Of a DNA stretch of 64,000 nt, positions 1 through 64,000 are shown one piece after another. Positions within the stretch are counted from its first letter, which is position 1; every line of letters begins with the position of its first letter. Below the pieces are notes generated by a model. That model did not search any database. It saw nothing but the letters and a program-made list of their open reading frames with translations, and was not told the origin of the DNA. The DNA comes from Spinellus fusiger. Taxonomy: Eukaryota; Mucoromycota; Mucoromycetes; Mucorales; Phycomycetaceae. A program made the position numbers and the translations under genes. The DNA is taken from positions 167,827 to 231,826 of the forward strand of contig JALLLS010000058.1 in assembly GCA_025094145.1 (NCBI GenBank). Direction: 5' to 3'.

Positions 1-1222
1 ATGGAGTTTTTAAAGGGTGATATGGAAAAGGCACTTCCTGGTGCTGCTAAACGTATTCTTGAATTAGCCCAACGCACTGTAAGTGTCTATAGCCTAGACT
101 CTCCTTTGTCCTCCTACACCGTCTCACCTGTTCATGCATACTTTAGTTCTCTTCCTCAGATCTTTCTTCTGATAGTCGCAAGCTGTCTTATTCGAGTAGC
201 ACTAGATCATCTAATATGCAAAAGTCAGCACCAGGCTCTCATGCCTCCATTTCCTCAGGTTCCTCTATTTTCTCCAACCTGAATTTGTTTGATGACGGTC
301 CAGAAACACCCACGACCATGAGCACCCACTTTCCACCTTCTATTGTTACTAGGTCTCTCAGAAACTCATTACGTAAAGCATTGAGCCAAAACTCGATCTA
401 CAGTGTGCATGTGACTGAGTTTGATCCACTGGAACTGGCACGACAGTTAACATTAATGGAAAGCAAACTCTTCTGTCAGATTCGTCCTAGTGAGATGATT
501 GGACAAGAATTCAAGAAAAAGGTCGGGTTCAGTACAGCTATTCATGTCAAAGCCATGATTCAAAGAAGTACACAAGTCACTAGTTGGGTCTCTGATTCTA
601 TATTGAAGGAATCAGACTCCAAGAAGCGTGTCCAAGTCATCAAGTTCTGGATCAAAGTGGGAGATGTAAGTTGTTATTTAAAGATAGATATACTTATTAT
701 CTTTAGAGCTGTCTTCAATTGAGCAATTACAATACACTGATGGCCATCCGATCTGCATTGGCCTCTACAAGTATCACTCGACTCAAGAAGACATGGGAAA
801 TTGTCTCTGTAAAATACAAAACAATGTACGAACTCATCTACCGTGCTACCGACTCCCAACGTAACTTTGCAGAGTATCGTCAGAGACTAAAGACTTCTGT
901 CGCACCCTGTCTTCCATTCCTGGGGGTTTATCTTACCGACATGACATTTATTGATGATGGAAACTCCTCCTACCGTGTGTCTCCTAATGGCATACAACTT
1001 ATTAACTTTGACAAGTATATTAAAACCACTCGTGTGCTGAATGCCATTGACCAGTTCCAGATTCCGTATCGTTTGGCCCAAATTGGTGAAATTCAGCGAT
1101 ACCTTTTGCACTGTTTAGAAACTGTTGAAAAAGATGACCAAGTTTTCTATGATCGAAGTCTTCAGATTGAACCTCGTGAAGAAGATGCAGATATTCGCAG
1201 TGTGACAGGCATTTTGGCGTAG
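1..1222 (+). CDS. Ras guanine-nucleotide exchange factor (CDC25-type RasGEF), 3' part
   Basis: The product catalyses GDP/GTP exchange on Ras-family GTPases at membranes. Exons read 1-78, 147-665 and 707-1222, joined by GT..AG introns of 68 and 41 bp; this gives 370 codons and a stop at 1220-1222. The RasGEF catalytic domain starts near FDPLELARQLTLMESKLF, passes through CQIRPSEMIGQEF and IQRSTQVTSWV, and crosses intron 2 at IKVGD/SCLQLSNYNTLMAI, which is the family's conserved core. It continues with SALASTSITRLKKTW and CLPFLGVYLTDMTFIDDG. A Ser/Thr-rich linker lies before the domain. The window starts with an ATG, but the usual upstream RasGEF_N region is not complete here, so the gene most likely begins outside the window. 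Family assignment is secure; which Ras it acts on cannot be told. Confidence 0.93.
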
Positions 1223-1904
1223 ATTGGGGTCTTGTTTTCATTTTACTCTTGCATTTTTTATTCTTTCTTTCTACCATTTCCTTTCTTTCTTAATAGGATG
1301 TACATTTTATTTTCATTGTTAAAAAAATAGACATACCTAATCTATTTTGATCAATCTATTGGGTAATACTAATAAAAAGGCAATATGTTACCTTTTGTAA
1401 CTGTAATGGTTGTGTTTATCTTACTGGAAATCAAACTATTAAATGATTTGATATTGATGTTATCTATGCCTTGGTACAGTTTATGGATTAATTCAATGAA
1501 TAGAAACAAACAAACAAATCACTCTAAAGTAGTCACTATAAAAGATGCCAGATTCTATTGTCTTTGAACTTGACTTGTATTCTTCTTTTGATATAGCAAT
1601 GTTTTTATGAGTTTCTATCTGATCCACTAAGAAAAGAAAGACTCACCAAAAAAAAGAGAAATCAGGCACAGAACACAAATGATAAAGATATTGCATCCTG
1701 TCTCTCTAAAAGAGTATGTTCAATTTCTCTCTTTTCTTTATTGAATAAAAGCCCTTGTCTTTTTTAGGTCTCTATTTAATCTACCTACTACACTGAGACC
1801 TCATGAAATACACGTCAAGATATACATGCATCACATACTACATCACATAATAAGATACTCTTATTAAGAAACAATTCTTTTATCACATGTTCCATCTTTT
1901 GAGT
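1223..1904. other. Intergenic, no gene seen
   Basis: AT-rich sequence downstream of the RasGEF gene. The only readable frames are short and have no recognisable domain. It holds the 3' untranslated region of the RasGEF gene; AATAAAAAG near 1371 could act in polyadenylation. Confidence 0.5.
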
Positions 1905-2000
1905 TCCATCTTTTGCATCAGTGACAGTTTGGCATCTCCGTTTCATGCTAGCAATGAGGTGGATGGTGACACTTTGATTCATTTCATCCAATCCCCTGCA
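1905..2000 (-). mobile_element. Tc1/mariner transposase 3'-end relic
   Basis: The stretch around 1913-1972 (GCATCAGTGACAGTTTGGCA and following) aligns by eye with the C-terminal coding end of the mariner copy near 56265-56320, where the reverse strand encodes ...RRCQAVIDAKG. About three quarters of the bases match over 60 bp. No open frame survives. It is a fossil fragment and orientation is taken from the better copy. Confidence 0.6.
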
Positions 2001-2267
2001 CTAAGATATCCTCCAGTCTTTCCTTATTGATAAAATTGCATACACTTTATTTTATTTTCACTGTAAGACCAAAGGTGCTCATAAACTCAAATAAGTCATT
2101 GCCTTGTGTCTTTTACTTTCTGGACTCTCTTTCTCATTCTTCTTTGTTATCTCATTCTGATTACAATAGTGTAAAGATGAATCTCCTTGAATAGAATTCG
2201 TCAGTACAACTCTTTTGATCTAAAGCATCATTAGAGAAAGAAGAAAAAGAACGCAGTGTTTGGAGCA

Positions 2268-2314
2268 TTTGTATTTGTATTTGTATTTGTATTTGTATTT
2301 TTATTTATTTATTT
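2268..2314. repeat. Microsatellite (TTTGTA)n then TTTA
   Basis: Five tandem TTTGTA units run into TTTA/ATTT units. A related (TTTCTA)n tract lies at 2813-2841. Confidence 0.95.
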
Positions 2315-2931
2315 AAAAAAAGTACCTCTGTTAAAATATAAGTGTGAGACTTCTTTTCTGTCATTTTCTATTCCTTGGAATAAGAAATCTGATGATAATT
2401 ATGATTTTAAAAAGTAGTATTGTATCTATGATTCCAGGGATTGATAGATAGTTTGTACAACAAAATACTATCTCAACTATTTTCGATCGAATTATTTTTG
2501 TAACTGTGTGTGTAATATATTCTGCCGTTGTGAACTAGAGTTGTCCTCCCTTTCTTTTTCTTTTTCTTTTCCATAAGCACAGAAATGGAGATGGGTGGAA
2601 TATTTATGAATACAAATTTTGGATCCCATGCAAAATAAAAATAAAAAATAATTTTTATCGTGGGAAATATATTCAGACAGCAACTGCAGATGATACAAGC
2701 CTTCTTGTAAGCTACTATTTAACAGCTCAAAGTATTTAACTTGTTTAGGGTATGGTATGCCAATCTTGCAATAAAGAGTGCATTTACTCTACAGGAACCT
2801 TTTATAGATACATTTCTATTTCTATTTCTATTTCTATTTTTATCAAATACTTTAGCTACACTATTTCAAGTAAATACATAAAGAAAGGATAAAGAAGATA
2901 GATACAATAAGCATTTGATATGTAGAATTAG
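2315..2931. other. Intergenic, no gene seen
   Basis: AT-rich sequence with the (TTTCTA)4 tract at 2813-2841 and no supported coding region. The longest frame (minus strand, about 2492-2698) is composition-biased and matches nothing recognisable. Confidence 0.5.
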
Positions 2932-3390
2932 ATGTTCGAAACTGATGAGTGTCAACATGGGAATACAGAACACCGAACGGATCAATGTCTTTCTATGGCG
3001 ATTATAATACTAAAAAGGAATACGTTCAGAAACTCGTACGATCCTGAGAACATAAACACAGCTATTCTACTAGCAGCTTCTGGTCTTTTAAAACGTGTTG
3101 ATACTAGGCAGCAAAAGAAAGATGAAAATAGTTTGGAAGTTTAGAATGTATTAACAGAAATCTTTTGATGATATATGAAAGTAGAGTTATTCTCATTCTC
3201 TTATCCACCACTAGCAACTTCAATGAACAAACATTCAACAATGGGCCCTGTCCTAAAATAGTGAATAGATGTAGCTTAATGAACACTCTATAGAAGCAGT
3301 AGTCGAGTAAACTAGACATGTTTGCCAGTTCACAGTATGTATCATCACACACAGTAGAAGAGTTAGACGGCATCGGTAGGATATACATTC
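2932..3390. repeat. Diverged copy of the unclassified repeat at 54/63 kb
   Basis: The segment GATCCTGAGAACATAAACAC...CTAGCAGCTTCTGG (about 3040-3110) matches, with many substitutions, 54085-54150 and 63555-63625, which read GACAATCCTGAGGACACAAA...CTAGCAGCTTCTGG. Weaker similarity continues to about 3240 (CTTCAATGAACAAACAT versus CCTCAATGAGCAAGCTA). This is the oldest-looking of three copies and all have the same orientation. Element class is unknown. Confidence 0.6.
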
Positions 3391-3691
3391 TCTGAGAATA
3401 AAAGGGTCATGGAATGGTTGGCATAACAAATAAATACACCAGGAAATAATCCCGATTGGCTACTGGGTGATCATATTTGTAAGGAACTGAAGATGTTGGT
3501 GGCAAACCAAGAAACTCTATATTTTAATTGTCGGTATATCTATCAGTAAATTAACATTACTAAATCATTAGATTCCAAAAAATAATCTCCGGAGAGTCCA
3601 TAGACAATCATTAGTCATCTATTCTTACTATGTAATAGGTTATCCAGTTTATTTAGACACTTTAGCATGGTACTTTTATTACATCCTTTCT
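3391..3691. other. Intergenic before the Fanzor element
   Basis: AT-rich sequence with no recognisable gene or repeat. Confidence 0.45.
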
Positions 3692-3739
3692 ACACACCAG
3701 GAGGTCTTTAGGATATAAAAGGAAATAGTCGAAATACAA

Positions 3740-3905
3740 TTGTTTAAGAAATAACATCGATTTGAAAAGGTGTGAAAATAAATTAAGATGTATTCATGTT
3801 AGTTCTTAAATAAAGATTATTATGTTGATTTACCTGTAAATATCTGAATCCCGAAGGAAACCACTTTCGATGTGGCGATATATGATATAATACGAATAAG
3901 AATAT
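3740..3905 (-). ncRNA. Candidate omega (guide) RNA / element-end region of copy A
   Basis: Non-coding segment between the Fanzor stop and the left terminus. It is about 95% identical by eye to 24405-24572 in copy C, although the flanking protein remnants have decayed. It holds a short hairpin, CCAC-7 nt-GTGG (3861-3875), next to a CCCGAAGG motif. In TnpB and Fanzor systems the guide RNA comes from just this place, 3' of the nuclease gene and running into the element end. Expression and exact ends are unknown. Confidence 0.45.
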
Positions 3906-3911
3906 CTATTC

Positions 3912-4570
3912 TTATGTGACTGTATAGATACCCTTTGATGCATTCACATCTCTGTTCTAAACAATTCCGCAACTTTGGCAAGCGCGGATATTGTTGAAAT
4001 TTACTAATACCTCAGTGAGGATATTTGTGTTGCAAGTATGGCAGATCTTGAGAACAAAAAAAGAAAACAAAACAGAGTAACTGTTAAAAGAGCTTTTCAT
4101 ATTGAGTGAGAGGTCAATCATGCTTACCCTCGATGTAAAGAACTCATCGACATCAACCAGAAGAAGATCACCACTCTTTTGTCTCTTTTTCAGTGATTGA
4201 TATAATATTCTTGTCAAACCAACACGATGGCCTTTGAACTTGACAGCATCCTTTCCTTTCATTCTTGCACCATAAGCAACAACTGGCAGCTTGGTAGGAT
4301 CATACTCCAATCCTTTTAGGTGCCAATAACCCTTTTCAATAATAGAATAGTAGTAAGAATAATTAGTTCGAGATGTATTAATGTACTCTATGTGTGTGTG
4401 TCGTATTACCCTTGCACTGGCACTTTCTTGCCTTTGTAATGGACTCACTGGGTTTACTATAGTAAAAATATATACAATAGAAACTGACTGACATGTCAGA
4501 CACAATAAACATATACAAACACTTACCAGATCACAACTGTTGGCTCTTATGCCAGACAAAGGCAAACAAA
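3912..4570 (-). pseudogene. Fanzor (eukaryotic TnpB-like RNA-guided nuclease), C-terminal part, pseudogene
   Basis: Fanzor proteins are eukaryotic relatives of TnpB and Cas12 that cut DNA with a RuvC fold guided by a transposon-derived RNA. The exon at 4128-4331 encodes LPVVAYGARMKGKD...GHRVGLTRIL...LLLVDVDEFFTSR, which includes the RuvC-II glutamate in VDEFFTS. An 81-bp intron (4047-4127) follows. Removing it joins TSR to ICHTCN, starting a Cys4 zinc ribbon (CHTC...CQSC) that leads into CGIV-stop-NRDVNASKG, the RuvC-III motif with its catalytic Asp. Another intron lies at 4332-4409 and probably one more near 4445-4525. The in-frame TAG replacing the Trp of WNRDVNA, and the missing N-terminal half, mark it as dead. 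The sister copy at 24573 keeps the Trp. Confidence 0.85.
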
Positions 4571-6687
4571 ATAAAGAGGGTAGAAGATATGGAGAAAAAC
4601 AGACAGTGTAGTTGGCAGGTTTCTATATCCGAACAGAAGAGAACAAAACTAAATTTCACAAGTCATTTGCTTAATCAGAACTACCAAAGTAATGCAGACT
4701 ACAACTCCATTCTAGAAAGAAAAAGAATTGCTTAAAGAACAGTTGCCCAGTTACTCATTGTGCTCAAATCGTGTGTTGTGTTCCTGTTCATGTACCCTCT
4801 TTGATTTCCCTAGACTAGCCTTTGTACTAATACTCTATTTCTTTGTCCCTGATAGAGACCAAACAACTACAGATTCATCTCTCTAGTGGTCCTGTTGATA
4901 ACCACAGTGCCCTTTATTACAGAATAAAGGATATATTTTACAAAGTTACATAGTATAGATCTTGAGGCTACTTTTATATATTTTTAAGCTATAAGGATCA
5001 AAGCTATACGATAATAACACCTCTGTAAATTCAGAGATGGATCTCATTCTCTTGTCCTATGTATGTTTCAAGGAAAGAGAGAAACTTTATTTACAACAAA
5101 ATCACTTTCTGGAATTCTATGGCCTTGAAATACAGGACCAAGATTATACACACTATAGGACAGGACAGTTACCCTTCCCAGTCTGCTTGGATGTTCTATG
5201 ATAGCCATAGCTATTAATTGAGAATAGCAAAATAGTAAAATTCATAGTAAAATTCATAGTAAAAGAAATGCCAAACTAATATAAAAAGTGTAGTTGTCTA
5301 CATCCATAATAAAATAGACTTTGATCCAAACAGCTTCCTAGAGTATAAACAAGATAATCTTTAGAGACTTGAGTAGCTGACTGTTTCTTATTCTCGACTT
5401 GTTTTCTTTGGTTGGCTAATGTGTTTGAAAAGATTCTTCTCACTGTCTGTCTGTTTTAGCATTGACTATGGACTGTGTAATTAAACACTATAAAGTTGGA
5501 TAAAAGGAAGGAGTAAACCTGACATTGCGACTCAATCACTGCATTTAATGTTTAACATGTGTTAACTATAAGCTCATAGTATTTGCAGTATGACACTGCT
5601 TAAGAAAGATGTATTACAGAACTTATAGAGTTAACTCTAGTGATTATTGTCCAGAAAAGAGAACCAAACTCACTTATATTAAGAACATTGTGTTCATTTA
5701 TTGACTCAATATTCATAATCACTTCAACAACTATCTTATTGTAACTGTTATTAACAATAGTACTTAATGATAACAGGGTATTGTTTCTAATACTGTCTCT
5801 TAGGCTCAAGCCAAATAGAGTGTGAATTGTTTGACATAAATTTTGACTTGTGAATTTTATGAGTGGAGGCTAGTGTATTCATTACCAGAATAGAGAAAGA
5901 AAGATTATTTGTTTTGATATTTCCCTATATTTGTTATTTCTCACACTTCACATACAACTTAACACCCGAGTACTCTTCAATATGAGCATAACTGAGCAAG
6001 GTGATGTGCTATTATTAACAAAGAGAAATAATAGAGAGAAGTTGTAGATACTACTAGAGGCTATTTTAGAAGTGAAAAAGGTAAGCAATGTCATCATCTG
6101 GGCTTGAGCTCATTGTAATCCATAAGACATAGTACTGATTCTTCTTCTAATAGATAATATATAGACTATTATTCTTAAGACAAGTATTAATTACAAGGTA
6201 AGCATACTATCTCTCTTATTGAATTATTACTAATAAACCCTTCTGTTATTATATAAGCTAAGTCTCTTCTCAAGTCAGTCCCAGGTGGTCTTCTTCCTTC
6301 TATACGGTCTAGGCTGTCTAGGGTATACTCCTGAGCATAGTTATCTATCTTCCAAAGATAAAGCATAAGGATTTTAGGGTATAGATTCTATTGCTATGAA
6401 GGAATATACCTAGAACAGCAGTAGCTATAGTAATAGTATGTTTTTAGCTACAGTATTTTTAGCTATATTATTACAATAAACAATTTTATTCACAAACAAT
6501 TCTATTCATAAACAATATATTTTATTGATAATACAATTTGATATTGAGGTATCCATAAAAAGTAAGAAAATTTTGGATACTCGCAAACCTTTGATTTCAA
6601 GCACAGTTTCATAAAAGGTAATAAATTTTAGATTTTAAAAGGCGAATATATCATCGCTTAAAGGCCAGAAAAATCTCCTGGTGTGTA

Positions 6688-7110
6688 GAGAAGAAATGTG
6701 GATATTTTACCCGATCTAATGACAAGACGGAAGCACCTTTTAGAGAGGTTCGGTCTACCCAATTCTTTGGATAATGAATTTTTCTTATCATGTTCTAAAG
6801 GGCGCTACCACGTTGTTTTATGCATATGGTTTTGCTCTGAAGTACTTTAAGCTGCATGATAAATGATCATATAGCCGTACTAATCGACCTATCTATTGTA
6901 TCCAGTAATAAGATCATGCCTGGCACCTGTTAAATAGCATTACAAGGTGTCAGTGTCATCTGATGTAGAGTTACATTCCTTTTTTTAAAAAAAAAAAGTT
7001 TAAATACAGGCTTTTAACCTAAAAGGAGGCGATAAGAAACAATCTCTATACAAATTGGAAAAGTTTATCGGACGAATGGATTTTCACAATAAATCGTTGC
7101 AGACTGCCGA
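6688..7110. other. Intergenic
   Basis: No gene or known repeat is seen. Poly-A and poly-T runs lie near 6980-7000. Confidence 0.45.
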
Positions 7111-8190
7111 ATGAGAGTTAATAATAATAAAGTAGACCTTATCCAAAACACTATTGGACACTTTTTAAGATATAACTATCAGAAACTCTATATGTCCTAT
7201 AAAGATAATCCTATCATTGTGCATTCATATTTATTCAAACTATTAAGTGTGCCTGGCAGTAATGGGAATAAAAACTCCCTTTATTTACTCTTAACAAGTA
7301 TATAGCATGATAAACTCATAGCTTTTATTATTATTATTATTATTCATCTTGTCAGTTTTTTTCTCATTTTTTTCTGTTAATAAGTTAGTCAACATATCAT
7401 TACAATAAAAACAAATATAAAGAATAGATAGAAGCCTGAATTCCTCAAACAATTATATGAACTCATAGATGCTACAAACACAATAGTTACACGCATATAT
7501 ATGCCCTCGCCAAATACATCTTTCTCAAGGAACTCAATGTCAATAACTCGTTTGATTCACACATACTTATCAATAAAGATTCCTTTGTAGAGGTTTTTTA
7601 TTATCAGTCGTTAGAAGACAGGTGTGGGATAGAAAAAAGCGAAGGTAGAGAATCGAAACTCAAGGCTATCACATTAGTATACCACGATCTAATTAAAAAA
7701 AACATATGGGTCTATACTATGAATAAGCTAATTATATTTCAACAAAGTTTACACATGTTCACCAATTAAGGAGGTTATTTGACAACTGATCTATGTACCA
7801 AGAACAATGGTAAAATAATAATAAAAAGTCCAATAGTAAAACGGAAGAAGATGAGCTCATTCCTATCAAAGACTTGATCAGTGGTGACTTATATCATAAA
7901 AATCAACTACTATTCATCACTTGGATATGTGACTTTCTACAAGATATTGACAGAGACCTTGAAGAACTTTTATTAGAAACAAATGATATTGATGGATTCT
8001 TCTACCATTTAGTGCTTTTATTGTCCGTTAAACATCTGCGCAAAAGATGAACAAAAGCAGCCTTGAAGACAGTACCAGTACTGCCAATGAGAAACAAAAA
8101 CAAATTTAACCCACCCTGGCGATCACTAGGATTATCTTATACAGTTAAGAATCTGTTTAAACAATCATCTACAAATCCTTAGGTGTGAAC
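7111..8190 (+). pseudogene. Decayed coding region of unknown mobile-element type
   Basis: Several plus-strand blocks look protein-like but are split by stops and frameshifts: VDLIQNTIGHFLRYNYQKLY (7130-7190), LYELIDATNTIVTRIYM (about 7455-7505), ELIPIKDLISGDLYHKNQLL then DFLQDIDRDLEELLLETNDI (about 7855-8000), and TVPVLPMRNKNKFNPP (about 8070-8120). Together they suggest one gene of at least 350 codons. Blocks such as ATNTIVTRIYM and LPMRNK loosely recall N-terminal parts of fungal Fanzor proteins, but this is an impression and not an identification. A different transposon protein is equally possible. Confidence 0.4.
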
Positions 8191-9329
8191 ACAAAACATC
8201 AATGAAATATCTATCTATTTTTTGTGACATATCTCAGAATTTTAGAGGCTGCAACGTAAGATTACAAATTGTTCAGTTCAATTTTTCTAATCGTTTAATT
8301 TTAGGTTAAAATCCTGTATCACAAATAGTATGAAAATAGCCATTGAAATGGTGTTTTTTTTTTGTTACCTCAAGACATTGATTATTTTTTAGATACAAAT
8401 AAATGATGCTTTATCCTTATACTTATTTGAAAGAAATTGTCTGTGGGGTCATTAACAACTGTCTATTGAAGCATTCATGCAAGTATTTTCCTGGTTTATA
8501 AAGTTTGTTAATGAGTTCTCAAAGGCAGAATCCGGGGTTCTTGATACATAATCTACAAAGTAGATCTCTGCCATATAGCATGGCTTAACAATGTTAACAT
8601 GTATTGGTCTCCCCAATACAGCTTTACACCAATACATAGTTGTTAAACTGAAACCATACTCTAAAAAAGAGTATCTTAGCAGAGACAGTAAGAATACTGC
8701 GATATCCGTGTGCATGATGTGGTGCTGAGAATGGTTGTACCTTAATTATGAAATGCAGCCATTCAACTTCAGAACAAACTTATCTTCTCAACATGATCTA
8801 ACATCACTAGTGTGTTACTGTCTTCTTATGCCAATGTAGATATAAATATAGTTTACATTTAATAAAACACAATCTTTAATGGAAACAGTAAATCAAGGTC
8901 GCATAACGCCTTGTTGTGGACGAATAAATATTTGAGACACTAATCACCTTGTTATTGTTAACAAAGTTTGCTTGAAATATCTATTCTTATTGATCAGATA
9001 GCAATAATAGCAGAGAAAGGTATAAATTTACAATAGACTTAGTGAAGAACATATACTCTTATGAAAAAGTCGCAGTAACTAAATAGAATATGGATGAATC
9101 CAAGTATGAGAGTATTTACGATAATGATACCTGATCATATAGATCTTCAACTATAGGATAAATAATTATATTTAAATAAAGTATACTATTTATTTATATC
9201 TTTGTTTAAAGTAGTTGCTATAGATATTTACCATTGTTGAGATAAAAAAAAATACTCGACCCCGAGTCATATTTATATTCAAAGATGTATAAATATGTGT
9301 TGTCTAACTGTAATTAAAGATACAATGCA
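8191..9329. other. Intergenic, no gene seen
   Basis: AT-rich sequence. An 87-codon minus-strand frame at 8452-8715 (starting near HTDIAVFLLSLLRYSF) has no recognisable domain and no matching neighbour exons, so it is not called a gene. Confidence 0.4.
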
Positions 9330-10290
9330 TTGTGGATTGTAAACAATATCTTTCAATTAGAGATTGTCAATCGTTTTGATGTAAACTTTACAACTGTGTC
9401 TTGCATCATAAAGAGATACAGAAAAATAAGAGACTTCAAGGCTAAAAGATTCACTGGAAACAAATCCAACTTTACTGAGAGAGATAAGAGAAAAGTATTT
9501 CTATATTATTTCAAGACACTAAAGGAACTCCACTAGAGCATCACCACTAAAGTGTTCATAATGGGATTTCAGAAGATGATAAAGAAAATTGGCTTATTTT
9601 TCTTACAGAGTGGTGAAGAGACCTACTCTTACCACTAATCACAAGAAAGTGAGACTTGACTAGGCTAAAGACCATATCCACTGGACCAATGAGCAGTGCT
9701 GTACCATCATCTTATTAGATGAGTTAAAGTACCAGCTCATCTCCAACAACAATTTTATTATAGAGATACGAAAGAAGAAAAAAGGGATGACCCCAAATAA
9801 TGATAAGGCCACTATGATGTTTGGTGGTAGTGATGTGATGGGGTGAAAAGACTATGCCCTTTACAGAGCAGCGTTGGTAACCCTAGATACATTGAGATTT
9901 TAAAAGAAGAATACCTTCCTGAGCTGACCCGCTTTTCTTAAATCAACTCAGAAATAGGTTATGTTCTTTAGAAAGATATTTGAAGAAGAAAAAAGTGCAG
10001 GACAGTAAAAGAATAGAAGAAAAAAGCGAGCATGATCACGAGAAAGAACTGGTCTTTACAAAACCCTGACCTAATATCCCTGTAGAACACCTTTGGGATA
10101 TTTTGAACCAAAAAGTTCAAAAGAGAGTGGCTGCCTCAATTACTTTCAGAGATTTAGAGGCTATCTTTTTTTTTGGATGGCAAAATAAAATAAAAATAGA
10201 GATGATCAACAACCTCACTGAGAGCATATCTCGAATATACAAGGCTCTCATTAAAGCAAGGAGTAGTAGTACCAGATACTAAGTCTTTTT
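9330..10290 (+). pseudogene. Tc1/mariner transposase relic
   Basis: The N-terminal helix-turn-helix is readable at 9330-9536: FDVNFTTVSCIIKRYRKIRD, then NFTERDKRKV. The catalytic core follows with several frameshifts and stops: RPTLTTNHKKVRLD (about 9620), WTNEQCCTIILLDELKYQLI (about 9685-9740, where an Asp-Glu pair stands at the usual SDESKF place), and KATMMFGGSDVMG (about 9810). The block NPVEHLW is recognisable only in degraded form near 10080-10110. Layout matches the transposase at 54716-55742. It is long dead. Confidence 0.8.
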
Positions 10291-10589
10291 GTCTAATAAA
10301 CTCATATCTATTATTCTGTTGAACTCAGACATGTTATGTATAATTTTAAAGTCTCTACTGTATGTTGAATGTATATCCTCATAATAAACGAGTAGAAGGG
10401 TATCATAATAAATGGAGTCAGAGAGTCTAAGACTTGCAAGCATTTCTAGAACTCACAGTATAATCAATAGACACACCACCAGTGTTACATAAAATAAATA
10501 GTTTAAAATGTTAATTGATATGGCTGTCTAATTAAATTTAATCTTTCTTTAAATCATTGGTCTTTTTACTAGTGTTATTATGTATTTAC

Positions 10590-10740
10590 ATAAAAACAGA
10601 GAGAGTCTTGATACTCGCTAAATGGTATACTATTTTTATAGCAGATTCACGCTTATCTTTATTCATTCTATAAAAGGTAAAAAAGTCTATATCTAATCGG
10701 CGACTATAAACAGTTAAAGACCAGAATACTCTTGGGTGTA
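10590..10740. mobile_element. Solo right end of a Fanzor-family element (copy E)
   Basis: GATACTCGCTAAATGG...CATTCTATAAAAGGTAA...TTAAAGACCAGAATACTCTTGGGTG|TA aligns with the last 150 bp of copy A (6541-6687: GGATACTCGCAAACC...TCATAAAAGGTAA...TTAAAGGCCAGAAAAATCTCCTGGTGTG|TA). No matching left end is seen nearby, so it is a truncated fragment. It lies about 110 bp upstream of the NUFIP1-like start and may contribute to that promoter region. Confidence 0.65.
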
Positions 10741-10853
10741 TGAAGTAAGAAGATGAATCCCCGATACATACAGGTCTATATTTCATGTTACACACACTTC
10801 AGCGGAAAGATTCGAATTGTTTTGTTTTATTGCTTCGTCTTTCTTCATTCCTC

Positions 10854-12343
10854 ATGCCTAAATCACAACCTGTGTCTGTCACTGATACGAATAGAAATGC
10901 TTTTGAAAATACAAAAAAAAACCCCCTCAAAGCAAATTTGAAAGAGAATAAAGGTAAATGAAAAGAACAGAAGCAGGAACAGTACAGGAAAGACTAAAAA
11001 AGAAGAACACACGTATCAACAACACCAACAATATAATAATCTCAATTCAGTTCAGACACAAAAAGATTCAACTGTTCACAAATCTCTCTCTTCAACCAAC
11101 ACTAGATATTTTCATATTGAGAGAGTGAAGAGAGAGATACATGACAACACAAAAGATTCAGCGTTAACAGAGATGTCAAAAGAAACAGAAAAAGTAGTGG
11201 AGAGAGAGATACATGACAACACAAAGGATTCAGCGTTAACAAAGGTGTCAGAAGAAACAGAAAAAGTAGTGAAAGAACAGAAAAAGAGAAAAAGCAAGTC
11301 AGAAAGAAAAGAGAGAGCAAAGAGAATAAAAATAGAGATGGAAGAAAGAGAAAAGGAAATAACAAAAGACAGACATTCTTCTCTTCTGGACCCACTTCTA
11401 AATGCAAATATTGCTACACTTGACTCTCAATCTGTAAGCAATACAATACCACTTTCTAAATCTGCAAAGAAAAAGAAACCTGTAAAGAAAGAAACAACAG
11501 TTACTGAGAAACAGAAACAAGTGTAAGTACATTATACTCAACTACAAGATCATGGTCAGAGCCATTCAATGTACCTGGATTAGATTCAACTGTTGTGGAA
11601 GATTGTTCACAGAAAAGAGTTCCCTTAATAATCATAAGCGAAAACATATAAGGTGTCCTCTGTGTCCATTTCTTGGAATTAAACGTACATTAGAAGATCA
11701 TCATCAGGAATTCCACAGGGATAAAAAAAGTGAAATCAAACGGTAAGTATATTCTTTAAAGTTGACGTTTGCTTACTATCTTTCTTTTTCCAACAGAATT
11801 CAACCTGTAAAGGATGCTCTACCTAAGGTACCAACAACAGAAACAGTGGAAGAAATTTTAGAATGGATTAATAGACGAAAACAATTATATCCAAAAGAAA
11901 GTGTAGAGGTATAATGGATGATATTTACTCACTGTTCTTATTTTTATGCTTTATAGCCTACAGATAAAAGGGCATACCCCCCTTCTTCCAGCAGCATTCG
12001 GCCTATAAAGGATGGTTTACCTAAAGCATCAACAGCAGAAGCAGAGAAAAAGAAAAAGAAAGAGATCTTAGAATGGATTAATAGACGAAAACAACTATAT
12101 CCAAGAGAAGATGTAAAGGTATGATGGGTGTTTTTGGATTATTGGATGATATTTACTTACTGTTCTTATTTTTATGCTTTATAGCCTACAGATAAAAGTA
12201 CATGCCACCATTCTCTATCTCAATTGATACATGTCTCATCAAAATATCGTGAAGATCTATCAGATATTTCAGATATTTCAGATGATGAATTTTTTGATGC
12301 AGCAAGTACTGTATCAGAGATCTTGTCAATGTACCCTCTTTAG
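10854..12343 (+). CDS. NUFIP1-like zinc-finger protein with duplicated NUFIP1 motif
   Basis: Likely a nuclear protein of the NUFIP1/Rsa1 family, which helps assemble box C/D snoRNPs. Exons are 10854-10953, 10988-11522, 11560-11742, 11797-11908, 11957-12118 and 12185-12343, giving 416 codons in frame; the first intron (34 bp) is the least certain. The order is: basic N-terminus; a 24-residue tandem repeat (REIHDNTKDSALTEMSKETE, then REIHDNTKDSALTKVSEETE); a Lys/Glu-rich charged region; a C2H2-like zinc finger (CTWIRFNCCGRLF...LNNHKRKH, then CPLC...HHQEFH); then two copies of EEILEWINRRKQLYP, which resembles the NUFIP1 motif (IEKWIAERRKNYP type); and an acidic tail with DISDISDDEFFD. The second motif copy comes with its intron, so it arose by exon-intron duplication. 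Family call is from motif and zinc-finger order only. Confidence 0.75.
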
Positions 12344-12501
12344 GTCAAATAGCTCAACCATAGGAAATTTACTCAACTTACATCTAGCTATACTAGGCAG
12401 TCTTTAACACGAGTAAATTAGTTTACAAAGTAAAAGTGTCATTGGTTAAACTACTACCTTTATGTATCTAGCCATTGAACCACTATGAATACATATGTTT
12501 C

Positions 12502-12535
<34 letters not shown>

Positions 12536-12779
12536 GTAATAGTAATAGTAATAGTAATAGTAATAGTAATAGTAATAATAGTAATAGTAATAAAACAGTA
12601 CATGTCTACTGTGTTGTAAGAATATTTACTTAACAATCACTATTTTCAATATAATGAAGTCTACAGTTGAGGGATATATAAAAGGCAATACAAAGTACAT
12701 TTGAAATAGACCTTTATTTATTTAATTTACAAGAGTAACAGATCTATTCTCTAATAGAATACGTTTGTATTTTTATGCT
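12344..12779. repeat. Intergenic with trinucleotide microsatellite (AAT/AGT)n
   Basis: About 90 bp at 12506-12596 consist of AAT units then alternating AAT/AGT units. The rest separates two convergent genes and holds no coding region. Confidence 0.9.
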
Positions 12780-14233
12780 TTATAGCTTCTTGTTAATATC
12801 ATCAACAGTATCAGCCACCTTAGTTGTTGGGGTAAACTGGCCTGGATACTCCTCACTCCCAAAGGCTCTTCCCATTGCTCCAATGAATTCTGTTACAGGC
12901 TTTACAATCCAACGTTTGGGACTGAAGAAATGTTCAAACCAACCAATATGACCTCCCTGTTCTGTCAAGGCAAGTATAACATATGGATTCGTCGCAATCT
13001 CATCATATGGAATACATGCCTTGTTAGAAATAGGATCATCTAGTGCATTGATGCATAGGAGAGGAATGCGCACATGCTCAATATAACAGCAAGAGCTAGC
13101 TGCACGATAGTAATTGTTGACTGTAGTATGGCCAGTCAGCTTCCGTGTACATACTTTATCAAAGTCACGGATATTGTCTGTTGCCATGATCTCGTCAGTA
13201 TCTATATGATCAAGCTTAGAGAGTATAGCTGCATGTCTACAATCACAGTTGTAAATACTTTTACTGTAAAGAAGTAACTTACCTGAAAAATAGTTTTTTT
13301 AGACCCGTTGCCATGACAGGGGCATAAATATTTCTACCTGCCAATGATTGGTATAACAGATCTGATGAACTAAATAAAGTTAAGCCTCTTGGACATGTGT
13401 AGGATTATTTACCCTTTAAAATCGAATGGGTTTCCAATAGACACAGCGGCTGTAAGTGGTGTTTTGTCTCCTTCTTCACCAAGATACTATAGGGTCATAT
13501 AAGATTCTCGTACTTACTAATGAGATGTCATAAGGAACACCTACTTTGACAAGAATATTTGATCCCAAAGAAAATCCAATGCCTATCAAAGGTGTGCCTG
13601 GGGCTAATGATTTCTGAATATGTTTTATGGCAGCTCTAACATCATCAGTATAACATCCACTGTATAGCTGAGGCGTGGTGAGTTCACTATTAGCACATCC
13701 ACGGTTGTTGATCACAACACCTCTGTAGTTGAAAGGTGCTGCAGTTATCTGCATAGAAATCAATAGACTGTAATAAATAAACAGTACTCTTACCACTTGT
13801 AGCATGCTGAGGATATAATATTCATTGCTTCCTCCAGTTAAACCATGAAGAAATACAGCTGTAGGTGTCTTATCTAAGAAGTCACTGGGTCGATTGTTTG
13901 TCCAATCTAGGGCAAGCTGTCCACCGTCTGGAAAAGTGTAGTACTCTCTATATAACCCATAGTATTAGGTATTACATGTGGTATATACTGTTCTATAGAT
14001 AGACACCTTTCGTAATTAACACCAAAGTCGATTTTAGTTCCACCCTCATATACACTATAAGCACCCTGAAGAAGACTATGGAACAGGTAAGGTGTAGGGT
14101 TGTATACTGCTTTCGGACCTATAATAGAAGGGCATTCTCTGGCAATATACTCGACAAGAGACATCTTCTTGTCTTCATTCACCAGATGAACTGTAGTAGG
14201 TTTTTCATGATGAAATACTTTGACTGCACCCAT
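12780..14233 (-). CDS. Alpha/beta hydrolase of the ABHD1/ABHD3/YheT (AB hydrolase 4) family
   Basis: A lipid- or ester-hydrolase-like enzyme; the substrate cannot be told. Six exons (14007-14233, 13794-13947, 13545-13748, 13413-13486, 13283-13369, 12780-13236) join in frame to 400 codons, with introns of 43-59 bp. The N-terminus starts MGAVKVFHHEKPTTVHLVNE. The core begins at EYYTFPDGGQLALDW and the strand/oxyanion motif is FLHGLTGGSNEYY. The family signature NYRGVVINNRGCANS follows. The nucleophile elbow is IGIGFSLGSNILVK (Ser in GFSLG), the acid lies in CINALDDPI, and the histidine in EQGGHIGWFE. So the full Ser-Asp-His triad is present and length is normal for the family. It is convergent with the NUFIP1-like gene. 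Start chosen as the first ATG after an upstream stop that leads into the conserved core. Confidence 0.9.
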
Positions 14234-16107
14234 AGAATCTATTAAGAAAGAAAGATGAAAAGATGAAAGAGTATGGATAATAAATGTTTATTTTTATTTT
14301 TATATTTCAGCACAGTCATCCCATTTGTTTAGTTATCTTCCGTCTCTATCTGAAGATTTGTTACACCCATTTCGATACAAATAGGAATACAAATAAAAAT
14401 AAAATACTATTTCAATACCCGGTAACAAATAGCTCGTTGCTTTATTAGTTGATAGAAAAGATTTCATATAAAATAGTCTCGACAATAAAAGGGATTTGTC
14501 TGGTAGTATCGATAGCATTGAGGGTAGGAGTGTATTAAATGATGCCCATACAGTCTGCAAATATGTCATAAAGCAGCCATTACTATGATTCTACAGACAT
14601 AATGCGACTTATATTTAATGATGGGTAGATATGTCATAAAGTATCTTGGGATTTAGAGTCAATCACGTGTAAATTATTAATTTAATTAATGTTGAACTAT
14701 AAGTGATAGAGCAATAGATGACTTTGGGGGGGGTGAAATAATACGATAGTATCTGCTTAAAGCTTACTTATAGAAATACCGAGATTCATATAAACAGAAC
14801 TTCTCTGTAGAACCAAGAGGATGCTTATTCACTGTAACAAACATTGTGCAGTCTGTTCTCTAATGCTTTCATACCTTACGGCACGATGAATAGAACCAAA
14901 TGATGAATGTATTTTCTTTTATAGAATTAGTATTAGTCCACAACAAACATACAATAATACAATAATACATAGAGTTAACGAAGGTTTTTTAATAGAATAA
15001 AAATCAAGCGTTATATTAAATGTTGAATAAAGTAAATTATTAAATTGGCCATTCAGCATAATAAACTTTATGTGATTGTAGGACACTAATTGGTTTTACT
15101 GCATGGCTATATAAAGTCAACAAATAAGCTATATGAGTTGAATATGATATTCACCCTTTAATAAATAGATATTAATAATAACTATGCATATTCTCTCGAT
15201 TGATTTCACTGGTAATAGAAATAAATGGTCAATGTGTGATTAGTAACTAGATTTTGTCACATTTTATTTCTTATTTCCTGGTTTTTTCAAAAGGAAGTTT
15301 ATAGTTTATTATTTTTTTACCACGGTGATGAATAGAAGACTAAAAAAATACAAAAGGATGAAGGTGTTTTTGTTTTATTTAAAACTTGTGCTCAATAAGA
15401 TAGTAGTAAATCTACAAACTATACAATCAGATAGTATGCTTAGGATAGGTTGTTCTTATTTCTCATTAATACCTCATAGAGTATACCAGTAATTGCTCCT
15501 TAATACCCACCAAAATACTTCTGTGTCTTGTAAAGTATTATACTACCATAAGAGATGAATAGAGTATAAACTCATTGGATAAGCTAATAAGAATGAAATG
15601 GCTAAGGATTCAATACATAGACCTATATTTCTATTGAGCTTTCTTCCAATTAGTCATTATAAGCTTATTTGATATATGTTTTAGTGTATACTCTTTTTAT
15701 TTTTATTATTTTTATTATCTACAGTCTTATAATAAATAAAAGAATTGGTTGATATCTCTTAATATTCCCTATATTTAGTGAACGTATGAAAAAAATCCAG
15801 CCTATAGATTATTTTAAAATGTTTATTTTTATTTTTGCCTTTGTTTTCTTTTTATGAAATATAAAGGTAGATATATATAAATATAGGCATAAAAAGAGTG
15901 ATTCCTTATTCTATAAAATACAAAACCGTAGGATCTCTACCACTTAGATATGCTATACTATTGAGTTCTAATGTATGAAGGAGAATTCATGCTGCAAAGT
16001 GCACACTTGGGTGTTGATGAGTGGCGCGCTCATTGATTTACCACCACGAATTTGAGTAAAAAGAAAAAAAAAGTCAGACTCTTCATTACATTACTGTTCA
16101 TCAAGAC
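14234..16107. other. Intergenic, no gene seen
   Basis: About 1.9 kb of AT-rich DNA between the divergent hydrolase and SUN-protein genes, so it must hold both promoters. A minus-strand frame at 14333-14569 is hydrophobic and has no partner exon. GC-rich GTGGCGCGCTC at 16021-16031, about 80 bp before the SUN start, stands out from its surroundings and may be a regulatory site; this is a guess. Confidence 0.4.
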
Positions 16108-19100
16108 ATGTCACATTTTCATGTCGTCACGTTCCTCATTTTTTGTGTATTTTCTTTATTGCCCTTAGGATATCATTGTTCACAAGAGATATGTCCAAAG
16201 TTCCAACTTAATGACAACTTCAATCATCAATGTTCAGTAACAAACTCTCTCATCAACTCATCATCCTTCATTCCTCTTGTGTCAAACTCATCTGCAGTAA
16301 AAGACACAATAGAAGCAATAGCATACAAAAGCACCACACATGAACCCTCATTCGAAAAAACTACAACACACGACCCAGTCATAGATTCTTCAACGTATCC
16401 AAGTTCAATAGCTGCTATAGACACCCCTGTACTAGTTAATGACTCGAAAACACAAGCGAAGGAGAAAAAATCAGAAGGCAATTCTAAAAAGAAAGCACCT
16501 TATGTACCCATTTTATCTTTTGAAGACTGGCAAAAGAAGCTGCATCGTACTGAAGAAGAGCGTCAACTTAAGAAGAAGTTGGCAGCAAGTAGCCACGGCA
16601 AAAATAAGAAGCAGCAAATCATTGATAGTTTCGATGGTGGGATTGAAGATGACTTTGGATCTGTATTTGAAGGATTTACTAGAGATACAGTAAAGACTGC
16701 ACCAAACAATATTTATGCCGAGAAAGAATACATTGAGCCCAAGAAATCAGTACCCAAGGCTTCATCTATGAGTAGTGAAAAGAACATAGCTCAGCCAAAC
16801 ATCAAACTTTTGCCAGTAAAAGCACTCAAAGAAAGGTTCAATTATGCTTCTACCGACTGTGCTGCCACCATACGTGCCTCCAACAAAGAAGCTAAAGGAG
16901 CTCATGCTATTCTGTATGAGTCCAAAGATCAATACATGTTAAACAAGTGTTCAGCAAATAAGTTTGTCATTATCAATCTATGCGAGTCTATCTTATTTGA
17001 TACAATTGTATTAGCAAACTTTGAATTTTTTTCAAGTACATTCAAGGACTTTAGAGTGTATGTATCTGATCGATACCCCACAAAGAAGTGGAAGCTATTA
17101 GGACAATGGCAAGCTAGAAATACAAGAGATCTCCAGGTAAATGAGAAAAAGAGAAAATACACCTATAAGAGTAGTGGCTTGATTGTTTATTTTTATTTTT
17201 CTGTAGGTATTTAGAGTAGATGGCCGTACGGGTTGGTCAGAATACATGAAGATAGAGTTCTTGACTCATTATGGAAATGAATACTATTGCCCACTCAGCT
17301 TGGTACGAGTTCATGGCATGCCTATGATGGAATACTTTAATATTGTTGAGCGAAAATCATTAACAGAAGATGCAGAAGACATGCTTCGAGAAGAAGAATC
17401 ACTATGGCCGGCTGAAGTACGAGAAGAAATCATTCAACCTATGCAGGATGTAGTAAATACATCAGAATTTATACCTTTAGTACCAGAAAACGAAGAATTA
17501 GAAGAATCAACGACAATGATTCCTCCCGTTAATGTGAATAATCTGTCAATCGATCAGAAAAACGAACCCTCTATCTATGAAGAATTTTATTCGGATCTTT
17601 TATCAGATAAATTAGACAAATACTTGGCAGATGAATCAAAAGATCCTCAAATCCATCCTACAGTATCTACCCCACTACCAGAGTATAACCATGAATATGA
17701 TGAGATTTCATCTACGCCTACACATTCGTCCTCTTTTATCGGAAATGGTAGAATAGAGAGTACTGTAACTGGAATACGCCATGCAAAGACAAGTGCTCCA
17801 AAAAACACCAATACATGTGAATTACAACACGATATAAACTTTGATTATCAATCTGAAGCAAAAGAGCTGAAACTGATTCCTGTGAATTCATTGGATAATA
17901 GCAAGCAGACTTCTACAGTATTTTCTAAAAGAGTAGTACATAGTATATATTCACCTACAACTATCTATCAACCGACACCTATTCGATATGCACCCTTGGG
18001 TAACATTCGTACAGGTGAACCAACAAGATTTGCACTTGGTGCAAAAGGAAAGAACTCAAATATTCAAGAATCAATCTACAAGACTATTATGAAACGGTTA
18101 AATGTTCTGGAAGTGAATGCGACCTTATCACAACGTTATTTACATGAGCAAAACAAAATGCTAAATGTTGTTTTTTCTGAAATGGAAAAGCGACATCAAG
18201 ATCAACTTATTTTGCTTTTAGGGCGTCTAAACAATACTGCCAAAGCAAGAATCGATAACATGGTGAGTTATATATAATGTTAAAGTAATGGGACATCTAA
18301 TAAAACCATTTCTCAACACTAGAGGCGACGCTATGAAGAGAGGTTTGAAGAACTGGAGTCACAGACACAATTGAATACAAAAGAAATAAAAGAGAAAATG
18401 GAGGACCTATCTGAACAGGTATGAACACTAATACTTTCTACACATACAAGTTTTGAATCTATTAATACAAGCCTGCTTAGATCACCTTTCAAAAATACGT
18501 ATCAGCTGTGCAATTGACACTTATCCTTTCTCTATTTGTCTACATTGTCCTCCCAAGAAATTCTGCCGCCATGTATTCTCCCATCCTGATAGATCAAAAG
18601 CAACAACATAAGCCGTCAGATTCAATAGAAACCGTAGATCCTAAGCAGGAAAGGGGGAAATCAATATTCCAGACCATGAAAAACACAGATTCTGGTATTA
18701 AAAAACGCAAGCCAGCCAAAGAAGGCCATTTATCGGAAACCCTTGTTCCAAATGGTTTAAGGTTGTTACTGAATCCACTAAAAATCCGTTCTTATCAACC
18801 GGAAGAACTACTGTATGAGGAGATGCAGACTGTTCCTTCAACCTATAAAGATGAGCATACAGAAAGAAACACGACTATTTTCAAAGACCAATGTGTGTCT
18901 GTCCAAGAATCCTCTTTCCCAGATTCTTTAACACCTCAAGAGAACACCTCAACTCTCCAAAATGAGACAGCCAGTCGTTCGTTGATGATAGATGCGATTG
19001 ACCTAACAACGGAATCTACACTATTGGCAGCCAAGAAAATTGAATTACCTGAGCAGAAACAGTTGCATCCATCTATCAAGCACTACTTAAATCAGATAGT

Positions 19101-19194
19101 TCAGCCATCATCAAATAAGGACACTAGAAGTGATGAGGATCAATCGGTGGATAAGGATCAAAAGGATGAGAAGGAAACACATCATGATCAATAG
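16108..19194 (+). CDS. SUN-domain membrane protein of the Slp1/SUCO (osteopotentia) type
   Basis: In yeast, Slp1 acts in the ER and nuclear envelope and with Emp65 protects soluble proteins during folding. Exons 16108-17136, 17207-18262, 18323-18418 and 18481-19194 give 964 codons. An N-terminal signal peptide (HVVTFLIFCVFSLLPLGY) is followed by a Ser/Thr-rich stretch and the family motif VPILSFEDWQKKL. The SUN-like domain runs from RFNYASTDCAATIRASNKEA through VIINLCESILFDTIVLANFE, FRVYVSDRYPTKKWKLLGQW, across intron 1 to VFRVDGRTGWSEYMKIEF and CPLSLVRVHGMPMMEYF. Then come a long acidic low-complexity region, a coiled coil (about 18070-18418) and a single membrane segment (QLTLILSLFVYIVLP) with a 200-residue tail. 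The architecture fits the SUCO subgroup rather than the mid-SUN nuclear-envelope bridge proteins. Confidence 0.9.
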
Positions 19195-20352
19195 ATAATC
19201 ACTGACTATACCACTAAAGACTTTCTTATTATAAAGTAGCTGTCAAAAGAGCGAGGTTTGTACATGTTGTGGATAGGCTGTCTTTCACTTAGAACCTATT
19301 CTCTTAAATAACATAATGATCCATTTAAAATGGTGATAATATAATATGAAATCATTTGATATTGCTCACATGTCACATAATATTCTAAATGGCACTATGA
19401 TAATGTAAATTACTATGTTGTTAGTGAACTTTGTGAGATTATTTTGGCACTAATTTATAGTAAGATATTTCATATATGAAACATTCTGTAAAGCAGTTCA
19501 AAAGCACCAGAAATTATTTATTTTTGTATAGGACATTACAACTGACTAAGATTCACTTATCAGAATAGAAGCAATCCCCCCTTTTTTTGTAAGGATAATG
19601 TCTCTATTTTCTTCATCTATCCAACTTTTTTTTTTGGATACTTAGTATTCATGGTATTGTTTTCTTACAAGATCTATGAGAATAGTCTCTATTACTTGCT
19701 GGTAATACAATGTCTAGTTATATGTATTCTTAGCTTGTTCATAAAATAAAATAGCATACTAATAGCTGGCTGGTTTTTAAATACAAAGGTATTTTATAAA
19801 ATATCCATTGCATTCCTGCTTTATGCCTTTACTTCTTCCCAGTACCAAATACCATTAAGGATCTACCAATAGAGCAAATGATAGTAAGAAAACAAAAGGG
19901 GTGTTTTTTATATACCTATACACCAGTTTTTATTCTCTATTGATTACAAAAATCTACAACAGCATGTCTGAAATCCAAGACATAACTGAATAACCTATTC
20001 TAAAACAGTATCAATAATGTAGATTTATTAGAATAATACTTATAGTATTTTTGAAGAAAAAAATCGTATATAGTATTATATATTTAAAACAATATCCAAA
20101 TAAAAAAGAGAGAAAACATGGACATTAAGGTATATTATATTAAATAGCCTTGAGATATTAACAGTATCTCAAGGACTCTTGGTGGAGTTTCTTGTAAAGG
20201 TGCCGTGTTGGTGCATATGCTATTAAAAATCCATTTTCAATAAAAGATAATCAACCAAATATAAAAATATTAAAGAGAATGTACTGTGCTTTTAAACAAA
20301 ATATCAGCTTCCATAAGGTTTAAAATCTACTTACCAGAATGTGTTGGGATGT
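19195..20352. other. Intergenic between convergent genes, no gene seen
   Basis: AT-rich sequence with homopolymer runs near 19580 and 19630. No coding region or known repeat recognised. Confidence 0.45.
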
Positions 20353-21336
20353 CTACTCCAATCCTCTCCAAAAGAACGCACGATCGCACTCTAACTGCAC
20401 GTGTAAAACATGCAGTGCAGGTAGTGCTTGATGACTTCGAGCAGCAACAGTCTCCCATTCTGCTATCTTTCTTGATACTTTGCCTATTCTGACCATCTTG
20501 TGTTCGATGGGTTTGGCCTTGTTGAGGATAGCTGACATGGCTAAGCCTTTAGCACGATCCCTCACACTTTGTTGACTTTTTAGTGTCAATTCAGAGAGAC
20601 TAGGTACGCATTGAGACTTCCTTGGTGCTTTGAACACAAGATTGCTAACTGCCAAGCTTCTCATATTGGCTACACTTGCATTGAGATGGGGATTTGCTCT
20701 CGACTCATTCATCTCCAACCGCTGAAACTGTGCAATTCTTTCTTTCATCGTCTTTTGAGTTAGGTTAGGGGCAGAAACATTGTAACCCTTATTTAGACCG
20801 GCTTTTGCTTGAAAGGCTTATATTTTTATGAGTAAAAGTCATTGTAAAAGAAAAATCTGGCAATTACCTGGAAGCTTTTCTATACTTTCTGAAGGTACTA
20901 ATTCAGATATATCATTGACTTCTTTGAAGGATGGTTTCCAAAAATCCCCTGTCTCAACATTAGAAGCTTCGTTGGAAGGATCACATTTTTCTGGTACTGG
21001 GAGCATAGGTAAGATCACTCTTGTGGTTGGCGGATGTATTGAGTTGAACAGGCCCTCATCCAGTATAGTAGATCTCAATTTTGACTTTTCTCTCAATCGT
21101 TTTAACTGATGAGAATTTCCACGTGGAAATGAAGTAGAAATCGGGCTGACGTGTTGTGATCTGTTGCTTTCATCTGTAGGTGAAGGTAGATTTTCCTCAG
21201 TAATTATTGTCTGTGTTGACTTGGAGTCAAATAGTTTTAAGTCTGGCTTAATGATGTGTTGCTTGTTTTTTCTAAACAGTTTGGCTACGTTAAAAGTAAC
21301 AATGCTGAGAGAAGATCTTGTGGATTTTGTGCTCAT
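20353..21336 (-). CDS. Hypothetical protein, about 310 residues
   Basis: Two exons, 20868-21336 and 20353-20816, join through a 51-bp intron in frame to 310 codons; the splice reads EKLP/AFQAKAGLNKGYN. I do not recognise a family. The N-terminal half is Ser/Thr-rich and basic (STKSTRSSLSIVTFNVAKLF), then low complexity with proline-containing segments. The C-terminal half is predicted helical and basic (KERIAQFQRLEMNESR; QSVRDRAKGLAMSAILNKAK; KMVRIGKVSRKIAEWETVAA). The combination looks like a cytoplasmic or nuclear scaffold-type protein without enzyme motifs. The first in-frame Met within the continuous frame at 21336 was chosen; a start at 21351 is also possible. The coherent splice supports a real gene. 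Confidence 0.6.
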
Positions 21337-22750
21337 TATAAATAGTGTCAATCGAATGGATATTAAGCTGGTACTTTTGAAGTTGATGAAATACTAAGTA
21401 GATTAAAATGTATTACTTTTTTTGATGGCTGATTGCAGGGTTTTGGCTTGGATTTTGTCAAAAATAATGAAGAGTAGAGAGTGAAAAGAGAAAAAAAAAT
21501 AATGATCAAGAAAATAACAATTAAAAATATAGAGGCACAGTATCCAGTCAGAATCTCAAAGAGGTATGATGTCGCATATCTCACCTGCAAACAAAAAAGT
21601 GTGAATTCATAACTGCTTTAAAGCACAATCAAATATGGTTAAAATAAACATATAATGATTATCAACCCTCATAGCAACTATTAGCTAACTTCTAAACAGC
21701 TCTTTACCAATCAACTAATCAAATTACAGTGAATAAAGAGAGCCACATTAATTTTTTATTGTTTTAATGTTTCTATTAGTATTTCCTTTTATCTTTTTAT
21801 GGAAAATTTCGTTTATCAGCAAATATGAAGTATGAGATGAAATAGTGTGTTTACAGGACAGGTTTGTTATTTCAATGTGTTACCATTATACTTAGATACT
21901 ACTCTTCTTTCAATATGTTTAGATTTAGTACTGAAGGACATGCTTTAAACTAAACTTACAAGCTCAAGTCATTCAATACATCGTTAGCAAAATAAAAGAG
22001 CTGTTAATGTAGTTGGTTTTACACTATAAATACTATACTTTATATATTAGATCTCATATCAGCCTATGTTTGTGATATGGGTCGTGCAATAGTAAGCTTC
22101 ACCAATATGGCATACTATCTCTATTACTCTTTCCACGCTCTACTTGCTAATGGCTGTTACTTTGCTAATTTTCCAAGTGTACTAATAAAAAGAGTTAGTT
22201 AATCCATCCAACAATCTAATGTTTATTTTACAGTTGTGGATACATAAAACTGAGATAGAAAAATGAAAGGTCAGATGTTAAGTTCACAAAAATAGCTTTG
22301 CACACCATTGTATTTACATTTTTCAAGACTAATGGTTTAAAAGGTTCAGAGATATTTTCCCAAGAGAATACAAGTATAATTTATATCATACTCCACAGAA
22401 TCATTCAATTTCTTTTATTAGAATAAAAAGCTATACATTATTAGACAAGGCTTTAAATCTACTTGTGGGCATCGATTATTATTATTGTTTTTGCTTGTTG
22501 ATTGATTATAACCACAAGAATGTATATCTACTCATATATATTTCGGATTATTTTTCACTTTTCACTTCGATTTTTCATTTAATCAGTCTTATTCTTTCTT
22601 TCTATAAAAAACCATCAGGTTATAGCAAAAAAGCAGAGAGAGGAAGGCCTATACGTCTAACAGAAACTGTAATGTTAAGTCTAGAACTCGTGAAACTCCA
22701 ATGATATATAATTGCTATATAGTTTTATTATCTATAAATATGATTATTAT
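21337..22750. other. Intergenic, no gene seen
   Basis: AT-rich sequence. A minus-strand hydrophobic frame at 21363-21590 contains a run of Ile/Leu/Phe that could be a membrane segment but has no supporting exon. Near 22615-22700 a plus-strand stretch (GYSKKAERGRPIRLTE) resembles a degraded transposase HTH linker; not enough for a call. Confidence 0.4.
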
Positions 22751-23958
22751 ACACCCCAGGAGATTTCTGGCTTTTAAGCGGTGATATCTCCTTCCTTTTA
22801 CATCCGCAAAAAACACACCTTTTATGGAAAATGTTTAAAATCAAAGGTTTGCGGGTATTCAAATATTTGTTTCCTTTTGTAGTATACCTCACTATCAAAT
22901 TGTATTATCAATAGAATATTGTTGATGAATGAAATTGTTTATTATAATAGTATAGATAATACTATATTATGACTATAGATACTGCCTAAGTACATTCCTT
23001 CATAGCAATAGAATCTATACCCTAAAGACCTTATACTTTATTCTTGGGAGAAATATAACTATGCTCAGGAGTATACCCCAGACACCCTAGACAGTATAGA
23101 AGACAACCTGAGACTGACTTGAAAGGAGTCTTTACTTGCCTAATAACAATACATTGAGTGCCTTGTGGAATACAATGAACTCAAACCCGGATGAAGACAT
23201 TACTTACCCTTTTTACCTTAAGAACAGAATTTGGTAGTGTCTATCACTTTCTATTGTTTTTCTTTGTTAATAATGGCAAATTACCTTGTTTATTTGTTCA
23301 TCTTAACGGGTACTTGGGCGTTAAGTTGCATGGACAGTGTGAGAAATAACAAAAGGAGGGGAATATCAAAACAAATCATTTTTCTTTATTCTGGTAATGT
23401 ATACACTAGCCTCTACTCATAAAATTCACAAGTCAAATAATTCACACTCTATTTGCCTTGGACCTAAAAAACAGTATTATAAATAATACTTTGTAATCAT
23501 TAAGCACCACTGTTAATACCAGTTACAATAACATAGTTACTGAAGTGATTATAAATATTGAGTCAATGAGTGACTATACAGTTCTCAATTTAAGTGAGTT
23601 TGGCTCTATTTTATGGACAATGGCCACTAAAGTTAATTCCGTGTGTTTTATAATACATCTTTCTTAAGCAGTGTTATACTACAAATGCTGAGCATATGAA
23701 TAACATATTATGTTAAACAATAAATGCAGTGACTGAGTTGTAATTCTGGGGTGATTCTTGTTCTATTTTTTGTCTTTACAGCCAATTCTATACTTTTAAA
23801 TTGCAGTCAATCGTCACTGCTTAAACAGGCAATCAGAGTTTGAAATTGACTATTTAGATAGCGAAAAGGCATTTTAAAACACCTTCGCCAATCATAAGAA
23901 TATTGCGATTTTATTCTCAGGATATTTCCTTATATATCCCAAAAATCTTTGGGTGTGT
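22751..23958. mobile_element. Non-autonomous Fanzor-family element, inverted (copy B)
   Basis: Relative to copy F this copy is inverted. It begins TA|CACCCCAGGAGATTTCTGGC (the family's right end) and closes TCCCAAAAATCTTTGGGTG(TG)|TA (the left end). Both borders carry TA. Its 1.2 kb are collinear with 39528-40918 and 57361-58847 apart from their LTR insertions. It has no Fanzor coding remnant, so it is an internal-deletion derivative. Confidence 0.75.
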
Positions 23959-23961
23959 AAG

Positions 23962-24142
23962 AAAGGGATGCTATCGAATATCAAGGGATATCAATAGTTC
24001 ATAGTGTTTCGATAGCTTACCCCTGAAGCTAAAGCCATTAGAAAGGTATAGAGGATTTAGTCATTCCAATGAATCAAAAATAGAGTTTAACTACACGTTC
24101 TACTGTCCCGTATATCTTTGGCCTGAAAACCCAAAGATGACA
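23962..24142 (-). repeat. LTR fragment (family LTR-1)
   Basis: Read on the minus strand it starts TGTCATCTTTGGGTTTTCAG and contains GGACAGTAGAACGTGTAG and TTTAGCTTCAGGGGTAAGCT, matching the solo LTR at 52772-53029 along most of that LTR. It is cut off where element copy B ends. Confidence 0.7.
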
Positions 24143-24363
24143 TTACCTTAATTATGTAAAAATAAATAAATGTGTGGTTTCTTTACCATTTTATTTTATT
24201 TTATTTTATTTTATTCCCTTTTAATATGTTAGTTTTAAAATTTGAGTCTTTCTCTTGTAAAACATATCTATTGCCTTGTATAAATGATCCAATATTTATG
24301 AATTTACTTTAATTCAAAATCACATCTTTTGATTGGTATTTTAATACTAGAGATATGCTATTT
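24143..24363. repeat. Spacer with (TTTTA)n microsatellite
   Basis: The tract at about 24188-24216 is five to six TTTTA units. The rest is unremarkable AT-rich DNA. Confidence 0.8.
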
Positions 24364-24404
24364 ACACACCAGGAGGTCTTTAGGATATAGAAGGAAATAG
24401 TCGA

Positions 24405-24572
24405 AATACAATTGTTTAGAAATGACCGATTTGAAAAGGTGTGAAAATAAATTAAGATGTATTCATGTTAGTTCTTAAATAAAGATTATTATGTAAATTT
24501 ACCTGTAAATATCTAAATCCCGAAGGAAACCACTTTCGATGTGGTGATATGATATGATATGAATACAAATAT
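24405..24572 (-). ncRNA. Candidate omega RNA / element-end region of copy C
   Basis: Counterpart of 3740-3905 with very few differences. The CCAC-7 nt-GTGG hairpin is at 24530-24544, preceded by CCCGAAGG, and the region runs to the left terminus. Function is inferred from position alone. Confidence 0.45.
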
Positions 24573-24790
24573 CTATTCTTTTCTACAGAATAGAACTGGT
24601 CGGTGGCGACCATTCAAAGCCTCTTCTGTGATTGTATAGATATTCTTTGATGCATTCACATCTCTGTTCCAAACAATTCCGCAACTTTGGCAAGCGCGGA
24701 TACTGTTGAAATTCACTAACACCTCAGTGAGAATATTTGTGTTATAAGTGTGGCAGATCTTGAGAACAAAAATAAGAGTAACTGTTGGAA
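24573..24790 (-). pseudogene. Fanzor C-terminal fragment (zinc ribbon and RuvC-III)
   Basis: After the end of an intron (about 24765 upward) the exon reads ICHTYN, then NILTEVLVNFNSIRACQSCG, then IVWNRDVNASKNIYTITEEA, then LNGRHRPVLFCRKE and a stop at 24573-24575. WNRDVNA is the RuvC-III motif and is intact here. In the first zinc-ribbon pair the second Cys has become Tyr (CHTY for CHTC in copy A). All upstream exons were removed by the internal deletion, so it cannot encode a nuclease. It defines the native C-terminus that copy A has lost. Confidence 0.85.
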
Positions 24791-25515
24791 GAGCTTTTCA
24801 TCTGGGCTTGAGCTCATTGTAATCCATAAGACATAGTACTGACTTATTTTAATAGATAACATATGGCTTATTATTCTTAAGACAAACACTAAGTACAAGG
24901 TAAGTTTACTATCTCTCTTGATTGAATTATTACTAATACACTCTTCTGTTATTAGATAAGTAAAGACTCTTTCTCAAGTCAGTCTCAAGTGGTCTTTTTC
25001 CTTCTATATTATCAATACTGTTTAGGGTGTATTCCCAAGCATAGTAATATATATCCCAAGAATAAAGCATAAGGCTTTTAGAGTGTATTTACTATTGCTA
25101 TGAAGGAATACGCCTAGAACAGTAGTAGCTATAGTAATAGTATAGTATTAGCTACAGTATTATTAGCTATATTATTATAATAAACAATTTTATCTATTAA
25201 CAATTTTGTTCATAAACAATATTATTTATTGATAATATAATTTGATATTGATGTATTCCATAAAAAGAAATAGAAATTTAGATACTTGCAAACCTTTGAT
25301 TTTAAACACAGTTCCATAAAGGGCAATGATTTTTTAGACGTAAAAGGAAGGAGATATCACCGCCTAAAAGCCAGAAAAATCTTTGGGTGTGTAGATCCAT
25401 AATCAATGATAATAAATTGTTCTATTTTATCAAGATACTTTACTAAGACTATCTATAGATCTCTATCCTTCATTTTATTAGTGAAAGAACAGCTCTTTAT
25501 ATGATTTGCAGAAGA

Positions 25516-25790
25516 TGTCGTCTTTGGCTTCAACCAAAGGAAGTCCAGACAGTTCAAAGAATAAACAAGGTCTGGTCTTTATTGATGGGTCCCTCACACT
25601 TCTTTTATACTTTTATAATTGATACTATATAACAATTCTAATTAAAAGCCCTCTCTTGCTAAAGTAGCATCCCTTAGACATACGCCTTGATATTAACTCT
25701 TCTTCTATTGTGTAGTTCCGTTTAGGTAGTCTATATTTTTGTTGACAAGGAGGATCGATGTCTCTATTCATGGCAAGTGATTATTCGACA
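25516..25790 (+). repeat. Solo LTR (family LTR-1)
   Basis: Starts TGTCGTCTTTGGCTTCAACC, continues GGTCTTTATTGATG...CTTCTTTTATACTTTT, and ends ATTCGACA. It shares start, middle and end blocks with 52772-53029 and 58441-58694. No clear target duplication; it abuts a Fanzor-family right end directly. Confidence 0.65.
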
Positions 25791-25956
25791 ATAATGTAAT
25801 TTGATATTGAATAATTCTACAAAAAGAAATAATAAATTGGATACCCTCAAGTCTTTTGATTTTAAAATGTCTTTCTATATAAAGGAATTATTTGGTATAG
25901 ATGTAAAGGGAAGGTAGTGCTACCACTTAAAAGCCAGAAAAATCTCCTGGTGTGGA
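25791..25956. mobile_element. Solo right end of a Fanzor-family element (copy D)
   Basis: AATTTGATATTGAATAATTC...GATACCCTCAAGTCTTTTGATTTTA...CTTAAAAGCCAGAAAAATCTCCTGGTGTG matches the last 160 bp of copies A, C and F. The LTR at 25516-25790 sits on its left, so the rest of the element is gone. It ends about 80 bp before the SAP30BP-like start codon. Confidence 0.7.
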
Positions 25957-26037
25957 TATAGAAAGTTAGGCATCCGACTGTGACTGTGAATTTATTCACT
26001 ATACACGTTGGTCTAATGCCAAACAAGGACGCATACC

Positions 26038-27181
26038 ATGAATGCATTAGCAGGCCTTGTGAACTATTCTGATGAAGATGCATCTGATGAAGAGAATGAG
26101 CAGCAAGGTGAATAAAGAACAGACTCTACAATGACATTTTACACTAGACTCAATTCTCTTTGTCATTTGTGTATTTGTTTTGGCTACAGAAAGATCCACA
26201 CCCAAAGTAGAGCATAGTTCGCCCGTAGAGAGTGAACCTGTTCAAGTAGCCACACCAATCGTATCTAAAGTAGGTTCTATGCTATACACTGGGACATATC
26301 AGGCATATTTCTTCCTTATTTATGTTTATTTTAGTCTTCAGGTAGGACGTATGTTATGGGAATACCAGTGAACAGGGCGTTGACTTGCTTCCTTCTTCAG
26401 AAACACTGAGTATGCCACAGACACTACCCCTTGGGAAGAGTTCTATAGAAGAAATACTCAATTCTACCACAGCCGAAGAAGAAACAAAACAAAACACACC
26501 TACTACCTCTAGTGGACCCGTTGTATTCACATTGACAGAACATAACAACCGTCGCTTGGACAGGTCTCGACGGTGGAAGGCACTTTTAGTCCCTAAACCT
26601 ATTGAAGGAGTTGTGGACTGGGGGATTCCACCAGAACCAGAGACAGAGGTGGATGAAAAACGGGCTGTAAGTCATTATTTATCGTATGTTCTATACAGTA
26701 ACTTATTTGTTGACAGGGAAATATTGCTCATTTCCTTGAATTACGTACATCAGGGCATAAACTCAATGATCATTTACAGCGTAACAAGTCTTTTCGTAAT
26801 CCAAGGATTTATGCCAAACTGGTTGAATTTGTTGATCTTGATGAATTGGGCAGCAACTTTCCTAAAGATGAATATGATCGCCACGGGTTTCCAAAGGATG
26901 CCTATATTGATGGTATATTAAGGATTCAGGCACAGCTGTCAGAAGAAAAGGCACTTGCACAGTCATCTCGCACCACTATCTCCTTTGTGAACAGTACTAC
27001 AGGAACAGGACCTGTGAAGTCAGTGCAAGAGACAGCAGATGCAATGGCAACTGCAATGGCAACTGCGAGTAGAGTAGCAAGTAGAATTGCCGTTCCTCCT
27101 GTGCATGATTCTGAGAATGACACCAAGAGAAGTCGAAAGTGGGATGTTTCTTCTCATAGAGAGCATAAAAGACGGCATTAA
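26038..27181 (+). CDS. SAP30BP/HCNGP-like nuclear protein
   Basis: HCNGP/SAP30BP proteins are nuclear regulators linked to the SAP30-histone deacetylase complex and to splicing. Exons 26038-26107, 26190-26269, 26346-26666 and 26717-27181 give 311 codons. The N-terminus MNALAGLVNYSDEDASDEEN is the typical short hydrophobic-then-acidic opening. The conserved domain begins in exon 4: NIAHFLELRTSGHKLNDHLQ, RNKSFRNPRIYAKLVEFVDL, DELGSNFPKDEYDRHGFPKD, AYIDGILRIQAQL. An Ala/Thr repeat (ATAMATASRVAS) and a basic tail ending REHKRRH follow. Exon 3 uses the acceptor GTAG just after TTCAG, because the nearer AG would bring in a stop. The promoter region is squeezed against a transposon end (copy D). Confidence 0.9.
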
Positions 27182-27497
27182 TAGTGTATATGTGTGTATA
27201 TTTTTTTTTCTTCTTTACAATTGAGAGTTGGTAGTGCATTAGAGACATTAGATAGATATGTAACTGTATTCCGAGAGTATCTCTTCTTCTATAGTAATTG
27301 TATTGTAGAAACAATAATAATAATAATAATAATAACACTGCTATTACTTCTAACAAGTAGTAGAGGGGGGGGATCCTTCACCTCTATACCTCATGTCGGA
27401 GATGCAGACGGCAGAATCCTCATATAAGCCAGTGAGTCAGAATGAGTTCGCCCATTGAATTGACTTGACTCGTAACGATCCATTTCTCTCTGTAGAT
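27182..27497. other. Intergenic with (AAT)n tract
   Basis: Holds a poly-T run near 27200, an AAT microsatellite at about 27312-27335 and a G-run (GAGGGGGGGGATCC) near 27363-27376. No coding region called; it must contain the NAD kinase promoter. Confidence 0.6.
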
Positions 27498-29355
27498 ATG
27501 CTTTCCCAGCGCCACTTACACTCTTTAGCAGGAAACAGACTCCTCATGATGAAAGACGTATGGAAACCAGTCTATAGAAGAGTCTATAGCACAAGTACAC
27601 TTGGAAAAACAACAGAATTACATAATAAAACCAACCTTACAGTAGCAAGAGAAAGACCCTCTCAAGGTAAATCTCGACTCACTTTTTCATGTTGACTTAT
27701 TTCCCTGGACTTTCTTTTCTTTTCTTCTGTAAGCAACTCATGTCACTTACTCTCATGATACTCATATCACCACTGATCTCAACAAACCCAAATCAACCAA
27801 CAGTATTCTTCAGGTGCCTGGAAGTACTTATGGGTAAGCACGCGAAAGAAATGAGGTCCATTGATAAAGAGGACAGAGGTCTATTTACTCTTCAATGGAA
27901 ACAACAACCACGCAATGTTCTTATTATAAAGAAACCAAACGATGTCAACACTGAAAATGCACTCATAGAAACAGCATGGTAAGTAAGACCTACTCTCAAT
28001 GCATTGTCTTTTTGTTAAATACAACACTAAGCACTATGAATGAAGTTGGCTGCACCAACACTACCCTGATGTAAATATCATTGTTGAGCCTCAAGTAGCA
28101 GAACAGTTCAGTGAGAAACTGCCATTTGTCTATGTTATTTCTAAAGGTATGTCAGTGTGCAGTTGTAGGAATAGAAGAAAAGTATTCCTAATGGTATGTG
28201 GCAATACAGATCAAAAAGAAGAATATACTCGTACAGTGGATTTTGCCATTACATTGGGAGGAGATGGTACAATTCTCCATCTATCCTCTCTCTTCCCAAA
28301 GGCAGTGCCTCCTGTTATTTGCTTCTCTCTTGGTACACTAGGGTTTCTAATGGCCTTTCGTAAGTTTGGCTGCTAGTGGAGACCGGTATTGATGGATGAA
28401 TGGATAGAATTCAGTCAGTACCAGCAGATATTAAGAGATGTGATTCATGGCAAGGCATCAGTGACACTAAGAATGCGTCTCTTTTGTTCATTACATGAGC
28501 AGAATGGAAAGAGAATAAGCGTAGATGGCAAGGAAGTGGGTAAGAAGCTGTCAGTAAGGGATCTTATCGAATGAACACTGGTTATGTGTCTACTAGATGA
28601 CCGTCAAGTCATGAATGAAGTAGCTTTGCATCGTGGTCGATATTCACACTTGACATCGATTGAGTGTTATGTTGATGAGCAATTCTTGACTGAATGTGTG
28701 GTAGGTCGAGTCATTCTTTTTTTCTTTTTTCTTTTGGCACAGAAAGAGAACATTACTAATGACAGCATGGGGAGTTCAGGCAGATGGGTAAACATGCATG
28801 ATTCAGGACTGAGTAGATTACTAAACATCCATCTCTTGGGTATGGGGGCAATAGACTCATTGTAGCCACACCTACAGGCTCAACTGCCTACTCACTCTCT
28901 GCTGGTAAGGAGGAAGGAGTGGACAGGAAAAGAAAGACCCATCCTATGCTCATCTCTGCATATACTCTTCTTATTAGGAGGGCCTATTGTACATCCAACT
29001 GTGCAGAGTATCGTCCTAACACCCATTTGTCCAAGATCTCTTTCCTTCAGAACTGTGCTGCTGCCCTCAAGCTCAACCATCAAAATGAGGGTAGGTTGGG
29101 ATGCTCCCTGATCTGAGAATGCAGAGCACTGATCGCCCTATTCTGTGTTAGATTGGTGAATCCAGTAAAAGTCAGGTTGAAGTCTCTATTGATGGGCAGG
29201 AAGTATTCATGTTGGGAAAGGGCGAATATGCCCAAGTGAGAATGTCAAAGTACCCTATTCCTTGTGTCAGTAGAACGGGTGGGGGAAATGACTGGGCTGA
29301 GGACATTAATGAACTGTTAAAGTGGAATCAGAACTTTGGCCGTAATCATTTATGA
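27498..29355 (+). CDS. NAD kinase, probably mitochondrial (Pos5-like)
   Basis: Phosphorylates NAD(H) to NADP(H). Eleven exons can be threaded in frame to 413 codons: 27498-27666, 27734-27833, 27877-27978, 28046-28146, 28210-28359, 28408-28539, 28597-28695, 28766-28787, 28855-28904, 28978-29090 and 29152-29355. The N-terminus (MLSQRHLHSLAGNRLLMMKD...VYRRVYSTSTLGK) is Arg-rich and lacks acids early, like a mitochondrial presequence. Domain blocks are QQPRNVLIIKKPNDVNTENA, CWLHQHYPDVNIIVEPQVAE, the GGDGT motif in [102 protein letters not shown] and VSIDGQEVFMLGKGEYAQVR. The exon 7/8 junction uses an unusual donor (AAT|GTGTGG) and is unsure. All active-site motifs are intact. Confidence 0.88.
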
Positions 29356-29656
29356 GCTACTGTTATAAGGTTGGTTCTCGTAAGAGATGGGGTGATGGAT
29401 TGAGTAAAAGAAAAAGTTGGTCTTTCTATGATATGTTCTTAGTGGTAGTGTGTGAGGTGTCTTTTGGGATGTCCAGTTCACTGAGCATTAGGTACAGAGA
29501 TGTTGTAGCATGCATACTGTATAGAGTACAGATTTTGCGTGTTTCATTCTCGAGTTTGTTTAAAGAGGGAGAATGAATACACTTCCTGCTGCTGTAGAGA
29601 AGCATAGAAGAACAGTAGAAAGTAGAATGTATTCATCTTTATGTAGTCTAGTATAA

Positions 29657-29705
<49 letters not shown>

Positions 29706-29861
29706 CAGCTCTAAAGAAGGACTGCTGAACATACCACACTTCATTCATTGGATACAAAACAAAAACAAAAAGCAAAAAGAAGTCTGTTGTTTCAAGGATA
29801 TATGTATAGTGTACAAAAGATGAAAGATATGTACAAGAAATTCAAGGATCAAGTCAAGCCA
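29356..29861. repeat. Intergenic with (AC)n(AT)n(AG)n compound microsatellite
   Basis: The tract at about 29655-29706 runs ACACAC, then ATATAT, then AGAGAG. The remainder between the convergent NAD kinase and DnaJ genes holds no supported gene. Confidence 0.85.
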
Positions 29862-31043
29862 TTAAGCAAAGATGTTCTTTAGAGCTGTCTTTTGTTCAGC
29901 TGTCAATTGTTGAGGGAATTGGATTTCGTACTTTATCGACAAATGCCCCTTTTGTCCTGTCTTTGAGTTGGGCATTCCCTCATTTGCCACCTTCAATGTC
30001 TCGCCAGGTTGGATCACATTTTGGTTTGTGATGCGCAATGTTCTTCCGTCAAGAGTCTTTACAGTTCGAGAGAAACCAGTCAGTGCCTCCACCAAAGGCA
30101 GTTGAATAGAGGTCTCCAGAGTGTCTCCATCACGCTTGAACACAGGATGGGGCTTCTCTTCAATTGTAAACTCAACATCTTGAACTTCTCCGTTTTCAAG
30201 CACATCTCCTTCAGCAAATCGGATTTTAGTGCCTGCTTTCCAACCCGCCTTGACCTCGACAGTGAGGATCTTCTCATCAGAGACAGGGTGGCCTGTTGCA
30301 CTGTCTCTTATTTTACGGGTGACCTTGAGACGCTTTGTTGTGCCTGTATAGAGGTCTTCCAAGGACAAGAGAAGAGGGTGTTTGGCGGGTGGTGTTTTCT
30401 GGGAGAATTGTGGGTTGCCTCTAAACCCAGAAGAGCCTCGAGGCATTCCATTAAAAGAGAACCCACCAGGCATACCATCTTCATCGTCCATGCCTCCCAT
30501 GCCTCCCATGCCTCCCATACTTCCCATACTTCCCATGCCTCCCATACTTCCCATGCCTCCACTACCAAAAGAAGAGAAGAAATGCGAAAAGATATCATCG
30601 GCATTAGAAGGTCGGAATCCACCAGGACCTCCGGAAGAGGTGAATGAGAAAGTAGAACCACCAGGTCCACCAGCACTGCCGCTGGAGAAGTTGAATCCAC
30701 TAGGGAATCCGCCAGCACCGCCAGCACCACCAGCACCACTAGGAGGAGGACCTCCCTTGAGGCCTTCTTCACCATATTGATCAAAGACAGCCCGCTTGTT
30801 CTTGTCATTGAGAACCTCAAATGCTTCACCAATTTCTTGGAATTTGGCTTTGGCTACATCAGCATTTTCCTTGTTTCTATCAGGATGCCACTTCAAGGCT
30901 GTCGTTGTTTATAAATAAATAAATAGGCTGTCCAAACAAGAAGCACGCGTCCGACACTTACCTTGTTTGCGATAGGCCTTTTTGATCTCTTCTTCGTCTG
31001 CAGTCTTGGACACACCAAGAATTGAATAGTAATCTTTGCCCAT
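29862..31043 (-). CDS. Type II J-protein co-chaperone (Sis1/DNAJB1-like)
   Basis: Stimulates the ATPase of cytosolic Hsp70 and delivers clients. Two exons, 30962-31043 and 29862-30898, with a 63-bp intron, give 372 codons. The J domain starts [20 protein letters not shown], the splice reads [21 protein letters not shown], and the HPD motif is intact. Next comes a Gly/Phe-rich region, then a Gly/Met stretch ([20 protein letters not shown]) as in Sis1. Two beta-barrel client domains follow ([40 protein letters not shown]) and a C-terminus with [20 protein letters not shown]. There is no cysteine-rich zinc domain, so it is class B. The start at MGKDYY is preferred over an upstream ATG at 31190 because J domains of this class begin there. 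Confidence 0.95.
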
Positions 31044-31889
31044 AGTATGAAAAGAGGAAATGGTGGATTCGAATAGAGAAAGAACTCGATTTAAAGCCTC
31101 CGGACATTCCAGCACATTCGATTCTACGTCATTATGCTCTGTCTTTATGTATGACTCATAGCCGATTTCCGTGGAAACAAGTGGCGGCATTTTTAACCTT
31201 TAGACTTTCTGCCCATTGTACCAGCGAACGTCTGTTTTCCATCAGGCAGCTTCACTGGCAGTAGTACAGTGTGTTTCTTACAGTCACACGAGTGATTCTG
31301 GAGATCCTATAAGTAGATCGTCATGGATACACTCCCCACCACCACCACCACCACCACTACGCTAGAGAAGATACCAAGAAAAGATACTGAGAGAAAAGAA
31401 AGAGGATAAATGTATAGGCATTGAACTATAGTCTCTCTATTAAATGTTCTAGAGTGTACTTTTACTTGGCTACTTACCTACTCACTTACTTACCTACTTA
31501 CTTACCTACTTACTTACCTACTTACTTACCTACTTACCTACTTACCTACTTACTTACCTACTTACCGTGGGACTGTCTTTTCTCATACAACAGAAGGAGA
31601 ATATATAAATATATAATAGAAAATAAAATAAAAAGACAGCCAAGACACTATTTTCTGCAAGTGGAGTTGGAGAATAGGCATAATATGGTGAGTATGTGTG
31701 ACTGTAGGAGATCCAAAGGGTGGTCTATAGGTGGAATGTGTGATAGGACACTCTAAAGTGTACAATGAAAAACCCAACATTTATTGCAGTTATGATGAAT
31801 ACACACACATACACACATACACTACACACTACACATACTACACACTACACACATACACTACATACTACGCACACAAAAGAGAGAATCCC
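31044..31889. repeat. Intergenic with (ACTTACCT)n and other tandem repeats
   Basis: It holds CAC repeats at about 31340-31358, roughly 100 bp of imperfect ACTTACCT/ACTTACTT units at 31462-31566, and an ACAC/ACATAC array at 31799-31871. It includes the DnaJ promoter on the left and the uS12 3' end on the right. No gene is seen. Confidence 0.85.
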
Positions 31890-32643
31890 TTATGATCTGG
31901 GCTTTTCCTTCTTCTCCTTGTAAAGAGCAAGAAGAGACACACCAGCCACCTTGACAACCTTGAAACGGACACCAGGAATATCACCAATAGCACGACCCTT
32001 GCGACCGAAACCAGCAATCAACACCTCGTCGTTCTCATCAACAAAGTTCAAACAACCATCATTGGGAACGAAAGCAGTGACCTTTTTGCCGTTCTTGATC
32101 AACTGAACACGGACACACTTACGAATAGCAGAGTTAGGCTGCTTGGCTTCAACACCAATCTTTTCAAGGACGATACCCTTGGCGTGGGAAGCACCACCAA
32201 AGGGGTTGGAGCGGAAAGCAGTACCAAGAGCTCTCTTCTTGTACTGTTTGTCGGCCCAGCGTTGTTCACGACGGTGGTTGCGCAACTTGCGAGCAGCGTT
32301 CAATCCTCTGGGCTGTCCCTTTCCTTGAAGAGACGTGTTAGCAATCCGTAGAGTGTAAAAGTGTGTCTGTTTATATGTAATACGAAATAGGCGTGGTTGA
32401 AAGGTAGTGGTGGTGGTGGTGGGTGGTATCGAATCCGTGTCTATCCACACCCTGTTGACTCCAGTCCTTTCTATCTATCTGCCTCTCTTTCTTTCTCTCA
32501 ATCTATCCATCTATCCGTCTATCCATTCATCCATTCATCCATTCATCCATCCATCTGTCTATGTGTCCATCCAATCGGCTTGTCCACATCTCATATATCT
32601 TCTATTCCTATAGGCTGACTATGGAGAATGTCTTCTTACCCAT
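31890..32643 (-). CDS. RPS23: Small ribosomal subunit protein uS12 (yeast Rps23)
   Basis: Decoding-centre protein of the 40S subunit. Exon 1 is only four bases (ATGG, 32640-32643) and is followed by GTAAG. A 316-bp intron (32324-32639) runs to exon 2 (31890-32323). Together they give 145 codons starting [20 protein letters not shown], which is exactly the conserved eukaryotic N-terminus; this fixes the start. Conserved blocks follow: [58 protein letters not shown] (with the proline that is hydroxylated in yeast and humans), [20 protein letters not shown] and [20 protein letters not shown]. Length is the usual one. Confidence 0.97.
32469..32572. repeat. ATCC/CTAT tetranucleotide array inside the uS12 intron
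   Basis: About 100 bp of imperfect TCTATC and CATTCATC units, preceded by a GGTGGT run near 32408-32424. It fills a third of the intron that separates the four-base first exon from exon 2. Confidence 0.85.
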
Positions 32644-33612
32644 GATGTAGGTCTTTTAATGTAGAAGGAGGGGTTTCTAGTCGCAGGCGTTGACAGGTTA
32701 TCGTGGTGTGTCAGTAGAGCCATTAGCACGTCACACTGCTATTCGAACACAGCTTAGTGATGCCAATAGGATATAGGCCTACCCATGAGTAAAGAGAAAA
32801 GAACCTTCAGTAAAGAGCCCGCAGAGCCAATGTTGGCTATTTTATCATCTCCTCAGTAATAAGTAGTGTTACCAACAAGGAGATATACTCTGCTATTAGG
32901 AAAAGACTCAGTGATAAAGAGCAGGCAGAACTTGACATGCCGCTATTAGACTCGGCCACTTCTGAATCAGAACTGGAGCAATGTCTTTAATAGTGCTCAA
33001 ATACATCATCTTTAGCGTATACAAAGGGGGGGTATTCATTAGTCAACTTTGAGGCTTCAATCTAGTACTACTGAAGCTGAGGTTTCTTTCTAGAAATAGT
33101 TCAACGCTTAAAAGCCTAACAAAATGGAGCATTTCTTGGAAGATGGCACAGAGGGAAGTCTGGCCTCTCCATAAGCATAGTATGTGTCTTCAAGGAGACT
33201 GATTTCTAAATACTATTTCATGAAGAGTGTGAACAAAGAAGGATCTATTGGTATTGTTCAAAATCCTCAATAAACAAGAGGTGTGCTAAGTAGTCAAGTT
33301 GTATCTCTCAAAGACTTCATTCTATAGATAAAGACTACTTGTATACATCTTCTTCCAAGGCACAACTGATATAGGACTCATTGTTCAATAGCATTCTCTT
33401 CATGAATGCACGGACAATCATCTTCCCTTGACAGACTTCCAGGGACAGAATGTCTCTTCATTTGTAAAATACTCCAGAGATTGTGTATTGACTAGAGGTC
33501 TTCTTCAGGCTTGTTGTCTTCAAAGCCACTGTCTTCTTCTATCAACCTGCATCTTCTTGCTAGTTCATCTCACAGTTGCTCTTCTTTTTCGGCCATATCT
33601 GCTGATTCCTTA
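32644..33612. pseudogene. Spacer with degraded coding fragments, probably retroelement-derived
   Basis: A plus-strand stretch at about 32862-32991 reads VTNKEIYSAIRKRLSDKEQA, ELDMPLLDSATSESELEQCL and a stop. On the minus strand, 33500-33600 reads ADMAEKEEQL-stop-DELARRCRLIEEDSGFED. Both look like eroded coding sequence with charged composition. The minus-strand fragment lies just 3' of the broken Ty3 polyprotein and may be its 3' end. Neither is identified. Confidence 0.4.
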
Positions 33613-36600
33613 AACCTCTGAGGGGAACCCGGATCCTAGCACGACCACTTCTTCTTGATCGGGTGGAGACAAGGCTCTTGTCTGGATGACTTCTTCTTCG
33701 TCCCATAAGTAGGGCATAAGTCTATCTCCATGATAGTTTCTTGCCAGCGGATTTCCTTCCCTGTCTCTTAGTGAATAGACGGATCGATATCTTGCAATCA
33801 CCTGGAAGGGTCCTGTCGTTCCTTCCCATGGTTTTACTATGTTGGATGCCTTGGGCAAGACTTTCACTGAGACCCATTCTCCAGGCTCAAACCATCTGGT
33901 TGCAATATTTCTATTTGCTCTCTCAAGAGCTCTTCTTCTTGTCGTATTCCTTTGTTTTGCTGTCTGTTTAGTCAGTCTTCTTTCCAATCTCTCTACGCTG
34001 TAGTCGTCTTCTTCATGTATGAGTGTCCCTGGTGGATTTAGACTTGGCGCTGTTCTTGGATAAGGCTGATCCTATAGAGTACAGCCTAGAGTAGCAGATA
34101 CAGCGTGGATGTGTGAAGCAATTATCCATGGTATATGTTTTGTCCATCCTCCTGTTTGTGGTTCGTCCATCTTCAGCCTTAGAAGTTTGTCTTTGAATAG
34201 TTTCATGGCACTTTTGGCCACTCCTGATTGTGAATGCATAGGTGAAGCACGTAGGTGTTGGATGTTTATTATTATTATCTTTTCTCAAGTTAGTCGGTAG
34301 ATTCATGGGAGATGAATTGCTTGTCATTGTCACTAGTGAGCTTTCGTAGAAGACCATGCTGTGAGGATCAGTTCTGCTTGAGAGTGCCCAATATCGTTGT
34401 GGCCGTCATGTCAGATATGGGGTATAGCTCATAATACCCACTGGTAGAGTCTATAGCAACCAGTGTGTCCACCTCTGAATCCTTGTCATCACCAATGTGT
34501 AGCAAGTCAATTGATATATGTTCTCGAGGTGACAGAGGTGACAGAGATTTGCATAGGCATGACAAGACCTCACTACCTTTTCTATAATACCCTGTAGGCC
34601 TTTGCGATATACTCTTTCTCTCACATAACTTGAGGTTCTGGTTATGCCTGGGTGGGCTAGTTTCTGGTGGATATCCCTTATCCATTTTTTTTGCTATGCT
34701 CATGGTGATGACTGGAACCCAAGATCCTATGGATCCTGTGTTGTGGGTAGATACTCAACAATGCAACACTCCATTTATTAACATGTTTGATACTTCATCC
34801 ATGTCAGTCATGGGGGGCTTCATTCATAGCATTACAATTTTTAGTCAGCCCAGTCCACATTATTGTTGGATCTGATTGAGCCTTCAACACCAGCTCATAG
34901 GGACCTTTGATATTATCTAGTGCCATTGCATGATGTGCCAGTGTGCCTTCAGGGTCATTGTCTTGAGGCTCATCCTCTTCCATGTCACTTTCGCTCTCAG
35001 TATCTTCTTCTTCCTCATGTTCATCCGGATTGTAGTCCAGGTCTTTGTCATTGTCACCTTCATCATCCCAGAACACTACATGGTCTACTTCACTGCCCAA
35101 TAATGGAGCTCCCTCTAGCTCAGAAGCTCCAATGGTCTCTGCCTCTTCTGAGTCTTTTGACTTTTTTCTTCTTCTGAGCTCTTGGTCTGTCCAGCACTCA
35201 AGAAAGCCAGTCTGCTGTTATTTGTGTTTCCCCAGAACGATGTACCACAATGTCTTGGTGCACTCCTAGACTGATTAGTTCAGCACGGAATCTTGATAGA
35301 TCATCTCGATAGTGCTTTGTCTTGTGTGTGAAGAGCCCCAGAGCAGTAGTTGCATCTGTTTCAATTATGTGGTTGACACATCCGTCCAGGTAGGGATGAA
35401 ACTGGTTGACTGCTGCCACCATTCCATAGGCTTCTCTCTAGTCTGGGTGCCTACTTCCTTGGGCTCCCTCAAAATCCTTTGAGTAGTATGCAATGGGTGT
35501 TACATTCTCTTGGTCAAGAGTAGAGTGAGCAAAAAGAACTGCTCTAATGCCAGATTCTGCGGCATCTACTCTTAGTATTAGAGGTGCTCCAGGCCTTGGT
35601 ATTGCCAAACGTTTTATGTCTGTGAGTGATTGCATTAGGGCTTTCCAGCTTGGCCTTGAGGAGTCTTTGTCTTGTTTGCTTAATCGTTTTGTTTTTTTGT
35701 TTTGTTTTTTGAGCCGATCATCTCATAAAAAGGTAAGAGTATAGATTGCGATCATGACAAATGTTCATTTATGGTGTTTATGGCCTCCACACATCCGTTG
35801 AATACCTTTCACAGTTTCTGGTATCTCCAGAGAAAGCAGATGTTTTATCCTGTGCTCGGGCACTCTCCGATCTTCATCTTCATCTTCATTCCACTCCCTT
35901 CCCAACATGGCAACATCAAGTCTTCCAAATAAAATAAAATAAAATAAATACACTTTTCTTCATGTTGATTAAGAGATTCGTTTCAGCCAGACAGTGAGCT
36001 ACTTCTCCAATATCTTTTACATGCTCTGTCTTGTTTCTCGTCGTTGATTTTAGGTATATATTATCAATATATATCAACAGTTTGTCAGATATGCTGGGTG
36101 CCCTTGCTAGTACGTGTTGCAAGAAAGCTTGGGCTATTGCTGGTGATTCAGAGTTTCCTTGAACCAGGCGTCTTGTCCTCAGTTTTCCAACACTTCCACC
36201 ATCAAAAGTCCAGCAATCTTGTACCTTCTGGTCAAGTCTAATAGCGGTGAAAAAGGAAGCCAGATCTAGGGATGTGAGTATCTTAGCTCCTCTCACGAAC
36301 AGTGCACGCTCCATGGGTGTCGATAGTTGCAGGCCCACTTTTCTCATATTTATAGTACTATCTGAACTATCATCCAACAGGACACGGCGATCGGTAGTTC
36401 CTGGCTTCTCTAAAGAAAAGAAAAAAAAGGGGGCACTTGTGCATGGGCATGTCCTTGTTCATCAATACTGCATTCAATTCCCTTGTTGATAAACTCTTCT
36501 TTTGAATCGGATGCGGCACCTCCAAGTGTGTGTTGCACCACGAAAAGCAGCTGCGCTTCGTCTTTCATTGGTATTGACACTGGAGCCTATGCCGCTGATG

Positions 36601-37600
36601 GTGGGCACCCACTGGAGTCTTCCCTTGGGGCTGCACGATGTGGATAAAGAGTAGTTAGATGTTCTTTTGTTTTCTCATCACACTGAGCTGTGAGTCTGGC
36701 AGCAATGCTATTTCTGTCAACTTTCAAGATACACGGCGTTATATTTCTCGAAATCATCGTCTCCCTCTGTTCTCTAAAGAAGTTTTCTTCTAGAGCTAGT
36801 GATGTCTACATCCTTCTTTGCACAATAGGTGCTTTCTTCCCCACACCAGTGTTCAAACTAAAGTCTTCTTCTGGCTCCGTAGTCACCTCAAAGATAGGTT
36901 TCAATATGTACCTATTTTTTTTTCACAGCTGAGCTCTTGATGAAGTAGCCTATAGACTGTAGTCTTGGATCCCATTAATAGTTCCCAGTCTGTCTTGAAG
37001 TCCACCACGACCAGACCCATCCACCTTCCAGGACATCCAGCGACCATGACCTTTGCATCGGTTCTCATAACTGTCGTGTATGGTTCTTGGTTCCACAAGG
37101 ACTTTAGTTTTGGAGGTGATTCCGTCTTTATGTGTAATCTTAGCTGATCTGCCATTTTCTTTGTAATGAGATTTGCTACAGCACCTTGATCAGCCACAGT
37201 GTGCACTCTCGTCCCACCAATTGTGGTAACTGCTAAAGTCACCCAATGTGTTGTTTTCCTTCTATTATTATGGCGGCACATACGACCACTGGTTACAGGT
37301 TCTAGTTTATTTTTAATAATAAGAATAAGAAAGATTCTATAGCTAGGGGTGAAGAAATGTATGCGTTGCCTAGTCTTTTTTCTTTTTATTCTTCTTCCAC
37401 TCGGCATAATGGCAGCCATATAGGAACTGATGTGGTTGAAGAGATCCCACCTTCCAGTGTGACATCTCAACTACCCATGTGTCAATAGACATCGAGCCTG
37501 TGAAGGTCGACGCTCGTTTTTTTCTGGAAGAGGTTGTGCGCAGTGGCTGTACTCTTTTTTTTTTCTTTTTTCTTTTTTCTTTCTTTTTTTTTTTGAAAGA
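33613..37600 (-). pseudogene. Broken Ty3-type LTR retrotransposon polyprotein
   Basis: Domain order along the minus strand: protease remnant near 37200-36970 (TVADQGAVANLITKKMADQL, with DQG where DTG/DSG is usual); a linker near 36900-36400; reverse transcriptase 36380-35930 (LTSLDLASFFTAIRLDQKVQ; LVQGNSESPAIAQAF; YIDNI where YIDD is usual); RNase H 35640-35200 (LILRVDAAESGIRAVLFAHS; IAYYSKDFEGAQGS; ITADWLS); an acidic insert near 35060-34960; integrase 34700-34010 (ERVYRKG; HISIDLLHIGDDKDSEVDTL); and an integrase C-terminal block 33987-33613 (WFEPGEWVSVKVLPKASNIV; YHGDRLMPYLWDEEE). Frames change at least six times with stops in between, so it is inactive. Protease-RT-RNase H-integrase order assigns it to Ty3 rather than copia. 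Clear flanking LTRs were not found. Confidence 0.85.
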
Positions 37601-39527
37601 GAGGGTTCAAAGATAAGTTGTATAGAATGGAAAAATAGTATACTATGGGAAATACTTTAAATAAACCATGACAGAGACTTTGGTGACAATAGGTACAAAC
37701 ATGCTATATAACACAAAGAAAAAGGATTAACCTATGAAATATAAGAATAGATTCGATTTAGCCTGTATTCAACAGTGTAAACACTGGGCTTAGCAATAGA
37801 TCGATATGATATGTCATATCTTCTGTATTTCTACAGAAAGGTAGATTAAGCTTTTATAGTCTCTTGTTACTACAGCTATTGTTTCTAATTGACCTGTATA
37901 AGAAAACAGAATAGATATTGATTGTTGCTTCCTTCTAATAACAATCCATGGCTTAAGAATTATGTGTGTATGTGTTAGAGAGAGCAATATGCTAAATCAT
38001 TAAAGTAGAATATGTGGGCTAAATACTGATATGTTTCTAGAATAGAGGAACTTGAAGTCTGAGCCAGCAAATGATCTTTTGTATATTTCTTTACAGTACC
38101 ATTCAGAGTCCTGTTTCTATATTTGTAATAGACTAGGGAGCTGATATTAAGAATTAGAGCAGTAGTAGGTCTATATTTACTGTTACTAAAGCTCTAGATG
38201 AATGCTACATATAGGTGAATAATATAACTTTCTATTAAATACAAGGATGCAGATAAACACTATTAAGGCCTCAAGAATAGTATTTGTGTCTTCTTAATAG
38301 CCAATATATTAAAAGAAGTTTCTATATTATATTTTTTAGTCAGTAATAGAATATACTTTATTGCATACTTATGCTATTTGAAATCTATAGAAATCTCAAA
38401 AGCATTTTCATCTGGGGTACTATTGTTGCATCATCTATCATATTAGTATTGTTATTGTCTTTGGAAGTTCTTAAACAGTTCTCTGCATACCTTTGTCATA
38501 TACAATAGAAATAACACTTTTACTTAATAGATTAGGCTAAAGGATACATATATGAGTTCAATTGAGTATTTTAATTTCTACAATCAGAAGCTTAATATAA
38601 CTGCAGCCCCATGTAAGCAAGTGTAAGAGCTATTAAGACAAAACTGCACATCTAATATACTTCTCGAGCTTATCAGCAATGGTGTTCAATCCTTAACATA
38701 AGTGCGCCAGTCTATTCCCACTCTTAGGATCAAAAGTTAAATAGGGACAAACTTTTGCCTTTCTTAGAATAGACTAAAGATCAAATCTATAACTTACACA
38801 AGAATTACTTGTTAAAGAATGGTTGCCTCTGCAGGCTCCTTATTCTAAGGTGGTAGGAACAAACACTGAGCATTTCCAATCTTGATCTTTTTATTATTAT
38901 TATTATTATTAGTTTTATTAGTTTTTTTTAAATGTATGAATGTATGTATGTATAATTTAAGACATTTATACTACTGGATTATTCAACCAAATTACTATCA
39001 TTATTAGCTAATTTCAAGTTTATGTTATAAGAATTCCGATAATACAATCTCATGAAAAATGAGAAGCAATGGAAGAGTTGTACTTTTCAAATGTTTTTAT
39101 TTCAGCACAATACTGTTTTATTTGTGATTAAGACGGTGTATTTATTGCTAGGGTTTAATAGACTATTATGAAAGACACTGATAAATAAAATACTCGAAGA
39201 AACACATTGGATACACTATTCATACTCTCTGTTTGCTTTTATGATTTTTTTTGTTAGAATCTACTCTCATTTTCTACTTTAGTATTATTTACCAATGCCC
39301 ACAATAGAAGATCCATTCACTGATCTTGGAAAATAAATATCCGGTAGAAACCAGTGTACCTTTTCGAAATACAGGTAGTCTCTTGTCTATTACAATTGCT
39401 ACCACCAGACTATTTATCAAAACACCTGCTAGAAATGGCAAGTATAGTAGCAAAAATCCAAGTCGTTACTGTGCGAATAATATTGAAGTGCAGCCATAAT
39501 AAGCCGATGGGTGTAGTTTTCTTGTCT
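37601..39527. other. Intergenic, no gene seen
   Basis: AT-rich DNA with a pyrimidine tract at about 37550-37592 and a TTATTA run near 38888-38912. No coding region is supported. Confidence 0.45.
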
Positions 39528-40918
39528 ACACACAAGGAGATTTTTGGGATATATAAGGAAATATCCTGAGAATAAAATCGCAATATTCTTATGATTGGCG
39601 AAGGTGTTTTAAAATGCCTTTTCGCTATCTAAATAGTCAATTTCAAACTCTGATTGCCTGTTTAAGCAGTGACGATTGACTGCAATTTAAAAGTATAGAA
39701 TTGGCTGTAAAGACAAGAAATAGAACAAGAATCACCCCAGAATTACAACTCAGTCACTGCATTTATTGTTTAACATAATGTTATTCATATGCTCAGCATT
39801 TGTAGTATAACACTGCTTAAGAAAGATGTATTATAAAACACACGGAATTAACTTTAGTGGCCATTGTCCATAAAATAGAGCCAAACTCACTTACATTGAG
39901 AACTGTATAGTCACTCATTGACTCAATATTTATAATCACTTCAGTAACTATGTTATTGTAACTGGTATTAACAGTGGTGCTTAATGATTACAAAGTATTA
40001 TTTATAATACTGTTTTTTAGGTCCAAGGCAAATAGAGTGTGAATTATTTGACTTGTGAATTTTATGAGTAGAGGCTAGTGTATACATTACCAGAATAGAG
40101 AAAGAAAAATGATTTGTTTTGATATTCCCCTCCTTTTGTTATTTCTCACACTGTCCATGCAACTTAACGCCCAAGTACCCGTTAAGATGAACATAAATAA
40201 ACAAGGTAATATGCCATTATTAACAAAGAAAAACAATAGAAGGTGATAGACACTACCAAATTCTGTTCTTAAGGTAAAAAGGGTAAGTAATGTCTTTATC
40301 CGGGTTTGAGTTCATTGTATTCCACAAGGCACTCAATGTATTGTTATTAGGCAAGTAAAGACTCCTTTCAAGTCAGTCTCAGGTTGTCTTCTATACTGTC
40401 TAGGATGTCTGGGGTATACTCCTGAGCATAGTTATCTATCTCCCAAGAATAAAGTATAAGGTCTTTAGGGTATAGAATCTATTGCTATGAAGGAATGTAC
40501 TTAGGCAGTATCTATAGTAATAGTGTTGTCTTTGATCTTAGATATCAAAGGAATCCGGTCAGTCAACGTGTGGTTAAACTCTGCTCTTTATTCATTCAAT
40601 TGTACATCTCTGACACATGTAGTAACCTTCCTCTTTTGGTTGTTATGCGACACAAATGGAGAACATCCATTTCTGAAAATAGTCTTATGACAATAGTATA
40701 TTATTAGCTATATTTTTATAGTAAACAATTTTATCTATCAACAATATTTTTTATTGATAATACAATTTGATATTAAGGTATCCATAAAAAGAAACAATTC
40801 TTTAGATACTCTCAAACCTTTGATTTTAAACATATTTCCATAAAAGGGCAAAATATTTTTGGACGTAAAAGGAAGGAAATATCACCGCTTAAAGGCCAGA
40901 AAATTCTCCTGGTGTGTA
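39528..40918. mobile_element. Non-autonomous Fanzor-family element with nested LTR (copy F)
   Basis: Left end TA|CACACAAGGAGATTTTTGGG; right end CTTAAAGGCCAGAAAATTCTCCTGGTGTG|TA. Collinear with and almost identical to 57361-58847 over long stretches (for example 39990-40260 against 57820-58100). It has no Fanzor exon. A 169-bp LTR piece sits at 40524-40692. Confidence 0.8.
40524..40692 (+). repeat. Solo LTR nested in copy F
   Basis: Runs TGTTGTCTTTGATCTTAG...AGTCTTATGACA and is flanked on both sides by ATAG, a 4-bp target duplication. Removing it and one ATAG restores the sequence seen in sister elements (TAATAGTATA). It is shorter than its relatives and diverges from them in the 3' half. 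Confidence 0.75.
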
Positions 40919-41124
40919 ATGAATTGTAACCTGAGCCTATGAGAAATAATTATTAAGTTCCTATGAAATGATAAACAGGCCTTTATTTTATTTTATTAAA
41001 AAAAAAGTCAATTGATATCTTGAAAAAGAAATGTCTTGGTTTTTCTGGACTATGCTACATAGACTCATAAGATTATCCAGTCTCAATTAAACAACAATTA
41101 CTTATCTCATACTAAAGTGATCCT

Positions 41125-41370
41125 TGTCGTCTTTGATGTTAGATGTCAAAGGAAATCTTGTCAGCTAACGTATAGTTGGGCTCTGCTGTTTATTCACTCA
41201 ATTGCGTACTTGGTTTTATTTTAACGTACTACATCTACTAACTTATGATATAATGATTGCATCTTGAAGATATACTAATTCTTCGTCTGCCTGACTTGAC
41301 TGTTCACTTTTCTTATTTTGGTTAGCTTCTTCACTAAAGATGCCACCATCTATAAAAAGGTGATATTACC
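41125..41370 (+). repeat. LTR (family LTR-1), adjoining a mariner
   Basis: TGTCGTCTTTGATGTTAGAT...CTAACTTATGATATAATGAT...GCTTCTTCACTAAAGATG matches the reverse complement of 58441-58694 throughout. The last few bases are lost where the mariner at 41374 begins. Confidence 0.75.
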
Positions 41371-41373
41371 CCA

Positions 41374-42730
41374 CCCTCAACAAGTAACCGGATTATTTTT
41401 TTCAAATTCGGGACTATTTTTATACAAGAAAATAACATACACTATTTATTTTTCTTTCATAGATTTTTTCCCCTAATGTCTGCACTATCCAACACTATGA
41501 ACATCTTCACCAGAATCCCCGAGATGTATGGGAAATAGACCAGCCTTGAGACTTGTTTAGCTATTTTGAACAAGGTGTTGAACCTGAGACCTACTCAGGC
41601 TGAGGCATCTCATATGTTCAACGTGCCTGATTCTGCTGTGAGAGACATAGTAAAGTACTACAAAACAACAACAACAACAACAACAACTGGGTTAAAACCT
41701 CACCTAAGAGTGACCACAAGAGAAAGTTGGACGACAGAGCCCTCTGGTGGTTGAGAAGAACAGTTGTGAGCAACTCCCACCAGACCAAAGTAGCCATCAT
41801 GGCAAGTATGGCCATCAAGGTCTCAGACAAGACTCTGAAGTAGTACCTTGATGAAATGAGCTTTTATCCATATAGTCTGGTAGTCAAACCTATTTTGAAA
41901 AATAAAAAATAAAGAATAGCATAAAGGGTAAGACTCCACTGGGCCCATGAGCAGTGGCAAGAGGTTGTCTGGTCCGATGCGTCCAGAGCCCAGTTCATGG
42001 GCTACGACAGGGAGATCAAAGCCATTGGGCAGTGTAGTATATCCTTTAAGCGTGAAGAATGTTCTGGAAACAAGGAATTTTGGTGGAGGTGGAGTAATGG
42101 TATAGGCTGTTTCAGTGGGGAGGGTGCTGGGAGATGAATCGTAGTGAAGGATAAGATAAACTCCGACAAGCACGTCGAGGTACTTGGAGAAGCCTACTGC
42201 TCTGAGCTCAAGCGTATCTCTCTCCTAAACTCTGGAGTCAGTTACCGCCTACAGGAGGACAATGCTAGGCCCCATACGAGCAAGGAAACTCGTGAATGAA
42301 AGGCAGCAAAGAGTGTAGTAATGACTCTTTACTGGCCCTTACACTACTGATCTCAGTCCAATGGAGCATCTGTGGAGCCACTCCAAGAAGGTTATTAGGA
42401 AGGACAGGAGGTTATATTACACCCAACAGAAATTAGAGGCGGCCTTGATGCTGGAGTGGGGCAAAATATCGACGGAGGTAACAGACACCCTCATTGCCAG
42501 CATGGGGCGGAGATGTCAGGCCGTCATTGATGCCAAGGGATAATGGTGGTTACTAATCAACCTTATAATAAAAAGTTCTTTTTATGTATTATAAACACTA
42601 TTCTATGTATCTATCGAGAGTTCCATGTTTTTAGCTAATGAATTCATAAAGTTATAACACTATTAAGGCATCGTATGAAACTAAAATAGGAAATCTGCAT
42701 TTGAATATTTCCGGCTACTTGTTGAGGGTC
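41374..42730 (+). mobile_element. Dead Tc1/mariner element, copy 1
   Basis: Inverted ends CCCTCAACAAGTAACCGG (41374-41391) and CCGGCTACTTGTTGAGGG (42711-42728) enclose one transposase gene on the plus strand, broken by stops and frameshifts. Readable parts are LRPTQAEASHMFNVPDSAVR (helix-turn-helix), a run of eight ACA codons' worth of Thr, WAHEQWQEVVWSDASRAQFM (first catalytic Asp), QEDNARPHTSKETRE (second Asp), and MEHLWSHSKK with MGRRCQAVIDAKG at the C-terminus. Identity with copy 2 continues about 45 bp beyond the right repeat, so the true terminus may lie near 42775. It cannot encode an active enzyme. Confidence 0.88.
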
Positions 42731-45700
42731 ACTTTAATTAAAGGCTACTTGTAATAAAATCTAGAATATATATACTAATTATTAAAAATCAAATGAATAA
42801 TTGAATATTGCTTTTAATTATGATTTTGAACTGAAACATAATGGCCAGCAACAATTCATAATTGACATTTAAGTTAATACTTTAGTACAAGCTATAAATT
42901 AGACTTTAGATATGATAGAAAGGCAGCCTATGATATAGAGTGCGCACAGAATTGTACTTAGCTGTATAGAGTATTTCCACAATAAACCAATCTATTGGAA
43001 TGTGTGTATCAAAAAGATAGAAAGACAGAAAGGGGGTGATACAACTACGCAATAACAGATAAGTATAAGGAATATAAAAGGTGATACTAGTTGCCCTGTA
43101 AGGCTAACTTTAACTGTAATAGTCGACTTTACATTTATTATTTGAAATGTCTGGGAGTTAAAAGAAAAAGGCAGTATATTGAAAGGGGTACTATATTGGA
43201 GAATAGAATAGGGATAAATCTATCCACATTACTGGAATCGCAACTTTGATGGGTTTGAATTTATCCATCGGTAATTAAGATGAAGAATGACTGATGTTGC
43301 TTCTCAGAGTGCCAATATCTTTACTACAAAAACACGTGTACTGCTTTTAAAATACCGATATCACTCTTTCTATTCCCAAACTATAAATCAAACTTCTTGC
43401 ATTATTTTGTTGTATCTTCAACAAATCCTATCGGAGTTAAATCGGGCTTAATAACACCCCGTCATGCCTACTATAGACTAAACTAAGGTTGAATTTTCGT
43501 GCGTGTCTGTCTATTTTACAAAAATATCTTAGGCAGACCAAGACTGCTATCTTAATTTTAAAATACCATGTAGTACTCATCATTCACTGGAAAATGTATC
43601 ACAATACATGAAAAGATTTCAAGGTAGTAAGACAATATAGGATCAATGTTAGACAATATAATGCAATACATATGTAAAAAGTAACATGTTGATATATTTC
43701 TGAAGGACTAAGTTGGGGATTTTATGGATATTTATATTGGGTAAACTAAGCTAAGATCATTCACTCATTTTAGATCAACAGCATTTTTGTCTCTGATTTA
43801 GCTAGCTATTTTTTCGAGCTACGCTATTCATGCGTCTCTTATGCCTTACATTACTTATTTAGTTAATAGTGATCGGATCTATTACCGACCATTTGTTTCA
43901 AATCAAAGTTCAACCATTAAGCCTCTAACTAGTACTAGCCATGTGGCATGGAAATAAGACAAGGTCATCACAAGAAGAGGAGAATCTTATAGTAGTTGCA
44001 TCGAGGTATTTTATTTCTGACTAAATTATAGTACCAGCTTGGCCTTACTACCTGATCAAAAAAGGAAATTGTTACAAAACAAATCGATATTTTGTGATGT
44101 TAGCCAGTGACCGCCAGCAGGCTTAGCTTTTGAAGTACAATGCGGTTAAGAAGGCGCATTGGGGCAAAGAATGTATAAATGGAAGTCTTAAACTCTGGAA
44201 AATGATTAACTTATTATCTTGTTCATTTAGCATAGGCTTGAAGAGACACAATTACTTTGGAATTTGTATTGGTTTGGCCATTTGATCTAGCATCTACTCT
44301 TTCTAAATTAATATGAAACTCTCATATATGTTGCAACCCAGAGAATCTCTTGGATTTATTCAATACAAGTATTCAAGCAACCTTTCTACTGCTTGTTGAT
44401 AAACCTTCTATTTCAGTTTTTCTTTAGATACAGAAAGCTGTAACTAGTGAGTTATTTTTTCTGCTGTCTCTTTGAATTTTCTTTATGCTTTTATCTTCTT
44501 CTTTACCTGTACTACAACTATTCTGTGACCAACACAACTCAATATTATAACTATATGAATGTGATCGAGAGAAAAATAAAACACAGCACAGATTGCTTTA
44601 CCATTAATATGAAATTAAATAAAGACTTATAATGTTGTATAAATATATATCTTAGTTACTATAGAATTATATACTTTGCATAATAACAACAAAATATGCT
44701 CTTTCTTATCAAAACTTCCAGTGGAAACTATAGTCTTTAAGACCTGGTTTAAGATACTGGATATATGAGTAAGTCTGTTCACTTGCTATTATCTTGATTC
44801 TAAATATCTCACTTGTTTCAATATTATTAAAATCTCCGCTAATCATTAGCAACTTTTGCATGAGTATTTGGCATTGCGAAAAAGACAACATGAAGCTCTA
44901 GAACTTACGGCTTCCATCTCAGTGTAACACTACATTGCTTAATTTGTCACTAGAGTTTAGTAACTATAGTAATCTATTTGCCATTCACTAGTATTATCTT
45001 ATTGTTTTTATAGTCGCTACTGTTACAATAGCATTGGTATATATCTGTATGGATGGATGGATGAATTGAAAACGTGTAAAGTTGGAGTATATATTATATA
45101 TTATATAGACTCAATTGATGAATTATTATCATTATATCAAGTCAATTTTCCACTAAGGGTCCCGATCACTCAATCCTTGCTTGGTAGTACCAAACCATAC
45201 AGTATTAGATTTTAGTTGAACTTCATGACGCTTTTTCTGTCTTATTTTTGTGCTTACTTGAGTATGATCATGTCTTCCTGTTTGGGTCTGTACAACTAGA
45301 AAAACGCCCATAGTGTTTGTTTTTTTCTTGTACATATTAGTTTTGTTTCCAGCCTTTATTGCCAGTATTGACTTATATTCGACAGTCTTGTACTCTTTTA
45401 TGAAGCAAACTTTCTTTTCAAGATATTTGTTCTTAAAATGACAATGTGATGCTTATAAAACAGCTATCCTGATGCTGTAGTTGAATATCATAAGGAAAAT
45501 TTAAGTGAATAATACTGACATTATATGTAAGTTGTAATTATATTACTACTTACAAATATACTAAAGTTTGGGAGATAGCACTAGATGAGTTTTCTATTAA
45601 TCGCAATAGATACTAGCGTCTAGTACATTTTTTGCTGACAAATAAGGTACTGCTATATAATAGTTAAGGATGTTTGTAGGTGACATTAGTTGTTTCTTTT

Positions 45701-48700
45701 GGGCATATGAATCTAGCTTTAATCTCTATGCAGTGACTTTTAAGAAGCATGTATATAGTTTTGATAGAACTGATGGGCGGCATGAGTTGATGTAATTTAT
45801 ATGTTTTACTGATGGTAGTACATTAAACATGTAATGATAGAATTAGTTTTTATTAATATATATTTCTCCACTTCTCAGATAGCCAAGGGCAATTTTTCTG
45901 CTTTGAACAGTATTAGATATGACTAGCTCTTTTTATGCTATCATAAGTGACTCATCATTTTTATTCGAGGTTGTCAGTATATTTGTATAGCATACCTTAC
46001 TAATGACAAGTCAATTTATACGATCTATGGAAAGGTATATAATTGGTTGATGAGGCTAAAAGGCTACTAAGATTGATACTGAAATTATATAGCTAGGATT
46101 TAATGAGTAATCATAGTGTAGTACCTCTTTTTTTTAATAATAAAAACAATAATAAAAACAAAAAACTAATACAGGTTTAAGAACATTATGTTAAATAAAA
46201 GCACAGGTTCAATCTACAGCAAATACATGCTAAATTACATACCAAAAAGATAAGTTATGCGAGTGGTTTTATTGGCTGGAAAATGTGATCACAAACTTAG
46301 ATCGTACTAATACATGATAAAATGTCAAGGTGCTAAGAAAAGATAGGGATATTATATATTTATATATTTATATATCTCATAAACCATAGACTACCAGGTT
46401 CTAACGTCGGAAAGTCGTCTTAGTCATGATTAACTTTAAATATTAGCTTGTATATGTTAGCAGAAAGATTCAAAGTGGTGCTTTGATAAATAAAGAAAAC
46501 CTACAAGCTACACTACCTGAGAATAAAGGAAGACTTAGTAAAAGAGTTTAAAGAATAAGTATCTTTAAATTGATGAATAGATAGCAAGCATGATAACAAT
46601 AAACATCTATTTGAGGACAGTATTGTCTTTTAAATAACAGAAAAAGAGAAGACAACAAGAGTTTAATCGTGAAAAAGATAGTTTCAAAGGCCTCAATAAT
46701 TAAATAAAATAAGTTTCCAATATGTGTTGAATAAATTAACAAAGTATATTTTATGTGACAGAAGCAAATAATTGCCTCAACTCATACTTTTTATTTATTA
46801 CTTTAATTCTCTACCCTTTTCAGGTTTCTAATATTTTATTTAACTATTATTAATGACACTTGGATGTATTTTCAGATTGAAAAATACGATCAAATATTCT
46901 TTTGATAGTTTGAAACATGAAAAAGTAATAAATGCAGAATAAGTTACCAACTAAATATTAGAGTAATATTCTGTATCAATTTTGTAAATAAATTCAATAA
47001 TAGATTTGTTATATGTCAACTAAAACTTTTTATATGTATTAATTGAAAATATTGAATATTTATCTAAAATATCCATGGAGTTATGGACATGGAGAGATGA
47101 GGTATGGGAATGATAAAAATGATTGATGATATTTCATATGTTGTAGATTTCTCTAGAAGTATTAAGTGAAGTTCCAAAGATATCTCATTTTAACTTTATT
47201 TGCTATCAAGCAAGGTGGTAGATTAAGTATCAGAAGTCTATTAAATTGGCTAATTCAGTAGAGTCAGTAAGAGATGGAATTTCTATCTCCGAGAATCCAA
47301 CGAAAATTCCGTTTAGCAGCTAAACCAATGGAGTTTTTCAAGGAATTTGAAACCTTTTTAAGCCTGAAGAAGAGCCATCTTTCCATTAGGATCTCCACCC
47401 AAAATAGAAAACAATATCATGTGGCTTTAGTAATTTATAATCATTTAATGTATTTTATTTTGAAAAATAGTATGAAAAGCTGTTTGATGTAGTGATTATT
47501 TTATCCAGTGATTTTACATAGTCCAGTGTTCTAGTGGGTCGGTGGCTTATTATGTTAGACTGTTTGTAAAGAGAATAGAATTTAGTCAATATTGTCTTTC
47601 GAAGATCATCTCAATGCTGTAAATTTATCAACACGTCAGAATTAAGGTTAAAGTTTACCCTGTCGCCAATGCGGAAGAGTAGTCTTTGAATTCATTTTGG
47701 AAGCCAATTATGATGACTACCAATATTTATGTGATTAAGCATATCTCTTATTTTTTTATTCAGGATGCTATTATGTGAACCTCGTTTATAATTTAAATAT
47801 AATCCTATTAACAAATAGAACATGTGTGTGTAACTAAAACAGAAGAAATGACTGAAAGTTAATAAAGCTCATTCGAATCCGTCAAGCTTTGTCTTAGTTT
47901 AGATCTCGATAAACCAGATACAATATTACTTGTAACACGAAAGCATAGTATTCGTTATCAATGTTTTACAAATACTAAACAACTGCATTGAGTCATGCGG
48001 TGTGCTCCAAGATGTCTATAAACCGGCACCCATAATTAGTATGGTAATTTTAAAAAGTAGGAAGAATTGCTAGATCATGTTAAAAGATATATATGACACT
48101 GTTATTGTTATTGTTACTGTACTTTAAGATTAAATAGATTCCACTGTTACACTTTCTATTCTACATATTTTAAAAGCGTTTGTATTTATATGCAATGTTT
48201 GCTTACTTTTAGCATTATTTTCTTGCGCTATTGCACCTAATTAGCTGCTCTACACCTCATCTTCTTTGACCAAAACAGAGGCAAGATTGTGGCAAAAGCT
48301 TAGCTTTAATTGTTATAAATATAGTTAGTGACTTTACCCTCTGTAAGAAGCGATGTGTGAAATAAATGTTACTAAACTGTAATATCATATTATCTTTTTT
48401 ATACATAACAGTTTATAAGGAATAGAAAACACGTGAAGCTATTGTATTGTACTTTCAAGTAATTAAGTTTTTCTTATTCATTATGAGCAAAGATTTGCTG
48501 CTGCACTTATGAAAAAGACAATACCTTACAGTTGCCCGATAAATATTATGTTTCACAAATTAACATCTAAAAAAGTTAGTAATTTTTTATATTGTCTTAG
48601 CCTATTTCTTTGAACATCTAAGAAACAGACTTCATGCTTATGGATTTATATTAATAGAGTCTATCAGGCAGACCCGAAAGGTTAAAGAAGGAAAATAAGA

Positions 48701-49868
48701 AAGAGAGATATAAAAAAAAACTATCTTATCAATACTATTCTATAGTTTATTCTATATTCTTTACTCTTTATTACAATTTGAGGGATAATAAAGACTATCT
48801 ATTAAAATATATTATACTTTTAAATAAGTGTTAAAGAGACTGAGGGTTATTAATGCATTTGAAATCAGATTTACACTATCTTTCTATCTAAAAAACAAAC
48901 TCATGGATCGAAATACGAAAGGAAAAGGAAACAAACGCACCATTGGACATCTGATTCGCTGTGTGCACAGCTGGTCAATTTTAAATGCTGAGTTATTTGT
49001 CTTCCATTTATTCTTTTATTGTTTCTTTTTGAAATATCTTTTCAACAGTATCTTAGAGGTATTAGGTCCTACTCTGCTTTTCTAGCATACGGGATGGGAT
49101 AAATCATCTATGTCTGATCTACAAATATAAAATAATTATGATAATGAATAGTTAATGTCAAAAGCTACTACTAAACCAAATAGTTCAAAATTCTTCATGT
49201 CAACGTATTTTAAGCTGTGGTTTAATGGGCTGCAGATTTGACTGTTCCGGATTGAGTATCCTAATTTACTAAACCCTGTGCTATAGACTTAGCTTTATCC
49301 AGCCAATGAGCAATGCCACCCAGGACTTTCTACACATATTTTTACCATTATTCTATTATTACTGTGCACGGTGTTTTTTTTTTCCTTTTTTTCTTCTTTT
49401 CCTTTCTTCTTTTTCTTCTTTTTCTTTTTCTTCTTTTTCTTCTTTTTCCCTCCTTCCCCCTTTTTTTGTTCTCTCTCTCTGTGTGTGTGTGCCTCTCTCT
49501 TGCTTATACTTCTCGCACTACCTTACATACTTGTATTCATTGATCATATCAAACCAACTGTTATAATATCTCTGTTCTCGGCACAACTGTAATAATGTAC
49601 GTCACTATTACTTATCAACTGCAACCCAATTAACTCAATGCTACAGTAAATCGTTTAAAACTGTTATTACCTATAAGGCATGTTTGGCATGTTTCTATAG
49701 ACACTCTACTTTTAGTATTCAATATAGTAAATTAGTTATATGATTGTCGTGAGAACAAAAGACAAAGAACAAATGATTAATGAATATTGTACTTAATCTC
49801 AGGACAGACAGAGAAAACATAAAAGCAGTATCGAACTCAGATATTCCCCTCCCCCCGATCATGGTAAT
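42731..49868. other. Seven-kilobase stretch without a recognisable gene
   Basis: No exon chain, no known protein domain and no copy of the repeat families found elsewhere in the window. A few short protein-like blocks appear, such as SLEVLSEVPKISHFNFICYQ followed by VESVRDGISISENPTKIPFS near 47150-47320, which looks like an old, unidentifiable coding relic. At 49369-49500 lies a long pyrimidine tract (TTTTTCTTC units) ending in GTGTGTGTG, about 370 bp upstream of the HSF start. Confidence 0.5.
49369..49500. repeat. Polypyrimidine tract upstream of the HSF-type gene
   Basis: About 130 bases of almost pure C/T on the plus strand, in TTTTTCTTC units, followed by TCTCTCTCTGTGTGTGTG. Such tracts can form unusual DNA structures or exclude nucleosomes. 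A promoter role is only a possibility. Confidence 0.8.
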
Positions 49869-51744
49869 ATGACAGCACGTAGACGAGAAAGTTCAAGATC
49901 AAACAGTAGTACACGCAGCAGTATTAGCCATGAAAGTGGTGACAGTAAAAGTGATGAAAGCGAGCTACATTTTACAATGTAAGAAAATAATACATTTATT
50001 GGGGCATGTGCATGTATTTAACTGAACAATCTATTTGCTTTAGATCAAAAGAAGTTGAACATGAAGAGGAGACATCAAAATCACACAATGATAATATCTA
50101 CTCTTCACCAACTAACAACAGTGATTACTCAATATTAAAATCAAATTCTAATACAAAGACTCAAGCTGCATTTGTCAACAAAGTTTACAAGTAAGTTGAT
50201 ATAAATAAAGCATATGTACTAAATCATGTATGTTTAGAATGCTTGAAGATCCTGAAATTCATGGACTCATTGCCTGGTCAAGTAGTGGAGATCTTTTCAG
50301 TGTTTCCAACCCTACGATTTTCTCAAAAACTGTTCTGCCACAATACTTTAAACATAATAATTGGCAAAGCTTTGTCCGTCAACTCAATAGTGAGATAATA
50401 TTTCATCAAGAATCTTTGGAATTTACTTCTCTTTTTTTTTCTTTCTCTTTAGTGTACGGATTCCACAAAGTCAACGATATGATTCATTCAAATCTTACGA
50501 ATGAAACTCAGACCTGGGAGTTTAGACACCCACATTTTCGAAGGGGGGCTGTTGACGATTTGCAAAACATTAAACGAAAAAGTGCAAAAATCAGTACAAT
50601 AGCACCCGTGCAATCATTAAGAGCATCAGATTCGGCAGAACTTGAGGAGAACTTATATATCCCCCTGCAAAGGCATCTAAACACTGTAGAAAAACAACTA
50701 CTCAATGTAACCACTGCATGTGGGCTTTTAACAACAGAGGTTAGCAGCCTACGAACGATTCTCTTAAAACAACAGAAAGTAAGACTATATAACTTTTTTG
50801 ATGTCATGTCGTTAGCTTATGCGCCAATAAATAGGTAATGCAGGATATGCTTCAAGTATTCACATTGTCCCAAAATGATCGTAAATGACAATTTCTCTTG
50901 AATGAGGGAGTATATACTAAAAGGAAAATTGAAAATAGACGAGTGGACTAAAAGAAAGAAGACATTCAAGAATGATAGTGAGTATTAGTAGATATTGCTG
51001 GGACAAGTTACATTCTGTGTCTACACCAAAGACAAAAAGTCAGCTATAATTTCTATTTGTGTACTAATACTTTCTATTTGTGAAGTAGAAGTGCTGACAC
51101 AACAAGTTATCCAACTTAAAGAGTATACACGAGAATCTGAACATCCGAATAAGTCTACCGAAGAGTTGAATTACTTTCCCTCGGACTCGCCACTTTCAAA
51201 TACATGGTCATCTTTTGAAGATAGACGATATAACACAGTGAATAGCAATCAAATTACCTCCAGTAGTTACATGAGCAGCAGCTCTAGTATGTTTTCCAAA
51301 TCGACAGTTACGCGTCAACTCCCCTCGATAAATGAATGGAAATTACTGAGCAATAACCCTATAGAAAATGAGACATTTATGCAACCTATAAGTCCCATAG
51401 CCACATTTTCTGCCCACAAAAAATCGCGAAAAAGCAATTATGATGAGCAAACCCATAGTATACATTTTTCTGGCAGTGTATCAAGTAATAATTCACAGTC
51501 CAAGATGAAAGAATATAGCTCTCATCTTTCAGGTAAGTTTCATAATCTTAAAGATGTGGGTTGTTAATTAAACTTATTATTATTATTATTTAATCATTCA
51601 TAGAGCAGTATACTGGTAGAAGTTTAATGAGGTTAGTAAAAACAGCCCATATACTGAATCCTGAACCATCAGAAGACAGTTACAGTAAGTATCTTCTTAA
51701 TTATATGTATCAACATGCACTCTCACTAAGTTGAAACCAACTAA
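49869..51744 (+). CDS. HSF-type DNA-binding transcription factor (Sfl1/Mga1-like)
   Basis: Nuclear factor with a heat-shock-factor DNA-binding domain. Eight exons (49869-49978, 50044-50190, 50238-50389, 50453-50778, 50835-50880, 51086-51532, 51604-51684, 51731-51744) join in frame to 440 codons. The domain begins AAFVNKVYKMLEDPEIHGLI, includes the recognition-helix region YFKHNNWQSFVRQLNMYGFH (joined across an intron at AAT A|TG), and ends with TWEFRHPHFRRG and LQNIKRKSAK. The WEF..HP.F.RG and NIKRK endings are those of fungal Sfl1/Mga1 and HSF proteins. A coiled coil follows (LEENLYIPLQRHLNTVEKQL...VSSLRTILLKQQ, then VLTQQVIQLKEY), likely for oligomerisation, and then a Ser/Asn-rich tail. 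The 205-bp intron before exon 6 is the weakest junction. True HSF versus Sfl1-type cannot be settled by eye. Confidence 0.9.
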
Positions 51745-52771
51745 TCAAGTAGCAGCATACAATAGACAGAAGTCATTAAAAAGAAGCAAGGACGATACTA
51801 TAGAGAGCTACAATACATTGTATAAATAAGTCAACCCAGAAATAAGGAAGATGTAAAAAATCAAAAATCAAAAATCAAAATCAAAAACAAAATCAAAAAC
51901 AACAACAACAACAACAAAATCAAAAACAAAAAAACAAAAACAACTGAATATTGAAGATATTGAATATGGTTTTAGACATACCTTTCATAGTTTTCTTTTT
52001 CGACAAAAATTCGTATGAAAAATCATAATCTGCTGTACTCCTAGCTTTTAATGAAATGCCTATTGCATTATACACTTTCCTTTACTTATGATTTCTATTT
52101 AAACTATGCAGATAATGTGTACATAAAAAACAACTGGTGTTATTAAGCAATATGTATGTTATCAGTTTACCGAACTATTGAGACCAGAGTTTAAATAATC
52201 ATTATAGTAAAAGACAATATAATGCAGTTTGCCTTTTTTTTCCCTTTTTTTAACGAAAAACATTACCATTATACCATGTTATAGCCACCGCTCTTATCTC
52301 TGCTCTCTTTATTCTAAAATAAATAAAAATCACAATCTAAAATATCCATCTTTTGCTTATGTTAAATATCGAATATCCATTTAAGTATAATAGCTACTCC
52401 ATAAAAGAATTAAGTAAAATAGGTCTAACATAAAAACCCGTCTAAAACCCTAGATCAAAATAAAATAAAAATCCGATAAGAAGGATTAGCTAAGAATAGA
52501 TCTAAGAAATTTATTATTGAGAAACATGTATATTACCACAAAGAAAGAAACAGACAAACAAGTAAATAAATGCTATATTCTTCATTATGACTAGGAATCT
52601 GAAGAATATATTATATAAAGCAGAATAATCTTGAGAAGAAACACAGTCACCGACGCTAACGATCTATGATGTAGCTAAACATATTGATAACAAGTAGTAA
52701 TAAACACAACTTAAAATTCAGGGAATTTTTGAGAAAATGGTATCGGTATTATATCGCAATATCGGCGCTTC
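51745..52771. other. Intergenic with A/C-rich simple repeats
   Basis: The tract at about 51858-51944 alternates AAAAATC, AAAAAC and AAC units. No gene is seen in the remainder. Confidence 0.6.
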
Positions 52772-53029
52772 TGTCGTCTTTGTGTTTTTAGGCCAAAGGT
52801 ATACAGAACAGTAGAACGTGTAGCTAAACTCTGTTGTTTATTACTTTGTATTGATACTTCTTTTATACTTTTCTACTACTAGTATTTTAGCTTCAGGGTT
52901 ATGCTATTGACTACTACAAACTATCATCATCCCTTAGTATTCAATAGCATCCCCTTCTCAGTTTAGTAGTAGGAGTTGATATTTCCGAAAAGGGTTCCAG
53001 TTCCAGTTATAGAAAATGTCTTTACGACA
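52772..53029 (+). repeat. Solo LTR (family LTR-1)
   Basis: Begins TGTCGTCTTTGTGTTTTTAG, ends TCTTTACGACA, 258 bp, with TGTCGT/ACGACA as terminal inverted bases. It has the same internal landmarks as its relatives (AACGTGTAGCTAAACTCTG; TTTATACTTTT). Flanking bases do not show a target duplication. Confidence 0.75.
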
Positions 53030-53730
53030 CCACTCAACGGAGCGATAGTAAATACACTAGTAAAAGAAACGATTGATATTTTATTTAATCCAGTCAAAAA
53101 TGATTTTCCACTTTATAATGCTCAACAACTTTATTTTAATAAATAAATAAATAGAACTCGACATAAAAAAAAAGATCGATGAGAAAACTGTCTTCCTTAT
53201 TTTGAAGAAATCTTATCAATGAGTCATTATTTGGTAGAGCCAACTTTACATTGATAATATACAAACATCTCCGACGTATACTGGTAGTAGTGTTAGGGCC
53301 CTCTTGAGACTTTTTGTGTTATTCTAGCAGACAGGCCTACTTTTAGTTGTCTCTTGATAGTATCAAATTATTCTGCCTTTGTGTATACTTCTATAAATAA
53401 AATTTATATCTACCTTATTTGATTGATATCACTATTTCTTGTTGGATAATCAACTATAGATTTTGTAGTAATCTTTCAAAAAAAAAAGTCATTTATTGTT
53501 TACACACCCAGATTTGTTTTTTGAAAGCTATAGCTGTAGAGTCATTTACACCAATATTCCATAAAAGATATATATAAATATATAAATATATAAAAGGTGT
53601 TTCTTTCAAGAGACTCATATGCTTAAAAGGTTTACAGTGTTCCCCGTAATGCATAGTCTCATACAAAACTATCACCACTGAGTTAGTTCTACAGTAGACC
53701 ACTGTTTCCAATGAACCTTACCACAAACGT
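53030..53730. other. Intergenic, no gene seen
   Basis: AT-rich. A plus-strand frame across the LTR edge (about 52974-53140) stays open for about 50 codons but starts inside an LTR, so it is not called. Confidence 0.4.
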
Positions 53731-54525
53731 CGGATACTACAGTTCAAAGTTTTTTTTTAAAAAAAAATTGGGCGTGATTTGCTATTCGTGCATTAGGCAT
53801 ATTAGCCACCCTGTGAGATCGTTTGAAAAAAATGGGATAGGCATAGAAACACCAAATACAAAAGTGAAAAATAATAATGAGCAATGAATGAAAGACAGAA
53901 GGACAGAGAAAAACAAAACCTCAGATGAGGGAAAAATGATGAAAAATGAGAAATAATGGTAAAATAAGAATTATGAATAGACATCCAAAAGGCCATAAAG
54001 CCAGCAAGGAAACCTGGACACCAAAAAGATAACCGTCATCCTGTGGTGATTCGAAATCCAACGAGAGATACTTAGAGCAACTCGGACAATCCTGAAGACA
54101 CAACTGCAGAAACTACACTAGCAGCTTCTGGCTTTGCTAAACGGGTCAAGAATGGGTGGTAGAGGAGAGATCAGAGGAGAAGTGAGGATATAGCATCTGT
54201 TGCTGAAGGAGTCTTTGCACTCTATGGCGGCGTTGGCATTCCCGTTCAACACACCCATCAGCAGCCTCAATGAGCAAGCTACCAGCTGATGGCTCTACCT
54301 TAAACTCTCGAGTAGACGTGGCTCGATCAATGGCTTGCAGCAGTATTAACAAACTGGGCCAAAGATCTCGCCATTTAACAAAAGGAATTAACCGTACGCA
54401 GCAGAAGATTTAGACAATAGTCAATTGGATGAACGTCTTGTGGTGGGGCAGGAACTAGGAAGAACAAGAACGTGAAGCGTTCATGGACAACGTATGTGCA
54501 AGTGAGAAAGTGGCCCCGATTGTCT
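53731..54525 (-). repeat. Unclassified repeat, copy 1
   Basis: Highly similar to 63212-64000 from TACAGTTCAAAGT... to GTGCAAGTGAGAAAGTGGCCCCGATTG. On the minus strand, frames with protein-like composition are conserved in both copies: IDRATSTREFKVEPSAGSLL then IEAADGCVERE; and LSLDFESPQDDGYLFGVQVS. I do not recognise the protein. Interrupted by stops. A third, older copy is at 2932-3390. Confidence 0.75.
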
Positions 54526-54715
54526 GCCAATATACAGTGTCCGGTGGAAAACATACAAAAAACTACATTTTCCGATATAGTTCTTGTATGGGGAAATACT
54601 TACTGTTTGTCATAAGAATATACATTGAACACATATTAGAGAATTGGAAATTGGATGAATTATAAAGAAGGTTAACAGGATATTATATACAAGTTTATTG
54701 GGTGGAGGCCCTTAA
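54526..54715. other. Short spacer between repeat copy 1 and a Tc1 relic
   Basis: No gene. Similarity to the 63-kb repeat copy is lost from about 54521. Confidence 0.4.
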
Positions 54716-55742
54716 TGTTTGGTGTTTCCACCCTTGACCTCAACGAGGTTGTTGGTAACCTCTTTGGGGATCTTGGACCATTATTGGACCAGGAGAGCCT
54801 TCAAATCCTTTAGGGTGCTTGCTGAGGTCATTCTCTTGTGGACTACTCTGTCCAGTTCCTCCCACAAATGCTCAATTGGGTTTAGATCAAGGCTATGAGA
54901 GAGCCACTCCTCTATCGTGACTATGCCTCTCTCATCCCTCCATTTCCTAGTCTCCTTACTAGTATGGCAACTGTAATTGTCCATTTGAAGAACACAGCCT
55001 ACCACTGGATTCAGTGCCGAAAGATGAGCCAGCTCGGGGCAATAGGTCTCTTTTAAAATACTAGTGTATTTGGCACTATTGATGGATCCCTCCAGCACAG
55101 CAAGTCTACCAACACCTTCACCAGAAAAGAGAACCCCACACCATTACATTGCCACCACCAAACTTCATCGTTGGCTTCACATTCTTTGGGATCAGTCCCT
55201 CATTCTTCCTGCGCACCACCCTGTTGCAGTGGTTGTTCAAGATGAGCTGGAACTTGGACTCATCAGACCAGATGACTGTCTTCATCTGTCCAATGAAGGT
55301 AGCTCCTAGTCCAAGCAAGCCTCAACTTCTTGTGTTTAATGGTGAGAGAAAGTCTCTTAACTACCCTGAAAGAAGACAGGCTAAGCTTTTTCATCATTTT
55401 TCCAAAAGTGCTCATGCACACTTTAATGGTCATCTGCTTGCAAAATTGATCTATTGTATGAAATGAATCTCTTTCCATCTCACATATAACTTTTCTCTCG
55501 TCCTTCTACGTCAGAATGGAATTGAGTCTAAATCCCCTTTCTGATTTGAAGTAGTCAGCTTCCCTATATCTCTTCATGATAAGTCTGACAGTGTAATTAC
55601 TGACGCCAAACATGGCTGCAATGTTTACTTGTCTGGTGGCATGTTGGGTGGCCTCGTGTACAATGAGCTTACGATTAAAATCATCAATATTATTTTTCCT
55701 GTTTCCAATAGGCTTTGTGGTTTGTTCGGTGGTGTTAGACAC
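54716..55742 (-). pseudogene. Tc1/mariner transposase, broken
   Basis: Read from 55742 downward: HTH part LIVHEATQHATRQVNIAAMF and GVSNYTVRLIMKRYREADYF; then, after frame changes, FGKMMKKLSLSSFRVVKRLS; the catalytic region KTVIWSDESKFQLILNNHCN, with KFGGGNVMVWGSLFW; second Asp in VLQMDNYSCHTSKETRKWRD; third acidic residue in LDLNPIEHLWEELDRVVHKR; and the C-terminus TLKDLKALLVQ. All three acidic residues remain, but at least three frame changes and stops break the gene. Structure matches the older relic at 9330-10290. Confidence 0.88.
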
Positions 55743-56029
55743 AATGGATATTATGGTGGAAAAAGAAGAAATGATGAATGAGTAGATAAATAGATATATT
55801 TATATATTTGAGTAAAATAAAGGTCGGAAAATGAAAAGGGTTATATATATTTCGCCGAACATTGAACATATGATTATATGTACCTCTATTTCTTTTAAAA
55901 AACTGTAAATATTTCGAGATATAGTCTTAAACAATTAGACTGGCTGGTTTCTAGCTGAAAAATACTTGACCTATTGATATCAAAAAACTATTAGCCTCTA
56001 ATTAAATGTAAGCTGAGAAATATATTTAT
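55743..56029. other. Spacer between two mariner-type elements
   Basis: AT-rich sequence; likely includes the 5' end of the Tc1 element above. No inverted repeat could be fixed by eye. Confidence 0.4.
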
Positions 56030-57360
56030 ATATTCTAGATTTTATTACAAGTAGCCTTTAATTAAAGTGACCCTCAACAAGTAGCCGGAAATATTCAAAT
56101 GCAGATTTCCTATTTTAGTTTCATACGATGCCTTAATAGTGTTATAACTTTATGAATTCATTAGCTAAAAACATGGAACTCTCGATAGATACATAGAATA
56201 GTGTTTATAATACATAAAAAGAACTTTTTATTATAAGGTTGATTAGTAACCACCATTATCCCTTGGCATCAATGACGGCCTGACATCTCCGCCCCATGCT
56301 GGCAATGAGGGTGTCTGTTACCTCCGTCGATATTTTGCCCCACTCCAGCATCAAGGCCGCCTCTAATTTCTGTTGGGTGTAATATAACCTCCTGTCCTTC
56401 CTAATAACCTTCTTGGAGTGGCTCCACAGATGCTCCATTGGACTGAGATCAGTAGTGTAAGGGCCAGTAAAGAGTCATTACTACACTCTTTGCTGCCTTT
56501 CATTCACGAGTTTCCTTGCTCGTATGGGGCCTAGCATTGTCCTCCTGTAGGCGGTAACTGACTCCAGAGTTTAGGAGAGAGATACGCTTGAGCTCAGAGC
56601 AGTAGGCTTCTCCAAGTACCTCGACGTGCTTGTCGGAGTTTATCTTATCCTTCACTACGATTCATCTCCCAGCACCCTCCCCACTGAAACAGCCTATACC
56701 ATTACTCCACCTCCACCAAAATTCCTTGTTTCCAGAACATTCTTCACGCTTAAAGGATATACTACACTGCCCAATGGCTTTGATCTCCCTGTCGTAGCCC
56801 ATGAACTGGGCTCTGGACGCATCGGACCAGACAACCTCTTGCCACTGCTCATGGGCCCAGTGGAGTCTTACCCTTTATGCTATTCTTTATTTTTTATTTT
56901 TCAAAATAGGTTTGACTACCAGACTATATGGATAAAAGCTCATTTCATCAAGGTACTACTTCAGAGTCTTGTCTGAGACCTTGATGGCCATACTTGCCAT
57001 GATGGCTACTTTGGTCTGGTGGGAGTTGCTCACAACTGTTCTTCTCAACCACCAGAGGGCTCTGTCGTCCAACTTTCTCTTGTGGTCACTCTTAGGTGAG
57101 GTTTTAACCCAGTTGTTGTTGTTGTTGTTGTTGTTGTTTTGTAGTACTTTACTATGTCTCTCACAGCAGAATCAGGCACGTTGAACATATGAGATGCCTC
57201 AGCCTGAGTAGGTCTCAGGTTCAACACCTTGTTCAAAATAGCTAAACAAGTCTCAAGGCTGGTCTATTTCCCATACATCTCGGGGATTCTGGTGAAGATG
57301 TTCATAGTGTTGGATAGTGCAGACATTAGGGGAAAAAATCTATGAAAGAAAAATAAATAT
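56030..57360 (-). mobile_element. Dead Tc1/mariner element, copy 2 (3' end of insertion truncated)
   Basis: Nearly identical to copy 1 (41374-42730) in reverse orientation, including the same stops and frameshifts. The visible inverted end is CCCTCAACAAGTAGCCGG at 56070-56087, and similarity to copy 1 continues outward to about 56030. The Thr-coding run has one unit more than in copy 1. At AAATAAATA (57360) it is cut by Fanzor-family copy G, and the opposite inverted end is not found beyond that element. Confidence 0.88.
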
Positions 57361-58847
57361 ACACCCAAAGATTTTTGGGATATATAAGGAATATCCTGAG
57401 AAAAAAATCACAATATTCTTATGATTGGCGAAGGTGTTTAAAAGGGCCTTTTCGCTGTCTAAATAGTCAATTTCAAACTCTGATTGCCTGTTTAAGCAGT
57501 GACGATTGACTGCAATTTAAAAGTATAGAATTGGCTGTAAAGACAAAAAATAGAACAAGAATCACCCCAAAATTACAACTCAGTCACTGCATTTATTGTT
57601 TAGCATAATATGTTATCCTTAAGCCTTACAAAAAAAAATTATCCTTAAGCCCATAGTATTTGTAGTATAACACTGCTTAAGAAAGATGTATTATAAAACA
57701 CACGGAATTAACTTTAGTGGCCATTGTCCATAAAATAGAGCCAAACTCACTTACATTGAGAACTGTATAGTCACTCATTGACTCAATATTTATAATCACT
57801 TCAGTAACTATGTTATTGTAACTGGTATTAACAGTGGTGCTTAATGATTACAAAGTATTATTTATAATACTGTTTTTTAGGTCCAAGGCAAATAGAGTGT
57901 GAATTATTTGACTTGTGAATTTTATGAGTAGAGGCTAGTGTATACATTACCAGAATAGAGAAAGAAAAATGATTTGTTTTGATATTCCCCTCCTTTTGTT
58001 ATTTCTCACACTGTCCATGCAACTTAACGCCCAAGTACCCGTTAAGATGAACATAAATAAACAAGGTAATATGCCATTATTAACAAAGAAAAACAATAGA
58101 AAGTGATAGACACTACCAAATTCTGTTCTTAAGGTAAAAAGGGTAAGTAATGTCTTCATCCGGGTTTGAGTTCATTGTATTCCACAAGGCACTCAATGTA
58201 TTGTTATTAGGCAAGTAAAGACTCCTTTCAAGTCAGTCTCAGGTTGTCTTCTATACTGTCAATGATATCTAGGGCATACTCTTGAGCATAGTTATCTATC
58301 TCCCAAGGATAAATCACAAGGCTTTTAGGGTGTGGATTCTATTGCTATGAGGGAATGCACTTAGGCGGTAGCTATAGTACATAATATAGTATTATTTATA
58401 CTATTACAATAAACAATATATTCTATTCATAATACAATTTTGTCGTGATGTCACTTTCCTTTTATGGATAATGACATCTTTAGTGAAGAAGCTAACTGGA
58501 AAAAGAAAGGTGAACAGTTGAAATTAGACTAAAGGATAGCTCGTCCTGAAGATGTAATTATTATATCATAAGTTAGCAGAAGTAGTGCGTAGAAACATTA
58601 TAAAAGAAGTAATCAATTGAATGAATAAAGAACAGAGTTCTACTACACGTTTAACTGTCCGGATTTCCTTTGATAACTAAGATCAAAGACGACAATTTGA
58701 TAGTGAGGTATCCACAAAAGAAAATAATTATTTGGACATCCGCAAATCTTTTGATTTTAAACACAGTACCATAAAAGGGCAAAATATTTTCGGTCTTAAA
58801 AGGAAGGGAATATTAGCGCTTAAAGGCCAGAAAATCTTTGGGTGTGT
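57361..58847. mobile_element. Non-autonomous Fanzor-family element with nested LTR (copy G)
   Basis: TA|CACCCAAAGATTTTTGGGATA at the left and TTAAAGGCCAGAAAATCTTTGGGTGTG|TA at the right. Collinear with copy F and almost identical to it. No Fanzor exon. A solo LTR lies inside at 58441-58694, and the element itself sits in the dead mariner copy 2. Insertion order is therefore mariner, then Fanzor-family element, then LTR. Confidence 0.82.
58441..58694 (-). repeat. Solo LTR nested in copy G
   Basis: 254 bp, TGTCGTGATGTCAC...AAGACGACA, flanked by ATTT on both sides (58437-58440 and 58695-58698), a 4-bp target duplication. Excising it restores ACAATTTGATA as in the sister elements. Orientation is opposite to that of the 40.5-, 41.1- and 52.8-kb LTRs. 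Confidence 0.85.
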
Positions 58848-59066
58848 ATCCAGAATGCTCAGCCTTTAGTAAGGAAATAATAAAACCCATCTTTAATTAC
58901 CACACCTACATCTTCGATCCTGTAGACTATTCTCACAGACAAATGATAAATAATTACCCTAAATATATATAATTCATATACAAATATAATTCTGATTATT
59001 ATTATATAATATATAATATGAACATGTAGAATGATCTATCTAATTACATACCTTAAAATCGTATAT

Positions 59067-59986
59067 AAACTGAGGTCAAAGAATTTTTTTTATAAAGGAA
59101 CCTGAGCTCAATTTTATTATGAAAATCTATGCGAAGTAGCTGTAGAGAGTCACTAGTTTTTTTTTTCTAAATTATTGGATTTTGAGATTTTGAATTTTTT
59201 TTTCTTTTTTCTATTTTATGATGTTAGGGCTTGGGGGGGAGCGGAGCCTTTGCTGAAGAAAGATCAATGTCCATTTCAGCTGTGAATTGCTGTAAGAGTC
59301 TATTGGCGGAGGAAAGAACAAGAGAAGAGGTGAAAGGTTGGTTCTGGAAAACATTGAGCCAATGATGGCGCCAGATAGAGAGCAAGAAACTGCTGAAGAT
59401 GGTGATGGAGGGAGAGCGAGAGCAGGAACTTGGCAGGGAAAGTGAGAAGAAGGCCTCTCGAAGGCTGGGCAGTTTCAGGGTAGTGTTGAAATGCGTGAAC
59501 CAGCACGAAGACCAGACCGAGAACTTGATGGAGCATAGAAAGAGGAAATGTTCCAATGTATCCTCTTCAATATTGCATATAGGGCATATCGGTGTAGGGA
59601 AAAGGAGAGGCATAATGGTATGGAGAAGAGAGCGGAATGGGAGCTTCTTGTGGACGATACGGAACCATAGGGTGCGGACTTGGTGGTGAATTGGGAAGGC
59701 CCAGAAGGAACGCCACTGCTTGGTGTTTAGTGGGGGGTCATAGGTGGGAAGAGGGTGGGTTTTGGTGGAGCATAGGCGGCGGAAGGAGCGAGAAGACAGA
59801 CGAGACCATGAGAGAGGGGCGACGAGAATTGACAGTAAAGGAAGTGGATCCACGCTGTCACCCGAGACGGGGGGAAGATCTGGATGAAGGTGGTATATTT
59901 GCTCGGGAGGGAAAGTGGTGCGAAGAAGGAAAGGATGTAGGAAACGAGAGTGTGTGTCGAGTTGCCGGAAAACTGAGGTCAAAGAA
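59067..59986 (-). mobile_element. 5'-truncated LINE insertion with target-site duplication
   Basis: A 17-bp direct repeat, AAACTGAGGTCAAAGAA, stands at 59067-59083 and again at 59970-59986. Between them the minus strand carries the end of a LINE reverse-transcriptase protein, a short 3' untranslated region and an A-rich tail (T-run on the plus strand at 59084-59090). A perfect 17-bp duplication, A-tail and 5' truncation are the marks of target-primed reverse transcription. Confidence 0.9.
59224..59982 (-). pseudogene. LINE reverse-transcriptase C-terminal region (zf-RVT)
   Basis: An uninterrupted frame of about 250 codons. The core is WRSFWAFPIHHQVRTLWFRI, then VHKKLPFRSLLHTIMP, then the zinc knuckle CPICNIEEDTLEHFLFLC (C-x2-C...H...C), then FSVWSSCWFTHF. 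This is the zf-RVT module that follows reverse transcriptase in many LINEs. Polymerase and endonuclease domains are missing because the insertion is 5'-truncated; the first residues come from the target flank. The frame being open means the insertion is fairly recent. Confidence 0.85.
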
Positions 59987-60412
59987 AGAATGCGCCATTT
60001 AATATTTTATGAAATATTTAATCTACGCCTTTAATTTAGTATTTTTACAACCTTCAATGTGATAAATTCTAAACTTCTGTCAATCGATAAATATTCTTTT
60101 TTTATATAGGAATCATATATTCTATATCTATATTATCTTGTGATTTATTGAGCCAATAGGGGTATTTGTTAAAATTTAATATCTTCGAATTATGTTGGTA
60201 ATGTAAGCATTTATGAATTCGTTGAGTACAATATTCTACAGACACACAAAATTAGAAAGTATACGATTTCTCTTTTTTGAAATCCTGAAAAAAAAACATG
60301 CTTTACAGATATAAATGTTACGACCTCAAAACACATACTAATGACTTCAAATTTAACACAAAGTTAGTTTAACATATTGTTTATATTAATATATATATAT
60401 AAAAGTTTTTAT
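59987..60412. other. Intergenic, no gene seen
   Basis: AT-rich; an ATATATATA run near 60394 borders the next transposon. Confidence 0.45.
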
Positions 60413-61430
60413 TTAATATTTTGTTGGACCACCTTTGGCATCAATAACTGCCTGGCAGCGATCCTTGATTGAGCCAACTAAACGTTCGGCAAGATCAATG
60501 TGGATATTTCTCCAGGCTTCTTCTAAAGCTGTCTTGAGCTCATCAATATTTTTGATACCAGCTCTCTTGTCATTGATAAGATTATCAAGACAGCTCCAGA
60601 GATGTTCAATGGGGTTGAGATCAGGACTTTGAGCAGGCAAGTAATCAAAGCGCCTGATTGCATGTGTGTTTTTTCATCATATTGTATAGCCAGCTGTATG
60701 GCAGCTAGCCCCATCTTGGGATATAAAGTCCTTATCCTCTTTCTCATTCAATTCAATGAACCATGGCAGAAATTATCCTGCCAAAATGTTAACATATATG
60801 TCCTGATTTAAAGTGCCATCAATAAAGACCAAAGGCCCAAACCTACCTGCCCAGAAACAGCTCCAGATCATGACGCTGCCTTTCCCCCATTTGGTTGTAG
60901 GTATGATGTGAGCAGCCTTATACCTCTTTCCTATCCTTCAAATAAATCTGGCTCTTCCCTGGTAACCCTCTACTTCAAACCGTGACTCATTAGACCATAC
61001 GACGCGTCTCCAGTCCTCAGGAGTCCAATTGACCCGTTCCTTCGCTCAACAAAGTCTTTTCTTCATGTTTTCTTCAGACAACCTTGGTTTGTGTGATCTG
61101 AAGTAGGAACCAAACCCAATCTGATGAGTATATCTGATGAATGTTGCTCTACAGATGATTATCTCATGAGCCTTAAGTTCCAAATTTATGAAGTTATAGG
61201 AGGCAAATGGGTTGCCTCTTAGAATGGCCTCAAGTCGTCTGAGGTCTCTCTCGTTTAGTTTTTTTGGTGCACCATAACTAGGTCTTAGTAGAGGTGTATC
61301 ATTAGTCTTGATTCTACTAATAGTATTTTGGACAGTGGACTTGCTAATGCCAATGACCTTTGAAATGCTACCCATGGAGTAATTTTCATTTTTTAAGCCA
61401 ATATACACCTCATTACTCTATTTTCTTCAA
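60413..61430 (-). pseudogene. Tc1-like transposase, broken, first catalytic Asp replaced
   Basis: N-terminal HTH: YSMGSISKVIGISKSTVQNT, linker YGAPKKLNERDLRRLEAILR. Core: WTPEDWRRVVWSNESRFEVE, where SDESRF is usual, so the first metal-binding Asp is Asn. Then KWGKGSVMIWSCFWAGRFGP, DGTLNQDIYVNILAG, SQDGASCHTAGYT (second Asp) and PAQSPDLNPIEHLWSCLDNL (third acid). C-terminus RCQAVIDAKGGPTKY. There are stops after KKRLC, ILAG and GYT. This is a different family from the mariners at 41 and 56 kb. Confidence 0.88.
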
Positions 61431-62099
61431 GCTTATTATAAACTCTCGGGTTTCTAGTTAAGGATTATTTGTTTGACATTTGAGATTGATTAATGGAATG
61501 TGATTCTGTGGTAAAGAAGAAGAATCATGTTTAAAAATTTATAAATTAGGGGGTCGTGTACTTTCTAGTTTTGTGTGACTATAAAAAAAATTCATTTGGT
61601 TTGAGATAAAGCTTTTAGGGCGTACAATAGAATTACATTTCTATACCTTTTTCTAACTTTCACTGCTTTGCTATCCTTGTAGTATGAATATAGTTATTTT
61701 CCTGTAAGATGTAGCAATTTTTTTGTTTAATTCAACATAGATACTAAATCTCATTGACACATCTTTATTTCAAAACATTGTTACTTTTTTTGGACTTAAT
61801 ATTCAATAATATTATGAATATCTTCTCGTAGGTTTTACTGTTAAAAATGACCCGTAAAATTTAATTACATAATCAGGCTTATTGTAGAAATTGAATTGAT
61901 TCTAGAGAAGTTGTATGTTCAATTTTATTATAACTCACTTACTTTCATTACTCATCATGAGCTTGCATTATAACTTATTGAAATCATGTCACTGGTTGTC
62001 TCTCAGGTATCTATCTTTCTCTAATAATGAATTATATGACAGAATGTTATTTTCTTATTTGTTTTTTCTTATGGAAACTCTTCAGAAATCTGTCCAACA
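61431..62099. other. Intergenic, no gene seen
   Basis: AT-rich. CACACCCAAAGATCTTAAGA at about 62098-62117 resembles a Fanzor-family terminus for about 14 bases, but no further homology follows. Confidence 0.4.
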
Positions 62100-63178
62100 C
62101 ACCCAAAGATCTTAAGATACACTCTCTTCGGAAATTATTGGTGCAAAAATAAAAATAAATTTGGTGCAAAAATGGAATGCACTAAGTGTACCAAAAAATG
62201 AATTTATTATAAACATACTCTTTCTAAACAATCGTCAAATCTGGACTGGGAGTATCTACAGAATCCTTGAAAGACACTGAGCAGCACTTTATTACAAGAA
62301 CCTTATATCCTTGAGGATAATGTTTCCTCATCCAAAAGAGCTTCTCTTTTGAGTCTATTCTTTACAACTGACTATAATTGCTCAATAGGATTAAGCTCAG
62401 GCGAATAAGGTGGAAGATAAATGCAGCTATATCCTCTACCCTCAATATAAAGCTGAATTTCTCTGTTTTTATGGATAGAGGCATTGTCCATGATCAAATA
62501 CAGCCCCACCCTTACCTTTTTGACTCTGGATGGGACCAATTACTGCTATTCTTTTCTTTTCTTTTCTTCAAAGCTGCTTTGTCAATGAAAACACAGTTGC
62601 TCAAGAAATCCATGTCGGATTCCTGTCAGCAAGTAACTCAGTTGTACCTTTCTTCAATCTTTTTGGGACTATTTCGCTCTACTGAATGGAAATGAGCTCT
62701 TTTGGGTGTGAAATGACATTTCTTGGTAAGTCATGCAAAGTAGATTTCTTGATTTCAAGACTCATAAACTGGGTATTCAACCGCTCCATCATTATCTCCA
62801 GGACACTATCTGTCTTTTCATCTACCATGTCAACCACAAAATCCATATGTTCTTTGCAAAGTTTAGGTGGTCTTCCAGCCGAATTACTATTGGAACTACC
62901 ACCATCTTTCCTGTGAGGTAAGTCCTCATCCTTATTTAAACTCTCTGTTTCTTATTTAAATCAGTTTTGACCAGTGCTAGGAGGTATGTTGACCTTTTTG
63001 CAAGCAGCACGGACACTAAGTTGCTTCTCATACACTTAATAAAAGAAATCCTATTATCCACTTTTATATATGAACAATAGTTCGCTTTTTTTATCTGTTT
63101 ATTTTTGATTATGCCATCATCTTCTAAGTTGTCAAGTTTATTGTTCTTGGCCTGCTTTTCTGGAGGCCTCAGCTCCAT
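62100..63178 (-). pseudogene. IS630-type (DDE_3) transposase relic
   Basis: From 63178 downward on the minus strand: ISFIKCMRSNLVSV, then KVNIPPSTGQN in a shifted frame (HTH region); GRPPKLCKEHMDFVVDMVDE and VLEIMMERLNTQFMSLEIKK; SHPKELISIQ and VPKRLKKGTTELLADRNPTW; LLSNCVFIDKA, where the first catalytic Asp is present; then, after an apparent internal deletion, MDNASIHKNREIQLYIEGRG (second Asp) and YSCIYLPPYSPELNPIEQL, with the third acidic residue. The tail reads VVKNRLKREALLDEETLSSR. Many stops and frameshifts. This is the IS630/Tc1 superfamily branch with YSPELNPIEQ, common in early-diverging fungi. Confidence 0.85.
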
Positions 63179-63211
63179 GTAGTGTCTAAAGTTTGTGACA
63201 TTGTGCAGTAG

Positions 63212-64000
63212 GTACAGTTCAAAGTATTTTTTATTTGTAGGTGTTGATTGCTATTCGCGCATTGGGCATGTTAGCCACCCTATGAGAACTTTTGAAAAAA
63301 TAGAATAAACATTAAAACACTTCAAATACGAAAGTGAAAAAAAAATGCAAATGAATGGGAAACAGAAGGACCGAGAAATACAAAACCTCAAATGAGGGGA
63401 AAATAATGAAAATGAGTGGAAATGATGGTAAAATGAGAATTATGAATAGACATCCAAAAGACCATAAAGTCAGCAAGGAAACCAGGACACCAAAAAGATA
63501 ACCGTCATCCTGTGGCGATTCGAAATCCAACGAGGGATACTTAGAGCAACTCGGACAATCCTGAGGACACAAATACAGCAACTACACTAGCAGCTTCTGG
63601 CTTTGCTAAACGGGTTAAGAATGGGTGGTAGAGGAGAGATCGGAGGAGAAGTGAGGATACAGCGTCTGTTGCTGCAGGAGTCTTTGCACTCTATGGCGGC
63701 GTTGGCGTTCCCGCTCAACACACCCATCAGCAGCCTCAATGAGCAAGCTACCAGCTGATGGCTCTACCTTAAACTCTCGAGTAGACGTGGCTCGATCAAT
63801 GGCTTGCAGCAGTATTAACAAACTGGGCCAAAGGTCTCGCCATTTAACAAAAGACTTAACCGTGCGCGGCAGAAGATTTAGACAATAGTCAATTGGATGA
63901 ACATCTTGTGGTGGTGCAGGAACTAGGAAGAACAAGAACGTGGAGCGTTCATGGTCAACAAATGTGCAAGTGAGAAAGTGGTCCCGATTGGCAGATGGGT
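63212..64000 (-). repeat. Unclassified repeat, copy 2, running off the window
   Basis: Counterpart of 53731-54525 in the same orientation. The minus strand has an open frame of about 106 codons at 63615-63935 (VHPIDYCLNLLPRTVKSFVK; WRDLWPSLLILLQAIDRATS; VERERQRRHRVQRLLQQQTL). A second conserved frame at 63312-63581 carries YPSLDFESPQDDGYLFGVLV. No recognised domain. The element continues past 64000, so its far end is unknown. Confidence 0.75.

Follow-up and report, generated by a model that had tools for sequence, protein, structure and literature searches.

A decayed Fanzor copy on an abundant TA-inserting element of Spinellus fusiger, with a one-sided TCTA flank

How have elements carrying remnants of a Fanzor gene spread through the genome of Spinellus fusiger, and did Fanzor take any part in it? 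The question is raised by an element of 2993 bp at positions 3693-6685 of the window, which is the whole stretch of DNA analyzed (64,000 nucleotides of contig JALLLS010000058.1). The element is bounded by terminal inverted repeats (TIRs) with TA on either side, and its minus strand carries Fanzor exons. Its termini read CACACCAGGAGGTCTTTAGG... at 3693 and ...AGAAAAATCTCCTGGTGTG at 6685, and TA stands at 3691-3692 and 6686-6687, which confirms the inverted ends next to TA reported in the original prediction. The end on the Fanzor side is called the F end, and the end distal from the Fanzor 3' end is called the N end; some other copies have a different end, F'. The features are as follows, with the strand given where a feature has one.

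3691-3692: TA at the F end, flank ..TTTCTA
3693-3728: F-end TIR, CACACCAGGAGGTCTTTAGGATAT..., and start of the F end; 344 exact F ends genome-wide
3693-3908, minus strand: conserved stretch from the Fanzor 3' end to the F terminus (52-sequence alignment); candidate omega RNA position
3909-4046, minus strand: Fanzor exon 4, zinc ribbon and RuvC3, ICHTC...ACQSCGIV, stop, NRDVNASKGIYTVT, stop, E (tblastn survey)
3957-3959, minus strand: in-frame TAG; TGG in 34 of 55 sampled copies
4047-4127, minus strand: intron, 81 nt, GTAAGC...CTCAAG; splicing suggested by motif continuity
4128-4331, minus strand: Fanzor exon 3, GYWHLKG...VVAYG...LLLVDVDEFFTSR, with the alternative RuvC2 glutamate (sequence match)
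4663-4797, minus strand: probable upstream exon (third-codon-position excess, alignment of 18 copies)
5404-6685: backbone half, partly common to copies without a Fanzor exon match (copy comparison)
6662-6685: N-end TIR, distal from the Fanzor 3' end (sequence comparison)
6686-6687: TA at the N end; flank towards the element 5'-TCTA, the predicted TAM
22752-23957: copy with N and F' ends, no Fanzor exon match (tblastn, end comparison)
24365-25391, minus strand: second copy with an F end; exon 4 at 24758-24579, with W (TGG) and stop-free
39529-40916: copy with F' and N ends, no Fanzor exon match (tblastn, end comparison)
57360-58846: copy with F' and N ends, no Fanzor exon match (tblastn, end comparison)

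The identity of the gene emerges when its exons are joined. Exon 3 (4331-4128) carries VDEFFTSR and ends LLLVDVDEFFTSR, and the 81-nt intron follows directly. Exon 4 (4046-3909) includes ICHTC...ACQSC and reads ICHTCNTNILTEVLVNFNNIRACQSCGIV, then TAG, then NRDVNASK. The three motifs named in the original prediction, VDEFFTSR, a Cys4 zinc ribbon, and NRDVNA, are all present in the spliced exons at 4331-3909 of the minus strand. In the published Fanzor pattern, an alternative RuvC2 glutamate lies six residues before the zinc ribbon and is followed by the RuvC3 aspartate, E-x6-CxxC-x(12,18)-CxxC-x(4,8)-D (PMC10711439, as given in the part of that article drawn on here). Among three spliced peptides tested, the pattern is matched by the window exons, with the stop written as X, and by locus L030; the L035 peptide, in which the second zinc cysteine is tyrosine, fails it. 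None of the window's six frames contains the fingerprint unspliced. A composite spliced peptide, assembled from residues seen in the sampled copies rather than translated from one copy, matches PF07282 with 49.6 bits (cutoff 26.3, E = 4e-13). Against the PDB, its best match is TranC (E = 5e-4), accompanied by TnpB-like L79 (E = 7.5e-4) and TnpB chains. The unspliced window ORF gives nothing meaningful in Pfam or the PDB. These data support membership of the spliced exons in the Fanzor/TnpB family, as had been predicted, and the continuity of the motifs suggests that the intron is removed.

Because an in-frame TAG (3957-3959) precedes NRDVNA, the window copy is, judged by its sequence, a pseudogene. 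The original prediction had recognized the diagnostic C-terminal half of Fanzor, and the motifs bear it out; this stop went unmentioned, however, and the gene is broken. At the same RuvC3 tryptophan codon, 55 de-duplicated copies have TAG in 18, TGG in 34, and an unreadable codon in 3, so the stop was inherited or converted among many copies. The catalytic glutamate is E in 41, K in 11, and outside coverage in 26 of 78 tblastn matches, a survey that takes in overlapping loci and split matches. Exon 3 is interrupted by stops or frame breaks in several copies. Upstream, the 18-copy alignment gives third-position ratios of 2.1 and 3.7 in two overlapping 90-nt windows, and one further exon is probable at 4663-4797. 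The RuvC1 DPG motif is expected 120-160 residues upstream of the glutamate. Contiguous GAY-CCN-GGN codons were found in 0 of 57 element ends of up to 3.0 kb each, and neither a recurrent RuvC1-like motif nor an N-terminal domain was recognized in these ends; a DPG that is mutated or split by an intron would escape such searches. The gene appears recognizable in its 3' half only, and since DPG was not found in the element ends, we file it as a Fanzor relic rather than an intact Fanzor. No intact Fanzor was seen among 60 loci (some overlapping) of the 38-Mb genome or among the 150 of 457 genome candidates that were scored. Ten of the 150 PF07282 exon matches listed contain one stop, which is TAG in all ten.

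Rfam (gathering threshold) and tRNA scans of the window gave no matches. On the minus strand at about 5600-5870, a frame of up to roughly 90 codons (HTLF..LSL..NNTLLSLST.VN.SYN) is open in several F and F' copies, and a consistent codon-position signal is absent from the same region. Elsewhere in the window, minus-strand ORFs at 33610-37470 resemble a degraded LTR retroelement when judged by eye.

The window element belongs to a very large family. Exact matches to the F end number 344 (200 + 144) in 38 Mb. When the first pattern position is restricted to A or T, F' ends give 101 matches and N ends 265; with G or C at that position, N ends of the CAGGAG type add 86. Looser counts with up to two mismatches are 678, which may include some F' ends, and 526, against 0 for reversed-pattern controls, which puts the recurrence of the termini above chance. 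That the ends are common to four other copies in the window, as first proposed, holds in part: four further TA-flanked copies are present, but three of them have the different F' end and no Fanzor exon match. The F' copies that were read (these three, L059, and L060) have the N half and the N end in common and lack a Fanzor exon match. N ends fall into subterminal types of 30, 7, 5, and 4 among 67 ends, with 21 unassigned. F ends appear uniform in a set selected by a pattern that demands the conserved part, and N and F termini differ within the first 24 bp. We take 3693-6685 to be a decayed and non-autonomous member of this TIR family, which is very abundant and has TA as its target.

Several loci stand apart. 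In L060:33-2619 (G000:C190), two F'-N copies make up a palindrome: the sequence and its reverse complement are 99.3% identical, and some 130 bp separate the N ends. On one contig, several Fanzor matches of equal score also lie in opposite orientation. The palindromic copies reflect either a real inverted duplication or an assembly fold-back. L060, as an F'..F' pair, and L059 (C61), a long N..N pair, were considered as autonomous elements and rejected from ORF lists only; the former is the near-perfect palindrome. L055 has an exon 4 match and an F' end, and no F end was found there.

Insertion at TA was examined through flanks and empty sites. TA lies outside both ends in all four further window copies. 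Of 52 joined flanks tested against the loci read, one, that of L012, is spanned by four paralogous repeat copies with a single TA each (L014, L022, window 42701-42485, and window 56098-56314). L012 reads TTCATTA, element, TAGATAGA, compared with TTCATTAGATAGA in L022. L012 and the empty repeats are 73-74% identical, with an 8-bp gap nearby, and together amount to one independent empty site only. Other junction-spanning matches pair L029 with itself, where two elements lie side by side. Insertion at TA, claimed in the original prediction, is supported by this one insertion with its four paralogous single-TA empty sites. The proposal of Tc1/mariner-type rather than IS607-type mobility fares less evenly: the TIRs and the single-TA empty site agree with it, but membership in mariner would be claimed with no TIR-matched transposase seen. 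Also in the window is an inverted 1.33-kb repeat (41443-42772 and 56027-57359), whose two copies are 99.8% identical; it belongs to the repeat family in which the L012 insertion and the corresponding empty sites are found. The element copy at 57360 begins exactly at the end of the 56027-57359 repeat. Comparison of 56027-57359 with 42772-41443 as an empty site for that copy was rejected, because the sequences beyond disagree.

In the sequence read, no transposase was seen between the family's TIRs (CACACCAGGAG/CACACCCAAAG ends). An abundant Tc1-like DDE_3 family, represented by L041:1141-2713 (G000:C35) near one copy of the element, has 75-nt inverted ends containing TGTCGCATTAATAAA. Its 104 matches include nine full 440-aa stop-free frames that are 93-100% identical, query included, and on these frames the family looks recently active. 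It was rejected as the element's own transposase, since it lies outside the element and has different inverted repeats (75 nt).

A further property of the family is an asymmetry between the flanks of its two ends. The asymmetry was first noticed in fetched loci; the first genome lists are a wider set that overlaps them, and the second lists are a replicate on other copies. In the first lists, TCTA flanks 39 of 100 N ends (the first 100 of 265) versus 11 of 100 F ends (the first 100 of 200; p = 7e-6), and 14 of 100 F' ends (the first 100 of 101). Within these N ends, the motif is found at 34/70 of the CAGGAG type and 5/30 of the remaining types. In the replicate, distinct flanks give 34/82 for N ends versus 5/47 for F ends (p = 3e-4), with letters for only 49 of the 144 places of the F list; T at -4 alone falls short of significance (p = 0.06). 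Pooled distinct flanks show TCTA at 67/150 CAGGAG-type N ends versus 16/146 F ends (p = 8e-11). The same pattern is present within single copies: in 40 sampled copies with both ends, TCTA is at the N end in 24 and at the F end in 3 (p = 8e-7), where the partner is the nearest N-like end within 3.7 kb and a few may be neighbors' ends. Paired copies with the TAG stop have the motif at 10/14 N ends versus 2/14 F ends.

Part of this pattern is ordinary CTAG-like target preference, since C at -3 is preferred at both ends (72/146 F flanks). Among flanks with C at -3, T at -4 occurs in 67/111 on the N side versus 16/72 on the F side (p = 4e-7). Because the TA target is symmetric, a motif on one side only calls for a process that depends on orientation. 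The partner end appears to matter as well: C at -3 occurs in 2/9 N ends paired with F' versus 19/23 paired with F (p = 0.003), where F' pairing was by coordinates rather than by reading, n is 9, and 68 of the 100 N ends are unpaired, 47 of those with C. The missing C preference at F'-paired N ends, few as they are (n = 9), favors a role for the F end.

We regard as probable a reading in which a transposase acted in trans and Fanzor aided retention. The elements would have been moved by a transposase encoded elsewhere, most likely DDE-type and mariner-like. For a Fanzor made elsewhere, now or formerly, the F end would have served as omega RNA and the adjoining sequence outside it as guide; at the window copy, the guide would be the flank beyond 3692. 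The 5'-TCTA beside the N end would be the TAM. Fanzor would cut the empty site left by excision, and repair from an occupied copy would restore the element. The TAMs of TnpB and Fanzor are located opposite the omega RNA. We predict the TAM 5'-TCTA from the one-sided motif opposite the candidate omega RNA end together with the precedent of Spu-1 from Spizellomyces punctatus, which has a conserved CA upstream of its 5' inverted repeat (IR) and the TAM CATA (PMC10432273, in the portion of the report used here). Because the TAG copies are still asymmetric, either the help would be supplied in trans or the asymmetry is the work of the transposase.

Some observations count against this reading. An omega RNA structure in the conserved 3693-3908 region is unsupported by RNAalifold (-3.3 kcal/mol, z = -0.72), and the 52-sequence alignment has both-sided change in 1 of 21 pairs and hardly any covariation. 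Trans action lacks a known source, in that no intact Fanzor turned up among the loci read and the candidates scored. TCTA accompanies only the 5/30 non-CAGGAG N ends noted above.

The serious rival, possible though somewhat unlikely in our estimate, is that the transposase made the asymmetry by recognizing unequal ends and inserting in a preferred orientation at TCTA-like sites, with Fanzor uninvolved. The divergence of N and F ends within their first 24 bp and the preference of both for C at -3 are consistent with this, as are the lack of any functional Fanzor among those seen, the equal asymmetry of broken-Fanzor copies, and the weak TCTA at non-CAGGAG N ends. However, F'-paired N ends have the same N terminus and yet show C at -3 in 2/9 versus 19/23, and the position and side of the motif agree with the arrangement in Spu-1 as described in the passages available. 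Very unlikely is a second alternative, that a nuclease-dead Fanzor remnant was retained in some other capacity, such as that of a regulator that binds DNA under RNA guidance. It would explain the spread of TAG copies, in that the stop is common to 18/55 sampled copies and the 14 with measured length are 2.5-3.2 kb; however, the TAG precedes RuvC3, several copies have exon 3 stops or frame breaks, K occupies the catalytic glutamate site in 11 matches, the N-terminal domain was not recognized, and decay plus movement in trans suffices. Scarcely credible is an IS607-type Fanzor2 element mobilized by a serine recombinase (TnpA, which inserts into short dinucleotide motifs): IS607 transposons do carry Fanzor2s (PMC10711439, in the text drawn on), but the present family has TIRs and an empty site with a single TA, and no serine recombinase was noticed on reading the ORF lists.

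Fanzor1-only, TA-flanked TIR elements are an already described kind (PMC3627910, in the part of the survey drawn on here). The closest appears to be Spu-1 (also SPu-1) of Spizellomyces, a Fanzor1 on a TIR element with a putative TA duplication (PMC3627910). Like the window family, Spu-1 combines a fungal Fanzor with TIRs and TA, and its authors, in the sections consulted, found no transposase flanked by its IRs; its 134 IR loci without a Fanzor ORF ("ghosts") resemble the Fanzor-less copies here. Spu-1 differs in that its gene consists of one ORF, which 19 loci have at full length, whereas the window family has introns, a 3' half only, and no RuvC1 seen. Its dinucleotide is CA, compared with TC here (predicted TAM TCTA), where several hundred ends are available. 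PUl-4 and other Fanzor1-only elements also have TIRs and TA duplication; the TIRs of this PUl-4 type match those of confirmed Mariner members exactly, whereas such a partner was not found for the window family (PMC3627910, same excerpted text). The Fanzor1 elements of Mucor, Rhizopus, and Phycomyces (MuDR or unclassified) come from fungi of the same group, but those described in that text have MuDR-type TIRs, or 11-12-bp duplications without TIRs, rather than TA and short TIRs (PMC3627910). PpFz1 of Parasitella parasitica, likened by description only, is a fungal Fanzor1 with TAM 5'-ATN-3' as against the predicted TCTA (PMC11423790, in the portion used).

A broader proposal, which we put forward tentatively as possible rather than probable, is that hundreds of copies, including the shared-stop subfamily, spread and were kept via a trans-acting Fanzor with a TCTA TAM. 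The flanks would then preserve, across the genome, a fossil trace of a eukaryotic cut-and-paste transposon being re-homed under RNA guidance, and the several N-end types joined to one F end would be repair products. Whether Fanzors aid the persistence of DNA transposons in eukaryotes is an open question, and the authors of the Spu-1 study proposed it as a possibility (PMC10432273, in the portion cited above). The hundreds of ends in Spinellus, the F' comparison class, and the predicted TAM make part of that question testable from sequence.
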